A DNA stretch of 64,000 nt from Polychytrium aggregatum. Lineage: Eukaryota; Chytridiomycota; Chytridiomycetes; Polychytriales. The notes beneath the pieces are model-generated. The model saw only the letters and a program-made list of their open reading frames with translations, did no database searches and was not told the origin of the DNA. Made by a program: the position numbers and the translations under genes. The stretch covers positions 361,001-425,000 of the forward strand of contig NW_026516238.1 in NCBI RefSeq assembly GCF_025602895.1. Reading direction: 5' to 3'. Each line of letters begins with the position of its first letter. The stretch's first letter is position 1. Positions 1 through 64,000 of this stretch are shown here, in pieces.

Positions 1-180
1 CGATGGGGGCCTGCATCCAAGTGTGCGATCCATTCTGCATTTCACTCTGCATCCCAGTGTGCATCCCAGTGTGCATTCCGACTTGGCTGCCTCTCTTTCA
101 GTCTCAGCATATCGCTCTTGCCCTCCGCTTGCCCTGCCTTTTGCCGGCATCTGATCACCAACCTCCTTCTCAGCGCCGAC

Positions 181-1065
181 ATGACGTCCCCGTCCTCGAA
201 CGAGTCTACGCCGCTGCTGCACCATCACCGAGACCGCAGCCATGCCGACCCGCATGCCGAACCGCAAGTGGGGCTCCGCTCCCGCCTCTGGAATGCATTC
301 TCCTTGGCAGTCGTCGGGACGGGTCTTGCCTGGATTGTGTTCCTGGCGCTCTCTCGCAACCGGCAGGCCGAGCTGCTGTTCCAAATCCATGTCTATTCCA
401 TGGCCCTGTCCTTTGTCGTTATCACCAGCGCCATGTATGTCCACGCTCGTTTGCATTCTCGCTGCGCCGTCCCTCCCCCCAGCGATGCTCACCTCTATGT
501 TCATTCACATTCCCATGCCTTGCTTTCCATTGTCTGCTGCAATCCAACTCGCGGCTGCTTGGCTCTCAGCTCCTACTTTCAGCGTCTCTCGGCCGACGAC
601 CGCCTCGAGGGCATCCGGCACCATGGCCTACTGCAGACCCTGGGCGTACTCCTGATGCTCTCTGGCTTTGCGGCCATCGTCTGGAACAAGCTCAAGAATG
701 GCAAGGGCCACTTTGCCCAGGCCCATTCGCAGCTCGGGCTGCTTGCCGTCGTCCTCTGCACCGCTGTCTTTGTCGTCGGCATCGTAAGCCTCGCTCTGGG
801 CCGTGGCGAAACCAGCGCTCGCACCGTCCGAGTCCTCAAGTCTGTCCACCGACTCGCCGGCTACCTCACCTTTGTTTCCGTGGCTGCCACCATCGCCGCA
901 GTCGTCTGGTCTGGCTGGGCTCGCCGGAATCTGTCCGAGCTTGAGCAATATGGGTGGCTGGCGGCCTCGATCGCCGTCGGCGGAGCAGTCGTCCTGCGGG
1001 CTGAATGGGGCAGGCTGTTTGCCTCGCTGATTCCCAACGACGACGACAACGAAGATGAGCTGTGA
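181..1065 (+). CDS. Cytochrome b561-like multi-pass membrane protein
   Basis: Two exons, 181-434 and 570-1065, give 249 residues. The start was chosen because the frame upstream of 181 is low-complexity leader. After a polar, His-rich N-terminus (about 35 residues) the protein has about five hydrophobic segments. Histidines sit in four of the expected places: IHVYSMAL, HHGLLQTLG, HSQLGLLA and VHRLAGYL. This spacing is that of the b561 core, in which paired His ligands hold two hemes for transmembrane electron transfer. The tail is acidic (DDDNEDEL). The intron begins GTATGT and is read as ending at the CAG before 570, because that keeps the frame; the AG at 581-582 would break it. The electron donor (ascorbate or other) cannot be read from sequence. 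The next gene is unrelated. Confidence 0.75.
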   Translation: MTSPSSNESTPLLHHHRDRSHADPHAEPQVGLRSRLWNAFSLAVVGTGLAWIVFLALSRNRQAELLFQIHVYSMALSFVVITSAMYVHARLHSRCAVPPPSDAHLYVHSHSHALLSIVCCNPTRGCLALSSYFQRLSADDRLEGIRHHGLLQTLGVLLMLSGFAAIVWNKLKNGKGHFAQAHSQLGLLAVVLCTAVFVVGIVSLALGRGETSARTVRVLKSVHRLAGYLTFVSVAATIAAVVWSGWARRNLSELEQYGWLAASIAVGGAVVLRAEWGRLFASLIPNDDDNEDEL

Positions 1066-1265
1066 TGCCCTTGCCAATGGCTGTTGGCTCGAGAACCTGG
1101 TCGACCTGGGTGGCCAAACCGACGACAACAAGGGTCCGATGCACTGCAATGATATCGAGACGGCCGCTTCGACGAATCCTGCCGGCTGCTGTTCGCCTCA
1201 AACGGGCAACCCCAAGTCCAGGCCCAATCGCCTGTGATAAATCTAAATCTTCAGCGGCCACAGCG

Positions 1266-1350
1266 CCAATGCATTCATGTACATTTGCATTCATGTACAT
1301 TTGCATTCATGAGTACTTGCATTTATGAGTACTTGCATTCATGTGCATAT
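1266..1350. repeat. AT-rich minisatellite
   Basis: Imperfect copies of a 15-17 base unit resembling ATGTACATTTGCATTC, drifting to GAGTACTTGC versions. It lies in the gene-free stretch 1066-1850, where no other coding signal was found. A smaller, similar repeat of TGTGCATCCCAG lies at about 49-80. Confidence 0.85.
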
Positions 1351-1556
1351 CCCTCGTGTGCATATTCCCTCACCCCTCCGTTCGATCCTCAGTCCCCCGT
1401 CGCCTCGCTCCTGTCCGCTTCCTGCTATTCCGCCATATCAATAGACACCGCCGCGCTGCTGGCAATTCATTCGTCAGGGGCATGTCCCGTCAACGCCTCC
1501 GCCCGCTCAGTCGTCCGTGCGGATTCTCCACCAAGCCCCACTCGATTCTCCCATCG

Positions 1557-1564
1557 TATAAAAG
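1557..1564 (+). promoter_or_regulatory. TATA box candidate for the FMN reductase gene
   Basis: TATAAAAG about 290 bases before the chosen ATG at 1851 and 186 before the alternative in-frame ATG at 1743. A second AT-rich match (TATATAT) lies near 1658. The distance fits transcription starting about 30 bases downstream with a 5' leader. Confidence 0.45.
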
Positions 1565-1850
1565 ATCCGCCCCTCGCAAGCGCCGTCTCTCCTGCTCCTT
1601 CTGCTCCACTGTCGCCGACGGCCGCCTCGTTCCCTTTGTCGAAAACGATCCATCCAAGTATATATCGGTCCGCCCGACTTGATCTGTGCTCCCCTGTCCC
1701 GCCGGTCGGGAGTGGCCTGCTGTTGCAGTGGCAGCAGCGGTGATGGCTTCTGTTGCACTCGGCTCCCTGTTTCAAGCCTCCTCTTCCTCTGCTGGCAGAT
1801 CGCCCAAGCCGTCAATCTCACGCCGCTGCTCTTCCCTCGCCTTCTCGCAG

Positions 1851-2596
1851 ATGAGCAAGCTGACGATCTCTGTCATTTACGGCTCGGTCCGCCCTGGCCG
1901 CATGGGCATCCGCCTGGCCAAGTACATCCAGCAGCAGCTCATCAGCCGCGGTCATGACAGCCATCTGATCGATCCGCTCGAGACGCCCGTTCCCCTGTTC
2001 ACGGGCCGTCACAGCTGGATGAAGCCTGGAGAGAGTGAGTTGCGATGTGCTGCCGGATTGAACTGGGGTGCCTCTCTTCCCTGGTTGCTGCTGCTACTGG
2101 CCATACTGCTCCCTGACCACACACACAGATGTGCCGCATACCAATGTGCTTGATTCTGATGTGTCCTGTGCCAATGTTCCTTTGCGCTGCTGCCGCTGCC
2201 GCAGACCCCATCCTCGACAAGCTCGCCGATACTCTCCGCCGATCCGACGCCTTTGTCATCGTCTCGGCCGAGTACAATCATACCATCCCCCCGGCCCTCA
2301 CCAACCTGATGGACTACTTCTTTGACGAGTACAAGTACAAACCCTCGGCCATCGCCACATACTCCATGGGCAGCTTTGGTGGTGTCCGTGCCGCCATGGC
2401 CCTCCGCCCGTTCCTTGGCGAGCTCGGCACTGTCTCGATTCCGACGCTCTTCCCCGTCCCGACCATCCAGGACGCCTTCACCCCCGAGGGCCATCCCGTC
2501 GACAAGGTCTACCACGAGCGCTTTGATCGATTCTGCAAGGAGCTGGAATGGTATGCCCACAGCCTCAAGGCCAGTCGCGAGGCCGGTGTTCCTTGA
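1851..2596 (+). CDS. NADPH-dependent FMN reductase (flavodoxin-like)
   Basis: Exons 1851-2034 and 2205-2596 give 191 residues. The N-terminus VIYGSVRPGRMG is the phosphate-binding loop of the NAD(P)H-dependent FMN reductase family, and EYNHTIP with NLMDYF matches the conserved second flavin loop. Length is typical (about 180-200). The family reduces FMN or quinones with NADPH in the cytosol. An in-frame ATG at 1743 would add 36 residues rich in Ser and Arg that could act as a mitochondrial leader. The CAG just before 1851 instead looks like a splice acceptor for a 5' leader intron, so the start is uncertain. The intron has GTGAGT and CAG ends. Function at family level is well supported; the physiological substrate is not known. 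Confidence 0.85.
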
Positions 2597-2747
2597 TGGA
2601 GCTTCCCAGGCTCTGGATCGAACTCTGCTCCTGCTGCAATCCCTCCTTCCTCCACGCCCCCCGCCTCCTGACAAACGACATCGTTCGCGGCCGTGGCCGT
2701 AGTCCAGAGGGCGCAGATCGCAGAAAGAAACGATGGGAATATTCGAC

Positions 2748-2753
2748 AATAAA
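2748..2753 (+). terminator. Polyadenylation signal of the FMN reductase gene
   Basis: AATAAA about 150 bases after the stop codon at 2596 and before the 3' end of the convergent gene at 2868. Confidence 0.5.
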
Positions 2754-2867
2754 AAGCGCTCGCATACAGCGTCCAACTCAACCTCCGTGATAGCAAGACG
2801 GCACCTGCTCAGATACACAGGTCTACCCAGGTACCCAGGTAGCTCTGCCCAGACACCCGATTTCCCC

Positions 2868-4716
2868 TCAGCACTGGCTCGGCAGTGTTAGATGCGCAAC
2901 CAAGCCGTTCTCGAGGCCGATCCAGAGAAGCTGCTGTCGCTTCGAGAACTTCAGGGATGCCACCCGACTCGGTATCGAGACTGGCGAGGCTAGACAGTTT
3001 CCAGCGACGCTATCCCACTGATAAATCAGCGACTGCATCGACTGGTACAGGATATAGACCAGTCGTTCGTGGTGGCTCGTGGAAGGGTATGGGGCGAACG
3101 AGTTGTCCGAGACCGATGCAGCGCCGAAGGGATCGCTTGATTCGATCACGGCTGTCTGGAGGACTGCCTCGGCGGTTGGCGGGGCCGAGGTGATAGTGAC
3201 AGCGACGGCGGTTGAAGTTGCAGCGGCAGCCGTGGTGGTTTCGGAAGTGACCGTGGTGGCATCGGCCGAGGCTCCAGCGACAAAGGCTGCCGCTGGCTCG
3301 GTGCTGTTACCAGCGTCAATGCTGCCACCATCAGCATCGTTGTTGTTGCTGGCACTGCTGCTGTCACTGCTGTTGTCACTGCTGTTGTCGGTGGCCAGGG
3401 TCGAGGAGGAGGAGGAGGTGGAGGGAGAGTACAGGTACCAGCTTTGCAACAAGTCAAAGTCCGTCGAGTTCAAGACAAAGACCTGGCCATGGCGATCGAT
3501 GACAGCGACTTGCTGCTCGTGCGGATGCACATCCAGCGACACCAGCTCCGGCAGCGCACGACTTTTGACAATCCGGGCTTCAGCAGAGGTAGCAGCGGCA
3601 TCGATCTGCCACTCGACCACGCCGTCCACATAGAGCGCCAGCCAAGACAGGGCCATCGGAGCGGGCTTCAGGTCCAGAACCTGGCTCGTCATATTGTCGA
3701 TGGCGGGATAGACCAGCGTGCAGTTCGAGCTTTGGCTGTCAAAGACGCTTCCGTCTCGGTGGCCCGAGACTAGGGTGTTTGTCGGGGGCCAGTATCCCAG
3801 CGCCGTTACAGGCGAGCCGTTGGGGTGCTCATAGACGAGGTCGAGGGCCACAAGACCTTCGGCCAGGGCTGCAGCAGCGACCGAATACACCGACCCAGAC
3901 AAAGTCCCCACAAAGACCAGGTCGGCGTGCTGTCGCATGAGGGTGATGTTGCTGCTGTCCAGAGCAACAAGAGTCTCGATGTCGGTGGTGTTGGATCGGA
4001 CGATCGTGCCGGATTCACACGCAACAAAGACGGCATCGGCATCCACCAGGTCAGGGAGGATATCGACCACACGGGACGATGGACATGCTTCAAAATACTG
4101 GACGAATCCTTCCTCTTGACGCTTTGTGCGGCTGGGCGTCGTGGGTTGCGGGGATGCCGAGACCGTCGCTGTCATTGAGTTTGATCCGACGACCTTGGAT
4201 ACTGACACCGATGACGGGCCAGACACATTCGCGCTCTTGACCAGGTAATAGATAATGATGATGACAATGGCACCTATCGCCAGCAACGATGCAACCAGCA
4301 CGGCCAGGTGGTAGTACTGGAGCTTCTGTTGCATACAAAAGTGCTCGTGTCAGAAGAACCAGGTGCAATCAACAAACATGCAGCTGCACAACCAGCGACT
4401 GGCATCATCCGAGTTCGGGACTCGACGATCCAATGACCAACCGATGCGAGCGAGTGGTACGCTCCCTCACCTTGATATCGTTGCCGCCCTCCTTCTCTTC
4501 GATCGGCTCTTTGATGATCAGATCGCGGCCAGACGATCGCTCAATATCGCTGCTTACAGAGTAGCCCTTGGTCAGGTCCCGGGCAAATGCCTTGATCTGA
4601 GCCTTGGACTGGCGGCGTCCGGCAGCGGGTTTGGGTTGTTGGGGCGGCGAGCTGTCAGCTGGTTCGAAATCCATTCTGAAAGATGGCCCCCCATCGGCGA
4701 ATGTTGGTCGAGACAT
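2868..4716 (-). CDS. Single-pass membrane protein with propeller-like ectodomain
   Basis: Exons 4716-4471 and 4325-2868 give 567 residues. Residues 1-82 are a polar cytoplasmic tail. About residues 88-112 form a strong transmembrane segment rich in Val, Leu and Ile. The rest contains repeated beta-rich blocks (VFVACESGTIVRSN, VFVGTLSGSVYSV, TLVSGHRDGSVFD, QLLWIGLENGLVAHL) resembling WD40/quinoprotein blades, interrupted by a Ser/Thr/Asn/Ala-rich loop encoded by about 3140-3430. The topology suggests an extracellular or lumenal sensor or scaffold. No enzyme motif was seen and I do not recognise a named orthologue. The 145-base intron has GTGAGG and CAG ends. The 3' end converges on the FMN reductase gene. 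Confidence 0.7.
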
Positions 4717-5659
4717 GAGATATGCATAACGTGAGCAGTGTGAACGATACAGATGATACGAGCAATGCAAGTGGTACTCGGCGAGTATGAAGTGTACCAG
4801 ATTCTTGCATTGCTCAGACGCTTGAACCTGGATCTCGACGGGCACCAGCCTTGCCATCCTTGCAATGCTCCCGACAGCATCGCGCCGACCAAAGGCAGCC
4901 ACTGGGCAGATATCATACCGTGCGATCCTGACTCTGGCGGATGTACTTTTGATAAATGCAGTGGATTTGGATTGGCGCTTCGATGGCGGCTCTGGACGGC
5001 GACCAGTAAAGAATGGCTCAAGCTGCTGACGAGAGAGCTGCAGATGAGGAGCGATCTCGAGAGTCCAAGACTAGCGGAGGGCAGGAACCGTCTGATTTAT
5101 GGGTAGCCGACAATCTCAGCACCCAGGCAGCCAGGAATCCGCAGCTACACTGTTGTCTGGAGGCAGCATTCTATTGGAGCAAACAATCGGCATGCTGATC
5201 CATGGGCCTGCTCATAATGGAAGCAGACCAATGGGTTTTGTGTGTGCGTACGATTCTCACAGGTCAAAGGGAGGCATAATGGATGCTGGCCTGGCGAACA
5301 ACGGGAGATTGTGATTGGGCGTCGCAGACAGAGGCCCCACTCTGCCAGAAGTATCTGGCCCGGGCGACAGAGTGGGGTGTGCATGCGGTGTAGTGCGGAT
5401 TGGATGGAGATGAAGCCAGGGCAACAAAAGACCGATGAATCTCGGCGCAATGGATCGCACAGCGGGGCGGAGTCTCCTGGTCTCGCCGGTCTCGGTGCGA
5501 GAGTTCTATACTCAGCACTTTAATGTCGGCGAATATATTGAATCTGCATCCGCGCATGTTGGTGCGGACTGCAGGGATAACAGGATTCCAGTTGGTCGCG
5601 TGGGAACTCCGTGGGCTACCATCGATGGCAGGAGCGAGCCAGACCCTCACCAATATGCC
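4717..5659. other. Gene-free stretch
   Basis: Upstream region of the membrane protein gene at 4716. Open frames here are short, overlap on both strands and show no domain or splice continuity; nothing further supported. Confidence 0.5.
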
Positions 5660-6436
5660 TCAGGACCAGAACCCGAGAGATACCAGCAGTAGTGGAATAG
5701 CCAGGAGCCCCCAGAGACCCATGCTTGAACCGCGGGAAGGAGGCGAGCTACTGAAGGCGATGCCGGTGCTGTTGGACCACCAGGTGGTGTTGGTGACGAT
5801 CTGGCCGCCGCCGCCCCAGCACAGTCGTCGACCAAAAAACGAGACGTTGGTGTTGACCTGCCAGGACCGCTCTTCGCTGGCATTCGCAGTGCCGCAGGCA
5901 TAGGAGGTGTTGCAGCTCAGCTGGCACAAAGTCAGTGTCGGCGGCGATGGAGATGTGGTCGCCGAGGGAGCCGAGGTGTTCGCCACAGGCAGAGCAGCTG
6001 GCGAGGGAAGCAGACTGGGCGAAGGCAGTCCGGCTGGCCCCAGACCGGTGAGATTGAGATACGTGGGATTGCAGTTCTGGAAGCAGATCTCTTGCTCGCC
6101 CTGGCATTCGGCTGTCTGGACGGCAAAGAGATGGACCTGGACTGCGATGCTTGTGTTCTTGCAGGCACAGTCCCAGGCCAGGGTCGACGGGATACAGTAT
6201 GAGCGCAGAGTGCCCATCGGGCCGCACTGCTGCGAGCACTGGGTCAGAGTCAGTCCGCAGAGTTGGTCGAGGACTTGGACATTGCCGGACTGCAGGAGGT
6301 TGAAGCAGGTTGGGTCGATGGTGGAGTTGCTGGCGGTATAGACCGGCGAGCCAGCGAGGGCTGTTGCGGCGAGGACGACGATCGTCAGTGCCGCAACGAC
6401 GACCGACGACGGCAGCGACGACGATGGCGACGGCAT
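5660..6436 (-). CDS. Cys-rich secreted protein with GPI-type tail
   Basis: A single uninterrupted frame of 258 residues. Residues 1-28 are a signal peptide (hydrophobic core ending ATALAGS). The middle holds about 14 cysteines in spaced pairs (LCGLTLTQCSQQC, CACKN, CFQNC), then a Pro/Ser/Ala linker and a second Cys group (LCQLSCNTSYAC). The C-terminus is Ser-rich followed by a hydrophobic tail (GLLAIPLLLVSL), as in GPI-anchored fungal wall proteins. Several NxS/T sites suggest N-glycosylation. It resembles small Cys-rich fungal surface proteins, but I cannot assign a named family from sequence alone. Adhesion or wall structure is a guess. Confidence 0.7.
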   Translation of the reverse strand: MPSPSSSLPSSVVVAALTIVVLAATALAGSPVYTASNSTIDPTCFNLLQSGNVQVLDQLCGLTLTQCSQQCGPMGTLRSYCIPSTLAWDCACKNTSIAVQVHLFAVQTAECQGEQEICFQNCNPTYLNLTGLGPAGLPSPSLLPSPAALPVANTSAPSATTSPSPPTLTLCQLSCNTSYACGTANASEERSWQVNTNVSFFGRRLCWGGGGQIVTNTTWWSNSTGIAFSSSPPSRGSSMGLWGLLAIPLLLVSLGFWS

Positions 6437-7202
6437 TGGGCAGGACCAGGTGCGCCGAAGCGGATATGAGGGTGATGGCGATGGAGTCTACCGGCGGCTA
6501 CGGCGATGGCAGCCGAACCAACCCAGCCCGCCGGGCACCACCGCATTCCACGGCCGAACTTGCAGATGCGAGTGTGGAGGCGAGCGCAGATGCGAAAGCA
6601 GCAACACGGATGGTTTCGTCCATTCGATGGAACTGCCGGCCGATCATTTCCGCGAGACGATCGAAGCGTCGACGACGGTGGTGTGGTAGTCCAGACATCG
6701 CCTTGGACAAAGCAGAGAATGCAACGACGGCAAACGGGACACCCCATCGTATCGCTGCATCGGAACATCGCCGTGAACTCTCCTCGGAGTGATCAGCCTT
6801 GGGTTGCTTGTGGCGAATCGGTCTTTGAAACGAGACATCTTTGCACCGCTCTCATGAGCAAGGCGTGCTGTAACAACTGCCGTAATCACTTCGGCCTCGG
6901 CTATCGACTGCCACCACCACGGCCGCCGCGACGGACCCGGCCCATGCGTCCCCACCGCGATGTCCATGCCCAAACTCCCCATGCCATGTCGGTGGCGTGC
7001 ATGTCGTCGAGCGCAGGACTGGTCAGGCTGAGGTCTGCTGCTCCGGCGCCCCGTCCTGGCACCCCCACCGGCCGGGCTGGGTGGTATTGACAACCTTCCC
7101 CCCGCTGGCCTCAGCCGGCTTGGCTGCTAGTCTTCCGGCTTGGCTCTTCATCTCTCCGCTTGGGCTTCCCACCCGCATCCACGCACCATCTCCCCTCCCG
7201 CA
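6437..7202. other. Intergenic region between divergent genes
   Basis: Shared upstream region of the Cys-rich surface protein (-) and mscL (+). GC-rich, with no conserved coding segment; the long frames are overlapping shadows. Confidence 0.5.
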
Positions 7203-8004
7203 ATGTCCTCCCAGCAAGACGACTCGCTCCGCCAGCGCAACCGGCATCTGCTCAACCTGGCCCGCCGCGCCCGATTCAGCTCGGCCGCCCAGCCCGCCGT
7301 CCGGGCGACAAAGTCCTTCTTCGAGGACTTTAAAAAGTTCATCAGCCGCGGCAATGTCGTCGACCTGGCCGTCGGTGTCGTCGTTGGCGGCGCCTTCAGC
7401 GCCATCGTCACCTCGTTCGTCAACGACCTGATCTCGCCCATCCTGTCGCTGATTGTCGGCGTCCAGCTCAAGAACTACTTTTTGTATCTTCGCGAGCCCA
7501 ACGAAAAGATCTGCCCCGCGGACAACTGGCATAGCATCCAGACCCCGCAGCAGGCGCAGGCTTGTAAGTCAATCGGGCCGGCACGGCCTGCAAATGTCGC
7601 CTGTGGTTGCAATGGCTTCCTGGGTCTCGACCGAGCCGCTGTTTGCCATCTACTGATCCACCGTGTCCGATCCCCTTCGTCCGCCATTGCTGCCCTCCCT
7701 CTCCGTGCTTTAATCCATATCTGCAGGTGGTGCCGTCACGCTTGATGTCGGTGCCTTCATCCAGACCGTCATCAACTTCATTCTGATTTCGCTGGTCCTG
7801 TTTGTGATCATCCGAACCTTCACCCGCATCATCGAGAGCCAGAAGAAGAAGGTCGACGAGCACGGCGTGCCCACCGAGCGAGAGTGCCCTTACTGCTTGA
7901 AGGAGGTGCCCATCTTTGCCACCAAGTGCTTCCTGTGCTGCTCCGAGCTCCCTCCCATCGAGGAGAGCACCAACCTGGACACCCTGGTCAATGTCCAGCA
8001 GTAA
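7203..8004 (+). CDS. mscL: Large-conductance mechanosensitive channel MscL
   Basis: Exons 7203-7563 and 7727-8004 give 212 residues. After about 45 basic residues comes the MscL signature [20 protein letters not shown], where the first helix lines the pore, followed by [16 protein letters not shown]. The second membrane helix is [17 protein letters not shown]. The C-terminus carries CPYC...C-x2-C-C, a zinc-ribbon tail also found on many bacterial MscL proteins. The long N-terminal extension could be a targeting peptide. MscL opens under membrane tension to release osmolytes; in a wall-less zoospore this could be a safety valve (inference). The intron (GTAAGT ... CAG) splits codon 121 and shows that the gene is adapted to a eukaryote and is not contamination. 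Confidence 0.92.
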
Positions 8005-8664
8005 GACATTCCGCGGCTGTTCTGCGGCTCCGCTGTGGCTATTCTGGGGGTTCCTCTGCTGTTCTGCAGTTCCTCACCCACAAGCCAGCCTTCCGCGAGC
8101 TTGGTGATATGATATCTTGCATTGCCCTGCTCTTGCCCACCCTCCTTTCTGTATATGGCTCCCTACCTCCCTACCACTCTCCAATCAACCATGATCTCGC
8201 CTCTCTCTCCCTCTCCTTTGTGCAAAATGAAAAGCTTTATTCGACTCTTTGGCCAACGATCTCACCCTGCTTAAATACACCCATATTGTTGGTGACAATG
8301 GCTATCGGCCCTGCCTTGGATACATCTGTACCGCCCACATCGCCGATACATTCAAGGATGCCGCCGGTTCCGCGTTCATCTTGCTCTACAGTGTGCAATA
8401 TGTAGTCGAAATCGCACCGTATCCAGAGCCCGGGTCGATCTTCATAAGCAATGGCCGATCTGCGTGCGGAGACCGCACCGCTGGGACCGATGGCAACAGC
8501 AGCGGCGATCGGGGTGGATCAATGTTGCGCCACTGATTACTGCTGCTTGGATGTATGCACCACGCCGTTGTAGTCTTGGACTCGTCCGTGATCCAGGAGA
8601 GTGCTGCAGGTATAGGTCTTACGGCAGGCACCACAATCGAGCACCACGATCGAGGACGAGATCG
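8005..8664. other. Convergent intergenic region
   Basis: Lies between the 3' ends of mscL and MED6. No supported gene. AATGAAAAGCTTTATTCG near 8226 is AT-rich and may belong to 3' processing. Confidence 0.4.
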
Positions 8665-10535
8665 TCACAGCCTTTTCTTCTTGGAAAGACCACCCAGGAC
8701 CGATCCCGGCAAAGGCGAGGCCGGGCCGGTGACCCGGAACGACTCGGACATGGACTTTTTCTTGCGCTTGATCCGGATCTCGCTGTCGGCTGGAAAGGCA
8801 TGTCCGGTTTAGTGGATCTGTCAGCACGGAGGGCTCGCCGATATCATCGGGGCACCGGCATGCCAGGACACTGCTGTCGACAACGAACCTTTAATGCGGC
8901 CTGATGAAGCAGCGGCCATCTGCGCCTGGTGCCAGCCATGTGGTTGACAAAGTCGCCCCAACGAGGAAGTGGTCAGATCACTCTTCCGGCTGCTCGTCAC
9001 CGACTCGGTGGGTAAACGACTGGAGAGAATTCGGGGCCGCCAAGAGAGCGGCGATGCGTACCTCATGCCGGGCCTGCACTCGTGCCTTGAGCTCGTCCAG
9101 ATCTGCCTCCCAGTGGGTCTGCCCCTGCTGCGACGCATCGTCCTGCTTCAAATTTTCAAAGATGGACTCGACTTGGTCGACCATGGCATCGACGCTGTTG
9201 ACAAACTCGATTGCTTGGAGCCGCTGGTGGACCGACGATGCCACCGCCGTCCCGGCCGGATCCTGGGAGGCCTCTGCCTCTTCCTTGGACTTGGCCACAG
9301 ACTTTACTATCGCCTCTTCGTCGATCGACCACATGTACCCATGCGACGGGTGGTACCGAACCGAGGTCACGGCTTCGTCAAATGCTTTCTGGACGTGGTG
9401 CAGCGACGTGATCTGTCATGGCCGTTTGATGGTCATTTGATGGTCGTTTGATGGTCGTTTGATGGTCGTTTGATGGTCGAGCAAATGCATATTAGTTGAG
9501 GGGGCAGCAACAGATAGGTCTCCGAAACGACACACATGCACCGGCCGAGTGAAAAGGGGGGGGGCCATACATACCATGTGGTTGGAAAGCAGCGTGGCGA
9601 GGTCCGGCGCTTGGTAGATTGTTCCCTCGATGATGTAGTAGAGACCGATGAGTGCAGCTGTGGCATCGAAAGGGCGGTTGCATGAAGCATTGGTAACATG
9701 GTCGGGCTGGTGCCGACGCTGCCGACGTTGCCGACACTGCCGACGCTGCCGACGCTCAGACAGGGTGCGATGCGACTCCAAGCCGCCTTTTTCGGGCTCT
9801 GGGCGATAGTTCCGGCGATCTCATCCAGCTCTCAGACGAAGAGACGGTGTGGGTCACGCCAATCCAGGTTGCCTCTCACCGTTTCTCTCGTCCGTTCGAT
9901 ACAGCTTGCGGATGATAAACAGACTGGGCTGGTAGCTGAAATATCCCAGCTCGTACTCGATACCCTTCATGGCTCTTGAGATCCAAGACATCCATCGCCG
10001 CGGGAGGGGCATTGTACGCAGGGAGTTGCGAAGCAGAGACGGTGAAGTCAGCGGGAGTTTGAGTTTGTGTTTGTGTTTGGTCGTTAGTGGATCGATGGCA
10101 GGGAAGCGTTGATCAGCACAGGAAAGGTAGTGGGTGGGAGAGAGAAAGAGAGAGGGACGGGTCGCTTCGCCTACTTTCTGTTGAGTTGGTTTGCCTGGAG
10201 CTGGTTGAATCGAGACTGCATGATAATCTCCTCGTTGATGGACTTTTTGTCGTAGAACTGGCTCAGGGCAAAGTAGTCGAGGGCATTGTGCTCGTGCAGA
10301 CCAAGCTGAGGTGCCGATTGCCAGCGGGGTCAGTGGTTGGAGATGAGATGGTATTTTGGGGGCGAGGATCCGGTGGTTGGAGCAAATGATCGGGTCAGTG
10401 GGCTGGTGCTGGCGATAACGAGCCAACGAGTGCCACCATGCTGCCCATAGCGATCCTGGGGCTCTACGCTACCGTTCCGAGGAAGGCTGGGTCTTTGAAG
10501 CTGACGTGGGTGAGGTCTTCCTCGACCAGGCTCAT
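8665..10535 (-). CDS. MED6: Mediator complex subunit 6
   Basis: Six exons in phase: 10535-10473, 10305-10175, 9974-9880, 9657-9575, 9412-9001 and 8789-8665, giving 302 residues. The conserved MED6 core is complete: THVSFKDPAFL, then HNALDYFALSQFYDKK, KGIEYELGYFS with IIRKLYR, ALIGLYYIIEGTIYQAPDL, and HHVQKAFDEAV...RYHPSHGYMW. The protein is part of the Mediator head module that links activators to RNA polymerase II. The basic C-terminus (IKRKKKSMS, SKKKRL) is carried by the last exon. That exon depends on a GTGACG donor at 9000; if unused, the frame stops at 8978. Introns 3 and 4 contain minisatellites. An upstream in-frame ATG at 10748 would add poorly conserved sequence, so 10535 was preferred. 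Confidence 0.88.
9424..9480. repeat. 11-bp minisatellite in a MED6 intron
   Basis: About five copies of GTTTGATGGTC within the intron 9413-9574, next to the splice acceptor. The first copies carry single changes. Confidence 0.85.
9711..9757. repeat. 9-bp minisatellite in a MED6 intron
   Basis: About five copies of TGCCGACGC within the intron 9658-9879. It creates a long spurious open frame across the intron. Confidence 0.85.
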
Positions 10536-11140
10536 ATCGTCGAGGGAAGCAGGGCAGATCGCGGCGAAGGTGTCTTGGTTGTGGTTGCCGTCCGCCGCGC
10601 GCTGGATCAGCTTCGATCCAGGTTTCGGCTCTCGAATATCGAAAGTGCCCTGCTGCTGCTCTGTCGCTCCCTTTTGCTGCTCTGCCTCCCTTCTCTGCCC
10701 ATTGACAGCGACGGATCCCCCTGGAATGACAGAGGTACCCTCTGTCATTTCCAGAGCAGCTGTATTGATCGAATATACAGAGAGTGCGACGACATTAGGA
10801 CGCGGATTACAAGGTGGGATGGATGGGTGGGTGAGTGAGTGGGGTCAGGATATGATTACAATAGCGAAAATAGCACAGGGACAAGTGGGATGTTGAAATT
10901 GGGAATGAGCGGAGAGGGACGAGTGTGGCCTGAAAGGTCGTTGCGAGCTTGGACAGCAGTTGCCAGATGGAGGAGGAGGATCTCCAAAGGGCTAGGTTGC
11001 TGGAGCTCTCTGGCCATGTCGCTTGTGTCCTGGCGATAGATGGGCTTGGGGCCAGCACGGTCCTTTTGGACAGCATGGCCTATTAGACAGCATGGCCCCA
11101 CATGCGATATGGCCAGGACGGCTGGGCTTTGGCAGCCGGC
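10536..11140. other. MED6 upstream region
   Basis: Between the MED6 start and the 3' end of the Ecl1-like gene. No supported coding sequence; contains GGATGGGTGGGTGAGTGAG-type simple sequence near 10817. Confidence 0.4.
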
Positions 11141-11907
11141 TCACAGCTTCTCGTTAAAGTGCGACTCTGGCAGCATGAACTCGGCCATAGGGGCCGAGGG
11201 AGTCTTGCCGGCGCCGGCGTCGACAGCAGCCGAATCGGCACGGGGAGTGCGAGGCGACAGCGCCAGCTTGGGCGACATCATCGGCGACAATCTCGGCGAC
11301 AGCTTGAGGTACGAGGAAGGAGTAAGCTGGGCCGAGCGGGCGTGGTCCGAATACAGGCACTGCTTGGAGCAGTAGAGCTGGTTCTGCAGACGATGGCGGT
11401 GCGAGTGTTAGCCGGTATGGGGCGTCGATGTCAAGCCGATATGGGGTGTCGATGTCAAGCCACAGCGACGGTCTTGTCTGTGAGCCGGGGGGGGAGATGT
11501 ACTTGGCCCTCAAGAGCCGACAGAGCATCCTGCAGTCCGGCATCGCATCTGGCCACCAGGCATCACACCCAGCATTCCGGCTTTGATCGATGCCATCGCT
11601 GCATTTGTGGGAGAGGACCATCTCTTCTCCATCCAGACCTCGGTGCAAATCTTCATCGCCCAAGTACTCCAGCACCACTGTCAATGCATCAAATGCTGTG
11701 GCTGCTCACCTGACGAGTCTGCTTGCCACAAAAACACCATCCCAGGTCCATACCAGTGTCCAGAAGCTGGTGGGACTCTCCAGTAGCATCGGAGCCGAGA
11801 TAGTGGTCGGAGCTCTTGAGAGGCGCTGGCTGCGGGGCCGGCAGCGCCGAGTGGGAATCGAGCTGTGTGTTGCGGGTCGAGGCAGTTGTGGTCATGGTTG
11901 GATGCAA
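11141..11907 (-). CDS. Ecl1-like small zinc-binding protein
   Basis: Exons 11907-11710 and 11383-11141 join in phase 0 to give 146 residues. The only folded segment is a compact Cys cluster made across the splice: LGWCFCGKQTRQ in exon 1 and LYCSKQCLYSDHA in exon 2, i.e. CxC...C-x3-C with nearby acidic and His residues. This matches the fungal Ecl1 'life-span regulatory factor' zinc motif (WC.CGK ... LYCS..C...D). The remainder is Ser/Pro-rich and probably disordered. In yeasts, Ecl1-type proteins are small stress and longevity regulators. A second in-frame ATG at 11895 could be the start. The assignment rests on one short motif. Confidence 0.6.
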
Positions 11908-12609
11908 GGAAGTGCGGGCTTGGATGTGGGCGGGGGTCGTGTGGGTCCAGATGAGAGCGCCAAGGCAGGACAGGACAGTGACGGCAGCGGGGGAGGGATA
12001 CTGGGAAGAGGGAGCCGGAGCAGAGAGCGGGCTGGCGGATGGCTTGAAGTGCTCGGATGCAAGAGACGAAAGCCTTGGATTGCTGGCGGGAATGAAAGAT
12101 CAGCGACAGAGCCGAGTCGGCTGAGCGAATATATCTTCTGGCGCAAACTGGGAAAAAAAAAATCTCTGGCAAATGAAATCGCTATCCTGGAGACTCCTGA
12201 ACAGCCGCAGAGGCGCTGACTTTTTCTCGCTGGTTGGGGCTGGTCGCTTTGCGATTCTGGGCGTGCGTCCAGGCTATTCTGGGGATCATCCTCGTTGGCT
12301 CTGGCCGCGGCATGTGGGGGCCGACAAAGGATACCAGAACAGCGATCCAGCAGCGACGCTGGTGCACCCACAGCGGGACTGGGCATGCCTCGCTGCCAAA
12401 GGCACAACCAGGATTGCCGGCTGTGATGGGCCTGCGTGCATGGCCGCGCGGTCTGTTGCCCCCTTGGTCTGTTGCACGCGCGGCCCAAGGGCACAGGGGC
12501 AAGGAGCCGAACGTGGGTCGCTCGGGCGCGCTGCGATTGGCGGCGGGGCCGGCTGCTGCGATTGGCCGGCGCGGAGGGATGTTCCATCCAAGGCAGCGTT
12601 CCATCCAAG
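11908..12609. other. Gene-free stretch
   Basis: Upstream of the Ecl1-like gene and left of the mobile element. An A-rich run lies near 12153-12162. The phrase TTCCATCCAAGGCAGCG occurs twice in tandem at 12582-12616, next to the element's left edge. No gene supported. Confidence 0.45.
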
Positions 12610-12673
12610 GCAGCGTCGATTGGATGACAATTGGATGTCCACATCTACACTTTATTCAGAAAAAAACGGGACA
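12610..12673. repeat. Candidate left terminal inverted repeat
   Basis: Contains GCAGCGTCGATT (12610-12621) and AAAAAACGGGACA (12661-12673), both repeated in inverse orientation at 16223-16262. On the minus strand this side also carries a polyadenylation-like AATAAA just past the Fanzor 3' end. Confidence 0.5.
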
Positions 12674-12745
12674 ACATAGCCGTTTCCATGAACATGTAGT
12701 ATGTGCTGTGCTTGCGTCAAGCAAAGCCACAAGAAATAAAACAGA

Positions 12746-15118
12746 TCACTTTGGCAGCCTCCGAGTGAAGACCGCCGGTCGCTCTCCGATCTCCACAATC
12801 GACTTGCATACTGTGATCATGTTGCGCGCCGCATTGACGTCGCGATTCCACACTGTCCGGCAGCTGGGATTCTTGCAGCTCCTGACAAAGTGGGAATTCG
12901 CAACACTGGGCGCATCGAGTCCTTCCAACCGAACTGGCTCCAGGCACTTGGAGCACACTTGCGAGGTGTTGAACTCGTTCGTCGAGGCCACCTTGACGCT
13001 TCCGTGAGGGTGAGTGGGACGGCGTCGGTGGTGCTCGAATTGCTCAAAGTACCGAGCGAACCGCTGCCTCCGAGGGCTGGATGCATAGCCCTTGCCCTGT
13101 CGCCATGATGCATTGCCAAAGGCGATCACCACATCGGTCCGTATCGGGGCGTGCTTCAGGACGGCCTTGCACATCTTGTCAACGGCCACTTGGCGCCTCT
13201 TGTGGCCCGTGAAGCGATGGTGACGGGCCTTCTTGCCAAGGTGGAAGTCGAGCTGCACTCGCAGCTCCGGTCGCAGGACATGGGTGAGATGGACCTTGAA
13301 AGCCTCCGAGGACGACACCTTGGGCGAGGGGGTGGTCGACATCCAGGTCTCGATGCTGAGTCGATACTTCATGGTATTGTGCCACTTGGTGTTGGACGTA
13401 TGGCCACACATGTGCTGGTAGTGGCCATTGGAGAATGAGACCACCTCGTCTTGGTGGCCCGGTGCTTGGATGACCGCCGTGAAGATGGAGCCGACTCCAG
13501 GATCGATGCCAATCCAAGTGGTGCCACCGGGGTCTGGGTCGCCGATGTGGGCCTGGATGCGCTACTCGGCAGTCGGAGGAGGCTCGGAAGTCTCGGTGTG
13601 ATCGGTTCGAGGCAGAAACTTGACGAGACCGATGGTGCATCCAATGCCATCGGTGCTGATCTCGTAGTTGAACAGCTTCTTGTTCACGTCCCGCTCTTGG
13701 AAGAGGGAACTACGCAGCTTGAAGCAACTGCGCCAGAGACGATCCTGGTTGTTGACACCGTCCTCACCTTCTTCCTTGAGCATGTCCCAGGTGAGGCCAA
13801 GGCGTTTCTTTGGACCAAGGAGCTCCCAGAGAGTGACGGTGTCGATCTTGACATACTTGGCCTTCGCAGTACAGAGAGGAACTATCGTGCACACGGCCGG
13901 AGGAGTGTCCAGAGCGAGCTGCTTGAGTGCCCAGTTGATCCTGGCGGCCAGCTTGTTGATCTTGGCCTTGGTGGTGCCGAGCTCAGACTTGGCCTTGGTG
14001 AACCTCTTGTCGTCGGAGGGAATGCCTTGGGTGGTGAGCTCGTCCAGCTTGGCCTGGCGCTGCAGCTCTGTGACTCGGAGGGCGGGCATGTCACAGTCGA
14101 TCCACTTGTGGACATCGTCGACCATCTTGTCTCGGGCGAGGATTCTCACATGGTGTGAGAGGCGATGGAGGGCCCGGAAGTGGTCCTGGTCGTTGCTGTA
14201 CCGAAACTCGTCCAGGACGTGGCCAAACTCGGGATAGAGGAACTCGAGATCGGCCTTGGGTGGAGTCTGCCCTGGTTTCTCGAAGAGCTCGAGACAGGCC
14301 TCGATGGCTTCGTGCTTATGCTTGTTGGCTGGGAAGACGGCAGCGCAGAAGCGGCGAAGGAGTCGCCAGTAGGCCAGGTCGAGGTGGGTGGTGCAGTTGG
14401 TAGCATAGGCATTGACAGCCAGTGTGAGAAGCTGACTGTGAGCACCATCAGGCAGACGAGGGGCCGGAGGCAGGTCTGCGTGTCGAGTGGTCTGGTAGTC
14501 GCGAAAGGAAGCGACCAGATGCTCGTTGTATTTCTTGGTATCCCTGGCCGTCGAGAGGGCACCGGCCTGGACGATCCTGAAGCATTGGCGGATGAATGCA
14601 GGGGTGGCCTTGGAGATGACGGGGACGGGAATATCCTGCTCGATGCACCGGAGGATATGTAGGTTGAGCAGCCTGGATGCCTCGAACTGGATCTGGGTCA
14701 TGGCCTCGACGGTGGCCTGGATCTTGTCGCGGAGAGCGGGATTGAGACAACAGCCATCCATCGTCTGCTTGAAGCAGCTGAACTGAGGAGCGGATGACCT
14801 TCCATCCACGAGTGGGACGACAGAACTCTTGAGGGGCCGGTATTTGGGACACCTGTTGGTGTTGCTTCGCTGATGATCGGTGCCATCGCACTGGCGACAT
14901 CGCTTGCCAGTACTCGAGGAAGTAGATGGACCAGGCTCGGTGGGATCGACATCCATTGGATCTGCAGAAGCAGTGGTGGTGAGCGACGGAGCAACAGACG
15001 ACCAAGCATGCGTGGGGTCAGAATACGAACCAGAGACAGGCTCCGACTGTGACTTGGCTTTCTTGGGCCTGGGTGGCCGAGGCTGGCCATCACCGGTACC
15101 CTTGCGCTTCGGAGGCAT
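12746..15118 (-). pseudogene. Fanzor (eukaryotic TnpB-like RNA-guided nuclease), one internal stop
   Basis: One reading frame of 790 codons from ATG at 15118 to the stop at 12746, broken only by a TAG at 13564-13562 (codon 519). The N-terminus is basic with a Cys/His cluster (CRQCDGTDH...C) near residues 73-90. After the TAG the catalytic half is intact: RuvC-I GIDPGVGS (Asp539), the AFGNASW segment near residue 668, NEFNTS (Glu715), a zinc finger formed by CSKC (722/725) and C-x4-C (748/753), then RuvC-III NRDVNAARN (Asp760). This order is that of Fanzor/TnpB, the OMEGA nucleases guided by an RNA encoded at the element's end. The absence of an acidic residue in the usual RuvC-II place, with Glu in NEFNTS, fits the rearranged catalytic site described for Fanzors. 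The stop may be a recent nonsense change; no convincing intron removes it. Confidence 0.85.
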
Positions 15119-15202
15119 GGGGACAGAGGATGCTGGATGCCTGCCAGTGGTACTGGTCAGAGCAGAGACTTTTTTTTATCGTACAATAGCGCGATGATCA
15201 GA

Positions 15203-16164
15203 TCAAGGCGAGATGAGGGAAGAAAGCAGCAGGACGAAGGTGTGGCATTTATACCCGAGAGCAGGAGCCCGTCTTTGCGGGCTGGTTGGGAAGTGACCCT
15301 GTTCAAAAATCGCCGAGAGGTTCAAGCCAGGGATTTGAGCGTGAAAATGGCGGCGTGATTGGGGGACTAAACCCCAAATCGGTGGGGACTCAACCCCAAA
15401 GAAGTTCTCGATGGGATTGAAGTCGGGCGAGGCAGGTGGGGTGAAGATCACTGACCATCCTCGGCGCTCGATGCAGTCCAGGACAGCCCTTGTCTTGTGC
15501 ATGCTCACATTGTCCATCACAATCACAGAGTCGTCTGGGAAGGTCGCTCGCTCAAAGAACTCGACCATCGAGTGTGTCTTGAATGATGTGGGGATGTACA
15601 TACGATGCAGCACACCAGAGTGGTTGATGGCAAATGCAGCCGAGACAGACTTGTGTTTCATGTGATTGCGCTGGCGAAGCGGAGCACCCTTCGGCGAGTA
15701 TCCGTAAAGAGGGAAAATGGATCTCCTGATCCCTGTCTCATCGACAAAAACGAATCGTCGTGGGTCGATGGAGCGGGCCTGGTCCCTGAACTGTGCCACT
15801 CGCTCATCCAGTCGCTTGGACTTGTAGAGGTGTGTTGCCCTCTTGTGTGAGAGACCTGCTCGCTGGATGGCAGTGTGGCAGAGTGAGAGTGATACTTTCC
15901 TCTGGAGGATGGACTCGAGCTTGCATCGCAACACAGGACCAGTCTGGAACGGGTCCTGTTCAATCAGGGTGCGAATGACTGGACATGCCTGCTCGAAGAA
16001 AGTGGATCTGCGAGCTGTGACTCGGTTGGCTTGCATCCTCGGTGCCATCGATGGATGGTGCTCTTGGATACACTGAATATGGAGGCGACCTTACGCAGGC
16101 TATGGATGAGGGCGTAGCATCGCAATGCGGCGGTGCGAAAGTCGGATGTGTGGCGAATGGTCAT
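15203..16164 (-). pseudogene. Tc1/mariner-like DDE transposase, frameshifted and truncated
   Basis: The N-terminal helix-turn-helix (FRTAALRCYALIHSLRKVA then FSVSKSTIHRW) reads from ATG at 16164. Near 16050 the frame shifts, and the rest continues in the frame that starts at 16048. The catalytic triad is visible: FVDETG (first Asp) followed by GYSPKG, VIVMDNVSMHK (second Asp) and SPDFNPIENFF (terminal Glu, DDE type). The usual 40-70 residues after that motif are missing. From about 15402 the frame runs into unrelated sequence containing the direct repeat at 15362-15400 and drifts on to a stop at 15203. It lies directly upstream of Fanzor on the same strand. The protein would cut and paste the element but is unlikely to be active here. 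Confidence 0.82.
15362..15400. repeat. Direct repeat at the transposase breakpoint
   Basis: Two 17-base copies, GGGGACTAAACCCCAAA and GGGGACTCAACCCCAAA (16 of 17 identical), separated by TCGGT. They sit exactly where homology to the DDE transposase ends, so they may mark a junction between two joined segments. Confidence 0.75.
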
Positions 16165-16222
16165 GGCCAGCGCGCGATAACATTGGGTAACAAAATATTC
16201 GATGAATGGTCAAAAACACGGG

Positions 16223-16262
16223 TGTCCCGTTTTTTATTGGATCGCCCGTAAATCGACGCTGC
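16223..16262. repeat. Candidate right terminal inverted repeat
   Basis: Contains the inverse of the two left-end motifs: TGTCCCGTTTTTT (16223-16235) and AATCGACGCTGC (16251-16262). A further GTGTCCCGTTT lies at about 16408-16418 inside a hairpin. Confidence 0.5.
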
Positions 16263-16555
16263 ACCGAGTGCACACAGGTGTCTCGGGTCGTGTGCCCCGC
16301 AGATATGGCATTGGCCGAGTCCATCACAACAGCGCGAGCGCCATTCGACATCATTCAGCCAGATCGATCTGCGCCATTCAATCCACACAAGTCATCCGCG
16401 TGTTGAAGTGTCCCGTTTCAACATGGGTACGCAGCTATCCATGGTTGCCGGGCAAAGTGCTCGGCCGATTCCTGCACCACCGCCACTACTTTTCTCCAGG
16501 TTGCCCCTCCCGCCCTTCGTTCCCCTCCTCACAGCAACGGCATCCTCAACAGAAG

Positions 16556-19500
16556 CTACCACTTGAAGTCGAGAACATTCTCTCGCTGCTTCTTGTAGGG
16601 GCGGTACAGCGTGTAGAGGAAGGTCAAGACCACAAAGCCCAGCAGGATGAACGGCGAGGCGTCGTATCCATAGTGGATTCCGCGAAAGTAAGCGAGCTGA
16701 GATCCAAAGACGGCTGTGGAGGAGGGTTCAAGAGCGGTCAATATCCAGCGATTGGCCGTCAAGTCATCGTTCGGCCTTGAGCCGCCCCACCTCCGCCCTG
16801 GCGACACTGCATTCGCAATGCAATGGCAATGCAATTGTAACGCACCTGACACCGTCGTGTATCGTCCGTACTTGTCAAAGTTCTGGGAGCAAAACTGAGC
16901 GACCGAGAGCGAGCAGAGCAGCACGATGCCCGTGTTGAAGACCAGCGAGTTCATCATGGTCTCGCCAAAGCTGCACGGCAAATACGGATGGCCCGCGATT
17001 GGGGCTGTCAGCCAAGAGGGCTGGAACAGAACGCACCGACCGCTCCTCCAGCGAGCTGGAATGCCGTTCGTGCCAACAGCCGCTGGCCCTTTACTGCCCA
17101 CACTCTGCTGGACACATACCGCAGTGGATGTATGGAGATGATGAGGATTCGCATGCCAAGCTTCTCGACGCCCTTGATGACACACACCAGGATGTAGAAT
17201 GCAAAGACGGCATAGAAGCTTGTGCCGATAAATGGGATGGGCGACACGTTCTCGAGAAAGTCGTTCAGGAACGCTGAGATCGGCAGGGTGCCGAGGATCT
17301 TTGGAAGCTGGTAGATCGACACTTGAATGATCCACACGACCGAGAGGACGATGCTTTGAGCGTTTTGGATGTCGCACGGTCGAGGTCGGCCGAGAGGCAT
17401 TCTGTTATTGCGAGGCAAAAGTCCCGACCAAGCACCGCTTGCTTCGAGCCCGGTTGCCCTCTTGCAAGCATTCGTGATTCGGATTACTGTTTGACCGCGC
17501 CCAGCACATCTGCTTACCTGATCAAGCCAGCGACCAGCTTCAGGATCTGAAGCAGCAGATTACCGCCTTGTCGCTTGTAGCAATCCTCGAGCCGTCGGTA
17601 GTGGTACTCGAGGATGAGAACATCCTTGCGGAACTCGTTTTCCTTGAGTCTGAGACGGCGCATCATGCGGTTCGATTTGCCATTGCGCGAGGCCTCCTTG
17701 AGCTCTTCCTGGAGCGTCTTTCCGGCCTCCATGAGGATCTGCGACTGCTCACCAATCATTTTCTTGCGCTCGGCGTATCTGGAAATGGGCGAGGGAGGTG
17801 AGCCTCCCCGGAGCAGGTCAGCCGATCCACACATTTCCCACCCGGCTCCGCCTCTCGTGCAGGCATTGCATCGGTTCTCTAAGGCTTACTCTGTGGCACT
17901 GATGTGCTTGGGGCGATAGACCCAGCCCATGATCAGGTCAAATGGGAAGGAGACGATGCCGACTCCTCCAAAGATCGAAAAGATGATCCATCCCACAAGC
18001 GACACCACCGCCACGATGTAGACAAAGGGAGAGATGCCGGCGTGGTACACCCCGGGCTGGGAAATGCACTGGATGGGCGCGATCGTCAAGCGCAAGCATC
18101 GGGGAGGTTTGTGAGCGAACACCAGCGAATCATGGAAGCTGTCGAGGTGCTCCCGCAGGGAGATGGGGGGCCGCATATGCAGACATACAATATGCATCGG
18201 ATCTGCGTCGTACCGTCGTGGCCGTGCAGAGATTCCTCATGTAGTCCGGGACCGAGCCTGGGATCTGGCCGGTGGTGTCGAACGGAGTAAGTGTGCCCGT
18301 AACTCGCACGGCCGGAACATCGGCGATGCCGGGAATGAACCAGTACATGACAAATATGATGGCCGCGATGAAGATCAGCGTCGGGAGGAGCCATTTGAGG
18401 GCATAGCCGAGCTGAGAGTTGGAGGAGCTGGAAGCATGGAGCGGAGCAACATGCGCATCAGTACGGAGCCCAATCACAGAGGAGACGAAGCCGAGCATGA
18501 GCGACAGTTTTGCGCAGGGAATCAGCCCGAAGCCACAGAGCGGGCCGGTGACGGCATGGCCACCTAAAGTGTCGGTCATCTGCACATACGATCAATAGCA
18601 TACATCCGTCCCTTTGGCTATCGTTCTACAAATCTCAGTGGTGCGAGCGACATTCAGCTGCACTGCAACGAGATATGCCCACGTCGCGACGGGCTCATCT
18701 AGGTGCTTCGCGACCAGCATCACACCTGCAAGTCCGCCGTGAGTGACTGGACCGGCACGAGGGTCTCTGCAGACGGAAATGCACACCTTTTTTCATCCGA
18801 CTCGTCACTGTCATCGACTCCTTCATAAAAGTAGACCGTGAACGGCACGGCGACGAGCACGATCGCCACCGAAGTGATGTAGAATCCGCTCGCAATCGGG
18901 CCCATGGGGATTCCTGTGGTTGTGAACTCGCCGCTTTGGTTCCCGACATCGAATGGCAGCAGAAACAGGTTGTAGGCCGAGAGCGATATCCCGAGAATCT
19001 GGCGATAGTGGAAGTGGAAGTGGCGGTGCGGCATTGGGGGAAATCGAGCCCACCGGTTAGTTCAAGCGGACGGGCTGAGTGGTGATGCTCGGTAGCCCAA
19101 GGCCCTGATCGCTTGGGAATCGAATCCGACTGTTGAGATCGATCGGCCGATTCAAGCGCCACGAGCCATCGCCAACCACAACAAAAGGAGGTCAAAGATC
19201 TGGCTCGATTTGACCAGCACAATATGTCGAGAATGGCACAGTCGCGTCCGAGGCTGGCGGTTGCGAAAGCTCCATGTCCGGCTCGCTCATATTGCCGCTG
19301 CTGAATCGATTCTGGATGGCCTGTGGTTGTGGCTGATGCGCGTCGACACGATTCCCACGACCGGCGACGATTCTACCACGACCGGAGATTGGGTCTGCGC
19401 GGAGGCAGCGAAGCCCGGTCCGACCCACGGAATACCGAGCCTAAAGTGTTCGGGCAGAGCACCAAAGCGCTAGATTGCCCGAATCGGCGGTGCTGCTCCC

Positions 19501-19649
19501 TTGCAACAGACATTTACCACGACGACTTTTGGAAACCAGGCTGTCCATTTGTCCTCGGGGTGCTGGAAGTAGACCAGGAAGTAGAAGGCCCCCACGAGGA
19601 CGAGGAGTGCAAATATGACCGAGGTCAGGATAAGGGCAATGTCTGCCAT
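16556..19649 (-). CDS. LMBR1/LIMR-family multi-pass membrane protein
   Basis: Eight phase-consistent exons (19649-19518, 18998-18787, 18427-18214, 18068-17890, 17778-17518, 17401-17120, 16970-16846, 16713-16556) give 520 residues. The first exon ends in WFPKVVV and the second opens LGISLSAYNLFLLPFDVGN, the family hallmark (FPK...LP.DV.N). Further transmembrane blocks are LPTLIFIAAIIFVMYWF, FVYIVAVVSLVGWIIFSIF, VLSVVWIIQVSIY, FNTGIVLLCSLSVAQF and FILLGFVVLTFLYTLY, about nine in all. A long basic coiled loop (KMIGEQSQILMEAGKTLQEE to NEFRKDVLILEY) is typical between membrane halves. Relatives include LMBD1 (lysosomal cobalamin export partner) and lipocalin-receptor-like proteins; which role applies is not clear. 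Intron 1 is unusually long (519 bases). Confidence 0.85.
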
Positions 19650-20390
19650 GGCCGTCGGTGGTGGTGCAGAGGTGCCGAGGCCAGGAAATGCGCGAGAGAA
19701 GAAGGCTGGGAGGCGAGGCTGTCGGTCAGAGGAGGAACAGGACGGCCGCGGCGATGATCCTTGGTGAGGTCGGGCACAATCAGACGGGCGAGAAAGAGGG
19801 AGTGAGCGAGCGAGAGAACAACGAGGGCGAGCGATTCCCCCTCGCTCGTGAAGGCGCTGGCCCTGCTGGCTTCATTTGATCCCAAGCACACAGAATGGCA
19901 TGGCCCGCCAGAGGCAGCATGATCGGCAGGGACATAGAGTCGAGTGGTGCCGGGGCGCATCTTGCGTGTTTGGTCGCCTGCGATGAGTGGCCGTGCCAGA
20001 AGTAGTTATCAGATGGAATCTCAGATGGATGTCGGGTGGGATGTCGGGTGGGATGTCGGGTGGGATGTCGGGTGGGATGTCGGGTGGGATGTCGGGTGGG
20101 ATGTCGGGTGGGACCTCAGATGGAATATGCAAGAGTCATGCCATGTCCAGCGAGCATGGGTGCTTGCCAATACATTGCCGGCGCCAGGTGACTATCCCGC
20201 CCGGCAAACGAGCCGCAGGCGAGGCCGCCGAGGACGCTCTCGCTCTTGCTCTCTGCGTTTTTTTGCACGGCCAGCGTCAAGATCCAGTCCAGATCAAGCT
20301 TTGGTCCCGCAAGCTGCACCCGAGGCATCTCGCAAGTCCCCACATCCCACCCTACTCGGAGCACCGGACACACTCGGATCCGTCGCAGAC
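19650..20390. other. Intergenic region with repeat
   Basis: Shared upstream sequence of the LMBR1 gene (-) and LYR gene (+), holding the 12-base repeat at 20029-20112. The open frame crossing the repeat is not conserved-looking. Confidence 0.5.
20029..20112. repeat. 12-bp minisatellite
   Basis: Seven near-perfect copies of ATGTCGGGTGGG. Because 12 is a multiple of three, it forms a spurious frame reading DVGWDVGW into the LYR gene downstream. Confidence 0.9.
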
Positions 20391-20993
20391 ATGTCTTCAG
20401 CCCATCTCCGGAGCCAAACGCTGTCGCTGTACAGATCGCTCCTGCGGTCGATCAAGCAGTGGCCTCCACAGAGCCGAGCGCACCGATTAGAAGTGCAAGC
20501 CCCGCAATGGCTACGGGAGGAGTTTACGGCCAACAGCGAGCTCTCCGAGGGCGAGTGGCAGGCCAAGCTGGCAGAAGGACAGAAGGAGCTCGAGTCGCTC
20601 CAAGCACTGGTCGGGGACAAGGTTGAGGCTCAGGTGAGTCGTTGTTGGGAGAGGGTTCGTCAGCACGAACACATCCGCAAGCGGTGCTGGGGAGTTATGG
20701 CCGGACGACAGCACCTGTCGTTGAGGAGCCGGGGCAATGGCCTGCCCAAGGAGGCGTATGGAATGCTGATGCCAACTCTTCCGTGCTGGGCGGGCGCTGC
20801 AAATCGCCCACAGTACCCGTTTTCGGATTCGAGCCGGATCATCGCCTTCATGCCTTCGAAGAAGATGTTCAGTCTGCTGGATACAGAGGCCCAGGAGCAG
20901 CTCAAGCCCGAGAATGTGTCGACATTCAAGTTCCTGGGTGCATACATTGCCACAAAGTACAAGATTGGAATGTCGCCGCCGAACCAGCAATAA
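20391..20993 (+). CDS. LYR-motif (Complex1_LYR) mitochondrial protein
   Basis: Exons 20391-20633 and 20814-20993 join in phase 0 to give 140 residues. The start QTLSLYRSLLRSIKQWP carries the LYR tripeptide, followed by an amphipathic three-helix segment with the usual downstream Phe (EEFTANSELSEGEW). LYR proteins bind mitochondrial acyl carrier protein and help assemble respiratory complexes or deliver Fe-S clusters. The exon-2 tail (KYKIGMSPPNQQ) is not diagnostic, so the particular LYRM subfamily is unknown. The start at 20391 was chosen over the longer frame from 19944 because the latter runs through a minisatellite. Confidence 0.72.
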   Translation: MSSAHLRSQTLSLYRSLLRSIKQWPPQSRAHRLEVQAPQWLREEFTANSELSEGEWQAKLAEGQKELESLQALVGDKVEAQVSRCWERVRQHEHIRKRCWGVMAGRQHLSLRSRGNGLPKEAYGMLMPTLPCWAGAANRPQYPFSDSSRIIAFMPSKKMFSLLDTEAQEQLKPENVSTFKFLGAYIATKYKIGMSPPNQQ

Positions 20994-21620
20994 ACGGCTC
21001 GGTCGCAGCGGGCCATTGACGAGACACCTTGACTGGTCCCGGTGCTGCATGATGTCGGCAGGATGGACTTGTGGTGCCGGGGGAGCTGTGGCAACGAGCA
21101 AATATGCGCTGATGCGAGCATGTGGACATGCAACCTGCCCACAGACATGGATATGCCGGACTGCGTTCAGCCGGTATCGCACCAAGTTCATGGCCATCCT
21201 ATATCGGCTGAACAGAGTCGGCGGGATCTGGCGCTCGATATGCCACCTTGGCGGGTGCAGAAGCTTCGCGGCATCTTGCGGCTGTTCGTCGCCGTCAATG
21301 CCGCATGTCGGCGCTCTGCCAGTTGCCATCAAGGTTTCATCGCCTTCCGCGGGAAACTCTGCTGCGAGTCGAGGGATTCGGCTTGGCAACAGTGGTCCCT
21401 GGCACTTGCATGAGGCCAAAGAGCGGCGCGCGCGGGCTCAAGCCTGAGGCCGGGCCGGCATCGGTCAAGCACCAGCAAAGGTTGATATGAAGACAGAATC
21501 CCTCGAGATGACCTTGAAGCTCTCCACCATCGCTACAACCCCGGGCAGTTCCGCAGTTCTGCAAGATCTAGCCTGGCACCGATCCGTTCTGCTGTATCAT
21601 CCGTACGAGTGGCTGTGATT
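20994..21620. other. Gene-free stretch
   Basis: Between the LYR and Reeler genes. The 302-residue minus-strand frame 20511-21419 overlaps the LYR exons and shows no domain. Nothing else seen. Confidence 0.45.
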
Positions 21621-22232
21621 ATGACCAAGTTGATCGTTGGACTGGGAGCTCTGCTTGCATCGCTGGTGCTGGCGACAGCCCTGCCGAATGGCTCGCCGGT
21701 TTGCACAATCACGAACGGCGGCCAGGAAATTGCCCGGGGCATGAGAGCCGCCATCCAGAGCTCATCGGCATTCAGGTGAGTGAGATATCTCTGGATCGAC
21801 TGCTGCACTGTGGCATTTGGACATCACTTTGCCGCTCTCCGGTGGGCAGTCCCGAGACGATGCTGACCAGGTCTTGCAATGGTGTGCTGCAACAGCCTTG
21901 CGATTGCGGCTGGCCCTGAAGCTGGTCGGCTCAGCGTCACCGTCGAGGGCCCTGCCAACAGTATCTTCAACGGCATCCTGCTGTATGCCGTCAGCAGCGC
22001 TCAGACCGAGATTGGCACATGGGGCCCGTTCGACAACCGCTTTCACACGGTGCCCGGGTGCCCGTCGTCGCTAACCCACAGCTCGCCGCAGTTCAAGCAA
22101 CCTCCGATAACATTTGGGTGGACGGCGCCCGCAGGATACCACGGCAGCGTCACCTTTGAGTGGGCGCTGGTGATGGACAACACGACGGGAATCTTCCTGG
22201 AAGTGCCCTCCGAGACGGTGGTGTCGCTGTAG
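21621..22232 (+). CDS. Secreted Reeler-domain protein
   Basis: Exons 21621-21775 and 21896-22232 give 163 residues. Residues 1-21 are a clear signal peptide (LIVGLGALLASLVLATALP). The mature part is a single Reeler (reelin N-terminal-like) beta-sandwich: LSVTVEGP, FNGILLYAVSS, GTWGPF, a TV.GCPSSLTHSS turn with Cys, ITFGWTAP, then GSVTFEWALVMD. In animals this fold occurs in reelin and in ferric reductase/spondin-type proteins; stand-alone secreted Reeler proteins are also known. The protein has no membrane anchor. It is probably a cell-surface or matrix binding protein; the ligand is unknown. The intron splits codon 52 (GTGAGT ... CAG). Confidence 0.75.
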
Positions 22233-23079
22233 ATGGGTGCGTCTGTAGAGGAATGTATCTGTGGATGAGTGCATCTGCAGGACTGCCGCCACGAATGCGA
22301 TACTTGCTGCCAAGGACATGTCTCTGTGGCCATGAATGTGCATGGTGTTGGATGCGCCCTTGCGGTTTCTTCGCCAGCCAATACAAGATTGCGTTGTTAC
22401 CGCCGTGCGACAGGACAACGGATTGGAGCGGATGCAGGACCAAGAGAAGCGACGCTATTTATAGACCCACACCTGAACATCTGAACATCTGAACATCCGA
22501 ACATCGACACTATGAACATTTGAACATCTATACATCACCCATCATCCCATCCATCCGCTCACCCATCCATCCGCTCACCCATCATTCGCTCATCCACCAT
22601 CCGCTCATCCATCGTTCGCTCATCCATCGTTCGCTCTTCTCGCCGCGGCCGCGCTCGTTGCACAGGCCGCGACGTCGCCGTGGCCCTCCTGGCACCGACA
22701 ACACGTTCCCAAAAAAGCCCTCCTTTCCCTTTCGCTGCCTTTTGCGAGCCCTCGCCTTGTGGCCCCCCACCCGCCCTGCCCCAGGATCGCTCTCGCCGTC
22801 GTCGCCGTCGTCGTCGCCGTCGTTCGTCTGCGGGCTCATCTTTCTCTTCTTCCTCCTCCTGCCCTCGCTCCGTGCTTGCCCTCCGTCGTCTGGCCCTGGG
22901 TCTCTCGAGCACTCTCCAATCGCCGGCAAGCCCCGACTCATCCCCTGGGCTCCTCTGCCTGCCTGCCTCACCACTGACCCCGGCCACAGCTGCTTCTCCA
23001 GCCGCAACAGCAACGCCCACCACAGCAACCACAGCGGCCCGAGCTCCAGCCGATCCCGGTTGCCACCACATCCATCGCC
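22233..23079. other. Repeat-rich upstream region
   Basis: Holds two simple repeat tracts at 22470-22640 and a pyrimidine-rich leader before the ATG at 23080. TATTTATA near 22457 is a possible TATA element. Long frames on both strands here are repeat-driven. Confidence 0.5.
22470..22640. repeat. Two adjacent simple tandem repeats
   Basis: First, AACATCTG-type copies at about 22475-22545. Then imperfect CATCCATCCGCTCAC copies at about 22545-22640. Confidence 0.85.
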
Positions 23080-24130
23080 ATGTTGTCGTCGTTTATGCGA
23101 AATAGCAAACAATCGTCTGCTTCCTCGTCCACCGACGCACCAGCCCCCCCTTCGGCCTCCTCGACCACTCCCCCGGCGCTTTCGCCCCAGACCAAGCCGC
23201 TGGCCTCGCCATCGCCATCGCATCTCCAGCGCAGCATGAGCAAGCAGAGCAACCGCAACTCGGTCATCCAGTACGCCACCGAGGCCATGTTGTCGCAGAT
23301 CCAGCTCTACAGCAACTCCGGCCCGAATCAGACTCCGTCTGGCCCCGTCAATCTGCGCATCCGTGTCGCTACCAGCATGGGCACTCTTCTGATCCCCTGC
23401 AAGGAGGGCTCCACCGTCGGCTGGCTCCTGGCGGAAGCCCACGACCGGCTCACTCGCCTTGAGGAGACCATGGGCAACCTCACGGGGGCCATCACCCCGT
23501 TCACCATCGCCCGCACCAGCGACGGCGACATGATCGACCTCGACGACATCATTTCCGACATCCTGCGTTCTGGAGAGGTACGCTTGCATCCCCTGAACCG
23601 ACGCCTGGCTCGTCCCTGCTCGTCCCTGCTCGTCCCTGCTCGTCCCTGCTCGGTCCCTGGGTTCGCTTCATCCGTTGTGGCTGTTGGCCGGGAGCCGATT
23701 GCTTTCAGCCGAGCAGCTTGGACTCCTCCGACTGGCAGTGTCCATACAATTCGCTTGTTGTGTGCACCGACATCACTCGGCACTCCTGTTGCCTCGCTTG
23801 CTTCCAGTTAGCTCACTCGCCTCCTGCTTGTCCTTCCCCTGCTTTCCTGCTGATGGACTCGATACCGTCCCCCAGACTGTCATCGCCCTGACCCATCCCG
23901 AAGCCCACCGCATCTCGAGACCCATCCACGACACCTTCAATGTCATGCCAAAGTCCATTCGCGACCCTCGAACCAGCTACAACAGCCTGCTCGGGGACAT
24001 GGAGGTCGACAACAAGTCCCTCTCCGACAATCCGATTTTCCTCGAACCCCCTTCGGGATTGACCAACCGCCGCTCGTCCCCCTACCACGAGGCTGGCGGT
24101 GCTCGAGGTAAACGAAGAGTCATGCTCTGA
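23080..24130 (+). CDS. Beta-grasp-like (PAR3 N-terminus-like) protein, perhaps part of the next gene
   Basis: Exons 23080-23577 and 23876-24130 give 250 residues. About 75 Ser/Pro/Thr-rich residues precede a compact domain of about 90: VNLRIRVATSMGTLLIPC, STVGWLLAEAHDRLTRLEE, TSDGDMIDLDDIISDIL, TVIALTHPE. The strand-helix-strand order and the VPC/IPC turn recall the PAR-3 N-terminal oligomerisation (ubiquitin-like) domain. The tail is polar. Read alone, the frame ends at 24130. A GT donor at 24108 (phase 1) and an AG before 24625 (phase 1) would instead splice this protein to the TIR gene without a frame break. A PAR3-like polymerising module ahead of a TIR domain would make functional sense, but the donor (GTAAAC) and a 517-base CT-rich intron are unusual here. 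The intron 23578-23875 holds a 10-base repeat. Confidence 0.6.
23611..23650. repeat. 10-bp minisatellite in intron
   Basis: Four copies of CGTCCCTGCT in the intron of the preceding gene. Confidence 0.85.
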
Positions 24131-24608
24131 TCTCCCAGCTTCCTCCCTCGTCTCCCTGTCTCCCTTGCCTTTCCGCTGTACATTTCCTTTCCTTTGCCCA
24201 TCGCCTTGTATTCCTTGCGCATTTTGGTTTCCTGAATTCGCTGGCTGCGGAGTCGGACCGGTCTGTTCCTCGGCTGTTTCTGTCGCTGGTACTTTCACCT
24301 CTGCTCTTTGTGCCTCGATCCAACTTTCATCCGATGTAGCCCGAGGCCCTTAGTCTTTGCAGTGTCTACCTTTTTCCTTCCCTTCCCTTTCCTTTCCTTC
24401 CCTTCCCGCCACCTCTTCTCCCTCTTTTCGCAATCCAAGCTATCGTGCCAAGCAAACTAGGTACTCACCGGTCTCTCTTTCTATCCTTCCCCCGTCCCCT
24501 GCCGCCCTCTCCTTTTACCTTCCTCCCCCGTTTCTTTTTTTGCCAACCACCCTCCACTCTCCGTCCAATCCAACCCTCCACCCGACGAAACCCTTAATAA
24601 AACCCTGT

Positions 24609-27600
24609 ATGCCCCCCTCCGAAGACCTGTTGTCCCCGCGATCTGTGACGTCGTTCCAACAACCCCTGCACTCGAGCCACCACAATTCAATCAACATCCT
24701 CCCCAGCAACGTCTCCGATCTGGTCTTTATCAGCTACAGCCACGATAACAGGTTCTCCTCGGGGCCTGCCGGCACCGCCGTGGTCGACCCCAAGTCGGTT
24801 TCGGATCTCCTCAAGATGTACGGTTTCAACGTCTGGTTTGATCTTGATTATGACCCACACGGAAAGATCACCACTGATCAGGCCGAGATCGCCCTGGGTG
24901 CTGGTAAGTGGCGATGACAGGCGAGACCGGTGTTTGGCTCGGTCGGTGGTTTGGCAAGCCGAGGCGAGGGCTCCTCCGTCCGGCAATCTGTGAGCAATAC
25001 GCGAGTATTCTTGCAGTGCTGGTGGCCACTGTGGAGAGTCGGCGACACATATCGTTGGTGCACGGCCGTCACTCAGTGTGGTTCTTATGATTCTCACTAC
25101 AACATCCATCCATCCATCCATCCGCCATCCCTTCTCGATACTACAGCCGTTCTGGTCTTGGCTCTGCTGACGCCCGAGTACTCAATGAACGATTCTTGCC
25201 TCACCCACATGGACATCATCGACCGCAACCGCCTCCCGTTCATCAACATTCTGATTTCGCATCCCAACGCCTACTTTGAGGACAATCCCGTGCTCGAGAA
25301 CCTCCTGGATGGCACCACCAACATCCACATCGGCGGCGGCCTCACCCCCGCCAAGATCGAGCACATCATCCTTGAGGTCTCCAAGTACGCAAAGTCGTCC
25401 TCGGTCGTGGTCAACTCGCGTGACGACATTGTCTTTGACTTTCCCGGCCGCAACGCCGCCAGTCTCGACGATATCCGCGAGGGCGATTTGGTCGAGGTAC
25501 TCGACACTGTCCCGCTGCCGATCCAGGGCGACGGCCAGATCGTCGAGGGCCACAAGCAGGCTGTCGGCTGGGTCCTCGGCCGCATCGAGCAGTTTGAGAA
25601 CGATGGCTTTCTCGCTGTGCAGATGTACTCGGGCAGCAACATCGACGTGGATTTTGCCCGCATGCGGCCGTGTCTCGAACCGCAGCTGGTCATCCCGGTC
25701 TGCAAGGAAGGCGACGAGGTCGAGGTGCGCGTGGTCTACGCCAACGAAAGCTATGTCTGGTGGCCAGTAAGTGTCCCTCTGCGCCTGTGTGCTTGACTCT
25801 GCCGACCTTTGGTATCTGCAGATGTCGCCATGATCAGCAGCGCTCTTCCTGGCATTTGATGGATGGGAGGGAGGTATATCCAGATGAGGTTCAAACTGCA
25901 CCGCAACTCTGACACCCACTCCCGCTTCCGCTCTTCATCCCAGGGTCATGTCATGAGCGTCGACGAGGATACGCTCTTGGTCGAAATCCAATCCTTTGAC
26001 GGCACTGAGCGAAGCGCCATCGTCGCCAGCTACGCTCAGATCCGCACTGCCTATGCCGAGGAAGCAAAATACCAGACGTTCATTCGCATGCTGCACACCC
26101 AAGGCAGCACGGGCCGCCCTGATTCGAGCTTCAAGCCGCGCGCCTCTGAGCCTGCACCCTCCCCTCGCGTCCTGGAGGCTGTGCGATCACCTCGCCCTTC
26201 GGCCACTCCCTCCCGGGAGCGCCACGGTTGGGAGAGTGACGATGACGAAGCCACCCCTCAATACTCGCCCCACAATCTTTCCCGCCGCCTCAACTCTCTC
26301 GAAGCGCGACAGTCGTCTACCCGAGGCCAGGACGAGGCCAACGACTTTAACATCAACGACTACGCCGAGGATGGCCAGCAGGAGCTTGAAGATGAGCTCG
26401 CCGAAATCCAGCGCATCGAGGCCGAGCGCCAACGGAACGAACAAGAGGAGCTTGAGGCCGTCAATGCCATGCGCCGCCAGCGCGAAGAGCAAGAGGCCGC
26501 CCGTCTTGAACAAGAGCGTCTTGAACAAGAGCGCCTTGAGCAAGAGCGTCTCGAAGAAGAGCGTCTTGAAGAAGAGCGTCTTGAACGCCAGCGCCTCGAA
26601 GACGAGCGTCTCGAATGGGAACGCCAAGAGTTCCAACGCCGCGAGCAGGAGCGCCTGGAGCGCGAGCTTGAAGAGATGGAACGCCTCGAAGCCGAACGCC
26701 TCGAAGAAGAACGCCTGGAGAAGCAGCGCCGCGAGCAAGAGGAACTTGAGCGCGAGCTCGAGGAGATGACCCGGTTCGAGGCTGAGCGCCAGGAGCGACA
26801 TCGACGAGAGCAAGAGCGACTCGAAGCCTTGCGACGCGAAGAAGAGCGACGCGACGCCGAACGAATCGAGCAAGAACGCCTCGAGCGTCTTGAAGAAGAA
26901 CGCCGCGAGCAGGAGCGCCGTGAGCATGAACGTCGCGAACAGGAGCGTCTTGAACAAGAGCTGTTCGAGATGGAGCGCCTTGAGAACGAACGCCGCGAAC
27001 GCGAACGTATTGAACTCGAGCGACTCGAACAAGAACGGCTCGAGCAAGAACTCCTCGAGATGGAACGCCTCGAGGACGAACGTCGTGAGCGCGAGCGTAT
27101 TGAACTCGAACGCCGTGAACAGGAGCGACTCGAACAAGAGCGACTCGAACAAGAACGACTTGAGCAGGAGCGTCTTGAGCAGGAGCAGCTTGAACAGCAG
27201 CGGCTCGAACAAGAACGACTTGAGGAAGAGCTTCGAGAGCGTGAGCGCCTAGAAGCCGAACGCCTCGAAGCCGAACGAATCGAGCAAGAGCGCCTCGAAG
27301 CAGAGCTCAGAGAACAAGAGCGTCTCGAACAAGAACGCCTTGAACAACAGCGTCATGAACAAGAGCGCCTCGAGTATGAGCGTATCGAGCGAGAACGCCG
27401 TGAACAGGAGCGTCTCGAGCAAGAGCGACTCGAACAAGAGCGGCTCGAACAAGAACTCCTCGAGATGGAACGCCTCGAGAACGAACGCCGCGAACGCGAA
27501 CGCATTGAACTCGAGCGACTCGAACAAGAACGGCTCGAGCAAGAACTCCTCGAGATGGAACGCCTCGAGGACGAACGTCGTGAGCGCGAGCGCATTGAAC

Positions 27601-28505
27601 TCGAACGCCGTGAACAGGAGCGACTCGAACAAGAGCGACTCGAACAAGAACGACTTGAGCAGGAGCGTCTTGAGCAGGAGCAGCTTGAACAGCAGCGCCT
27701 TGAGCAAGAGCGTCTTGAGCAGGAGCGTCTCGAACAAGAACGACGGCAATACGAGCAACGCGAAGAGCCTCGCAGAGAACGTCGCCGACACGACGAGCCC
27801 CGCCAGCGCCATGTGGACGCCGAGTACTCACGCACGCCCGTTCGACGCCAGGAGCCTGCTCGTTCAACCGATGCTGATGACCTCGAGGAGCTGCTGCGCG
27901 AACAAATGTCTCCTTCGCAGAACTACGATGCCCTACTATCTCCACGCTCTGCCAAGAGCCGTGTCGCCCCGGAAGAATTTGATTTCGAAAAGGAGCTCGA
28001 GAGCCTGCAGCAGGAGGAGCAAGAGCTGAACAAGGCCACCAGCAACAGCACCCGCCGCGTCAACGGCGCCCGAGCCCAACCCCGGTTTGTCCAGCGAACC
28101 GCCGCTCCTGATCCATCTGCTGCCGGACAAGGCGAGTCTGAGGCCATGCCCTTCCGTGTGCGCCGTGAAGACGAGCCCAGGGCCGCCCGGGTGGTCCGCA
28201 CCACCGTGCGCGAGCGTGCAGCAGCGCTGGATACCCAGCGAGGTGCCCGCACGGACCGCGCCCGGGAACCGCGTGTGTTATCGCCGCGAGCCGAACAGCC
28301 TGCAAGCCAGGGCGACGACGGTGGATACGCTGGGGCAGATCAAAGCTATCCCGCCGCCAACCAGCTCCTTTCGCCGCGGTCACGCAACATTGCCCCGCAA
28401 GACTACGAGCAGGGCGAGCGACCAGTCCCTGCGGAGCGTCGCCCCGTTCAGATAACCCGCGTGCGAAGAGCTGAGCACACAACGGCAACGGGCGAGTTCC
28501 GATAG
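24609..28505 (+). CDS. TIR - tandem Agenet/Tudor - long coiled-coil protein
   Basis: Exons 24609-24903, 25147-25766 and 25944-28505 give 1158 residues. Residues 37-150 form a TIR domain: VFISYSH strand, [12 protein letters not shown], then [12 protein letters not shown] and PFINILI. Where SARM1-type enzymes have their catalytic Glu, this protein reads LTHMDII, so the residue looks like Asp and NADase activity is doubtful. Residues about 209-275 and 285-345 look like two Agenet/Tudor units (GDLVEV...GWVLGRI; GDEVEVR...WWPGHVMSVD), closest in pattern to the FMRP tandem pair. Residues about 457-931 are an extreme ERLEQ-type coiled coil, followed by a charged tail of about 225 residues. The result would be a scaffold joining a signalling TIR to a methyl-ligand or RNA-protein reader. 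I know of no described protein with this order. Confidence 0.8.
26397..27830 (+). repeat. Coding repeat for the ERLEQ coiled coil
   Basis: About 1.4 kb of 15-base-like units (GAGCGTCTTGAACAA and variants) encoding [10 protein letters not shown]. Inside it a block of about 260 bases at 26950-27215 recurs at 27440-27704 with only a few differences, so the tract grew by segmental duplication. Confidence 0.9.
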
Positions 28506-29004
28506 CGATAAACGAAACCCCCGGCATTCCTGAATACCGAGCCCTCAGCCATCCGGGGCAGTCACTGGAACTGGTCCTCTGGTCTGGTAGCCAAACCAAT
28601 GTATGCAGTGCTGAGCGGACCGGATGCTGCGAGCACCTTGATGGCTGTGCGCACACTACACGACTCAAACCGACATCCGCACCTGTCCTCGGAGTCGCAT
28701 CGGCCCATATGTCCAGTGTCGGTCCTTTTCATGTCTTGGGAACCCCAAATATCGATACAGAATACAATACGCAGTACATGTCATAACCCGAAACACAGCT
28801 GCGAGGAGTCGGTGCGGCCTGGGTCCGCAGTCGCGATGCATCACCGCTCCCCGGACAAGGTCATGAGGGTGCCCGTGGCTGCCTGCGGCTGCCCGTGGCC
28901 GCCTGCGGTTGCCCGCTCTTGAAGGCCTTGTCGCTTGTCTGGTCGCTTTGGTTTCTCCGTCGGCGCTCCATGCTCCCTCCTTTGATTTGCATCGACTGCC
29001 ACCC
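28506..29004. other. Intergenic region
   Basis: Between the TIR gene and P450. Contains a short GGCTGCCTGCGGTTGCCCG-type repeat near 28870-28920. No gene supported. Confidence 0.45.
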
Positions 29005-31036
29005 ATGACGCTGAACATTGCTGAGATCCCCGCCGCCTATCTACTCGCAGGTGTCGCGGCCCTGGCCTCCACCGCCATCATCGTCCGCTCGATTCGCTCG
29101 TCCAGCCAGCCCAAGCTGCCGGGTCCCAAGGGCCTTCCCTTCGTTGGGGCCCTCCTGGACTTCCAGCCTTACCGAGACAACTACCAAACCAACGTTTACT
29201 TTTGTAAAGTGGTCGAGGAATACGGTCCCATCTGCGAGATTCCTCTCTTTGGCGCCCAGCTGATCTTCACCTGCGATGCCGCCACCACAAAGCTGATCCT
29301 CAACACCCCAGCTCAGTTTGGCCGCGACGACACCCTGGTTCCGTCCTTTGCTGGGTTTTCCAAGAACAGCCTCTTCTTGCTCCCGACCTACAACGGCGAC
29401 GCAGTCTGGAAGCGGCACCGCAAGTTCCTTCAGCCGGCCTTCAGCCCGACCCACCTCAAGCACGCATTTGAGGTGTCTCTTGTGGCTGCCCAACATGTCG
29501 ACGCCGTCATTCGCTCGTATACTGCCAAAGCCGAGCCCGTGAACGTATTTAACCTCTTTCAAAAGTTTACGATCGACGTTATGTAAGCTGCATCCCCTCG
29601 CATACGAACAGCCTGGCCGAGGAAGTCGATTGATCACTGACGGCCTGATGGACTGACCGCATCCTACTCGCTGCCACGCCACCAGCGGCCAGGTCGCATT
29701 CTCACAAAGCTTCAACTCGGTCCTGGCTGAGATTGACGAGGGCGCCAAGAACCCCAAGCTCGACCACGTCATCCATCTCATCCATGACATGCTCGATATC
29801 ATCCGAAAGGTAGGCATAACCACGCGGCATTCCATGGCGGTACATGAGGGAATACCAAGGCCATCCCGCGCTGACTCGGTCATGCCGTCCTGCTCTTGCC
29901 CAGAGAATCAACAACCCTGTGGGCTTTCTCTGGGGAATCTATGGTTATGGCCATGCCGATTCTCAGAAGATCGGGGCGCCCATCCGCGATTTTGTCAACG
30001 ACTTGATCGCCCTGAAGGTGGAGACTCTCAAGAGCTCCTCGCCCAAGGACGAGAAGGATATGGATGTGCTGGACCGACTCCTCGTTGACCAAGGCACCGA
30101 GGATGAGGCAAGTCTGCGTCCGAGGCTCGAGCCAACCGCTGGACATGGCCCGCATTTCGTTCAGTCCGTCGGCTTGATAGGGCGTGGAATAAAGAGCGTG
30201 GGATGACCGAGGGACCTGGTGATATATTCCACTGGCTGGGATGACTGAGAAGCCTGATGATACATTCTACTGGCTAAAGCGGCACCCGTCTCAACGACGC
30301 AGAGATTCAACAACGAGGAAATCATCGATGAAGTCTTTGGGTTCTTCATGGCCGGACACGAGACAACAGCCAATGCCATCACCTGGACCCTGTTCTGCCT
30401 GTCGGAGCGGCCCGATATTTGCGACAAGATCCGCACGGAACTCGATCAAGTCCTTGGCAGCGACCGCCCCTTCGCCTGGGAGGATCTTCCGCTGTTGAAA
30501 TACCTCGAGGCCTGCATCAAGGAAGCCCTCCGTCTCCACCCTGTCGCAGCGCTCCTGGCCAGGATGTCGATGCAGGATGTCACTGTGCTGGGATACAGGT
30601 TCCCAAAACATAAGCTCTTCTTTGTGGAGATCGAGGCTCTGCATCGCAGCGAGCGCTACTGGAAGAATCCCAAAGAATACCGACCCGAGCGATTCCTGGA
30701 GGATGAAATCATTCCGGGAAGCTACCTGCCGTTTGGCGACGGCCAACACAACTGTAGGTCTACTTTCTACGACTCGCATTAACGTTTTCAATGTCGGCAG
30801 CCGGCTGTCTGGCAGGGTGGAGCAGATGGGTTGAGAGTCAGCACACCCTGTCTAACACATGGTCCGTCCTTGCAGGCATTGGTCAGAAGCTTGCCATGAT
30901 CGAAATCAAAGTCGCCGTCGCCACCATCCTGAGATCATTCTCATTCACCCGCACGCCCAACCAACAGATTGTGCCCGCATCAATTCTGACGCTCGGTCTG
31001 AAGCACGGGCTGCTCCTCGATTTCAAGCAGCACTAG
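29005..31036 (+). CDS. Cytochrome P450 monooxygenase
   Basis: Exons 29005-29582, 29686-29809, 29904-30107, 30303-30753 and 30876-31036 give 505 residues, normal for the family. A hydrophobic N-terminal anchor precedes the Pro hinge LPGPKGLPFVG. Motifs in order: helix-I AGHETT, ExxR in KEALRLHP, EYRPERF, and the heme loop FGDGQHNCIG, whose ligand Cys codon is split by the last intron. The enzyme would sit on the ER membrane and oxidise a lipid or secondary substrate with NADPH-P450 reductase; the substrate is not predictable. Intron 3 (30108-30302) starts with GC (GAG then GCAAGT) and ends CAG, and keeps the conserved frame into FNNEEIIDEV. The CYP family number cannot be assigned from this sequence alone. 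Confidence 0.93.
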
Positions 31037-31614
31037 CTGTCTCGAGCCGCTGCTTTTGTTTCGCTTTGCGGCTTTGCGCCTTTGCGGCTTTGCTACCTCT
31101 GGATATATCGGCTCCTGCGTCAGAGTGCGAGGGGAATAGTTGTAGTTGTTTTGCGTGGCCTTCACTTGAATACATCCACTTGCAGCAGTCATCGCGACGT
31201 TCGACTCCCCAGGGAGAAAGACGCACGGCAAAGATCAACATCACTGCAAGACCTTGGCGAGGAGATGACATTGGGTTCTGGTTCACACCATCCACACACA
31301 ACCCACACAAGCCATCTGCGTGTGAAGGTTCCCTGGCTCACCTCAAAGTCAGCTCGCTGTAATCTCCAATCGACCCACTCCCATTGGCCAGCACACCATC
31401 CAATCAGAGAGGCTCATGCCATTCACGTGACACAGCCATCCCAAACGGGTCGGCCAGTTTGAATCCACTGCCCTGCCTCAATCTCTGCCTCAATCTCTGC
31501 CTCGATCTCTGTCTCGATTCCGTTTGTCTCGATTCGATCTGTCTCGGTTCGATCTGTCTCGATCTCGGCCTCGATCCCTTGCCCTTGACCATCCCGCCGA
31601 CGGCAAGCGCTCCC
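31037..31614. other. Intergenic region with simple repeat
   Basis: Contains CTCGATCTGTCTCGATT-type repeats at about 31475-31580, which extend the next gene's frame upstream (LCLDLCLDS) but are probably leader sequence. Confidence 0.5.
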
Positions 31615-33546
31615 ATGGCGCAACCTGAATCGGCAACGGCGTCGCCGCGGTTCACCTTCTCGTCGTTTGTCTCGAACCTCACCTCTGAGAACACCCAAGC
31701 CTCGCCGCCGCCAGCTCCACCGCCAAAGGGCCTGTCTCGCAAGGCGAAAAAGTTCCTCGCCAGGCAAAATGTCGCCTGGGACGCATGGCGCCCCGAGATC
31801 CCCTCAGAGGCCTATGGCGAAAGACATCTGAGCAGGCCCCCTGTTTGGCTTGAATCTGCCCGCGGTGCCGACAGCCCCAGCAAGTCGCTGGTCGACCGCC
31901 TGGATTCTGAGATCCGCTCCCTCGTCGACTGGCTTTCACCCAGCGCGCAAGAGGTTGACCTCCGGAACGCAACCGTCGCAAAGTACCGCAACATCGTCAA
32001 GGCCATCGACCCCTCCTTCGACATCTTTTGTTTCGGCAGCTTTCCCACCAACATGTACCTCCCCAACGCCGACATTGACATCACCATCTTGATCCCCAAC
32101 CGCAGCAACACCCGCAACAAACAGGCCAATGCGCTGGTCCGGGTGAAGCGGCATCTGCAAAACAGACAAGTTGGCGAGGTGACGGCGATTCTGCACGCCC
32201 GGGTGCCGATCCTGAAGGTGCAGGATCGGGAAACCGGCTTGATCCTGGACATTTCCTGCCACCAAGACGAGTCTGCCGCCCAGAGTGTCCACATGGTACA
32301 AGAGGCTGCGGCCAGCTATCCCCAGCTCCGGCCGATCGTCATGTTCCTCAAGCTGTACCTTGGTGTCCGCGACCTGACTTCTGTGCCGACAGGCGGCCTT
32401 GGGGGGTTCGCTCTTGTGTGTTGGGTGCTGACATTTCTGCAGATGCACCCAGCCATCTATTCATCGCAAGTCGCACCTCCGTCACCGCCGAAGGCTGCTG
32501 TGGCTGCTCCGGCTATTCAGGACGGCTCCCGTGAACAGCCTGCATCTGAATCCGCCGAGCAAACCGCTGCCCGCGAACACACCTCCGCCTCCGCTCCTCA
32601 AGAAGGTGCTGCCGATGATCGAGGCCAGGACCACACCAGTGGCCGCGATGTGCCCCGGCTTACCGACAACCTCGGAGAGCTCGTGACGGACTTTTTCCAT
32701 CTCTTTGGCAAGGTGTTTGACTACTTTCGCCTTGGGCTGGTACCCACGGGCCACGTCGACCCCCAGAGCGGCGAGTTGCTGCATATCATCTCCAAAGAAA
32801 CGAGCGATCTCAAAGAAAAGCGCTGCTTCTTCATTCAAAATCCCACAGCCCCCGTCGGCACGAATCTCTGCAAGGGCACGTACAAAATCGACCATATCAC
32901 GGCGTCCTTCTACGACACATACGAGCTGTTGATGGCGATGGATGTCGCCTCCGGCGTCTCCGACGGATGCGACAACGAGCTTGAGTTGCACCTCCGGCGA
33001 GCGCGGTTCGCTCGAATGCCAAAGTCCAAGTCAGTCTTGGCGCATTTTATGCACATGCCCCCGGACATATCATCGAATCGCAAGCGACCCTCTTCCGACC
33101 GGCACCGGCACCGGCATCGCCACAGTCATCACGACGACCGAGAACATGGCCACCGCGCCGACAGACGACGGAGCCACCATACCGACAGAGGTCATGGACA
33201 TGATCATCGCCACGACAGGCGGGACTCGCGGGGCGGCGAACGCCATGACATCAGATCGCAAGCAGACTACGAGAAACGACACCCAGAGTCGCTCGGATCA
33301 AGCTCGCGCAGCGACTCGGGCGCACACAAGCGACGACGTTCCGAGTATCATCACCGTGGTGAGCCTGATAGCGCCGAATCTGGCCATGCCAGCCCGAACC
33401 CACACAAACAGCGGCGCACATGGGCTGAACCATCGCAAGCCCAGTCAGGACAGCGATCATCCGAACGGCCCGCCCGTCATCGTCGCCACACCGAGGGCAC
33501 CTCTCGATCGCCAAGCCGCTCTGAGCGCCGGAGAAGCTACCAGTGA
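31615..33546 (+). CDS. Non-canonical poly(A) polymerase (Trf4/Cid14 type)
   Basis: One exon, 643 residues. The nucleotidyltransferase core contains FGSFPTNMYLPNADIDITI (GS...DxD metal site, residues about 140-160) and a third carboxylate in LILDISCH. The central helical region SYPQLRPIVMFLKLYLG and the PAP-associated segment LGELVTDFFHLFGKVFDYF follow, with a low-complexity Ala/Ser insertion between. The last about 140 residues are His/Arg/Ser-rich (RHRHRHSHHDDREHGH), like an RS-type nuclear tail. Trf4-type enzymes add short oligo(A) tails to aberrant nuclear RNAs in TRAMP complexes. An in-frame ATG at 31384 exists, but the stretch to 31614 is simple repeat, so 31615 was preferred. Confidence 0.9.
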   Translation: MAQPESATASPRFTFSSFVSNLTSENTQASPPPAPPPKGLSRKAKKFLARQNVAWDAWRPEIPSEAYGERHLSRPPVWLESARGADSPSKSLVDRLDSEIRSLVDWLSPSAQEVDLRNATVAKYRNIVKAIDPSFDIFCFGSFPTNMYLPNADIDITILIPNRSNTRNKQANALVRVKRHLQNRQVGEVTAILHARVPILKVQDRETGLILDISCHQDESAAQSVHMVQEAAASYPQLRPIVMFLKLYLGVRDLTSVPTGGLGGFALVCWVLTFLQMHPAIYSSQVAPPSPPKAAVAAPAIQDGSREQPASESAEQTAAREHTSASAPQEGAADDRGQDHTSGRDVPRLTDNLGELVTDFFHLFGKVFDYFRLGLVPTGHVDPQSGELLHIISKETSDLKEKRCFFIQNPTAPVGTNLCKGTYKIDHITASFYDTYELLMAMDVASGVSDGCDNELELHLRRARFARMPKSKSVLAHFMHMPPDISSNRKRPSSDRHRHRHRHSHHDDREHGHRADRRRSHHTDRGHGHDHRHDRRDSRGGERHDIRSQADYEKRHPESLGSSSRSDSGAHKRRRSEYHHRGEPDSAESGHASPNPHKQRRTWAEPSQAQSGQRSSERPARHRRHTEGTSRSPSRSERRRSYQ

Positions 33547-33777
33547 TGTCCTGTCGCCGACACACACAACCAAATCAGTAAGGTTGACCTGCATGGTCTA
33601 GCACATACCGTAAGAGCTGACCAAGGTCAAGAATCGTGGTCTGTTCAAGCCCAGATGTCTCTGGGGATGCCAGCAGCCGTTGTTGTACATAGCGCAATAC
33701 ATTTTCTGCACATTCACGACCATGGCAGTGTGTGTCTCCGCAACGGAGGACATCGAGCGGTGTGTCGGCTCTGGCCA

Positions 33778-36651
33778 ATGGACGATCTTTGGCTCGGCGA
33801 GCGAGCGCCACACGACGACGGAAAAAGCCGCTCGACCCAGTCCAGCCCAGCCCGGCTTTCTTCCGCGTTGACCATTTCGCAGGAGAAGCGCCGCAAGATC
33901 GGGTCGTCGATGGGGCTCCTCGAGGAAGTCAAGGCCGTGCTGGAATCGGGCAAGCAGCGGGCGCACGCCAAGGACTACCATGGATTTCGATCGGAGAGCG
34001 AGCTCGAGCTGATCCGGAAGGCCATGCTCGACTGGTACGATGCCAACCAGAGAGCTCTGCCTTGGCGGACGCCATCGAGTATCCAGGTGAGGGTGTGCGA
34101 TACAGCTGGGCCGCCTCCCCGGCGCTGCGATCGATCCAGTGCCTTTGAATGCCAGCTGACGGTACTGGTGCTGCCTTCTCCACACCGGGTCTGCTCTTCC
34201 AGCACCCAAAGTCCGATGAAGAACTCGCTCAGCGTGCATACGAAGGTATGGGCAAAGAATGCGTGGCCCGTGAGGGCTTTTCTTATATCAAGAACTAGGT
34301 CGTGATGGGGCAGGCTGCAGACTCAGACTCCAAGTCTGCCCAGGATGCCGATGCTGACACTGTCGTTTCCCAACTCGGGGTGCTCTTGCCGAGCTAGTCT
34401 GGATCAGCGAAATAATGCTGCAGCAGGTTCGACTTGGATGATACGTCGCTGCGATGCAGGGCGCCCGATCGGTCTCCGCCTATATCAGGGCGGAACGAAC
34501 GACAGGAGTTCCAAGGAACGAGTCGTCGAGACCCAATGATGTTGACTGTTTAAACCCGTGGCGATCTATCTCTGCGCAGACCCAGGTCAGCACAGTTATT
34601 CCATACTATGAGAAGTGGCTGTCTAAATGGCCCACCGTCTTTGATCTCGCCAAGGCGGCACTGGAGGTAAGAGAATGCCTCTGGGCAATGTGGCGTGATG
34701 ACTATTGGGGCCAGCAGTCATCCAACGGAGACGATTGAGGCCAACGCATGCTCTCCGAATGGTAATGACTGTCGAAATTCTACGACAGGATGTCCACGGC
34801 GTCTGGGCGGGGCTGGGGTACTATTCTCGAGCCCAGCGGCTGCATGAAGGAGCCAAGAAGGTCGCGGACGAACTGGCCGGCAAACTTCCCGAGACTGCGA
34901 CTGAATTGGAGAAGCTGATTCCAGGCATCGGGCCCTATACTGCCGGTGAGTTTGGCGGCGCAGGGCTTGGGACGAATGGTCCCAGGCACTGCGGGAGCTT
35001 GGCGTACTTGGCATCATCGAGAGGGCGCGATAAGTCAGACGGGATGCACTGATCAAAAATCACGATGCCAACAGGGGCCATATCGTCGATCGCATACAAT
35101 CAACCAGCTGCTCTCGTCGACGGCAACGTTGTCCGAGTCCTGTCGAGGCTTCGAGCAATCGGAGGCGATCCCAAAGCCAAGGCTGCGAGTGCTCTGCACT
35201 GGTAAGCCCCGGGCAATCGGGGATCACTGGGGTGCCTGAACATAGCAAGCGATGGTGTAGGAGGCAGGTCCAACAAACGATATCCGCCGTATATCGACTA
35301 TAGGGACCTCGCCCGCAAGCTCCTAGATCCGGGTCGACCGGGCCACTTCAACCAAGCGCTGATGGATCTAGGTGCCACTGTCTGCACTCCAAAGAACCCG
35401 GCATGCGGCAGCTGTCCAGTGAAGGAGTATTGCCTTGCTTTGGCAGAGGTAAGCCGCAGCCTGAACCGATGTACTGGCATATCTACCTCGCCGAGCGATT
35501 GCTAACAACTGGTTGAACATGGCTTCGTCAGCAAAAGGCAGCCAAGAGCCTTGCAGGTGCAAAGTTTATCAAGGGTGGCCGCAAGGGCAAGAGTACGGGT
35601 GAGCAGGAGGGAGATGGGCAGCAAAACTGTGTCAGAAACAGTGGACGCTGCGAGCGAATGGTGACCACGATCTGCTTCATAGACGGGATCTGACCTTGCT
35701 CTCGTGCGGCATGCATAATCTTGCTCAAGACCAAAACATCTCGGATCCGTGCGATCTCTGCTTGCCCGTGGAAATCGAGGAGTGCAACGTTATGCTGTAT
35801 CCCAACAAGCCGAAGCGTGCTGAGAAGCGAGTCGAGGGTAAGCTGGCATGGAGTGGCCACTGCGAGCGGTTGTCATCCTGGGCGTCGCCGAGAGCCTATC
35901 GAAACTTGCCTCATGCGTCATCAACAATAGCGGGCCTGGGCAGGAAGTGGGCCACCAGGAAGTACACGAGTGTCTGAATGATCCCAGTACTGACCCGTGG
36001 CAACATCCAGAGTGCTGGGTATCGATTGTCGAGTGCGCCAAGGGAACATCCGTGGCACCCAAGTATCTGCTCGTTCAGCGACCACCAACGGGCCTCTTGG
36101 CGAATCTGTGGGATTATCCGACGATCCAGCTCGATGTACCCCGGCCAGATGACAAATCGTGCCGCCGACTGATGGACGAGTACCTCCACGATCGGCTCCG
36201 GAACAACTTTCGGGTGGTCTCGCGGACGATGTGTGGCGAGACCGAGCACATCTTCTCGCACATTCGGCGGACGATGGTTGTGGAGCATCTTGTCGTCGAG
36301 CTGGAGCCACAAAGCACCCACGAGGCCAGCGACGATGCCGGTGGGAGGACGGAGAACCCCGACTCTGGGACACAGTCGCCCACCACCGCATCCGATGACA
36401 AGGCCTGGAGTGCCCCGTGTGTCTGGGCCACAGAAGACGAGATCAAGGAGCAGATCTATCCCTCGCCCGCGACTCTGAAGAAGGCCTGGCAGATGCTGCA
36501 GCGTCCGGCCAAGGGGAGCCGGCGGACCTCTGCCAGGACTGGCGAGGACAGCGGCTCCAAACTGAAGCAACCGACGCTGATGGCGCTGCTGAAGCGCAAG
36601 CGCAAGACCGGCGACGAGGATGGCGACAGCGATGACGAATACACACCATAA
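33778..36651 (+). CDS. MUTYH: A/G-specific adenine DNA glycosylase (MutY homologue)
   Basis: Ten phase-consistent exons (33778-34086, 34203-34245, 34398-34426, 34580-34666, 34789-34945, 35075-35201, 35304-35448, 35532-35598, 35730-35837, 36011-36651) give 570 residues. Key features: [27 protein letters not shown] with the catalytic Glu, encoded partly by a 29-base microexon; helix-hairpin-helix [15 protein letters not shown] with VDGNV carrying the catalytic Asp; and the [4Fe-4S] site C-x6-C-x2-C-x5-C in [17 protein letters not shown]. The C-terminus has a NUDIX-like 8-oxoG reader ([21 protein letters not shown]). It removes adenine mispaired with 8-oxoguanine in nucleus and mitochondria. The tail [13 protein letters not shown] may bind PCNA (PIP-like). 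The start is the first in-frame ATG; 33910 is an alternative. Confidence 0.92.
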
Positions 36652-37143
36652 ATTCGACAGCCCTCGCTCGGAAGATATCTCGCCTCATTATGGGATCGCT
36701 GCAATCACGGCTTGGCCCAGAACCGCGTCAACCAAGTCGGTCTGTTTGCTTGTCTGTGTGGTTCTGCCGAAGTGGTCCCCAACCACTCCTCTCGCTGTGT
36801 GGATTCCGTGGACGGCGCCCCATTGGCCGGCTGGTGACAATCTGCAGATTCAGCAAGGGCGGGTGAACGGCCTGCGCGACACACAAAGGGCCACAATGTC
36901 AGGCGGGAACGCGCCCGACAAAGACGGCGCCATGACCTGCGGCGCTGGTTGGTCCGGCGCGTCCATTGTTTCTGTCCCGAATTGGCCTGGCCATCGGCAA
37001 AGGCTCAAGGCCCGTCGATCGTCCGGAAGGCGTTGGCGGTCCAGCAAAAAAATGCCCCGTCGACCCAGAGCATCTCGGCAGTCTTCTTGCATCGGCCGTC
37101 CGTCCGTCCTGTCTCATTCCGGCACCGCATCCGCTCCCCCACC
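36652..37143. other. Intergenic region
   Basis: Between the MutY and AIG1-like genes. No supported coding sequence; the frames present are short shadows on both strands. Confidence 0.45.
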
Positions 37144-38485
37144 ATGCTCAAGAGGTTCTTCAACTTCCATCTGGACGATGTCGATCCGGAGTGCTTTGTG
37201 ACGTCGTCGCTCTGCAGCCCATATGCGCTGTTCTACTACCGCTGCGGCGTGTTCATCACCTCGTTGACGGTGATGATCATCAGCCTGTCGTCCCTGCTGC
37301 TTCAGCAGGCGCCATTCTTTGCCTGGATCTCGGCCTTTACGGACCTGAGCTGGATCGGCCTGGTGGTGTACTTTGGGGTGAGTCGGACGACTGACTTGCT
37401 GGATCGGCTGTGCTGCCGTGGACTGCCTTGGCTGCTCTGTCTCTGAGACTGATGCAGGGCCTGCGTCCAGTGCTGGAGATGCATTGGACAGACCAGTCTC
37501 CCGGGACTGCAAGCATGGCACTGTCGGGCCTGCAATATGCCCCGTGGGATGCCCCGCAGGAATCCTAATCCAGGCTCGGCTCGCCACGTCGTTGGTCCCC
37601 ACAGTTCTCCACCGTCGTGACGGGTCTCTACATCTGGCGAAACGGCAAGACTCCCAGCAGCAAGACATTCATCTTTATCCACTGGTCGCTATACCTCCTC
37701 CCGGCCGTCTACCACTGGATTGTCCCGGTATGTGGCACCGAACCCTGCGTACCGAACCAAGGCACGAGCCCGAAGCCACAAGGCACAGGCACCGTTGGCC
37801 GATGCAACTTGTCCGGCTTGGCACACGTTGCTGTTGATGCCGCTTACTGACAATGTCCGTTTGCACAGGTGGTCTTCTGGGCATTCCTTGCGCCATACGT
37901 CCTGAAGTCGTCCTTGGCCAGTGGACCTCTCACCACCTTCGTCACCATCGTGCCACACTCCTTCGACTGGGTGTTCATGTTCATCGAGTTTTTGCTGAAT
38001 CGCATCCCGATATTCTACTCCCAGTGGTACATACCGATCCTCTTTGGCGTGCTCTTTGTGGTCTATGTGTTCTACCAGCATGCGGTGTTTTCACAGTACA
38101 CTTCCAGGTGAGTCTCGCCGGCGGTAGCCTGCCGAACGCCTCGTTGCCCCGACGGGCGATTTGATTCATTGGCCCAATGCCTTTACGATTCGATGCCACA
38201 GCTCTTTTGGTGGCTCTGATACGTCTGACTGACCCATACCATGATTCGACCTCCTGTGCCTCCCGTGGTACCATTCTATGCTCACCCGGACATTCGATGC
38301 TGGCGATGCGTAGCCCCGACGGCTTCTGGGTCTATCCGTTCCTGGACACATCCAAGCCCTACGCCTATGCCTGGTATCTCGGCATTGCTGTCTACTTTGC
38401 CATCATCTTTCTCATCGTGGCTTCGCTGCACAAACTGCGCGACCGCTTGAGGAAAGGCGCTGTCAAGAGTCTGCGCGAGGAGTAG
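37144..38485 (+). CDS. FAR-17a/AIG1-like membrane protein
   Basis: Exons 37144-37377, 37605-37727, 37869-38107 and 38314-38485 give 255 residues with about six membrane helices. The pattern FYYRCGVFITSLTVM, IHWSLYLLPAVYH, VVFWAFLAPYVL, then HSFDWVFMFIEFLLNRIPI, IPILFGVLFVVYVFYQH and GFWVYPFLDTSKP matches the AIG1/ADTRP family. Mammalian members hydrolyse branched fatty-acid esters using a Thr and a His; the His in VPHSFDW is the likely counterpart. Fungal members occur but their substrates are little known. The C-terminus is basic. The last intron is read as ending at TAG before 38314 because that gives the conserved SPDGFWVYP in phase. Confidence 0.78.
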
Positions 38486-39657
38486 TCCAACACGATCGAG
38501 GCGGATGTTCAGTGCCAGTCGGTGGGACGCTAGCGAGATCCGGCTCTCTAGCTACTGCCCTTGCCTGGTTGCCATGATCGTCGTTGGGACTCTGCCCCGC
38601 ATCTCATCTCAGACTCGGCGAATGGCTGTGTGTCAATCCATGTCCTTTCTCTTTCCTTCGATCCCTGGCTCTAAGGAGTGGTTTCTCTGGGAGGGGGAAT
38701 GCGAACGGGCTGGGAGGGGGAATGCGAACGGGCTGGGAGCGTTGTCGGTCGAGGTTGACAACTGGGGAGCTGCACACCACACATGCTGTTTTTGACCGGG
38801 CCTGGGCTCAGCGCATGAGTCAGCGGTCGGCGCATGCTCCTCCTTGGTTCTGCTGCCGGTCAAGGGCATTCCCCTCGACAGCACAGCAACATTGGCGGAT
38901 CCGTGTGCTCGTGCCCCCCGGCGAACGACGACAGCCAGAAAGTAAGACCCAGCCAGCGACTCGCCCCGTGTCCAGCAACATCGATGTGGTCGATGCGTTG
39001 GCACAGCCCGGCTGGGATGATATCGCCACCGCTTCCCAGATTCCCAGATTCCATGGTTCCATGATTCCCTGATTCCCTGATTCCCTGATTCCCTGATTCC
39101 CTGATTCCCTGATTCCCTGATTCCCTGATTCCCTGATTAGCCTCGTTCGCTGTCGATCGCCCGACGATGCCGATACTGCTCCCAATTGCGCTTCCCACGA
39201 CGCATGCTCCCCAAGCACATTGCCTTCCCCCACTCGGCCGCCGCACTCGCTCGCTCCCGGCCCTGGGTCGGCGCGCTCGGTTTTTGCGGGCCGGCGCGAC
39301 AAACAACTGGACGCTCTCTGACTCAGACCTGGCCAACCCTTGCCCCTCGCGACACAGCCCTTTCCTTTGTCAAGGCCGGCACAGGCCAAATGTTCGCAGA
39401 TGCAATCCAGCATCCGACCCCTTTAAAACCTGCCGGTGAGGAACCACCACCCAGCGCATCCGCATCCGCATCCGTATCCGCATCTTCCGTCTGCTGCAAC
39501 GGCCTGTTTTGTCGCCTCAGGCTTCTGATTCCAACGGCCTGTCTGCTTCCTGCTTCCACGCCCGGCACTGTGCTTGTTCCGCTCGCATCTGCTGCTTCTC
39601 CCACGCCTCCTGCATCCCCGGCCTCGACTGCTGCCACGTCCCCGAACCCGCCCAACC
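38486..39657. other. Gene-free stretch with repeats
   Basis: About 1.2 kb without a supported gene. Holds the duplicated GGGAGGGGGAATGCGAACGG (about 38690-38738) and the 8-base repeat at 39062-39137. Confidence 0.6.
39062..39137. repeat. 8-bp microsatellite
   Basis: About nine perfect copies of TGATTCCC. Confidence 0.95.
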
Positions 39658-41650
39658 ATGCACTGGACTACCTTGGCAACCCTTCCGCTTATCCTGGCCC
39701 CGCTCGCTGCTGCTCAAGCACCATGCTATGTGCGACCAGAATGGCGGGAGCTCACACCCGCCCAGCAAACCACCTACTTCAACGCCGTCAATGCCCTCAA
39801 GAGCCGGCCCATGCTCGGAACCAAGCTGAACTGGCTCGACCCCGGCACGCTCTCGTACGACGACTTTGTGTGGATTCACTTTAGTACCGTCACCATGAAC
39901 GCCCACTCCCATGTAAGTCAGACAGTTCCGACGGGTGCCTGGGTTGTGGCTCACGGGATGTTGGAACCAGCAGATGCCCGCGCTTGTGCCTGGCCCTGGA
40001 TGCTGTTGCTGTGCAGCTACAATTACTGTGTGCCGCCAGCCACATCACGCTTGCAGCTGAGTTTGGAGTTTCTCACGATTCGGTCCGTTGCATGTCTCCT
40101 TCCAGCCGTCGTTCCTGCCATGGCATCGCCTGTTCACGCTCCTCTACGAAAAGGCGCTGCAGAGCACCAATCCTAATGGCGGCATTGTGTTGCCGTACTG
40201 GGACTGGTAATTATCTTGCTTGATGGCGCGAGATTCGATATTGAGGACTGAGGGTTGACGAAGGGGTGGTGTCGCTTTCCAGGAACTCATCATTGCACCA
40301 GTCTAACGTCCCCATGTCGACACTCTTGCGCTCCCGCCTGTACTCTTCAGGACAATCGACTCGCAGGCCCCGGAGCAGTCCAGCGTCTTTGCCCAGTTCG
40401 GAGGCAACGGCGTTGCCCCGAACTACTGCGTGACCAACGGCGCATTTGCGGGCTGGCAAACCAACCCGTCCGGCAACTGGGCAGTTGCCAAGACGAGCAT
40501 TCGTGGCTCCGCTGCCATCACCCCCGTCGACTGTCTGTCCCGCAACTTTTTGTCCGGCGCGACGCTGTACTCGGTCGAGACGACGGCGCAGATCATCAAC
40601 GGCGGCGCCAATGCCACGGACTTTTATGGCTTTGCCAGCCCTCTGGAAATGGGCCCGCATGCCTCCGTGCACAACTTTGTCGGCGGCCAGCTGGGCGACA
40701 TGACGCAGTTCTATTCGACCAACGACCCGCTATTCTTCATGGTGAGTGTGATTCGGTGAAACAGGCAAATGCGCTTTGTGAAGGTCGGCCGTATATCATC
40801 TGAATGCCGGTCGGTCCAGCTGCGATGCGCCCAGAGTCCATGCTGACGCTGCCTCTTCATTCAGCTCCACGGCATGGTCGACAAGGTCTTCAGCATGTGG
40901 CAGGATGTCTGTCCGTCTCTGAGACGCAATCTCTACAACGGCATCACGAGCGCTGGAGTCGCTGTTTCTCCAAACGATCTGCTCGATGTCTACGGTATCG
41001 CCGTCCATCTCGCCCTCGATCCGACCAACATCCTGGGAGCATGCTACTCGTACTCCAAGAGCATGGCGGACTCGAACCTGATCCAAATGCTTCCGACCAG
41101 CGTTTGCCCCGGCGGTCCGGCTTCCTCGGTGACTCAGACATCGCCTGCGCCCAGCCCAACAGCGGTTGCGTCGCCCCTGCCTGGCTCCGATAGCTGGATG
41201 CAAAGCGCCATCCTGCAGCTCATCAACGTCCCGCCGGGCTCGCACTTCGTTTTCCCCATCGCCAACGACACCAGCTCGAGCTCCAAGGTTGTGAAGCGTG
41301 ACGGAGCGGCAGACGAGAGCAAGATCCAGAAGCACGACAAGTCACCCACGGCAACGAAGAAGATCTGTGAGGCGCCTCTGCCGACCTACTCGCCTATGCC
41401 CAACATCACTGTCATGGCTCCGCCGGCGCATGATCGCACAGACATGGTGCATATCCGCCACCCGCTTTCGTTGTCGGACGACTACATCAAGACCATGGGC
41501 ATGAATCCTCACAAGGTGCGTGCCCACGAGATCAAGATGAAGCATGTTGTCGACTACTACAACAATATCAAGAACTACCTTTCGCCCTCGGCGCTGATCC
41601 ACAAGAAGAACCACACCAAGAGTACCAGCGATAGCCACGCCTCCTCCTAG
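39658..41650 (+). CDS. Secreted tyrosinase (type-3 copper)
   Basis: Exons 39658-39912, 40106-40206, 40351-40741 and 40865-41650 give 510 residues. A signal peptide (LATLPLILAPLAAAQA) is followed by the copper-A segment: IHFSTVTMNAHSH, PSFLPWHRLF, and PYWDW at the next splice. The copper-B segment is GPHASVHNFVGGQLGDM (HxxxH) and NDPLFFMLHGMVDKVF. Such enzymes oxidise phenols to quinones for melanin or wall cross-linking. The C-terminal about 180 residues are a Ser/Pro linker and a basic tail, perhaps a removable pro-domain as in other fungal tyrosinases. Splicing joins each copper motif exactly, which supports the model. Confidence 0.92.
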
Positions 41651-42352
41651 ATAGATAAACAGTCGCGAGCCTCCTCCCAGACAGTTCGTGGTAGACCTGG
41701 ATTTGAAGTCGGGCAGACGACATTCCCTGTGCTGTTAAGGCCTGGCCAGGTCCATGTCGCGTTGATAACTGCTGTTTCTCTCTGAATCTCTGTGCCCAAC
41801 AACCGTTTGCACGCCCACTTTCTGATTTCAATATATAGCTCGTTTGGAACGATACGGGGTGGTTGGTGGAGGTTGAATGGGCGCGATATTGCACTCTTGT
41901 GTTGCGGGTCATAGCACGACCAACAGAGTCTGATCGTCTGACTCGAAATGCCCCCAGGGAAACACTCCAGCAAACGATCACACCACTTAGCTGCGACGAG
42001 GCCGGATTGTCTGGAAGGACACGAGAGAGTCATTGAAGAGGAAGTTATATTGTACAATATATTGGTTCTCGGAAGGGAGCAAACCCTCCTCCAAACATAC
42101 ACACGACCAAGTAGAGATTCCACACCAGAGACAGATATCAAATCCACATCCAGGAGATAATTAGAGAAAGGGGGGGGTTTCATTCATTTTTCAGGTTCGA
42201 GGGCGTCGCACCAACTTTGGAGCAAAGAGCAGAGATGTAGAGCGCGAATTGGGGAGAGGTTGATATTGGGAGACAACACTGTCTAGACATTATTCATCGT
42301 AAAGAGATTACAAAGGGGTTAAAAGGCGGAGGGAGGGGGTGAGGATACCCGC
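41651..42352. other. Convergent intergenic region
   Basis: AT-rich sequence between the 3' ends of the tyrosinase (+) and chitinase (-) genes. No gene supported. Confidence 0.5.
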
Positions 42353-44592
42353 TTAGGCGCAAACGTAGACGTTGTCAACGCAAGAGGTGCCAGAGGCGCA
42401 AGTGCCAATGGAGAACCACGAGCCGTTGAAGCAGACAAGGACGCTCTGGCGATCGGCAGAGCAGCCGTAGCCGGGAGAGCAAGCTCCACCAGCAACGTTG
42501 CCACCGGGAGTGGACGAGGGGGCGGCGGACGAAGTAGTGGTGGTGGTGGTGCGGGCAGGGGTGGTAGTAGTGGTGGCGCTGGAGGTGGTGGGCTTGGTGG
42601 TGGTGGTGCTGGAGGTGGTGGGCTTGGTGGTGGTGGTGCTGGAGGTGGTGGGCTTAGTGGTGGTAGTGGTGGTGGTGGGCTTGGTGGTGGTGGTAGTAGT
42701 AGTAGTGGTGGTGGTGGTGGTGGTGCGAGCAGGGGTAGTAGTGGTAGTGGTGGAGGAGGCGGAAGAGGTCGAGACAACGGCGGAGGGATCGGGGATCACA
42801 CCGGAGCAGCGGGGAGTGTTGGCACCGAGAATGGTGCTGCAGATGCGCTGAGCAACAGCGGTGGCGTTGGCGTTGGAGGTAGAGTCGGCAAGCTTGTACA
42901 GCTCCCAGAAGAAGCCACCACTGTACGAGGGCTGGGTGTTGGTGATGATGCTGGTGAGGGCATCGTTGGTGAGGGGCAGCTGGTTGGTGGGATCCTTGGT
43001 GGGATCGGGGTAGGCAGGGGTGCCGATCTCGTAGCCGACGTAGGCGGGCATGCCGGCGGCCTGGTAGCTCTTCATATAGAAGCCGACCTGGCCGGGGAGA
43101 TCGCAGGCGGTCTGGCCGGTGGTGTCGGGGCACTCGTTGGGGCCCTTGGACAGATCGTAGGTCATGATGTTCAGACCACCGGCGTTGGCGCCCTGGTACA
43201 TGAAGCCGATGGCCTCAGGGAAGTGCTGGTTGGCCTTGAGCCAGGTGTTCTTGAGGTTGCCACCCCACCAGTTGCCACCGGCAGCACCGGCAGCACCGGC
43301 GGCGGTCGAGAGCTTCAGGGAGGGGTAGATGCTCTGGATGTTGATGACAAAGTCCTGAACGATGGCCGAGTACTTGTAGACGGTCTGTGGTGCAAAGCGA
43401 CAGGCGATCAGCAAAGCGATCCAATTGTGCGTTGGAACCTAGACAAACAGGGGTATGCTTCAACAAAGCAGTAACGATAACCCACCTGCGAGCCATCATA
43501 AGGACCCTGGGCGGCGGTGGCCCACGAGACGGCGGGGTCGGGGATACGGAAGGTATCAGCGTGCCACATCTCCTCGTAGTCGATATCGACACCGCTGAGG
43601 CCGAGGTCCTTGGCGAGGTAGACGAGGTCCTGGTAGGGATCGCGGCTCTGGGAGTAGAAGTAGTTGCTTCCGGGAACGGTGGTGACCTTGGTGCTGTCGC
43701 TGGGGTCGGTGTAGCTGTTGCCGGGGATCATGTCCGAGTGCCAGATCGGGGCGATCTTGGGGTCGGCCTGCTTGGTGACGTAGGCCTGGGCCTGCTGCCA
43801 GGTCTTGGAGAAACCGGGCTCGGGGAAGATGACAAAGTCCGAGAGGGAAGTGCCCTGGGACGGGGGCTCGCAGACGTAGCAGAACTGGTTGGCTTCGGTA
43901 CAGCCGCTGATGTTGCCGCCGCCGTACTGCTGGATCTTCCAGGCGTTGGGGCCAGAGGGAGGGGTGGGCTGGCCCGAGGAGATACTGTACTTCATGTAGA
44001 AGTCTGACGGAGAGGGCAGGGGGGTAAGCAAGGCGGCGAATGAGGCGACAAATGCAGTGGCAGACACGATAGGTGCGTGCTCGAGGCAGCGCCACAAAAC
44101 ACTCACAGGGGTAGCAGTTGTAGTTCCATCCACCCATCGAGATGAAGACCTCGACGCCGTTGCTCTGGAGCTGCTGGATGTAGCCCTTGAGCTCGGCGAA
44201 GCCGTAGTCGCCACCCGAGGCGTAGCCCAGGCCGGTATACTGCAGAGAGTTGCTGCCGGGGACGTAGACCCTGCAAGACCAAGAGCGGACCCGCGATTAG
44301 CATGCGCCAGAGAGCAGCCGCAGCCGCAACCGCAACCGCAACCGCAGCCATCAGCACCGGACGGAGCGCCAGCTTACATGTCGGGGCGGACGAACGAGAT
44401 GAAGATGCGGTTGACGGGGATGGTGGCGGCGTTGGCAGCGAGAGCCTTCATCTTGGCAGCGCCGTCAGTGGGGTTGATGAGGAGGTAGCCACCGACCACC
44501 TTCTGGGCGCCGACGGCAGCCGAAGTCGGGGCAGCCATGGCGGGAGCGGCCAGGGCAGCGAGGGTAAAGGCAGCGAGGGTGAGCAGCTTCAT
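42353..44592 (-). CDS. Secreted GH18 chitinase-like protein with chitin-binding tail
   Basis: Exons 44592-44378, 44270-44107, 44003-43486 and 43384-42353 give 642 residues. Residues 1-20 are a signal peptide. The barrel shows VEVFISMGGWNYN (strand 3) and LSGVDIDYEEMW (strand 4, DxDxE with the catalytic Glu), then MTYDLS, AYVGYEIG and GGFFWELY on later strands. A Thr-rich linker (about 42540-42760) leads to six-Cys CSPGYGCSADRQSVLVC...CVDNVYVCA, resembling the CBM19 chitin-binding module. The inserts between strands differ from common GH18 chitinases, so it may act on a related glycan. It probably functions in remodelling the organism's own wall or attacking fungal or arthropod chitin. AT-rich CATAAATA about 115 bases upstream of the start could be its TATA box. 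Confidence 0.82.
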
Positions 44593-46491
44593 GGCGCGGG
44601 ATGTGAGGACGGAGGTGGGAAGGTGGAAGAGGCCGAGGATCGACTGGGCGAGTCTGGGGGGGATCTCGAGTCGGTGGTGGGCAGAGTCGGGGGCGACCTC
44701 GGAAGGGTATTTATGCCGCCAGGGCCAGGCGACAGGGACGGCCGCGGGAAGAGGCAAGACCGCCAAACGGCCCTGGGAAACGGCCGCGGAGCGCGTCGGA
44801 CGGCGGCCGCGACAAGGCCCGGACCCGGCGCACCCGTGGCAAGGCCGCCGACACACCCCACCCGTCCCCCACAGTCGCAGTGCCCCGCCAAGCTGGACGG
44901 GCGGAGCGTCACAGGGACACCGTTGCACAGAGCGCGTCGCCACAAGCGTGACTGGGTCACATGGCTCACGTGCGGCGGCGGTGTGGCACAAAGGCCCGGT
45001 CTCTGCGGTCACGTTTCGACTCTGGCGAGGGCGTGTACTGCTCTGCATACAGCGCTGTGTCGCTGCTGCAACAGTGGCTGCTGCTCAGCTGCTCCCCCTT
45101 GACGACGGCCTGGCTGCTGAGTGGGGACACCAGTGGGTGAGAGAGCGTCGGACAGGGCGGGGGTGGGCCGGAACACGACAAACCATGGAGGGCCAGCGAG
45201 AGGGCGGGCCAGTGTGCCAAAGACGGGAGCGAGACGGGAGCGAGACGGGAGCGAGACGGGAGCGAGACGGGAGCGAGACGGGAGCGAGACGGGAGTGAGA
45301 CGAGTGCCCACGGTCGGTGGTCAGCGGCGGTCGCATCGGATGGCGTCGCATCGAGTTGAAGTGCGTTGCATCGCTTCGAGCTGAATACTCTTGCGTCGCA
45401 TTGCGCTGCATCGCACTGAGTTGCGTGCTGTCCTGTCCAAAGTCGGCCGAAACAAGCGCTCAACGGTGCTGGTCACAGCTCGGACCCGGATCTGTGGGGA
45501 AGAGCCACAACTGCCCCCCACACGCAGAGACGCAGTGGAGCCGTCGCGGAAAATGGAAAAGAACATCGCGCTTGTTCGCTCGCGTGTACGGTCGTGTGGG
45601 TCGCACGCTTCACCCACCCGCAAGCGCTCTCGAAAGTTGTCGCGGGCGGGTCCATCGCGATGTGCCCGCGTGTGTTGGGGGAAGCATGGTCCATCAGCAG
45701 CGATCCCCTCCACCAAAAGAACACCTCGCTCGCCTGAGCTCTGGCAGAGCAAGGCGAGGTGTCATGTGGGGTCTGCTCAGCACATACACAAGCAGCCATG
45801 GCAGATCCACGTCGCCAGCGTGACCGGGCTTGTCCAGGCCTGTCTGCCATGGCTTTGGCCGTTGACAACGAGGAGATGCCGTGGTGCTGGCCGCGCAACT
45901 TTGATTGATGCCGGTTGCCCTGCGAACGTGACCGTCGGGGCGGTCCGGCTGGCCTTCGCCCTGGGTCTGTCTGTGTCCGCATCGATGCCGTCCCATGATG
46001 GTGGCCATGCCCGACGACCGGCGCACAAGCTTGTGACGAACCTCTGCTTGCTTGGCGAGGCAGGTACATGGCAGATGATCCTGTCCGACTCGGCGACATG
46101 GTTACAGCCATCATCCCCGAATCTGTAACAGGGCATGCGATCGCGCCAGGCTCTTGCAAACGGCAAAGTGAATGCTGCCGTGGGTTGGGACGCACGAGGC
46201 AGTCGTCGATGTGGCCGCCTAAAGAGCCCAAAGCAAACCATACCTCTGCAAGCCGCCATCACCCGCCCCTGTCCATCGAGCCAGCTCAACACCATGGCAA
46301 AGGCATGCAGGCATCGGTAGTGGTTTCGCTCGAATAGATTTGCCTGCTTCCATCGACGCTCGATTGCACATATCGACGAAAGAGGCACCTGGCAAAGAGT
46401 CCGAGGCTCGCGGAGCCAGCCAAATCAGATGGACATCAAAACGGAGTTCGTGTATTGGTTTTGCTCAGAGTCGGCTGGGGCACACATTCGG
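44593..46491. other. Large gene-free stretch
   Basis: About 1.9 kb between the chitinase start and the SmD3 3' end. Contains the 11-base repeat at 45221-45303 and GCATCG-rich simple sequence near 45350-45420. Many long overlapping frames exist on both strands; none shows domains or splice continuity. Confidence 0.5.
45221..45303. repeat. 11-bp minisatellite
   Basis: Seven copies of GAGACGGGAGC, the last with one change. Confidence 0.92.
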
Positions 46492-47733
46492 TTACATCCC
46501 ACGGCCTCGGCCACGGAATCCACCCCGACCACGGGCCATCTGGGCTCGGGCCACAGTCGCTTTGCCACGGGCCAGCCCGATGCCTCTGCCCTTGTGTGCT
46601 CCAGGTCCTATTTTCTTGAACATGGGTGCGTTCTTGAGCATATCTGGGACGATGAAGAATCGGATTTGGGAGCCGCGGACAAAGACCTGGTCGAGCTGCG
46701 AGACCTTGCCGTCGTGTGTCGAGACTGTGATGTTTTTCAGCTGGACGTTCATGTTGTCTTCGGCCTCTATCAGCTGCCCACGGTAAGTCGAGCCAGTTTT
46801 GAGTTCGATCGTGATGACATGGCCAATGGCCTCGTGCAGGAGCTGGAAAAGTGTCGACGAAGCAGCGACGCGCATTCCGATTCACCGCGGTTCAGCCGAG
46901 ATCGACAGGCGTTTGCAGAAATGGCCGAGTTTGTCATTGATCGATTCCAGGACATCGCCGTCGATACGTGGAGGCGTGGCGGGGATTTCGGTCGCCGAAC
47001 GAGGAGGAGGCATGGTATATGTTGAGTGTGTGTGTCAAAGGTGCGATGAAAGAAAGCGGTCAGGAACAGCCGATCAGCGGGTGCATATTTCGATCGAGGC
47101 TCGGGCCCAGCCAGATCCGGCCCACCACTGTCTCAAGGGCCCACAATCCGACTCGGCACCATCCAATATCCAGGTTTCCCAACTGTGCTGGTCCAAGGCT
47201 CTCGGTGGCTTGTGTGCAGGCGCTGCTTTGCATCGAATCCGGCTGTGAGATATTACGGCTTGGGGCAGCGATCGGCTGAACTTGATCAAAAGGACATGAT
47301 CCCTTACGTATCTGTATCTGCGCCGTATCGTGAACGACGGGCGGGCAAGGCTGTCGGGCTTGATCAATCCATTCCCATCGAGCCGCAAGGTGTGCTTGAT
47401 GGGTGGCGGGACAAGATGTCTTGCCCTTGCCCAGTTGGCTCTGTTGCTCTGTTGCCCAGTTGTCCAGTTGGCCAGGCAGCCGCGATCGGTCGGCACCACA
47501 GAGACTCGTGCGGTTGCAGGGCCTGAGCCATCGTTGGAATGACGGGGTATTCGACCACCGCACTGACCAAAAGCACCCCCAGACACAGGAAGGGCTTCGA
47601 CCGGGAGAAGATCGCCGTCGATGGCAGACGGCAGACACGCCTTATTCCCCAATACGGAATCCCCATATCGCTTCGCGCAGGTCCGATCGATACAACACGG
47701 GCAGCTTACCTTGATGGGGACACCGATAGACAT
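46492..47733 (-). CDS. SNRPD3: Small nuclear ribonucleoprotein SmD3
   Basis: Exon 1 (47733-47710) encodes only MSIGVPIK; exon 2 (46842-46492) continues [17 protein letters not shown], for a total of 124 residues. The Sm1 motif ([16 protein letters not shown]) and Sm2 motif ([17 protein letters not shown]) are the D3 versions, and NAPMFKK is diagnostic. The C-terminus is the expected Arg/Gly tail ([13 protein letters not shown]), a target of arginine dimethylation. SmD3 forms the Sm ring on spliceosomal snRNAs. The intron is 867 bases, the longest in the window; its position after GVPIK is a common one in this family. No other gene was found inside it. Confidence 0.95.
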
Positions 47734-48819
47734 GCTGGGCTTCCGGGATTGAGGGCGGCGAGCAGAGGGATGTGGCCAAGGAGCGGTCGAGCGGCGTTGT
47801 CGAGACAGGAGCGGGGGGCGGTTGTGTGCTTGCTGGCGAGAGGAAAGGCGGATTCTGGAGATCTCGGCGGTGGGATGGCCACGTGACTGGCTCGATCCGG
47901 GCGGCGTTCGAGTGTGTTGGCTGGAGCCAGACGCGCCGACGAGAGCTGGGCGAGAGCGGGGCGAGAGCGAGACGAGAACGAGACGATGGCAGAACGACCG
48001 TAACAGAGGCATGATGGCATGGCGAGACAGATGAAAGCCGGTGTGTCGACAGAGCAGCAGATGGGAATGGCCGGGAGAGTGGGGGGAGACGCGAAAGCCA
48101 TATCGCCGCATGAGCGACAGCACGAGCATTTCCACGAGGACTCCATGAGTATTGCCGCGAGCAGCAGCATGAACGACATGAAAGACATGAACGACATGAA
48201 CGACAAAGTGAATGACAACGTGAACGACATGAACGACAACGTGAACAGCCCGGCCATGGAGCGAATCCCTGCTGTGGCCCGCCCGTCCCGCCCGCCGCCT
48301 TCCCGCAGCGCTGCTCTCGCCCACCCCGGCCATTTGCATCTGCCAATTCCGGGCCTGTCCCGGTTCGTCGCTAGCCCGACTGCTTTCCTGTCCAGGTGGG
48401 ACCCCGGCTGCATCGTTTCCCGGCTGTTTCGTCACGCCTGCCGCCACCACCACCACCACTGCCAAACACGGTCCCGCCGTGCATCGGCATTGGCTTCTGC
48501 TTCGTCGTCGCGGATGGCCGTTTGTTTTCCTCGTCCATATCGCCTCGCCTCGCATAAACTCGTCCACACGGCCTCGTCTGTGGCCCACTGCTCGTGTCTC
48601 TCCGTCGCCGCACCACTGCGTCCATCTCCGCTTCACCGTCTGCGTCGCCAATCCCTACCCAGTCGCCGATAACGCCAGAAATCGCCACCGGGGCTTTCGA
48701 AGCAACTGCTCATGCACCGCATCGCCTTTTGCCTCGACCACCGTCTCATTTGAATACCAGGCCATCTTCGTGACTGCGACTCCCTACCCTCAGACGCTCG
48801 CACTCGAGCCATACAAGTC
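47734..48819. other. Divergent intergenic region
   Basis: Between the SmD3 start (-) and the F-box gene start (+), including the 48170-48245 repeat. No conserved coding segment; the long frames on both strands are repeat-driven or unsupported. Confidence 0.5.
48170..48245. repeat. Imperfect 12-bp repeat
   Basis: Copies of AACGACATGAAC/AACGACAACGTG reading as NDMNDMN on one strand and VHVVHVV on the other. Confidence 0.85.
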
Positions 48820-51800
48820 ATGCAAACCGGCACCGCGCCTCAGCCAGCTCCCCACCATGGCCATCCTCGCCCGAGTCTGGGTCTGATCGTACCCGTCGAG
48901 CAGGCGCTCGTCCGCTGTGACGATAAGCTGCTGTCTATCGCGCTGCAAGCCAGTGTTGGCGGCAAGCGGGACCGGCTCTTGATTCCCGTCGAAATCGTCT
49001 TGATGATCCTTTCCCACTACCACGACCCCAAGGAGTTGATCCTGCTGGCCCGCGTCAGTCGATGTTGGTATCTGTGTGTCTTTGTGCGGCTGTGGTCCAA
49101 CATCCGCATAAAATCCCACAAGGGCCTCTCCAGACTGCTCGTGGCTACCCGCAACCTCAATCGTCTCTACGAGTTCCATCGTCGGCAATATCAGCTGCAG
49201 GAAAGCAAGAACGTGATTCACTGCAGCCCAGACGACGCTATTGCTTCTGCCACCGGCGCCATCACAGGCCCGCTCGCTCAGGTAAGTTCTGAAAAGCCGC
49301 ACGTCCGGGGGGGGTTGTCGGTCGGATGTGGGCTCGACGGCGACGCCTGTTGCCGCGTGATAGCTCTTCCGGCCAAGCATTTCGGCAAGTTTTGCATCGT
49401 TAGCCGTCCCAGCGCACCACGACCATCATGGTCCGTTTGTCAGCCAGAGGACGCCCTATGCCAAGGCGACTGCATTTGCATCTGCTTTTGCATCTGCTTT
49501 TGCATCTGCATCTGCATTGCATCGACATCCCACCGCCTCTTCTTCCAGCCCCGCGCTCTCATCTCGCACCCACTCCAATCGCTGACTCGTCCGTTGGATG
49601 TGATTCGCTGTTGCGGTCCTGGGAGGACACCCTCCGAGTCATATCCAGTCGCTCGATGCCCGTTGCTTGCGTGGCATGACATATTCGGAGACATCTGTCT
49701 CCTCCCTTTCCTCGTCTCTTTGCCACTTTCGACCAGATCCGATGCCAACTGACAGCAGAGCCCGCGGAGGGGACACCCCGGCCCGTTTCTAACCTTGTCC
49801 CCAACTCTTTCTTGGCCATCCGGGCTTTGTCTCGCAGCGAGGCGACACAGCACTGACGGTGTCTTTGCACCCGACGGCCCTCCGCCATGCTGTGGGCTCG
49901 GAGGAAAGCACAGAGTCCCCAACCACCCCGACTCATGACTTTGGGGCCGTTGCCTTTGTCGCTGGCCAATCACCAATCAAAGAGATCGAAATCGAGGTCG
50001 AGGCAGAATCAGCACAGCCAATGCCGTGGGGGAAAGCATCGCAGCCATCCTCCGCATTGCCCTCGCAAAAGCCGACCAAGCAATCGGTCTTGGTATGGAT
50101 CAAGTCCATCATACCCTGTGATTCGGCTGTGCACGACACAGAAGATGACACCCGTCCGTACGATCGCTCCAGGGATCTTCAAGAACGGACCCGAGGGCCT
50201 GTCCCTCCCCCAGCCGCAGGTAGGTGTCGCCTGCATCTGCATCGGCATGTCCGAATCAGTGTAGCGCGGGCGGCATGGAGGTGCTGATCGAATCAGGCTG
50301 AGGAGGGATGTCGATATTTGACAACCAGGCCAGCCGCCGTGCTCCCATGCCATCAAGACGAGTTTGTAATGGCTGCTGCGATTCGGCTCGGCGAATGCCC
50401 AGACGACTCGATTCACCACAACCCCGTCTATCCTTCATCAGGGATTGCTGCAAAGGACGGACAGTCCATAAAATGGCTTCGCAGGGTCTTTCCGTTCCTG
50501 GATCTCAAGGATCGGCGATACCTCAAAATCATCACAAAGATGTCGTGGAGAAACGCCTACCCACAGCAGTATGTGAAAGAGATCAACTTTTCCGACTATG
50601 AGTTCCCGATGATTGGCGGCCGGGACTCGTTCTTTGGGCTCTTGTCAAAGTTGATGGTAGGTCCCAGGGCTCTTTCGGTCCACCACTAGCCTTGTTTCCG
50701 AGCCCCGCCGCTCAGTCCGCAAGGACCACTGAACGGGCACATTATCCTCAAGAGGCGACATAGGAGGGTCCCCGTGTGTCTCCGCGGGTGTCTGTGGATC
50801 TCCGCGGGTGTCTGTGGGTCTCCGTGGGTCTCACCCATGATGCTTGAGTGATCCAATGTCTCGCTCCTCGGCTCGCACTCACTGACCTCTGCCAATGACA
50901 TGAACCATCCCATCCAGGGCGAGCTCCCACACTACTATAGCATCGTCATGCCTGCAGCCCCCATCACCAAACCCCATTCGCTCTATCAGCGCGCAACCGG
51001 CCTGGTCAACCTCGATTTGCACTGCGCCGAGATCCGCTCGACGAAACAGCTGATCCTCGCCCTCTCGGCACACTGTCCCAATCTCAAGAGAGTGGTGTTC
51101 CCCGACTCGCTGTGCATCGACAAGCAGCTGGAGCCGAGCGACTTTGCCAACTTGGCGATTCAATGCCCGCTACTTCGCAGCATCCGGGTCCTGGGCAACA
51201 AATCTAGGCTCCATGTGCGTTCGTCGCTGCTCCCCCACCTGTTTGAAAACTGTCGAAACCTGGAGAATGTGACGCTCAAGAACCTTTGCTGCTTCGACAT
51301 CGAGTGAGTGATGGCCCGCCGAGACAGCGCGCAGCGTGCTTGGATGAGAGTTGTCTCCGGTTTGGAAGGCCAGCATTGGCGTAGGACCTGCGATTGTCTG
51401 TGGCAAGATTAGCTGCAGTCCCTCTGAGCGGCTTGCACGACGAGTCTGCCTTCTTGTGCGGCATCCGACACCATTGTGACGAAGCCAGGCGTTTCGGCAG
51501 AGGCAACCACTGCGGCCATTTGCATTGTTTGCATTGACTGACCGACCAACCTGCTGCGTCTTTTGCGTGCCTTGTTGGCTCAAGTCGAATACTATCGTCC
51601 ATTGTCGTTCACAACGCCAACATCCGCCACCTCCACATCGAGTGCCGCTTCTCCAACATCGCCAACGAGCAGATCGAGGCCTCGACCGTGTACACCCCGC
51701 ACCTCAAGTTTTTGCAGCTGACCCCGATCAACGTCTCGGACGCAGTCCTGGCTAGGGTCGTCCAGCACTGCCAAAATCTCAACTACCTCAATCTGTCTGG

Positions 51801-52239
51801 ATCCAACTCGCTCACGGACGCTGGAGTCGACCTCGTGTCGCGCGAGCTCAAGTTTATCAAGCGCTTGGATCTGACAAAATGCTTCCGAGTGACGGCGAAG
51901 GCTCTGGAATCGCTGGCGCTCCACGCCAAACGACTGCAGACGCTGATTCTGTATCACACCTTTGACTTTATATCGTTTTCAGAAGTGCACGGCGCACTCT
52001 ATGCCATCATTGACCACTGCCCAGCCATCTATGGCATCGCTCTCACCATCAGCTCGGAGTATGGCCTGGACCTCAAGCACGAATGGGACGCGATGAGCTG
52101 CATCGCCCATTCCCATTACGTCTGTCCATGCTTTTCGTTGATGAGCTTCCACTTCTACTTCAAGGGACGAGAGTCGCTTCGGAGATGGAAGATAGTCTCG
52201 ATGGACATGCCGGACAAGCCATCGCTCTTTGTGCAGTAG
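48820..52239 (+). CDS. F-box protein with leucine-rich repeats
   Basis: Five phase-consistent exons (48820-49281, 49838-50219, 50334-50656, 50918-51303, 51585-52239) give 735 residues. Residues about 50-95 form an F-box (LLIPVEIVLMILSHYHDPKELILLARVSRCWY...LW), which would bind Skp1 in an SCF ubiquitin ligase. The C-terminal half holds LRRs of the cysteine-containing type (NLDLHCAEI, CPNLKRVVFPD, CQNLNYLNLSGSNSLTDAGV, IKRLDLTKCFRVTAKALE), which would select the substrate. Exon 2 is acidic/polar and is supported only by splice phase and frame continuity, so it is the weakest part. Introns 1 and 3 contain simple repeats (TGCATCTGCTTT and GTGTCTCCGCGG types). The start is the first ATG; exact N-terminus uncertain. 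Confidence 0.78.
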
Positions 52240-53101
52240 GCTCAGAGTCCGCCTGCTTTGGCGGGCGATACCGTTGGCACCAAATGCAGAACACCAATGG
52301 TCGTCTGAAATGTGGACCTTCAATTCACTCCTTGTGGCCTGGCCCGCGTCACAGGCGTTCCTCTCGTTGGCTGAAGCATCTGTCCTCCCTTCCACACCTC
52401 GAATTGACACAGCACCCACTGGCTCATGTTTATGGGGGCATAGTATCACTCCGATAGATCGCCGACGAGACCTGGACGCTGGGAATCGATCCACAATTGT
52501 CACTGTAACTATTGATTGGAATTGAATAGAGACGTCAACATGCCCGTCGTCATTTCTTCCAACCCTGTTGGGACTCGTCGTCGGCGAAACTGCTGTCGCC
52601 GGCGGTCGATCGGGAGACGCGATTGGCGCGCAATCGATAGCTGGCTGTGGAAAGTCACGGAAACGTGAGCCAGAGTCACTTTCGATGGATATCGTGGGTG
52701 TAAGGTGGCTCTGGTTTTACCCATCATGACATGCCCAAGTTACAAATTGTGTCACTTGTCATTCAGGATGCGAGTGTTTCTCAAGATCATGATTGCGATC
52801 GAGGAGCCAAGAAATGAACTATTGTAATTATTGGTTCTTGGCTGCGGCCGCTTGGGTGATGGCTGCCTTTTCACTTGCGAGGGCCAGTCTATGTCATGTC
52901 GCAAGGGAGCAGAGCGATACAGCATGAGTGAATGACTGCACGATTCATCCAGATGGACAACACGTGGAAGCAAGGAAGCAACACTCCAGCAAATAGATGG
53001 GGCGCGGTGCAAAGGGTAGAGATTGCTGCTCAGGCGGAACGAGCAAGGGCACTCGGCCGTTCAGCCGCAATTCGTGGGATTCGTGCGCCACGGCGAGCAG
53101 G
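52240..53101. other. Convergent intergenic region
   Basis: Between the 3' ends of the F-box gene and ODAD2. AT-rich in part; no supported gene. Confidence 0.45.
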
Positions 53102-56100
53102 TCAAGGAGAGCTACAAGGAATATGCATCCAGTCGAGCAGCTGCTCGTCCCCGCATTCATACCGTCTGATGTTGCCGATGGTTCCAGCGGCGGCTTCCTG
53201 CAGGACTTGATCGGACGCACCCACCATGCCAAGCAAGAGCTGAACGACGCCGTGCTCGTGCATGGTTATGCAGTTGTCCGCTATGAGCGTCGGCACTGGC
53301 TTAGCAAGGACGGCAGCGATCCGGGGTGCGCTGGCATGCATCGCGCCGCATCACCAAGGCCATTCGCTACCAAACCCGACCACCTACCATCCATGGAAAG
53401 CTGATGCAATGCCCGCGCGGTCGACCGGTGAACTTCCTCGTCGGTGGATTTGAGGTATTTAACCAGAGGAGCCACGGCGCCAGCCGCTCCAAAGGCAACG
53501 CGGTTGTTGCCCCAGTGGCAGCAGGTCGCAATCGCCTCGGCCAGATGCTTTCTTAACTTGTCGTTTCGGGTGTTGGTGAGTTTGCCGAGCTGTTTTGAAC
53601 GTCAAACCACCGAGCGGATGAGTCGTCTGTCGACTTGCTCAGCTCTGGAGCTGCATATGGTCTTTAGACAGCAAGAATTTGCCACTTACCATGGGCACAA
53701 CTCCATGATCCGTGATCACGGCAAGGTTTTCCTCTACGAAGCGGATATCGGCGATGGTTAGACAGCATCCACCAAGTACGCCGTCGACGGCGGAGAGGGG
53801 CAACAGAGCCAAGATCCTTGTTGGAGCACAATTGCGCTGCAGTCACGCACAAAACTATATGGGCTTGTGCCCATGGTATCGCCCTCACGGACAACCAGTC
53901 TCGTTGTTGAAAGGCGATCGGCGATCGGCGATCTATGCCACATACCATCCTTTGCAATGTTGGCGATTGCAGCGCACACGCTTGCAAGCACTTCCGTGTG
54001 CTCAGACTTGAGTAGCGACACGATCAGCTCGAGACCACCGACAAAGGACCGAACCATTTCTCCAGCGTCCTTTGCTAGAGAACCCAATGCGAGCCACCGT
54101 CGAGAAAGTAATATATCAGCAAGAGCAAGAGCAGATGACAAACTGTCTGTTCAGATGATATGGCAGCAATGTAACTATCGACAGGGCGTGAATGACTGAC
54201 CGTGTTCGATGCAGGGTGATATAGCCCATGCGGCTGAGGCCTGTACATGGTGGTTGGTCGATTTGAGGAGCGACCACAACAGGCGCACTCCGTCGAGGCG
54301 GTCGATGATGGCCATGCTATCGCCTAGATCATTAAAAACCCGTAAAGCAATCAGAGCGACAAGAGTCAGTGCCAGATGATACTATTCGTCCAAGCAGCGC
54401 CAGCCGTCAGGCTGGCGCAGAGTCGCAAAGAGAGCACTCACTTTCAAGCGCGCTGGCACCAACGGCCCTCGTTACATTGACGAGCAGGAGCTGATTTGTG
54501 CCCGTCAACAGGTTTACCAGTGGTGTGATACCACCGCCTTCTCTGATGCCCTGGCGTCCCTCGGCTGCGGTGATTCAGGCAATTTGTGAGCGATCAAGCC
54601 TCGAGGACATACTTGCTCTCCACTGAATTGACTTGGCCTGACCCGTTGAGTGGCAGATTGTCTTCCGCAGGTGCCTCGATCCAGTCGGGAGCCAAGACAA
54701 TCCAGTCGAGAGCAAGGTGATGCTGTCGACAGTCAGTGCGAAGAGCACATACGAGTCTGGGCACAGGCACCAAGGGCACCAACAACATTCACGAGCACAT
54801 CTTCGGGTTGATTCTCCATCAGCCCAATGAGCTTCTTGATCGAGTTGAGCTTGTTGAGGGCTGCGACGTTGTCAACTAGTGATGGTGAAAAGATTGGGGC
54901 GTCGTTAGCGTGAGGAGCCCACTTCGCAGCCGAGCGGTCGCTCACTAATCCACAACACAGTCTGGATCTCCATCGCTTCGTGTCCAAGAAGCGTCCGACC
55001 CAATAATTGCTGCTTATTCATCAGACCAGCATTCTCGCACGAGTCGTATCAACGGGCACGATGCGGTCCGGTGCACTGCTTTGTAGCAACCCAACAACGA
55101 TTGATTCGCTGCGAAACCCCGCGATCGGCCATTGCAATCGATAAGACACGATTTGGGTGTTTTTCACGATGCCACACCCGATACCCACTGTTTTGGGCGC
55201 ACTTCCACACTGCCCCGGTCGCTGCAACGAGCAACTCTCTGTTTCCAGGGTTGTCGAGCAGATTAACCAGTGGGACAAGTCCGTTGTACTGACGAACCAA
55301 GGCTCGTGTTTCGTCTATGGTAGGGGATTGAACCGAAAGGTTTGAGAGCATTCCAGCATCAAATGCATAGCGCCGGCAATTCGCCCATCGAATCGAATCG
55401 AATCGAATCGAATCGAATAATGCAGGTAGAGCAGGTAAGTGGCAGTAATGCCGAGTCTTGCTGGGATGGAAGCGTCAGAAAACCCGCAGTCGTCAGGGTC
55501 GAGGGTTCCGATGCTTACCGTCCTCGGCGCACTTGAATATCGCACTGGCGCAGTGTGTCTGGAGCTCTTCGTTCTTGCTGGCAAGGTTCTCAACCAGGAA
55601 GCGAATCATGCCGGACTCGCGAATGGCAACCCGATAGTTTTCTGGATCGTAAGCACGGTCAGTACTCGTCCGGGTCGGTGGAATTATCGGAGTTGATCAG
55701 ATCGATGAAGGACTGGACTAGAGACCTACCGTCGGATGCACATTCCTGAAGAATTCCGACCACCGGAATGAGCAGCTTTTCATTTTGCGACTCGAGAAGG
55801 TTTGCCAAGAGTGGAATGGCCCCCGCTGTTTGAATGGCGGCCTTATTCTTGCCTGGGAGGTGGACCAGGCACTCGATTATCAGCGAATGTGGTGGAGCGA
55901 CCTATGCTGGCCAGGTCTGCAGCAAGACAACAGAAAGACAGGGAGGAGATCTGGGAAGCACGAACGTACTGGATTTACTGCAAGTTGAGAGAGCCAGGGC
56001 TCCAGAGATGGCCACATCCTCGTCTTTGCTTCCGGGCCTTGCTTTGAGAAGCTTTACGAGCTTGCGGATGCCTCCGTATCTTCGCACAGAGCGACGATTG

Positions 56101-59100
56101 CGAGCTGGTGAACACATACCCAGTCAGTTCTCGGCATTCGCGACCGGCGGGTTATCATTGCTGGCAACAGGAGATGCTCAACATGCCATTTTTTGCGCAG
56201 TACGCAATCGTTTCTGCCGCCAGACACTTGAGCTCTTCGCTCGAGTCTTGAAGCAGCTCGATGAGCGGTTTCATCCCATCAAGATCGGCGATTGCACAAC
56301 GGATTTGGACTAGAAAACGGAAAGGAAGATGATCAGTCGGGAATGTTGTGGAGGTGAGGCTCGGCCAGGCAGAGTAGGAGAGGGGCTTTACCGTTTTGTG
56401 AAATCTCTTTGAGAATCTTGAGAGCGCCAATCTTGCACTTTGGGTCATCGGTGTCGAGAAGGTTGACCAAAGTATCAAGCCCTCCGACATCGCGGATGGC
56501 AATCTGATTCGATTCTGCAAGAACATGGCATTGAGCTCAATATTGGCTCTCACACACTTTCCCTCACTTTGTCCCAGCGCACAGAGCTCGGAGTGCCGAT
56601 TCGGGCCCACGGATCGAAAGCAGTGCATACCGTTGTTGAGATCAAAGTCTCGAAGAGAACATATCGCGATGATGGTTGCAGTTTGGTTGCCGCAGCGCAG
56701 ATACTTGACGAGCTTTTGGATCTGATAGTATTCGGCGGGAAGCTCAACTAGCGGTGGGATGAACAAGTGAGTATCAAGGACGCCGTTGATTCGAATGTCA
56801 AAACGCTAAGCTGGAGCACTAGACTCACCATTCTCCTGTCGCTTGTCTTGAGCCTCCTCGTCGGATGTGCCATCTTGTGGCCACGGAGAGTGAGAAATGG
56901 TCAGCAAAGCAATCAGCCAAATGGTCACATTGGTTTTGCATTTCGAGCGGCCATATACCAGAGTCACTTTCGGTGAGATCTTCCTCGACCTGGATCCCAG
57001 AACCATGGCTCTTGCCGCTCCTCTTGCCGGATTTGGCCGAGGTCGGATTCGAGTGACCCTTCTTCTTCCTGGTCTTGGCGCTCGGCACTTTACCGATCTG
57101 CTCGGGATCAAGAGCCAGGGTTCTATTTACACCAACGATCCGGGTGAGAGAATGAAGATGGCGCGCCGTGAAGGAGCTGAGAAGAGACTATGAGGACAGA
57201 CGCACCTCCACTTCAACGATGGTTCTGTAATGTTTCGCTTCTGAGCCACTGCTTTGCCGCTGTGATGCATTTGGAGAGACTGGGTTGTTTAGAGACACCA
57301 TGGAAGTGGGCGCATTTTGGGTCCGTGATTCCAAAGCAGCGGATGACCCAAGCCAGCAACCACCCGCACCCGCGAGAATACACAGGACCAATGAACATAC
57401 GTCTTCTTTTTATGGCCTCCTCGTTTTGCTGCATCCTCTCGGGCACTGCCGCTTCCGATGTTGCCAAAGTTGGAGCTGTCGGTTTTTTCGTCGTCCGTGA
57501 GATCCTGCATTCAAGGCAAGAGTCAGTGGCTCGGCTCTGTGAGCATAGGTTGAGAAGATTGCCAACATGGCGATAGTGGATAGACGCCATCGCACCTGAT
57601 CCCCTCGACCATCCGGTGCTGTTGCACCTTCGGCTGCGTTGGCGCTTCGAGGGATGGTCTCCTCTGAAGAGAAGTAAGGATTGGATGTTAAACGCTGTGA
57701 TGCACAACAAGCCTAGTAGACCACGTAGACCACACAGACCACGTAGATCACACAGACCACACAGACCACACAGCCACGATCATCTGGCAAGTATGGGAGC
57801 GTGAGCATGACATACCACGGGACGACTGCTCTTGGTAGTAAAAATAGCCTTGCTGATCAATCATTTCAGCAAAATACTTTGACTGATCACGAAACAGCGC
57901 CACGAGAGTTGGATAGTCGTTGGAATCGCGTTCGTAATTCAGCCTTTGGTTGCCTAGCCAAGGGCCGTAGGTCATGGTTATCAACATGCGCACAGAAAGA
58001 CAGCGCGAGCGATAGCGAGGTTGGTGGGCCTGTGTCATCGATACAGGTGAAGCCAAGGCCTATGTCGAGCAGCAGAGATGCAAACCTTTGTCATCAGTGC
58101 AGTACCCCTTGTTCACGAAATAGCCACTCTTGGATGCGGTGATGATCATTGGCTCGCGGTCCATCGGCTGCGCAGAGATGTAACTTATTTCTCCGTACAC
58201 CTGGCGCCATGGCGGCGCCTTGCACCCGTTGGAGAACGTGTAATCTTGACACACATGCAACGCGTTGACGGCATGACGGAGATGCCCAGAAATGAGATGA
58301 TCCGATGGCAAACAGGTTGTTGTTCAGTGCCAGGAGTCAGGAATGAAGGGAAGAGAAAGCAGTGGCGAGCGCAGTTACAGATCAGGACGATGGCGTGCTT
58401 GCAAAGCGACTTGGAGGGGGGGGAACACTTCGGGTCAACAAAGCGATGAGGGATGCAAGTTTACTCGGGCCATTTCGGGTGTTCGAGGATAAGCAGCAGT
58501 GTTAACCATACCCGACTCCCAGTCAATCGCTAGGAGCACGTTCTGCTCTTCCTTTCCGGTGAACGCTTGAAGCATTTGCAGCTCCTCGGTCACTTGGCCG
58601 ATGTCGAGGCGCTTGTTTCTTAATAGTGCGTGCACAAGGCAAATTACGTTGAGTATGTAAAGTCCACATCCATCCCGTCGCCCAAAACTCTCGGAAACGC
58701 GATTTTAAGGTACAGGTGTACGGGTAATCCATTTGATATGCTTTCCCAACGACTGAATTGTGAGATCATACCTCTCCAGCGCCTTGACGGCATCTTTCAT
58801 CAGCTTGAGGTCCATTTTGTTGAGGACCAGTAGCAGCTTGTAGAGCTGTCCGTTTTGTTCGCGCTTCTTGGGATCCCTTTCGGAGGTAACGGACTCGAAT
58901 GCCTCGATCAATATTGACTCGGTCGATGTTTCGGATGACGAAGGCACGCCGAATATCAGCGTGAGGGGATCTCGGTTGGCTAGCGATCGAAATGAAAAGA
59001 AATTGGCATCGGGTCGCCTTGTATCGCGATGAGCAGTTCAATGCTGCCATACCTCGGATGATACGCTGGAGTTCATGCAGCTTTTGGTCCTCGGCAGCTT

Positions 59101-59812
59101 GCAATGCATGATGCAGATACTCGAACGAGGACACCTTTGCCACGAAACCCGATTCGCCCGGCACCTGATCAAGCTGGAAGAAAGGCTGGCCATCGATACG
59201 TGCGACGGCGCTGACGACCGGGGGCTTTCCATTCCTGCATTAAAGGTCAGCGGAGCGTATCGGCGCAGTTAGCACGGCAATTTAGTCACGCATACATGAA
59301 CAGAGGGTGGAGCACGGTAGTTGTCCTCAAGCAGCATGGGGCCGGGTGAGTTGAAACTGTTGGGAGTGTTGGTGGTGCACATGCTGTTGTCCATATGAAC
59401 GGAAAGCAGCGAATGGCAGGTGTGATACTACCACTCAACAGATGCGCCTCATCGACAAACACCATTTGTTCGGGAGAGAAGCCAAACATTGACACCAAAA
59501 CGGTGATGAGTCGACAGAACGCGCTGGTGGTGTAGATCCCTACCGTGGGCCACTCTGGACATTCCAGAGAGTGCTCCCCTGAAAGGCAGCTGGCTTGAGA
59601 CCCGACTGCCACACTAGCGGACGCTTGAATTCAGCTCGCGACTCGGATTTGTGGTTTTCGCAGAGAAGGGCAACGTTGTGCAGCACATCAACGAGCAACT
59701 CCTGGTTGACCAGGCTGGTTGGAAGCGTTGGCAGGCCATCCGCCGACTTGGCGGGGGCTTCAGCGGGACTTTGCTCTGCCCATTCCAGCAGAGAGGAGAT
59801 TGAGTTTCCCAT
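53102..59812 (-). CDS. ODAD2: Outer dynein arm docking complex subunit 2 (ARMC4)
   Basis: About 27 exons. From 59578 down, 26 join in consistent phase: 59578-59432, 59356-59296, 59234-59053, 58970-58772, 58618-58512, 58244-58086, 57953-57816, 57663-57596, 57504-57401, 57259-57206, 57122-56959, 56873-56829, 56747-56631, 56514-56392, 56309-56187, 56104-55970, 55852-55730, 55641-55519, 55314-55189, 54875-54753, 54564-54442, 54323-54201, 54074-53946, 53733-53690, 53589-53388, 53280-53102 (about 1070 residues; animal ARMC4 is about 1040). Diagnostic segments: [71 protein letters not shown]. The C-terminal two thirds are armadillo repeats. ODAD2 anchors outer dynein arms to axonemal doublets. The first exon (ATG probably 59812) and its donor, and the extreme C-terminus, are unresolved. 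Confidence 0.93.
55387..55418. repeat. 5-bp microsatellite in an ODAD2 intron
   Basis: Six copies of ATCGA within intron 55315-55518. Confidence 0.9.
57718..57775. repeat. 9-bp minisatellite in an ODAD2 intron
   Basis: Copies of CCACACAGA with GTAGA variants in intron 57664-57815. Confidence 0.85.
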
Positions 59813-60374
59813 GTTGCTGGCGTGCGATACTCCCCTGGCGATGCTGTTGTCTGCAAGGCACCGACCTGCGTCCGATTTGCTCGAGAGCGTTCGGGGGTTT
59901 TCCCACAGCCGCTGCCACATCGTGGCTGGCTCTGTGATTGGTGCTTGCGTCACCCCTGCGCCACGCGTGGCTTGCGGCTGACCTATAAAGCAGCGGGTTG
60001 CATCGATTTTCTCCTCTGTCGCCGTTTCCTCCAGCATCACCGCCCAACGAGCCACAACCCGACCAGGTCACACCGTCACGGCTCGACGGGCGAAGCAGGT
60101 ATTGTATTGCGCACGACAGAGCCAGCCACCTTGATGGCAGCGTCCGACGACGCGGGGAGCGATCGCTGTGCCATCGCCTCCCTCCCACACATGCACAGAG
60201 TCGCATTTTCATAGTATTCTCTGAATACGTTGACGTTAATGCGCTAGTGTTAATGTAAAATTTATTCTCAGAAGAGCACAGGTAGAAAATGCATTCCTAA
60301 TTGTTGGGATGTGTTGAGACTTTGCTGCTTACATCGCCTTTGTGAGGGACGAGCGGTGCGGCTGGATCCTACTG
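59813..60374. other. ODAD2 upstream region
   Basis: Between the ODAD2 start and the METTL18 3' end. An AT-rich tract near 60210-60300 (TTATTCTCAG, GTAAAATTTATT) probably holds METTL18 3' processing signals. No gene supported. Confidence 0.4.
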
Positions 60375-62302
60375 CTAGTTCACGGCGAGGCTCCTGAAGG
60401 TGCTGGCAACTGGCTCGATGGGGTCGATCCACTCCAGCATCACAATCTCGCGACGCACAGTGTCCGGGACGACAAAGACAGAGGTGGCTCTGAAGTGACC
60501 CTCCTTCTGCACGAGCTGTAGAAAATCAAAGAGAGATCCGCTGCAACCAAAGTAAACATCTTTGGCAGCGACGAGCCTGCGGGGTTGTGGAAGCAGAGGA
60601 TTTAGAGGGCGCACACTCGTTCGATGGATGATCTCAACAAACTGTGCTGCATCTGCGTGGACGTCCCAGGCCTATCCGTGCTTACGCTTTGCCCGTGCGC
60701 GAAAGGGTGCGATAGATGAGATTGTAGAGTTTGCGGTGCGACTCGGCGGCATAGATCGTCTCGGAGGTCAGGACGATGTCGTATTTCTGCGAGGGCACGA
60801 CATGCTCAAAATGGGACTGCATTGATAGGGAGCAGAATGCAACCACGATGAGAATGCCGATAGTGACAATCGGATCAGGCACAGAAATCACACCAACATC
60901 CAAGTGACTGGCGAAGGGATCAATCGAGAATCGGTTGGTCGAGGCCGATGCTTACCGCGAGGAGGCCCCAATCGCCAGACCAAAACCTGGCAGAGATGGT
61001 ATCGATGTCTCGAAACGACAGCTCCTTATCGAAGGTGTTATTGGCAGCGACATCTTCCCTCAACGGCCGGCTGATGGTATTCAGGAGGGCGTTCGGGAGC
61101 GTAACTAGGCGGAGGACGTGCTCGTTCTTTGAAAATAGCATGGCCAAGTTAGCACCAGATCAAGCCATGCCATTCAACAGCATTGAATGCAGCATCGCTG
61201 CCTCTTGCTTCGGCGGCTGGCTGATGTGAGCCTGCGATTGAGGCAACGATCGCAACCGGATCCGATCGATCCGTTCTAGACGCTCGGATGGTGGAATCGG
61301 CACTCACATAGTCCTGGAAATCGACATGAGCCCCTCCTGCGAGACAGAAAACTCCAGGCAACGCCGATCCGCATCCGATCTTGAGATGGTTGATGGCGGC
61401 ACGGGTAAGGAATCGAGAGGGCAGGGATCGATTGCAAGGGTGGGGTGGGGTGTGGCCTCCTGGGAGATATGCAGTCAAACTGGCACGCATACCTCGAATA
61501 CCCGCTTGCTTTTGATATCCTCAGACTCCCAGGTGGAGAGATAGTTCACCAGATCGATGGAGCACTCCCAGGTCTTCAGTCCGCCTGTTTGGCCCGTGGA
61601 TCCAGGTTAATTGGCGTCAAAGCGACGGCAATCCCGATCGCCCTGCAATCCACCGACCTTCATAGACTCCTCCGATGAGATCCGTCTGGTCAAACACAAT
61701 ATTCTGAGCGTCTCGCTCTGCGGGGTCGAGGTCGTCGTCGGCGTCGCCGCGAGCAACATGCAGCTTGACATCAGCCAAGGACCGTCGGAAGACAGGAAGT
61801 GTGGTTTCAACAACCTCGGCAATCACATCGAGCTGCCTTGCTTTCTGCCAGTCGAGGTGATACGACATAAGGATCGAGTGTCAGTTTGGAGGTATTGTCA
61901 TGGATTTCGATGCATCCAATTGCCGGTGTTGATCGGAGATGGACAGGATCGGATGCGATCTGGGAAGTTCCAACGGCATCACAGACTCTCCCATTGCCAA
62001 GCAGCAAGGAGGTGGGGCAATATCAAGGGCTCGGTCTTCACTCGCTGTAACATACAAAGTGGTCGTCAAACTCCAGGAGTTTGGCAGGGGCCAGCACAGG
62101 GACCGGCACTGGTGCCGACACCGTCTCGTTCGGAATGGATGGATCGACGGCTGTGTCTTCATCATCGGCCTGCGGTCGCAGAGGGCCAAGAAACGCAGTC
62201 AGAGCAGCAAGCCCACCAAAGCGAGGTTGCAATAGCGAAGGTGACCGCAGGCACATAGCCGCAGCGGCCTCGACTGACCGCAAATGCAAACCGGAAGGAC
62301 AT
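60375..62302 (-). CDS. METTL18: Protein-histidine N-methyltransferase (METTL18/Hpm1)
   Basis: Eight phase-consistent exons (62302-62279, 62169-62056, 61844-61658, 61584-61493, 61379-61308, 61126-60956, 60816-60686, 60576-60375) give 330 residues. It starts MSFRFAFA. DLIGGVYEGGLKTWECSIDL is the family's pre-motif block, VFEIGCGSALPGV is SAM-binding motif I, HVDFQDYN is motif II, and VTLPNALLN, ARFWSGDWG, YDIVLTSETIY and AAKDVYFGCSGS follow in the order of METTL18. Yeast Hpm1 and human METTL18 methylate one histidine of ribosomal protein uL3 (Rpl3). The 24-base first exon resembles that of SmD3. It shares a 617-base upstream region with the divergent gene at 62920, so co-regulation is possible. 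Every splice join restores conserved residues. Confidence 0.92.
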
Positions 62303-62919
62303 GATGATTGCGGTGCGGGATGGGAGGGCCGATGCTGGGCCCTGAGCGATCGGCCGATGAGCAAAAATCCAGCCCGTTTTTCCAGCGGGGGTCGCACAGG
62401 CAGCCACAGGCAGCCACAGGCAAGCCGTCGATCCCATTCCGCGCCGGAAGACCCTCTTCGATGCCACAGCCAAGATTCGAGAGCCGGCGCTGGTCTTCAT
62501 CACAGATCCATCGCACCGGCATACTCGCTGACGACCAGGACAGTGGGCTGTCGGTAAGCCACGGTGTATCTGAGACCGCCGCAGAACCAGAGCAGGATAG
62601 GGCAGGGTACAGGTTGGACTGACCGATCGCTTCGGTGTGCAGCCATTCCGTCACCATGATCGAAAACAGAACAGATGAAACAAAGTCGGCGATCCCGGGG
62701 CATCTGGTAAGATCGGAGCAAGAATAACATCGGAGGAAGGAGCTTGGCGTGCGCATCAGCCATCAGTGCCGTCTAACGTCACTTGGAGGAGGACTGCTCA
62801 ACGAATGCGCTGGTCTTCGTGCTGGGGGCAGAGACTGCACTTGGCTGTCGACTTGGCAACACTGCGGCTCACATCTCCACACCCCGGCTGTTCCATCGCT
62901 GTGACTGCAGGGAGATATC
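62303..62919. promoter_or_regulatory. Divergent promoter region of METTL18 and DUF98-like gene
   Basis: 617 bases between two divergent starts with no supported coding sequence. Contains a short CACAGGCAGC repeat at about 62395-62425. No clear TATA box. Confidence 0.4.
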
Positions 62920-63886
62920 ATGTCGTCCAGAGAGGTCACCGTCTTGCTTCCGACAGACTTTTCTCCTCTTGAGCGCATCCTACTGACTGCCAACGGAAAT
63001 GTCCAACGGATCTTGAGGTGGGTTTGACATCCAAGCCACCTGGTCGCTATAGCACTAAGCTCGACAGCGATGCTGCTCTACGCCTCTCGTATCGTTGACA
63101 TGAGTGATCGCCACGATGGTACCCTGCGGCAGCTCGTTCCACAACTCGACTGTTACCGTCAAGATCATCAAAAACAACCAGCTGGCCGAGAGTGACGAGA
63201 GAGTCCCCAACGGCACCGTTGTGTTTGATCGAGAGGTGAATCTGCTCTGCAAAAACAAGGTATGTCCTCCACCAGTGGGTAGACTGGAGCGTCCCGTGAG
63301 TCGCTTTGCCTGCCGGATCTTCTTGATTATACTCAGCGGCGATCCGGATCTCAGGTTCGATGCAATGCAACCAGTCTTGTCAAGATCTCGAACCCTGAGT
63401 ACCTCAAGCTCGTGCTTGAGCAGAAAGTCGGCATCGGCCAGCTCTTTAGGTAGATAACAACGGTGCCTGTTGCTCTAAATGCGAACTACGACCGAAATGC
63501 GAACTACGACCGAAATGCGAACTACGACCGAAATGCGAACTGCGGCTGAAATGCCCTTCCCAATTTTGGCTATATTGGATCCGAGCAGGTATCTGAACGT
63601 GCTGCCAGAGTTCAAGTTGCTGAAAGTGGGCAAGTCGGAATCGTCGTTCTGGAGAGATTACAGCTTGAGCTGCCCCGGAATCGAATGCATTTTGCGGGAG
63701 GTATTCCCTCTCTCAGTGTTTGAGATTGAGGCAGAGGCATGTTCAGAAACCGATGGTCCTGCGTCGTCCGCGGCCATCGAGATTCCCCGACGTGGAACGC
63801 CCCCGGTTCCCATCGGTGTCGACCGGCACGACCAGGATCCTAAACTCCAAAAAGTCAACGGATGGTCGGCGTATGGCTCGCTGTGA
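62920..63886 (+). CDS. Chorismate-lyase-like (DUF98-type) protein
   Basis: Exons 62920-63017, 63133-63259, 63355-63449 and 63589-63886 join in phase to give 205 residues. The pattern TDFSPLERILLTANGNVQRIL, STVTVKIIKNNQ, FDREVNLLC, NATSLVKIS, YLKLVLEQKVGIGQLFR follows the chorismate lyase/UTRA-type fold of DUF98 proteins (start LS..QRILL..DG, Arg-Glu-Val strand, then L....IG.L). DUF98 members in prokaryotes make 4-hydroxybenzoate or related acids from chorismate. Here LPEFKLLKVGK and CPGIECILREVFP form the last strands and the final 45 residues are polar. The cellular role in a fungus is unknown; ubiquinone precursor synthesis would be a guess. It is head to head with METTL18. Intron 3 has an 18-base repeat. 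Confidence 0.55.
63479..63551. repeat. 18-bp minisatellite in intron
   Basis: About four copies of ATGCGAACTACGACCGAA in intron 63450-63588, the last diverged. Confidence 0.9.
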
Positions 63887-64000
63887 GTACCGGGAGCACA
63901 AGTGAGTCGATGACTGAGTAATACAGATCGAGTAGCGAGGCTTCAACGAACGATGTTTCCCGAGGCCGGGTGAGTGGAAGATAACCTGACTGAAGCAATT

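Follow-up and report, generated by a model that had tools for sequence, protein, structure and literature searches.

Results and Discussion

A Fanzor frame with a single in-frame stop codon

The stretch of DNA analysed here (64,000 nucleotides, called the window below) holds a Fanzor frame interrupted by one TAG, and the question is whether this stop marks a broken gene, a gene that is read through, or an error in the sequence, the three options that an earlier note had left for it. The frame itself is as described in that note: on the minus strand, 15118..12746 reads as an ATG-initiated run of 518 codons, TAG, 271 codons and TGA, that is, a frame of 790 codons with a single TAG. The Asp of GIDPG in RuvC-I is residue 20 after the TAG, and the motifs GIDPG, CSKC and NRDVNAARN can all be read in the translation after it. 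With the catalytic Glu also lying downstream of the stop, the frame is indeed broken just before the nuclease core.

13565..15118, minus strand: N-terminal part of the Fanzor, 518 codons (translation; recurrence in the genome)
13562..13564, minus strand: in-frame TAG (translation; copy comparison)
12746..13561, minus strand: C-terminal nuclease part of the Fanzor, 271 codons and TGA (PF07282, E 1.3e-9; ExxxxxxCxxC signature)

The assignment to the Fanzors was supported by the nuclease signature together with a profile search, in which the C-terminal part matched the Pfam family PF07282 (Cas12f1-like TNB) at E 1.3e-9, over the gathering score, and the NCBIfam family guided_TnpB at E 4.5e-6, under the cut-off of that model. 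The features by which Fanzor1 proteins are recognised in the available text of PMC10711439 are present: a RuvC-I with the DPG motif (GIDPG) and a catalytic Glu in the alternative position six residues before the zinc-finger CxxC (EFNTSQVCSKC). The C-terminal zinc-ribbon/TNB domain is present as well, here as PF07282. The search expression given in the same source allows 120-160 residues from DPG to Glu and a second CxxC, and the window protein has 173 residues and a second pair of the form CX4C; since the expression was written for TnpB relatives (PMC10711439, available text), this spacing is no bar to Fanzor1. Compared by sequence with the solved Fanzors, the C-terminal part stayed below significance (SpuFz1, E 0.29; GtFz1, E 0.95), and a structure model from the single sequence was too poor for a fold search (mean pLDDT 40). 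For the N-terminal 518 amino acids, searches of Pfam (E<=1), NCBIfam (E<=0.01) and solved structures (at the limits set) gave no match; this half recurs at 82 further scored places in the same genome with 92-96% identity. No relative was found in the phage records and viral contigs searched.

The TAG is an ordinary lesion in one of many copies

In all 36 other full-length copies compared within the same genome, the position of the TAG is a sense codon, and 26 of the 37 full copies have neither a premature stop nor a frameshift in the Fanzor. The remaining 11 are broken by stops or frameshifts of several kinds, and a nonsense mutation, the first option of the earlier note, is the simplest reading of the TAG. 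The share of open frames is to be read with the sampling in mind, as loci L002-L030 were chosen by similarity to the N-terminal half of the window copy and the sample favours open frames; in a less biased subset of 13 distinct full copies, taken from the leading 20 entries among the 100 places listed for the 3'-end pattern described below, the Fanzor is open in 6.

The 19 nt around the TAG occur at 220 places genome-wide (<=2 mismatches), and among the 100 matches listed the TAG itself is carried by four, which are the window, a place on contig C135 and a pair of places on contig C373. The count is therefore at least four, as places with the TAG and two further mismatches could sit outside those listed. 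Two of the three remaining places were compared with the window over the 99 bases that surround the stop; 10 and 8 positions differed, respectively, and between the two places themselves 2 did. As the TAG stands in differing surroundings, either the mutation recurred or short stretches were exchanged between copies. In the alignment of the 37 copies, it varies from segment to segment of the element which of them is most similar to the window copy, a pattern that fits exchange between copies.

That the gene is really open and the TAG an error of sequencing or assembly is very improbable, because the same TAG was assembled at three other places, two of which were read, and stands at no fewer than 4 of the 220. 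Readthrough in this host, with the window copy giving the full 790-aa protein, might be argued from TAG being found at 6 of the 8 stop positions in the 37 copies and from one TAG being common to three of them, but about 56% TAG is expected from the codon make-up alone, TAA, TGA and frameshifts occur as well, and all 36 other copies keep a sense codon here, so that we consider it hardly credible. A TAG-specific recoding was also considered, the stops in the N-terminal half being mostly TAG, and was rejected at the codon level (6/8 against the expected ~56%). The TAG common to three copies lies at Fanzor codon 400 of L013, L041 and L054, which occupy different sites; elements with a truncated Fanzor therefore kept moving, presumably helped in trans.

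The single TAG is thus a commonplace inactivation of one copy among many, and of little consequence in itself. A nonsense codon has deprived the window copy of its nuclease half, and its transposase is altered (see below); the copy would depend on proteins of other copies. It is the family around the broken copy, and not the stop, that is the finding. The earlier reading as a Fanzor with a stop holds; what it missed is that open copies are common and that the gene sits in a mariner-type transposon with a transposase of its own.

The Fanzor is cargo of a Tc1/mariner-type transposon

Copy comparison placed the Fanzor inside an element of 3.6 kb as its cargo, with a transposase just upstream.

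12648..16248, minus strand: Tc1/mariner (IS630-type) transposon with transposase and Fanzor (ends from copy comparison; inverted repeats)
16249..16250, minus strand: left TA target duplication (copy comparison)
12646..12647, minus strand: right TA target duplication (copy comparison)
16223..16242, minus strand: left inverted-repeat arm as detected (85% complementary; the element goes on to 16248)
12654..12673, minus strand: right inverted-repeat arm as detected (pair of the left arm; the element goes on to 12648)
15203..16048, minus strand: DDE transposase frame, 281 aa (PF13358, E 1.2e-21; NCBIfam IS630, E 8.2e-28)

Inverted repeats of 20 nt (85%) enclose both genes, and the type of DDE transposase, the TA duplication and the inverted repeats are those of the Tc1/mariner/IS630 group; the NCBIfam IS630 score of the transposase is 97.7 bits against a cut-off of 100. 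At 281 aa, the window transposase is shorter than the 310-aa form found in 12 of the 37 full copies and is altered at both ends. Unoccupied sites were sought with the joined flanks of 37 copies out of 39, all except L024 and L025. The first 20 gave no contiguous match among 46 listed (40 scored of 330 candidates). For the remaining 17, the last of them short by 2 nt, the listing was dominated by a repeat around L002; unoccupied paralogs of L002 and L008, each holding the target only once, were among the matches listed, and the absence of other copies from this result means little, because the repeat around L002 filled it.

A large family under constraint

The assembly searched comprises 64.7 Mb in 418 contigs. 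With up to 3 mismatches on both strands, a 33-nt stretch near the 3' end was found at 335 places, the 5' end pattern at 284 and a 36-nt RuvC-I stretch at 247, all with alleles included, and the reversed control gave 0. Some of the counted places are alleles or duplicates, as several fetched copies have both flanks in common. The mean pairwise identity of the 37 full copies is 95.8%.

Among 20 pattern loci fetched, 14 were full-length or nearly so, 5 were short and 1 was something else. In the first short class, seen at 5 of the 20 loci, the first ~100 bp are joined to the last 216 bp (L049 is less complete); in the second, bases 1-665 are joined to the last 449 bp with the same junction at L098, L099 and L100. 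As a separate observation, L006 and L007 have more than 575 bp of right flank in common and different left flanks, which reflects recombination between copies or an assembly join.

For Fanzor changes found in more than one copy, the ratio of replacement to silent changes is about 0.34 of the neutral expectation, and for private changes it is 0.76; in the transposase part the values are 0.30 and 0.45, respectively. For the Fanzor, the mean pairwise ratio is 0.32 among open copies and 0.31 among broken copies; for the transposase part it is 0.21. Shared changes are more constrained than private ones; the Fanzor was therefore under constraint during the spread of the family, and copies decay after insertion. 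Taken as comparisons of sequence, these ratios show purifying selection on both the Fanzor and the transposase. One copy, L058, alone accounts for 97 of 450 private differences, and the private changes in the 37 copies have no clear repeat-induced-mutation context.

A one-sided insertion motif and a predicted guide RNA

Both ends of the element were read in 75 entries, of which 6 duplicates were removed, leaving 69 copies: 56 with typical and 13 with unusual left ends. In all, two sets of six allelic or duplicate copies were dropped before the ends were counted, as were loci without both ends (e.g. L028, L032-L040, L049, L055 and 16 of the 20 in one batch).

16249..16252, minus strand: TTTA, an instance of the left-flank motif (A/T)TTA, which is predicted to be the target-adjacent motif for the Fanzor (T bias)
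12646..12745, minus strand: region after the stop, predicted guide-RNA scaffold (two predicted hairpins)
12626..12645, minus strand: right flank, predicted 20-nt guide of the window copy (position by analogy with SpuFz1)

Among the 56 typical copies, T stands directly before the left TA in 52, and the next base outward is A or T in 46. No matching preference was seen on the right, where A follows the TA in only 12 of 51. Genome-wide, the typical left ends have T before TA in 192 cases and another base in 8 (n=200, alleles included), while in the window as background T precedes TA in 13% of cases. This T belongs to the target, as it is also present where L002 and L008 have unoccupied paralogs. 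A transposase acting alike at both ends is not expected to give a one-sided motif. The one-sided T fits a nuclease that needs a motif beside its guide target, and (A/T)TTA is the motif predicted for this Fanzor. For comparison, SpuFz1 requires CATA, and CA precedes the left repeat of the Spu-1 elements (PMC10432273, available text).

The ~100 nt between the stop and the right end contain two predicted hairpins with weak z scores of -1.8 and -1.9 (+0.46 for a 5'-end stretch). This region is kept in both classes of short copies and sits where SpuFz1 has its guide RNA (comparison with the available text of PMC10432273). Covariation in it amounted to 1 compensatory pair of 27 in 17 sequences and was not used as support, and a search of Rfam gave one chance match only, below the gathering score. 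For the predicted guide of the window copy, no target preceded by TTA was found in the assembly, and a search allowing up to 3 mismatches recovered nothing but the site that the copy itself occupies.

Some left ends carry pieces of the right flank

Eight of the 69 copies repeat at their left end the first 4-11 nt of their own right flank, which is the predicted guide target. The lengths of these scars are 6, 4, 11, 8, 5, 6, 9 and 7 nt, and the other five unusual left ends match their own right flank by 0-2 nt. Summed over all 13, the match amounts to 59 nt; with permuted flanks the mean was 7.5 and the maximum 30 nt, and 59 was reached in none of 20000 permutations. The typical left ends had 33 matching nt where 33.9 were expected. 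In 30 of the end pairs, which were picked by the exact 5' pattern, scars reaching further in would be missed.

An 8-mer was common to both sides in 6 of the 69 pairs belonging to one copy, compared with 34 of 4692 pairs made by exchange (p 2e-5), and among the six copies concerned L131/132 and L139/140 are ambiguous and L013 matches at another place. L131/132 and L139/140 may be further scars or natural repeats, and they are outside the eight. The right ends behave differently: 57 of 69 match the family sequence exactly; the remaining 12 show small variants or, in L127/128, an ill-defined end. The converse scar was sought in 11 of the 12 variant right ends, none of which had more than 2 nt in common with the left flank; 8 left against 0 right scars gives 0.008 in a sign test. 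T precedes the left TA at 5 of the 8 scar sites, compared with 192 of 200 typical left ends (p 0.005).

The scar junctions share 1-6 nt with the element: six copies were scored, and L045 (4 nt) and L050 (6 nt) were judged by eye because their A-tracts differ. By eye, the right flanks of the scar copies L045 and L065/066 resemble a terminus of some other mariner-type element, and exchange between similar ends could be the cause of the scars in these two.

Proposed homing by the Fanzor and its alternatives

With moderate confidence, we regard the family as Tc1/mariner-type transposons whose full-length members carry a DDE transposase and a Fanzor1-like nuclease, with a probable guide scaffold in the last ~100 nt, and for which we propose a mechanism of the following kind. 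The transposase would move the element into TA sites, and an RNA running out of the right end would take up the flank as its guide. The Fanzor, needing (A/T)TTA, would cut the empty site, be it one left by excision or one on the homologous chromosome, and repair from the filled copy would restore the element. With the cut inside the guide target, the left fragment would keep the TA and up to 16-21 target bases, to judge by the cut positions of SpuFz1; if not trimmed, this fragment might anneal by microhomology to the inner left end on the template, leaving a scar on the left and a clean right end.

On such a mechanism, the odd left ends would be footprints of a Fanzor that acts as a homing, drive-like helper, an interpretation to which we give even credence. 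The retained tracts of 4-11 nt are within the SpuFz1 cut distance of 16-21 nt, which supports it. It is weakened by the T being present at only 5 of the 8 scar sites, where a strict motif would demand it at every one, by the two right flanks that resemble other mariner-type ends, and by Sleeping Beauty, in which one-sided aberrant joints arise although no Fanzor is involved. As evidence drawn from the sequence, the scars at the ends of some copies are suggestive, though not proof, of a nuclease that helps the transposon to return to sites that it has left.

The same left ends would be obtained by the main alternative, one-ended transposition, in which the transposase joins the right end to TA and the free left target end is extended along the target and then joined by microhomology to the left end of the element, so that the Fanzor has no part in the scars. 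The junctions sharing 1-6 nt with the element agree with this, as does the enrichment of scars at sites without T (3/8 against 8/200), as if the left end had failed there. According to the available text of PMC7987939, Sleeping Beauty likewise forms joints that are canonical at TA at one end only, the other end being joined where the target resembles the transposon end. However, those joints affect both ends in similar proportions, at about 1.4% (PMC7987939, available text), whereas here they are confined to the left end (8 left, 0 right) and found in 8 of 69 copies. Moreover, all eight scars are duplications of 4-11 nt, no loss of left flank having come to notice in the copies read, and the one-sided T motif of the typical copies is left unexplained. 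We consider one-ended joining rather unlikely as the source of the scars.

A quite improbable alternative is that the Fanzor is a mere passenger of no benefit to the element, with a frame that looks kept because the family is young. That elements with the codon-400 TAG still moved to different sites in three copies, and that gene-less short copies are common (5 of 20 loci), would be in line with this. The far stronger constraint on shared than on private changes (0.34 against 0.76) and the pairwise ratio of 0.32 are not, nor is the retention of the region after the stop in both short classes, and the one-sided T motif would need another cause. The homing interpretation accounts for the last of these through the (A/T)TTA predicted to be needed by the nuclease.

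Comparison with known systems

The closest parallel is Spu-1 of Spizellomyces punctatus with its nuclease SpuFz1, where a Fanzor1 likewise lies between inverted repeats and TA (PMC10432273, PMC3627910, available text). As described in the available text of PMC10432273, the guide RNA of Spu-1 follows the stop and reaches the right end, where a scaffold is predicted here; the conserved bases before the left TA are the motif required by the nuclease; and gene-less 'ghost' copies, comparable to the short copies described above, retain the right end. The differences are that no transposase was found within Spu-1 according to the available parts of PMC10432273 and PMC3627910, while one is present here; that 42 Fanzor loci are given there, against 247 RuvC-I places here; that the motif is CATA there and the predicted (A/T)TTA here; and that the sequence similarity of SpuFz1 to the protein studied here is below significance (E 0.29).

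A mariner-type transposase and a Fanzor1 in one element with TA duplications are described for PUl-1 and PGv-1; in the same available text, PGv-1 and three relatives are single-copy, in contrast to the hundreds of places here, and PGv-1 has a third gene (PMC3627910). CMe-1A of Cyanidioschyzon merolae resembles the present family in its high copy number of about 150 and differs in that its copies are about 80% identical to the consensus and without inverted repeats (PMC3627910, available text), the mean pairwise identity here being 95.8%. Mariner elements with a Fanzor1 and a Fanzor family that numbers about 150 copies have thus been published before (PMC3627910, available text), and Fanzors in 'hundreds of copies' have been stated in general (PMC10711439, available text).

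The logic proposed above is that put forward for TnpB in IS200/IS605, where the guide records the site, the empty site is cut and repair copies the element back (PMC11870625, PMC10432273, available text). Those systems are bacterial and use an HUH transposase, whereas the element described here is a eukaryotic cut-and-paste DDE transposon, for which homing is deduced from scars only. In the mostly freely accessible literature on Fanzors, TnpB and Tc1/mariner joining that was searched, we found no report of end scars of Fanzor homing.

The paper showing that a Fanzor cuts DNA calls its biological role unknown (PMC10432273, available text). With hundreds of near-identical copies, a transposase within the element, a one-sided motif and scars, this role becomes a matter of countable sequence evidence. 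Other Fanzor hosts can be examined for evidence of the same kind, with mariner elements that have no Fanzor as the comparison. If homing is true, the one-sided (A/T)TTA of nearly all typical copies would show which insertions could spread by it.

Neighbouring sequences

Positions 16404-16430 of the window and the right flanks of L045, L054, L065/066 and L101/102 resemble other mariner-type ends (ACGGGACA core or similar), as if the elements insert beside one another's ends. Elsewhere in the window, on the plus strand, two ordinary eukaryotic genes were recognised: a frame of the poly(A) polymerase/TUTase family at 31384-33543 (PF22600, E 6.4e-20) and one of an LYR-family protein at 19944-20990 (PF05347, E 3.2e-8).
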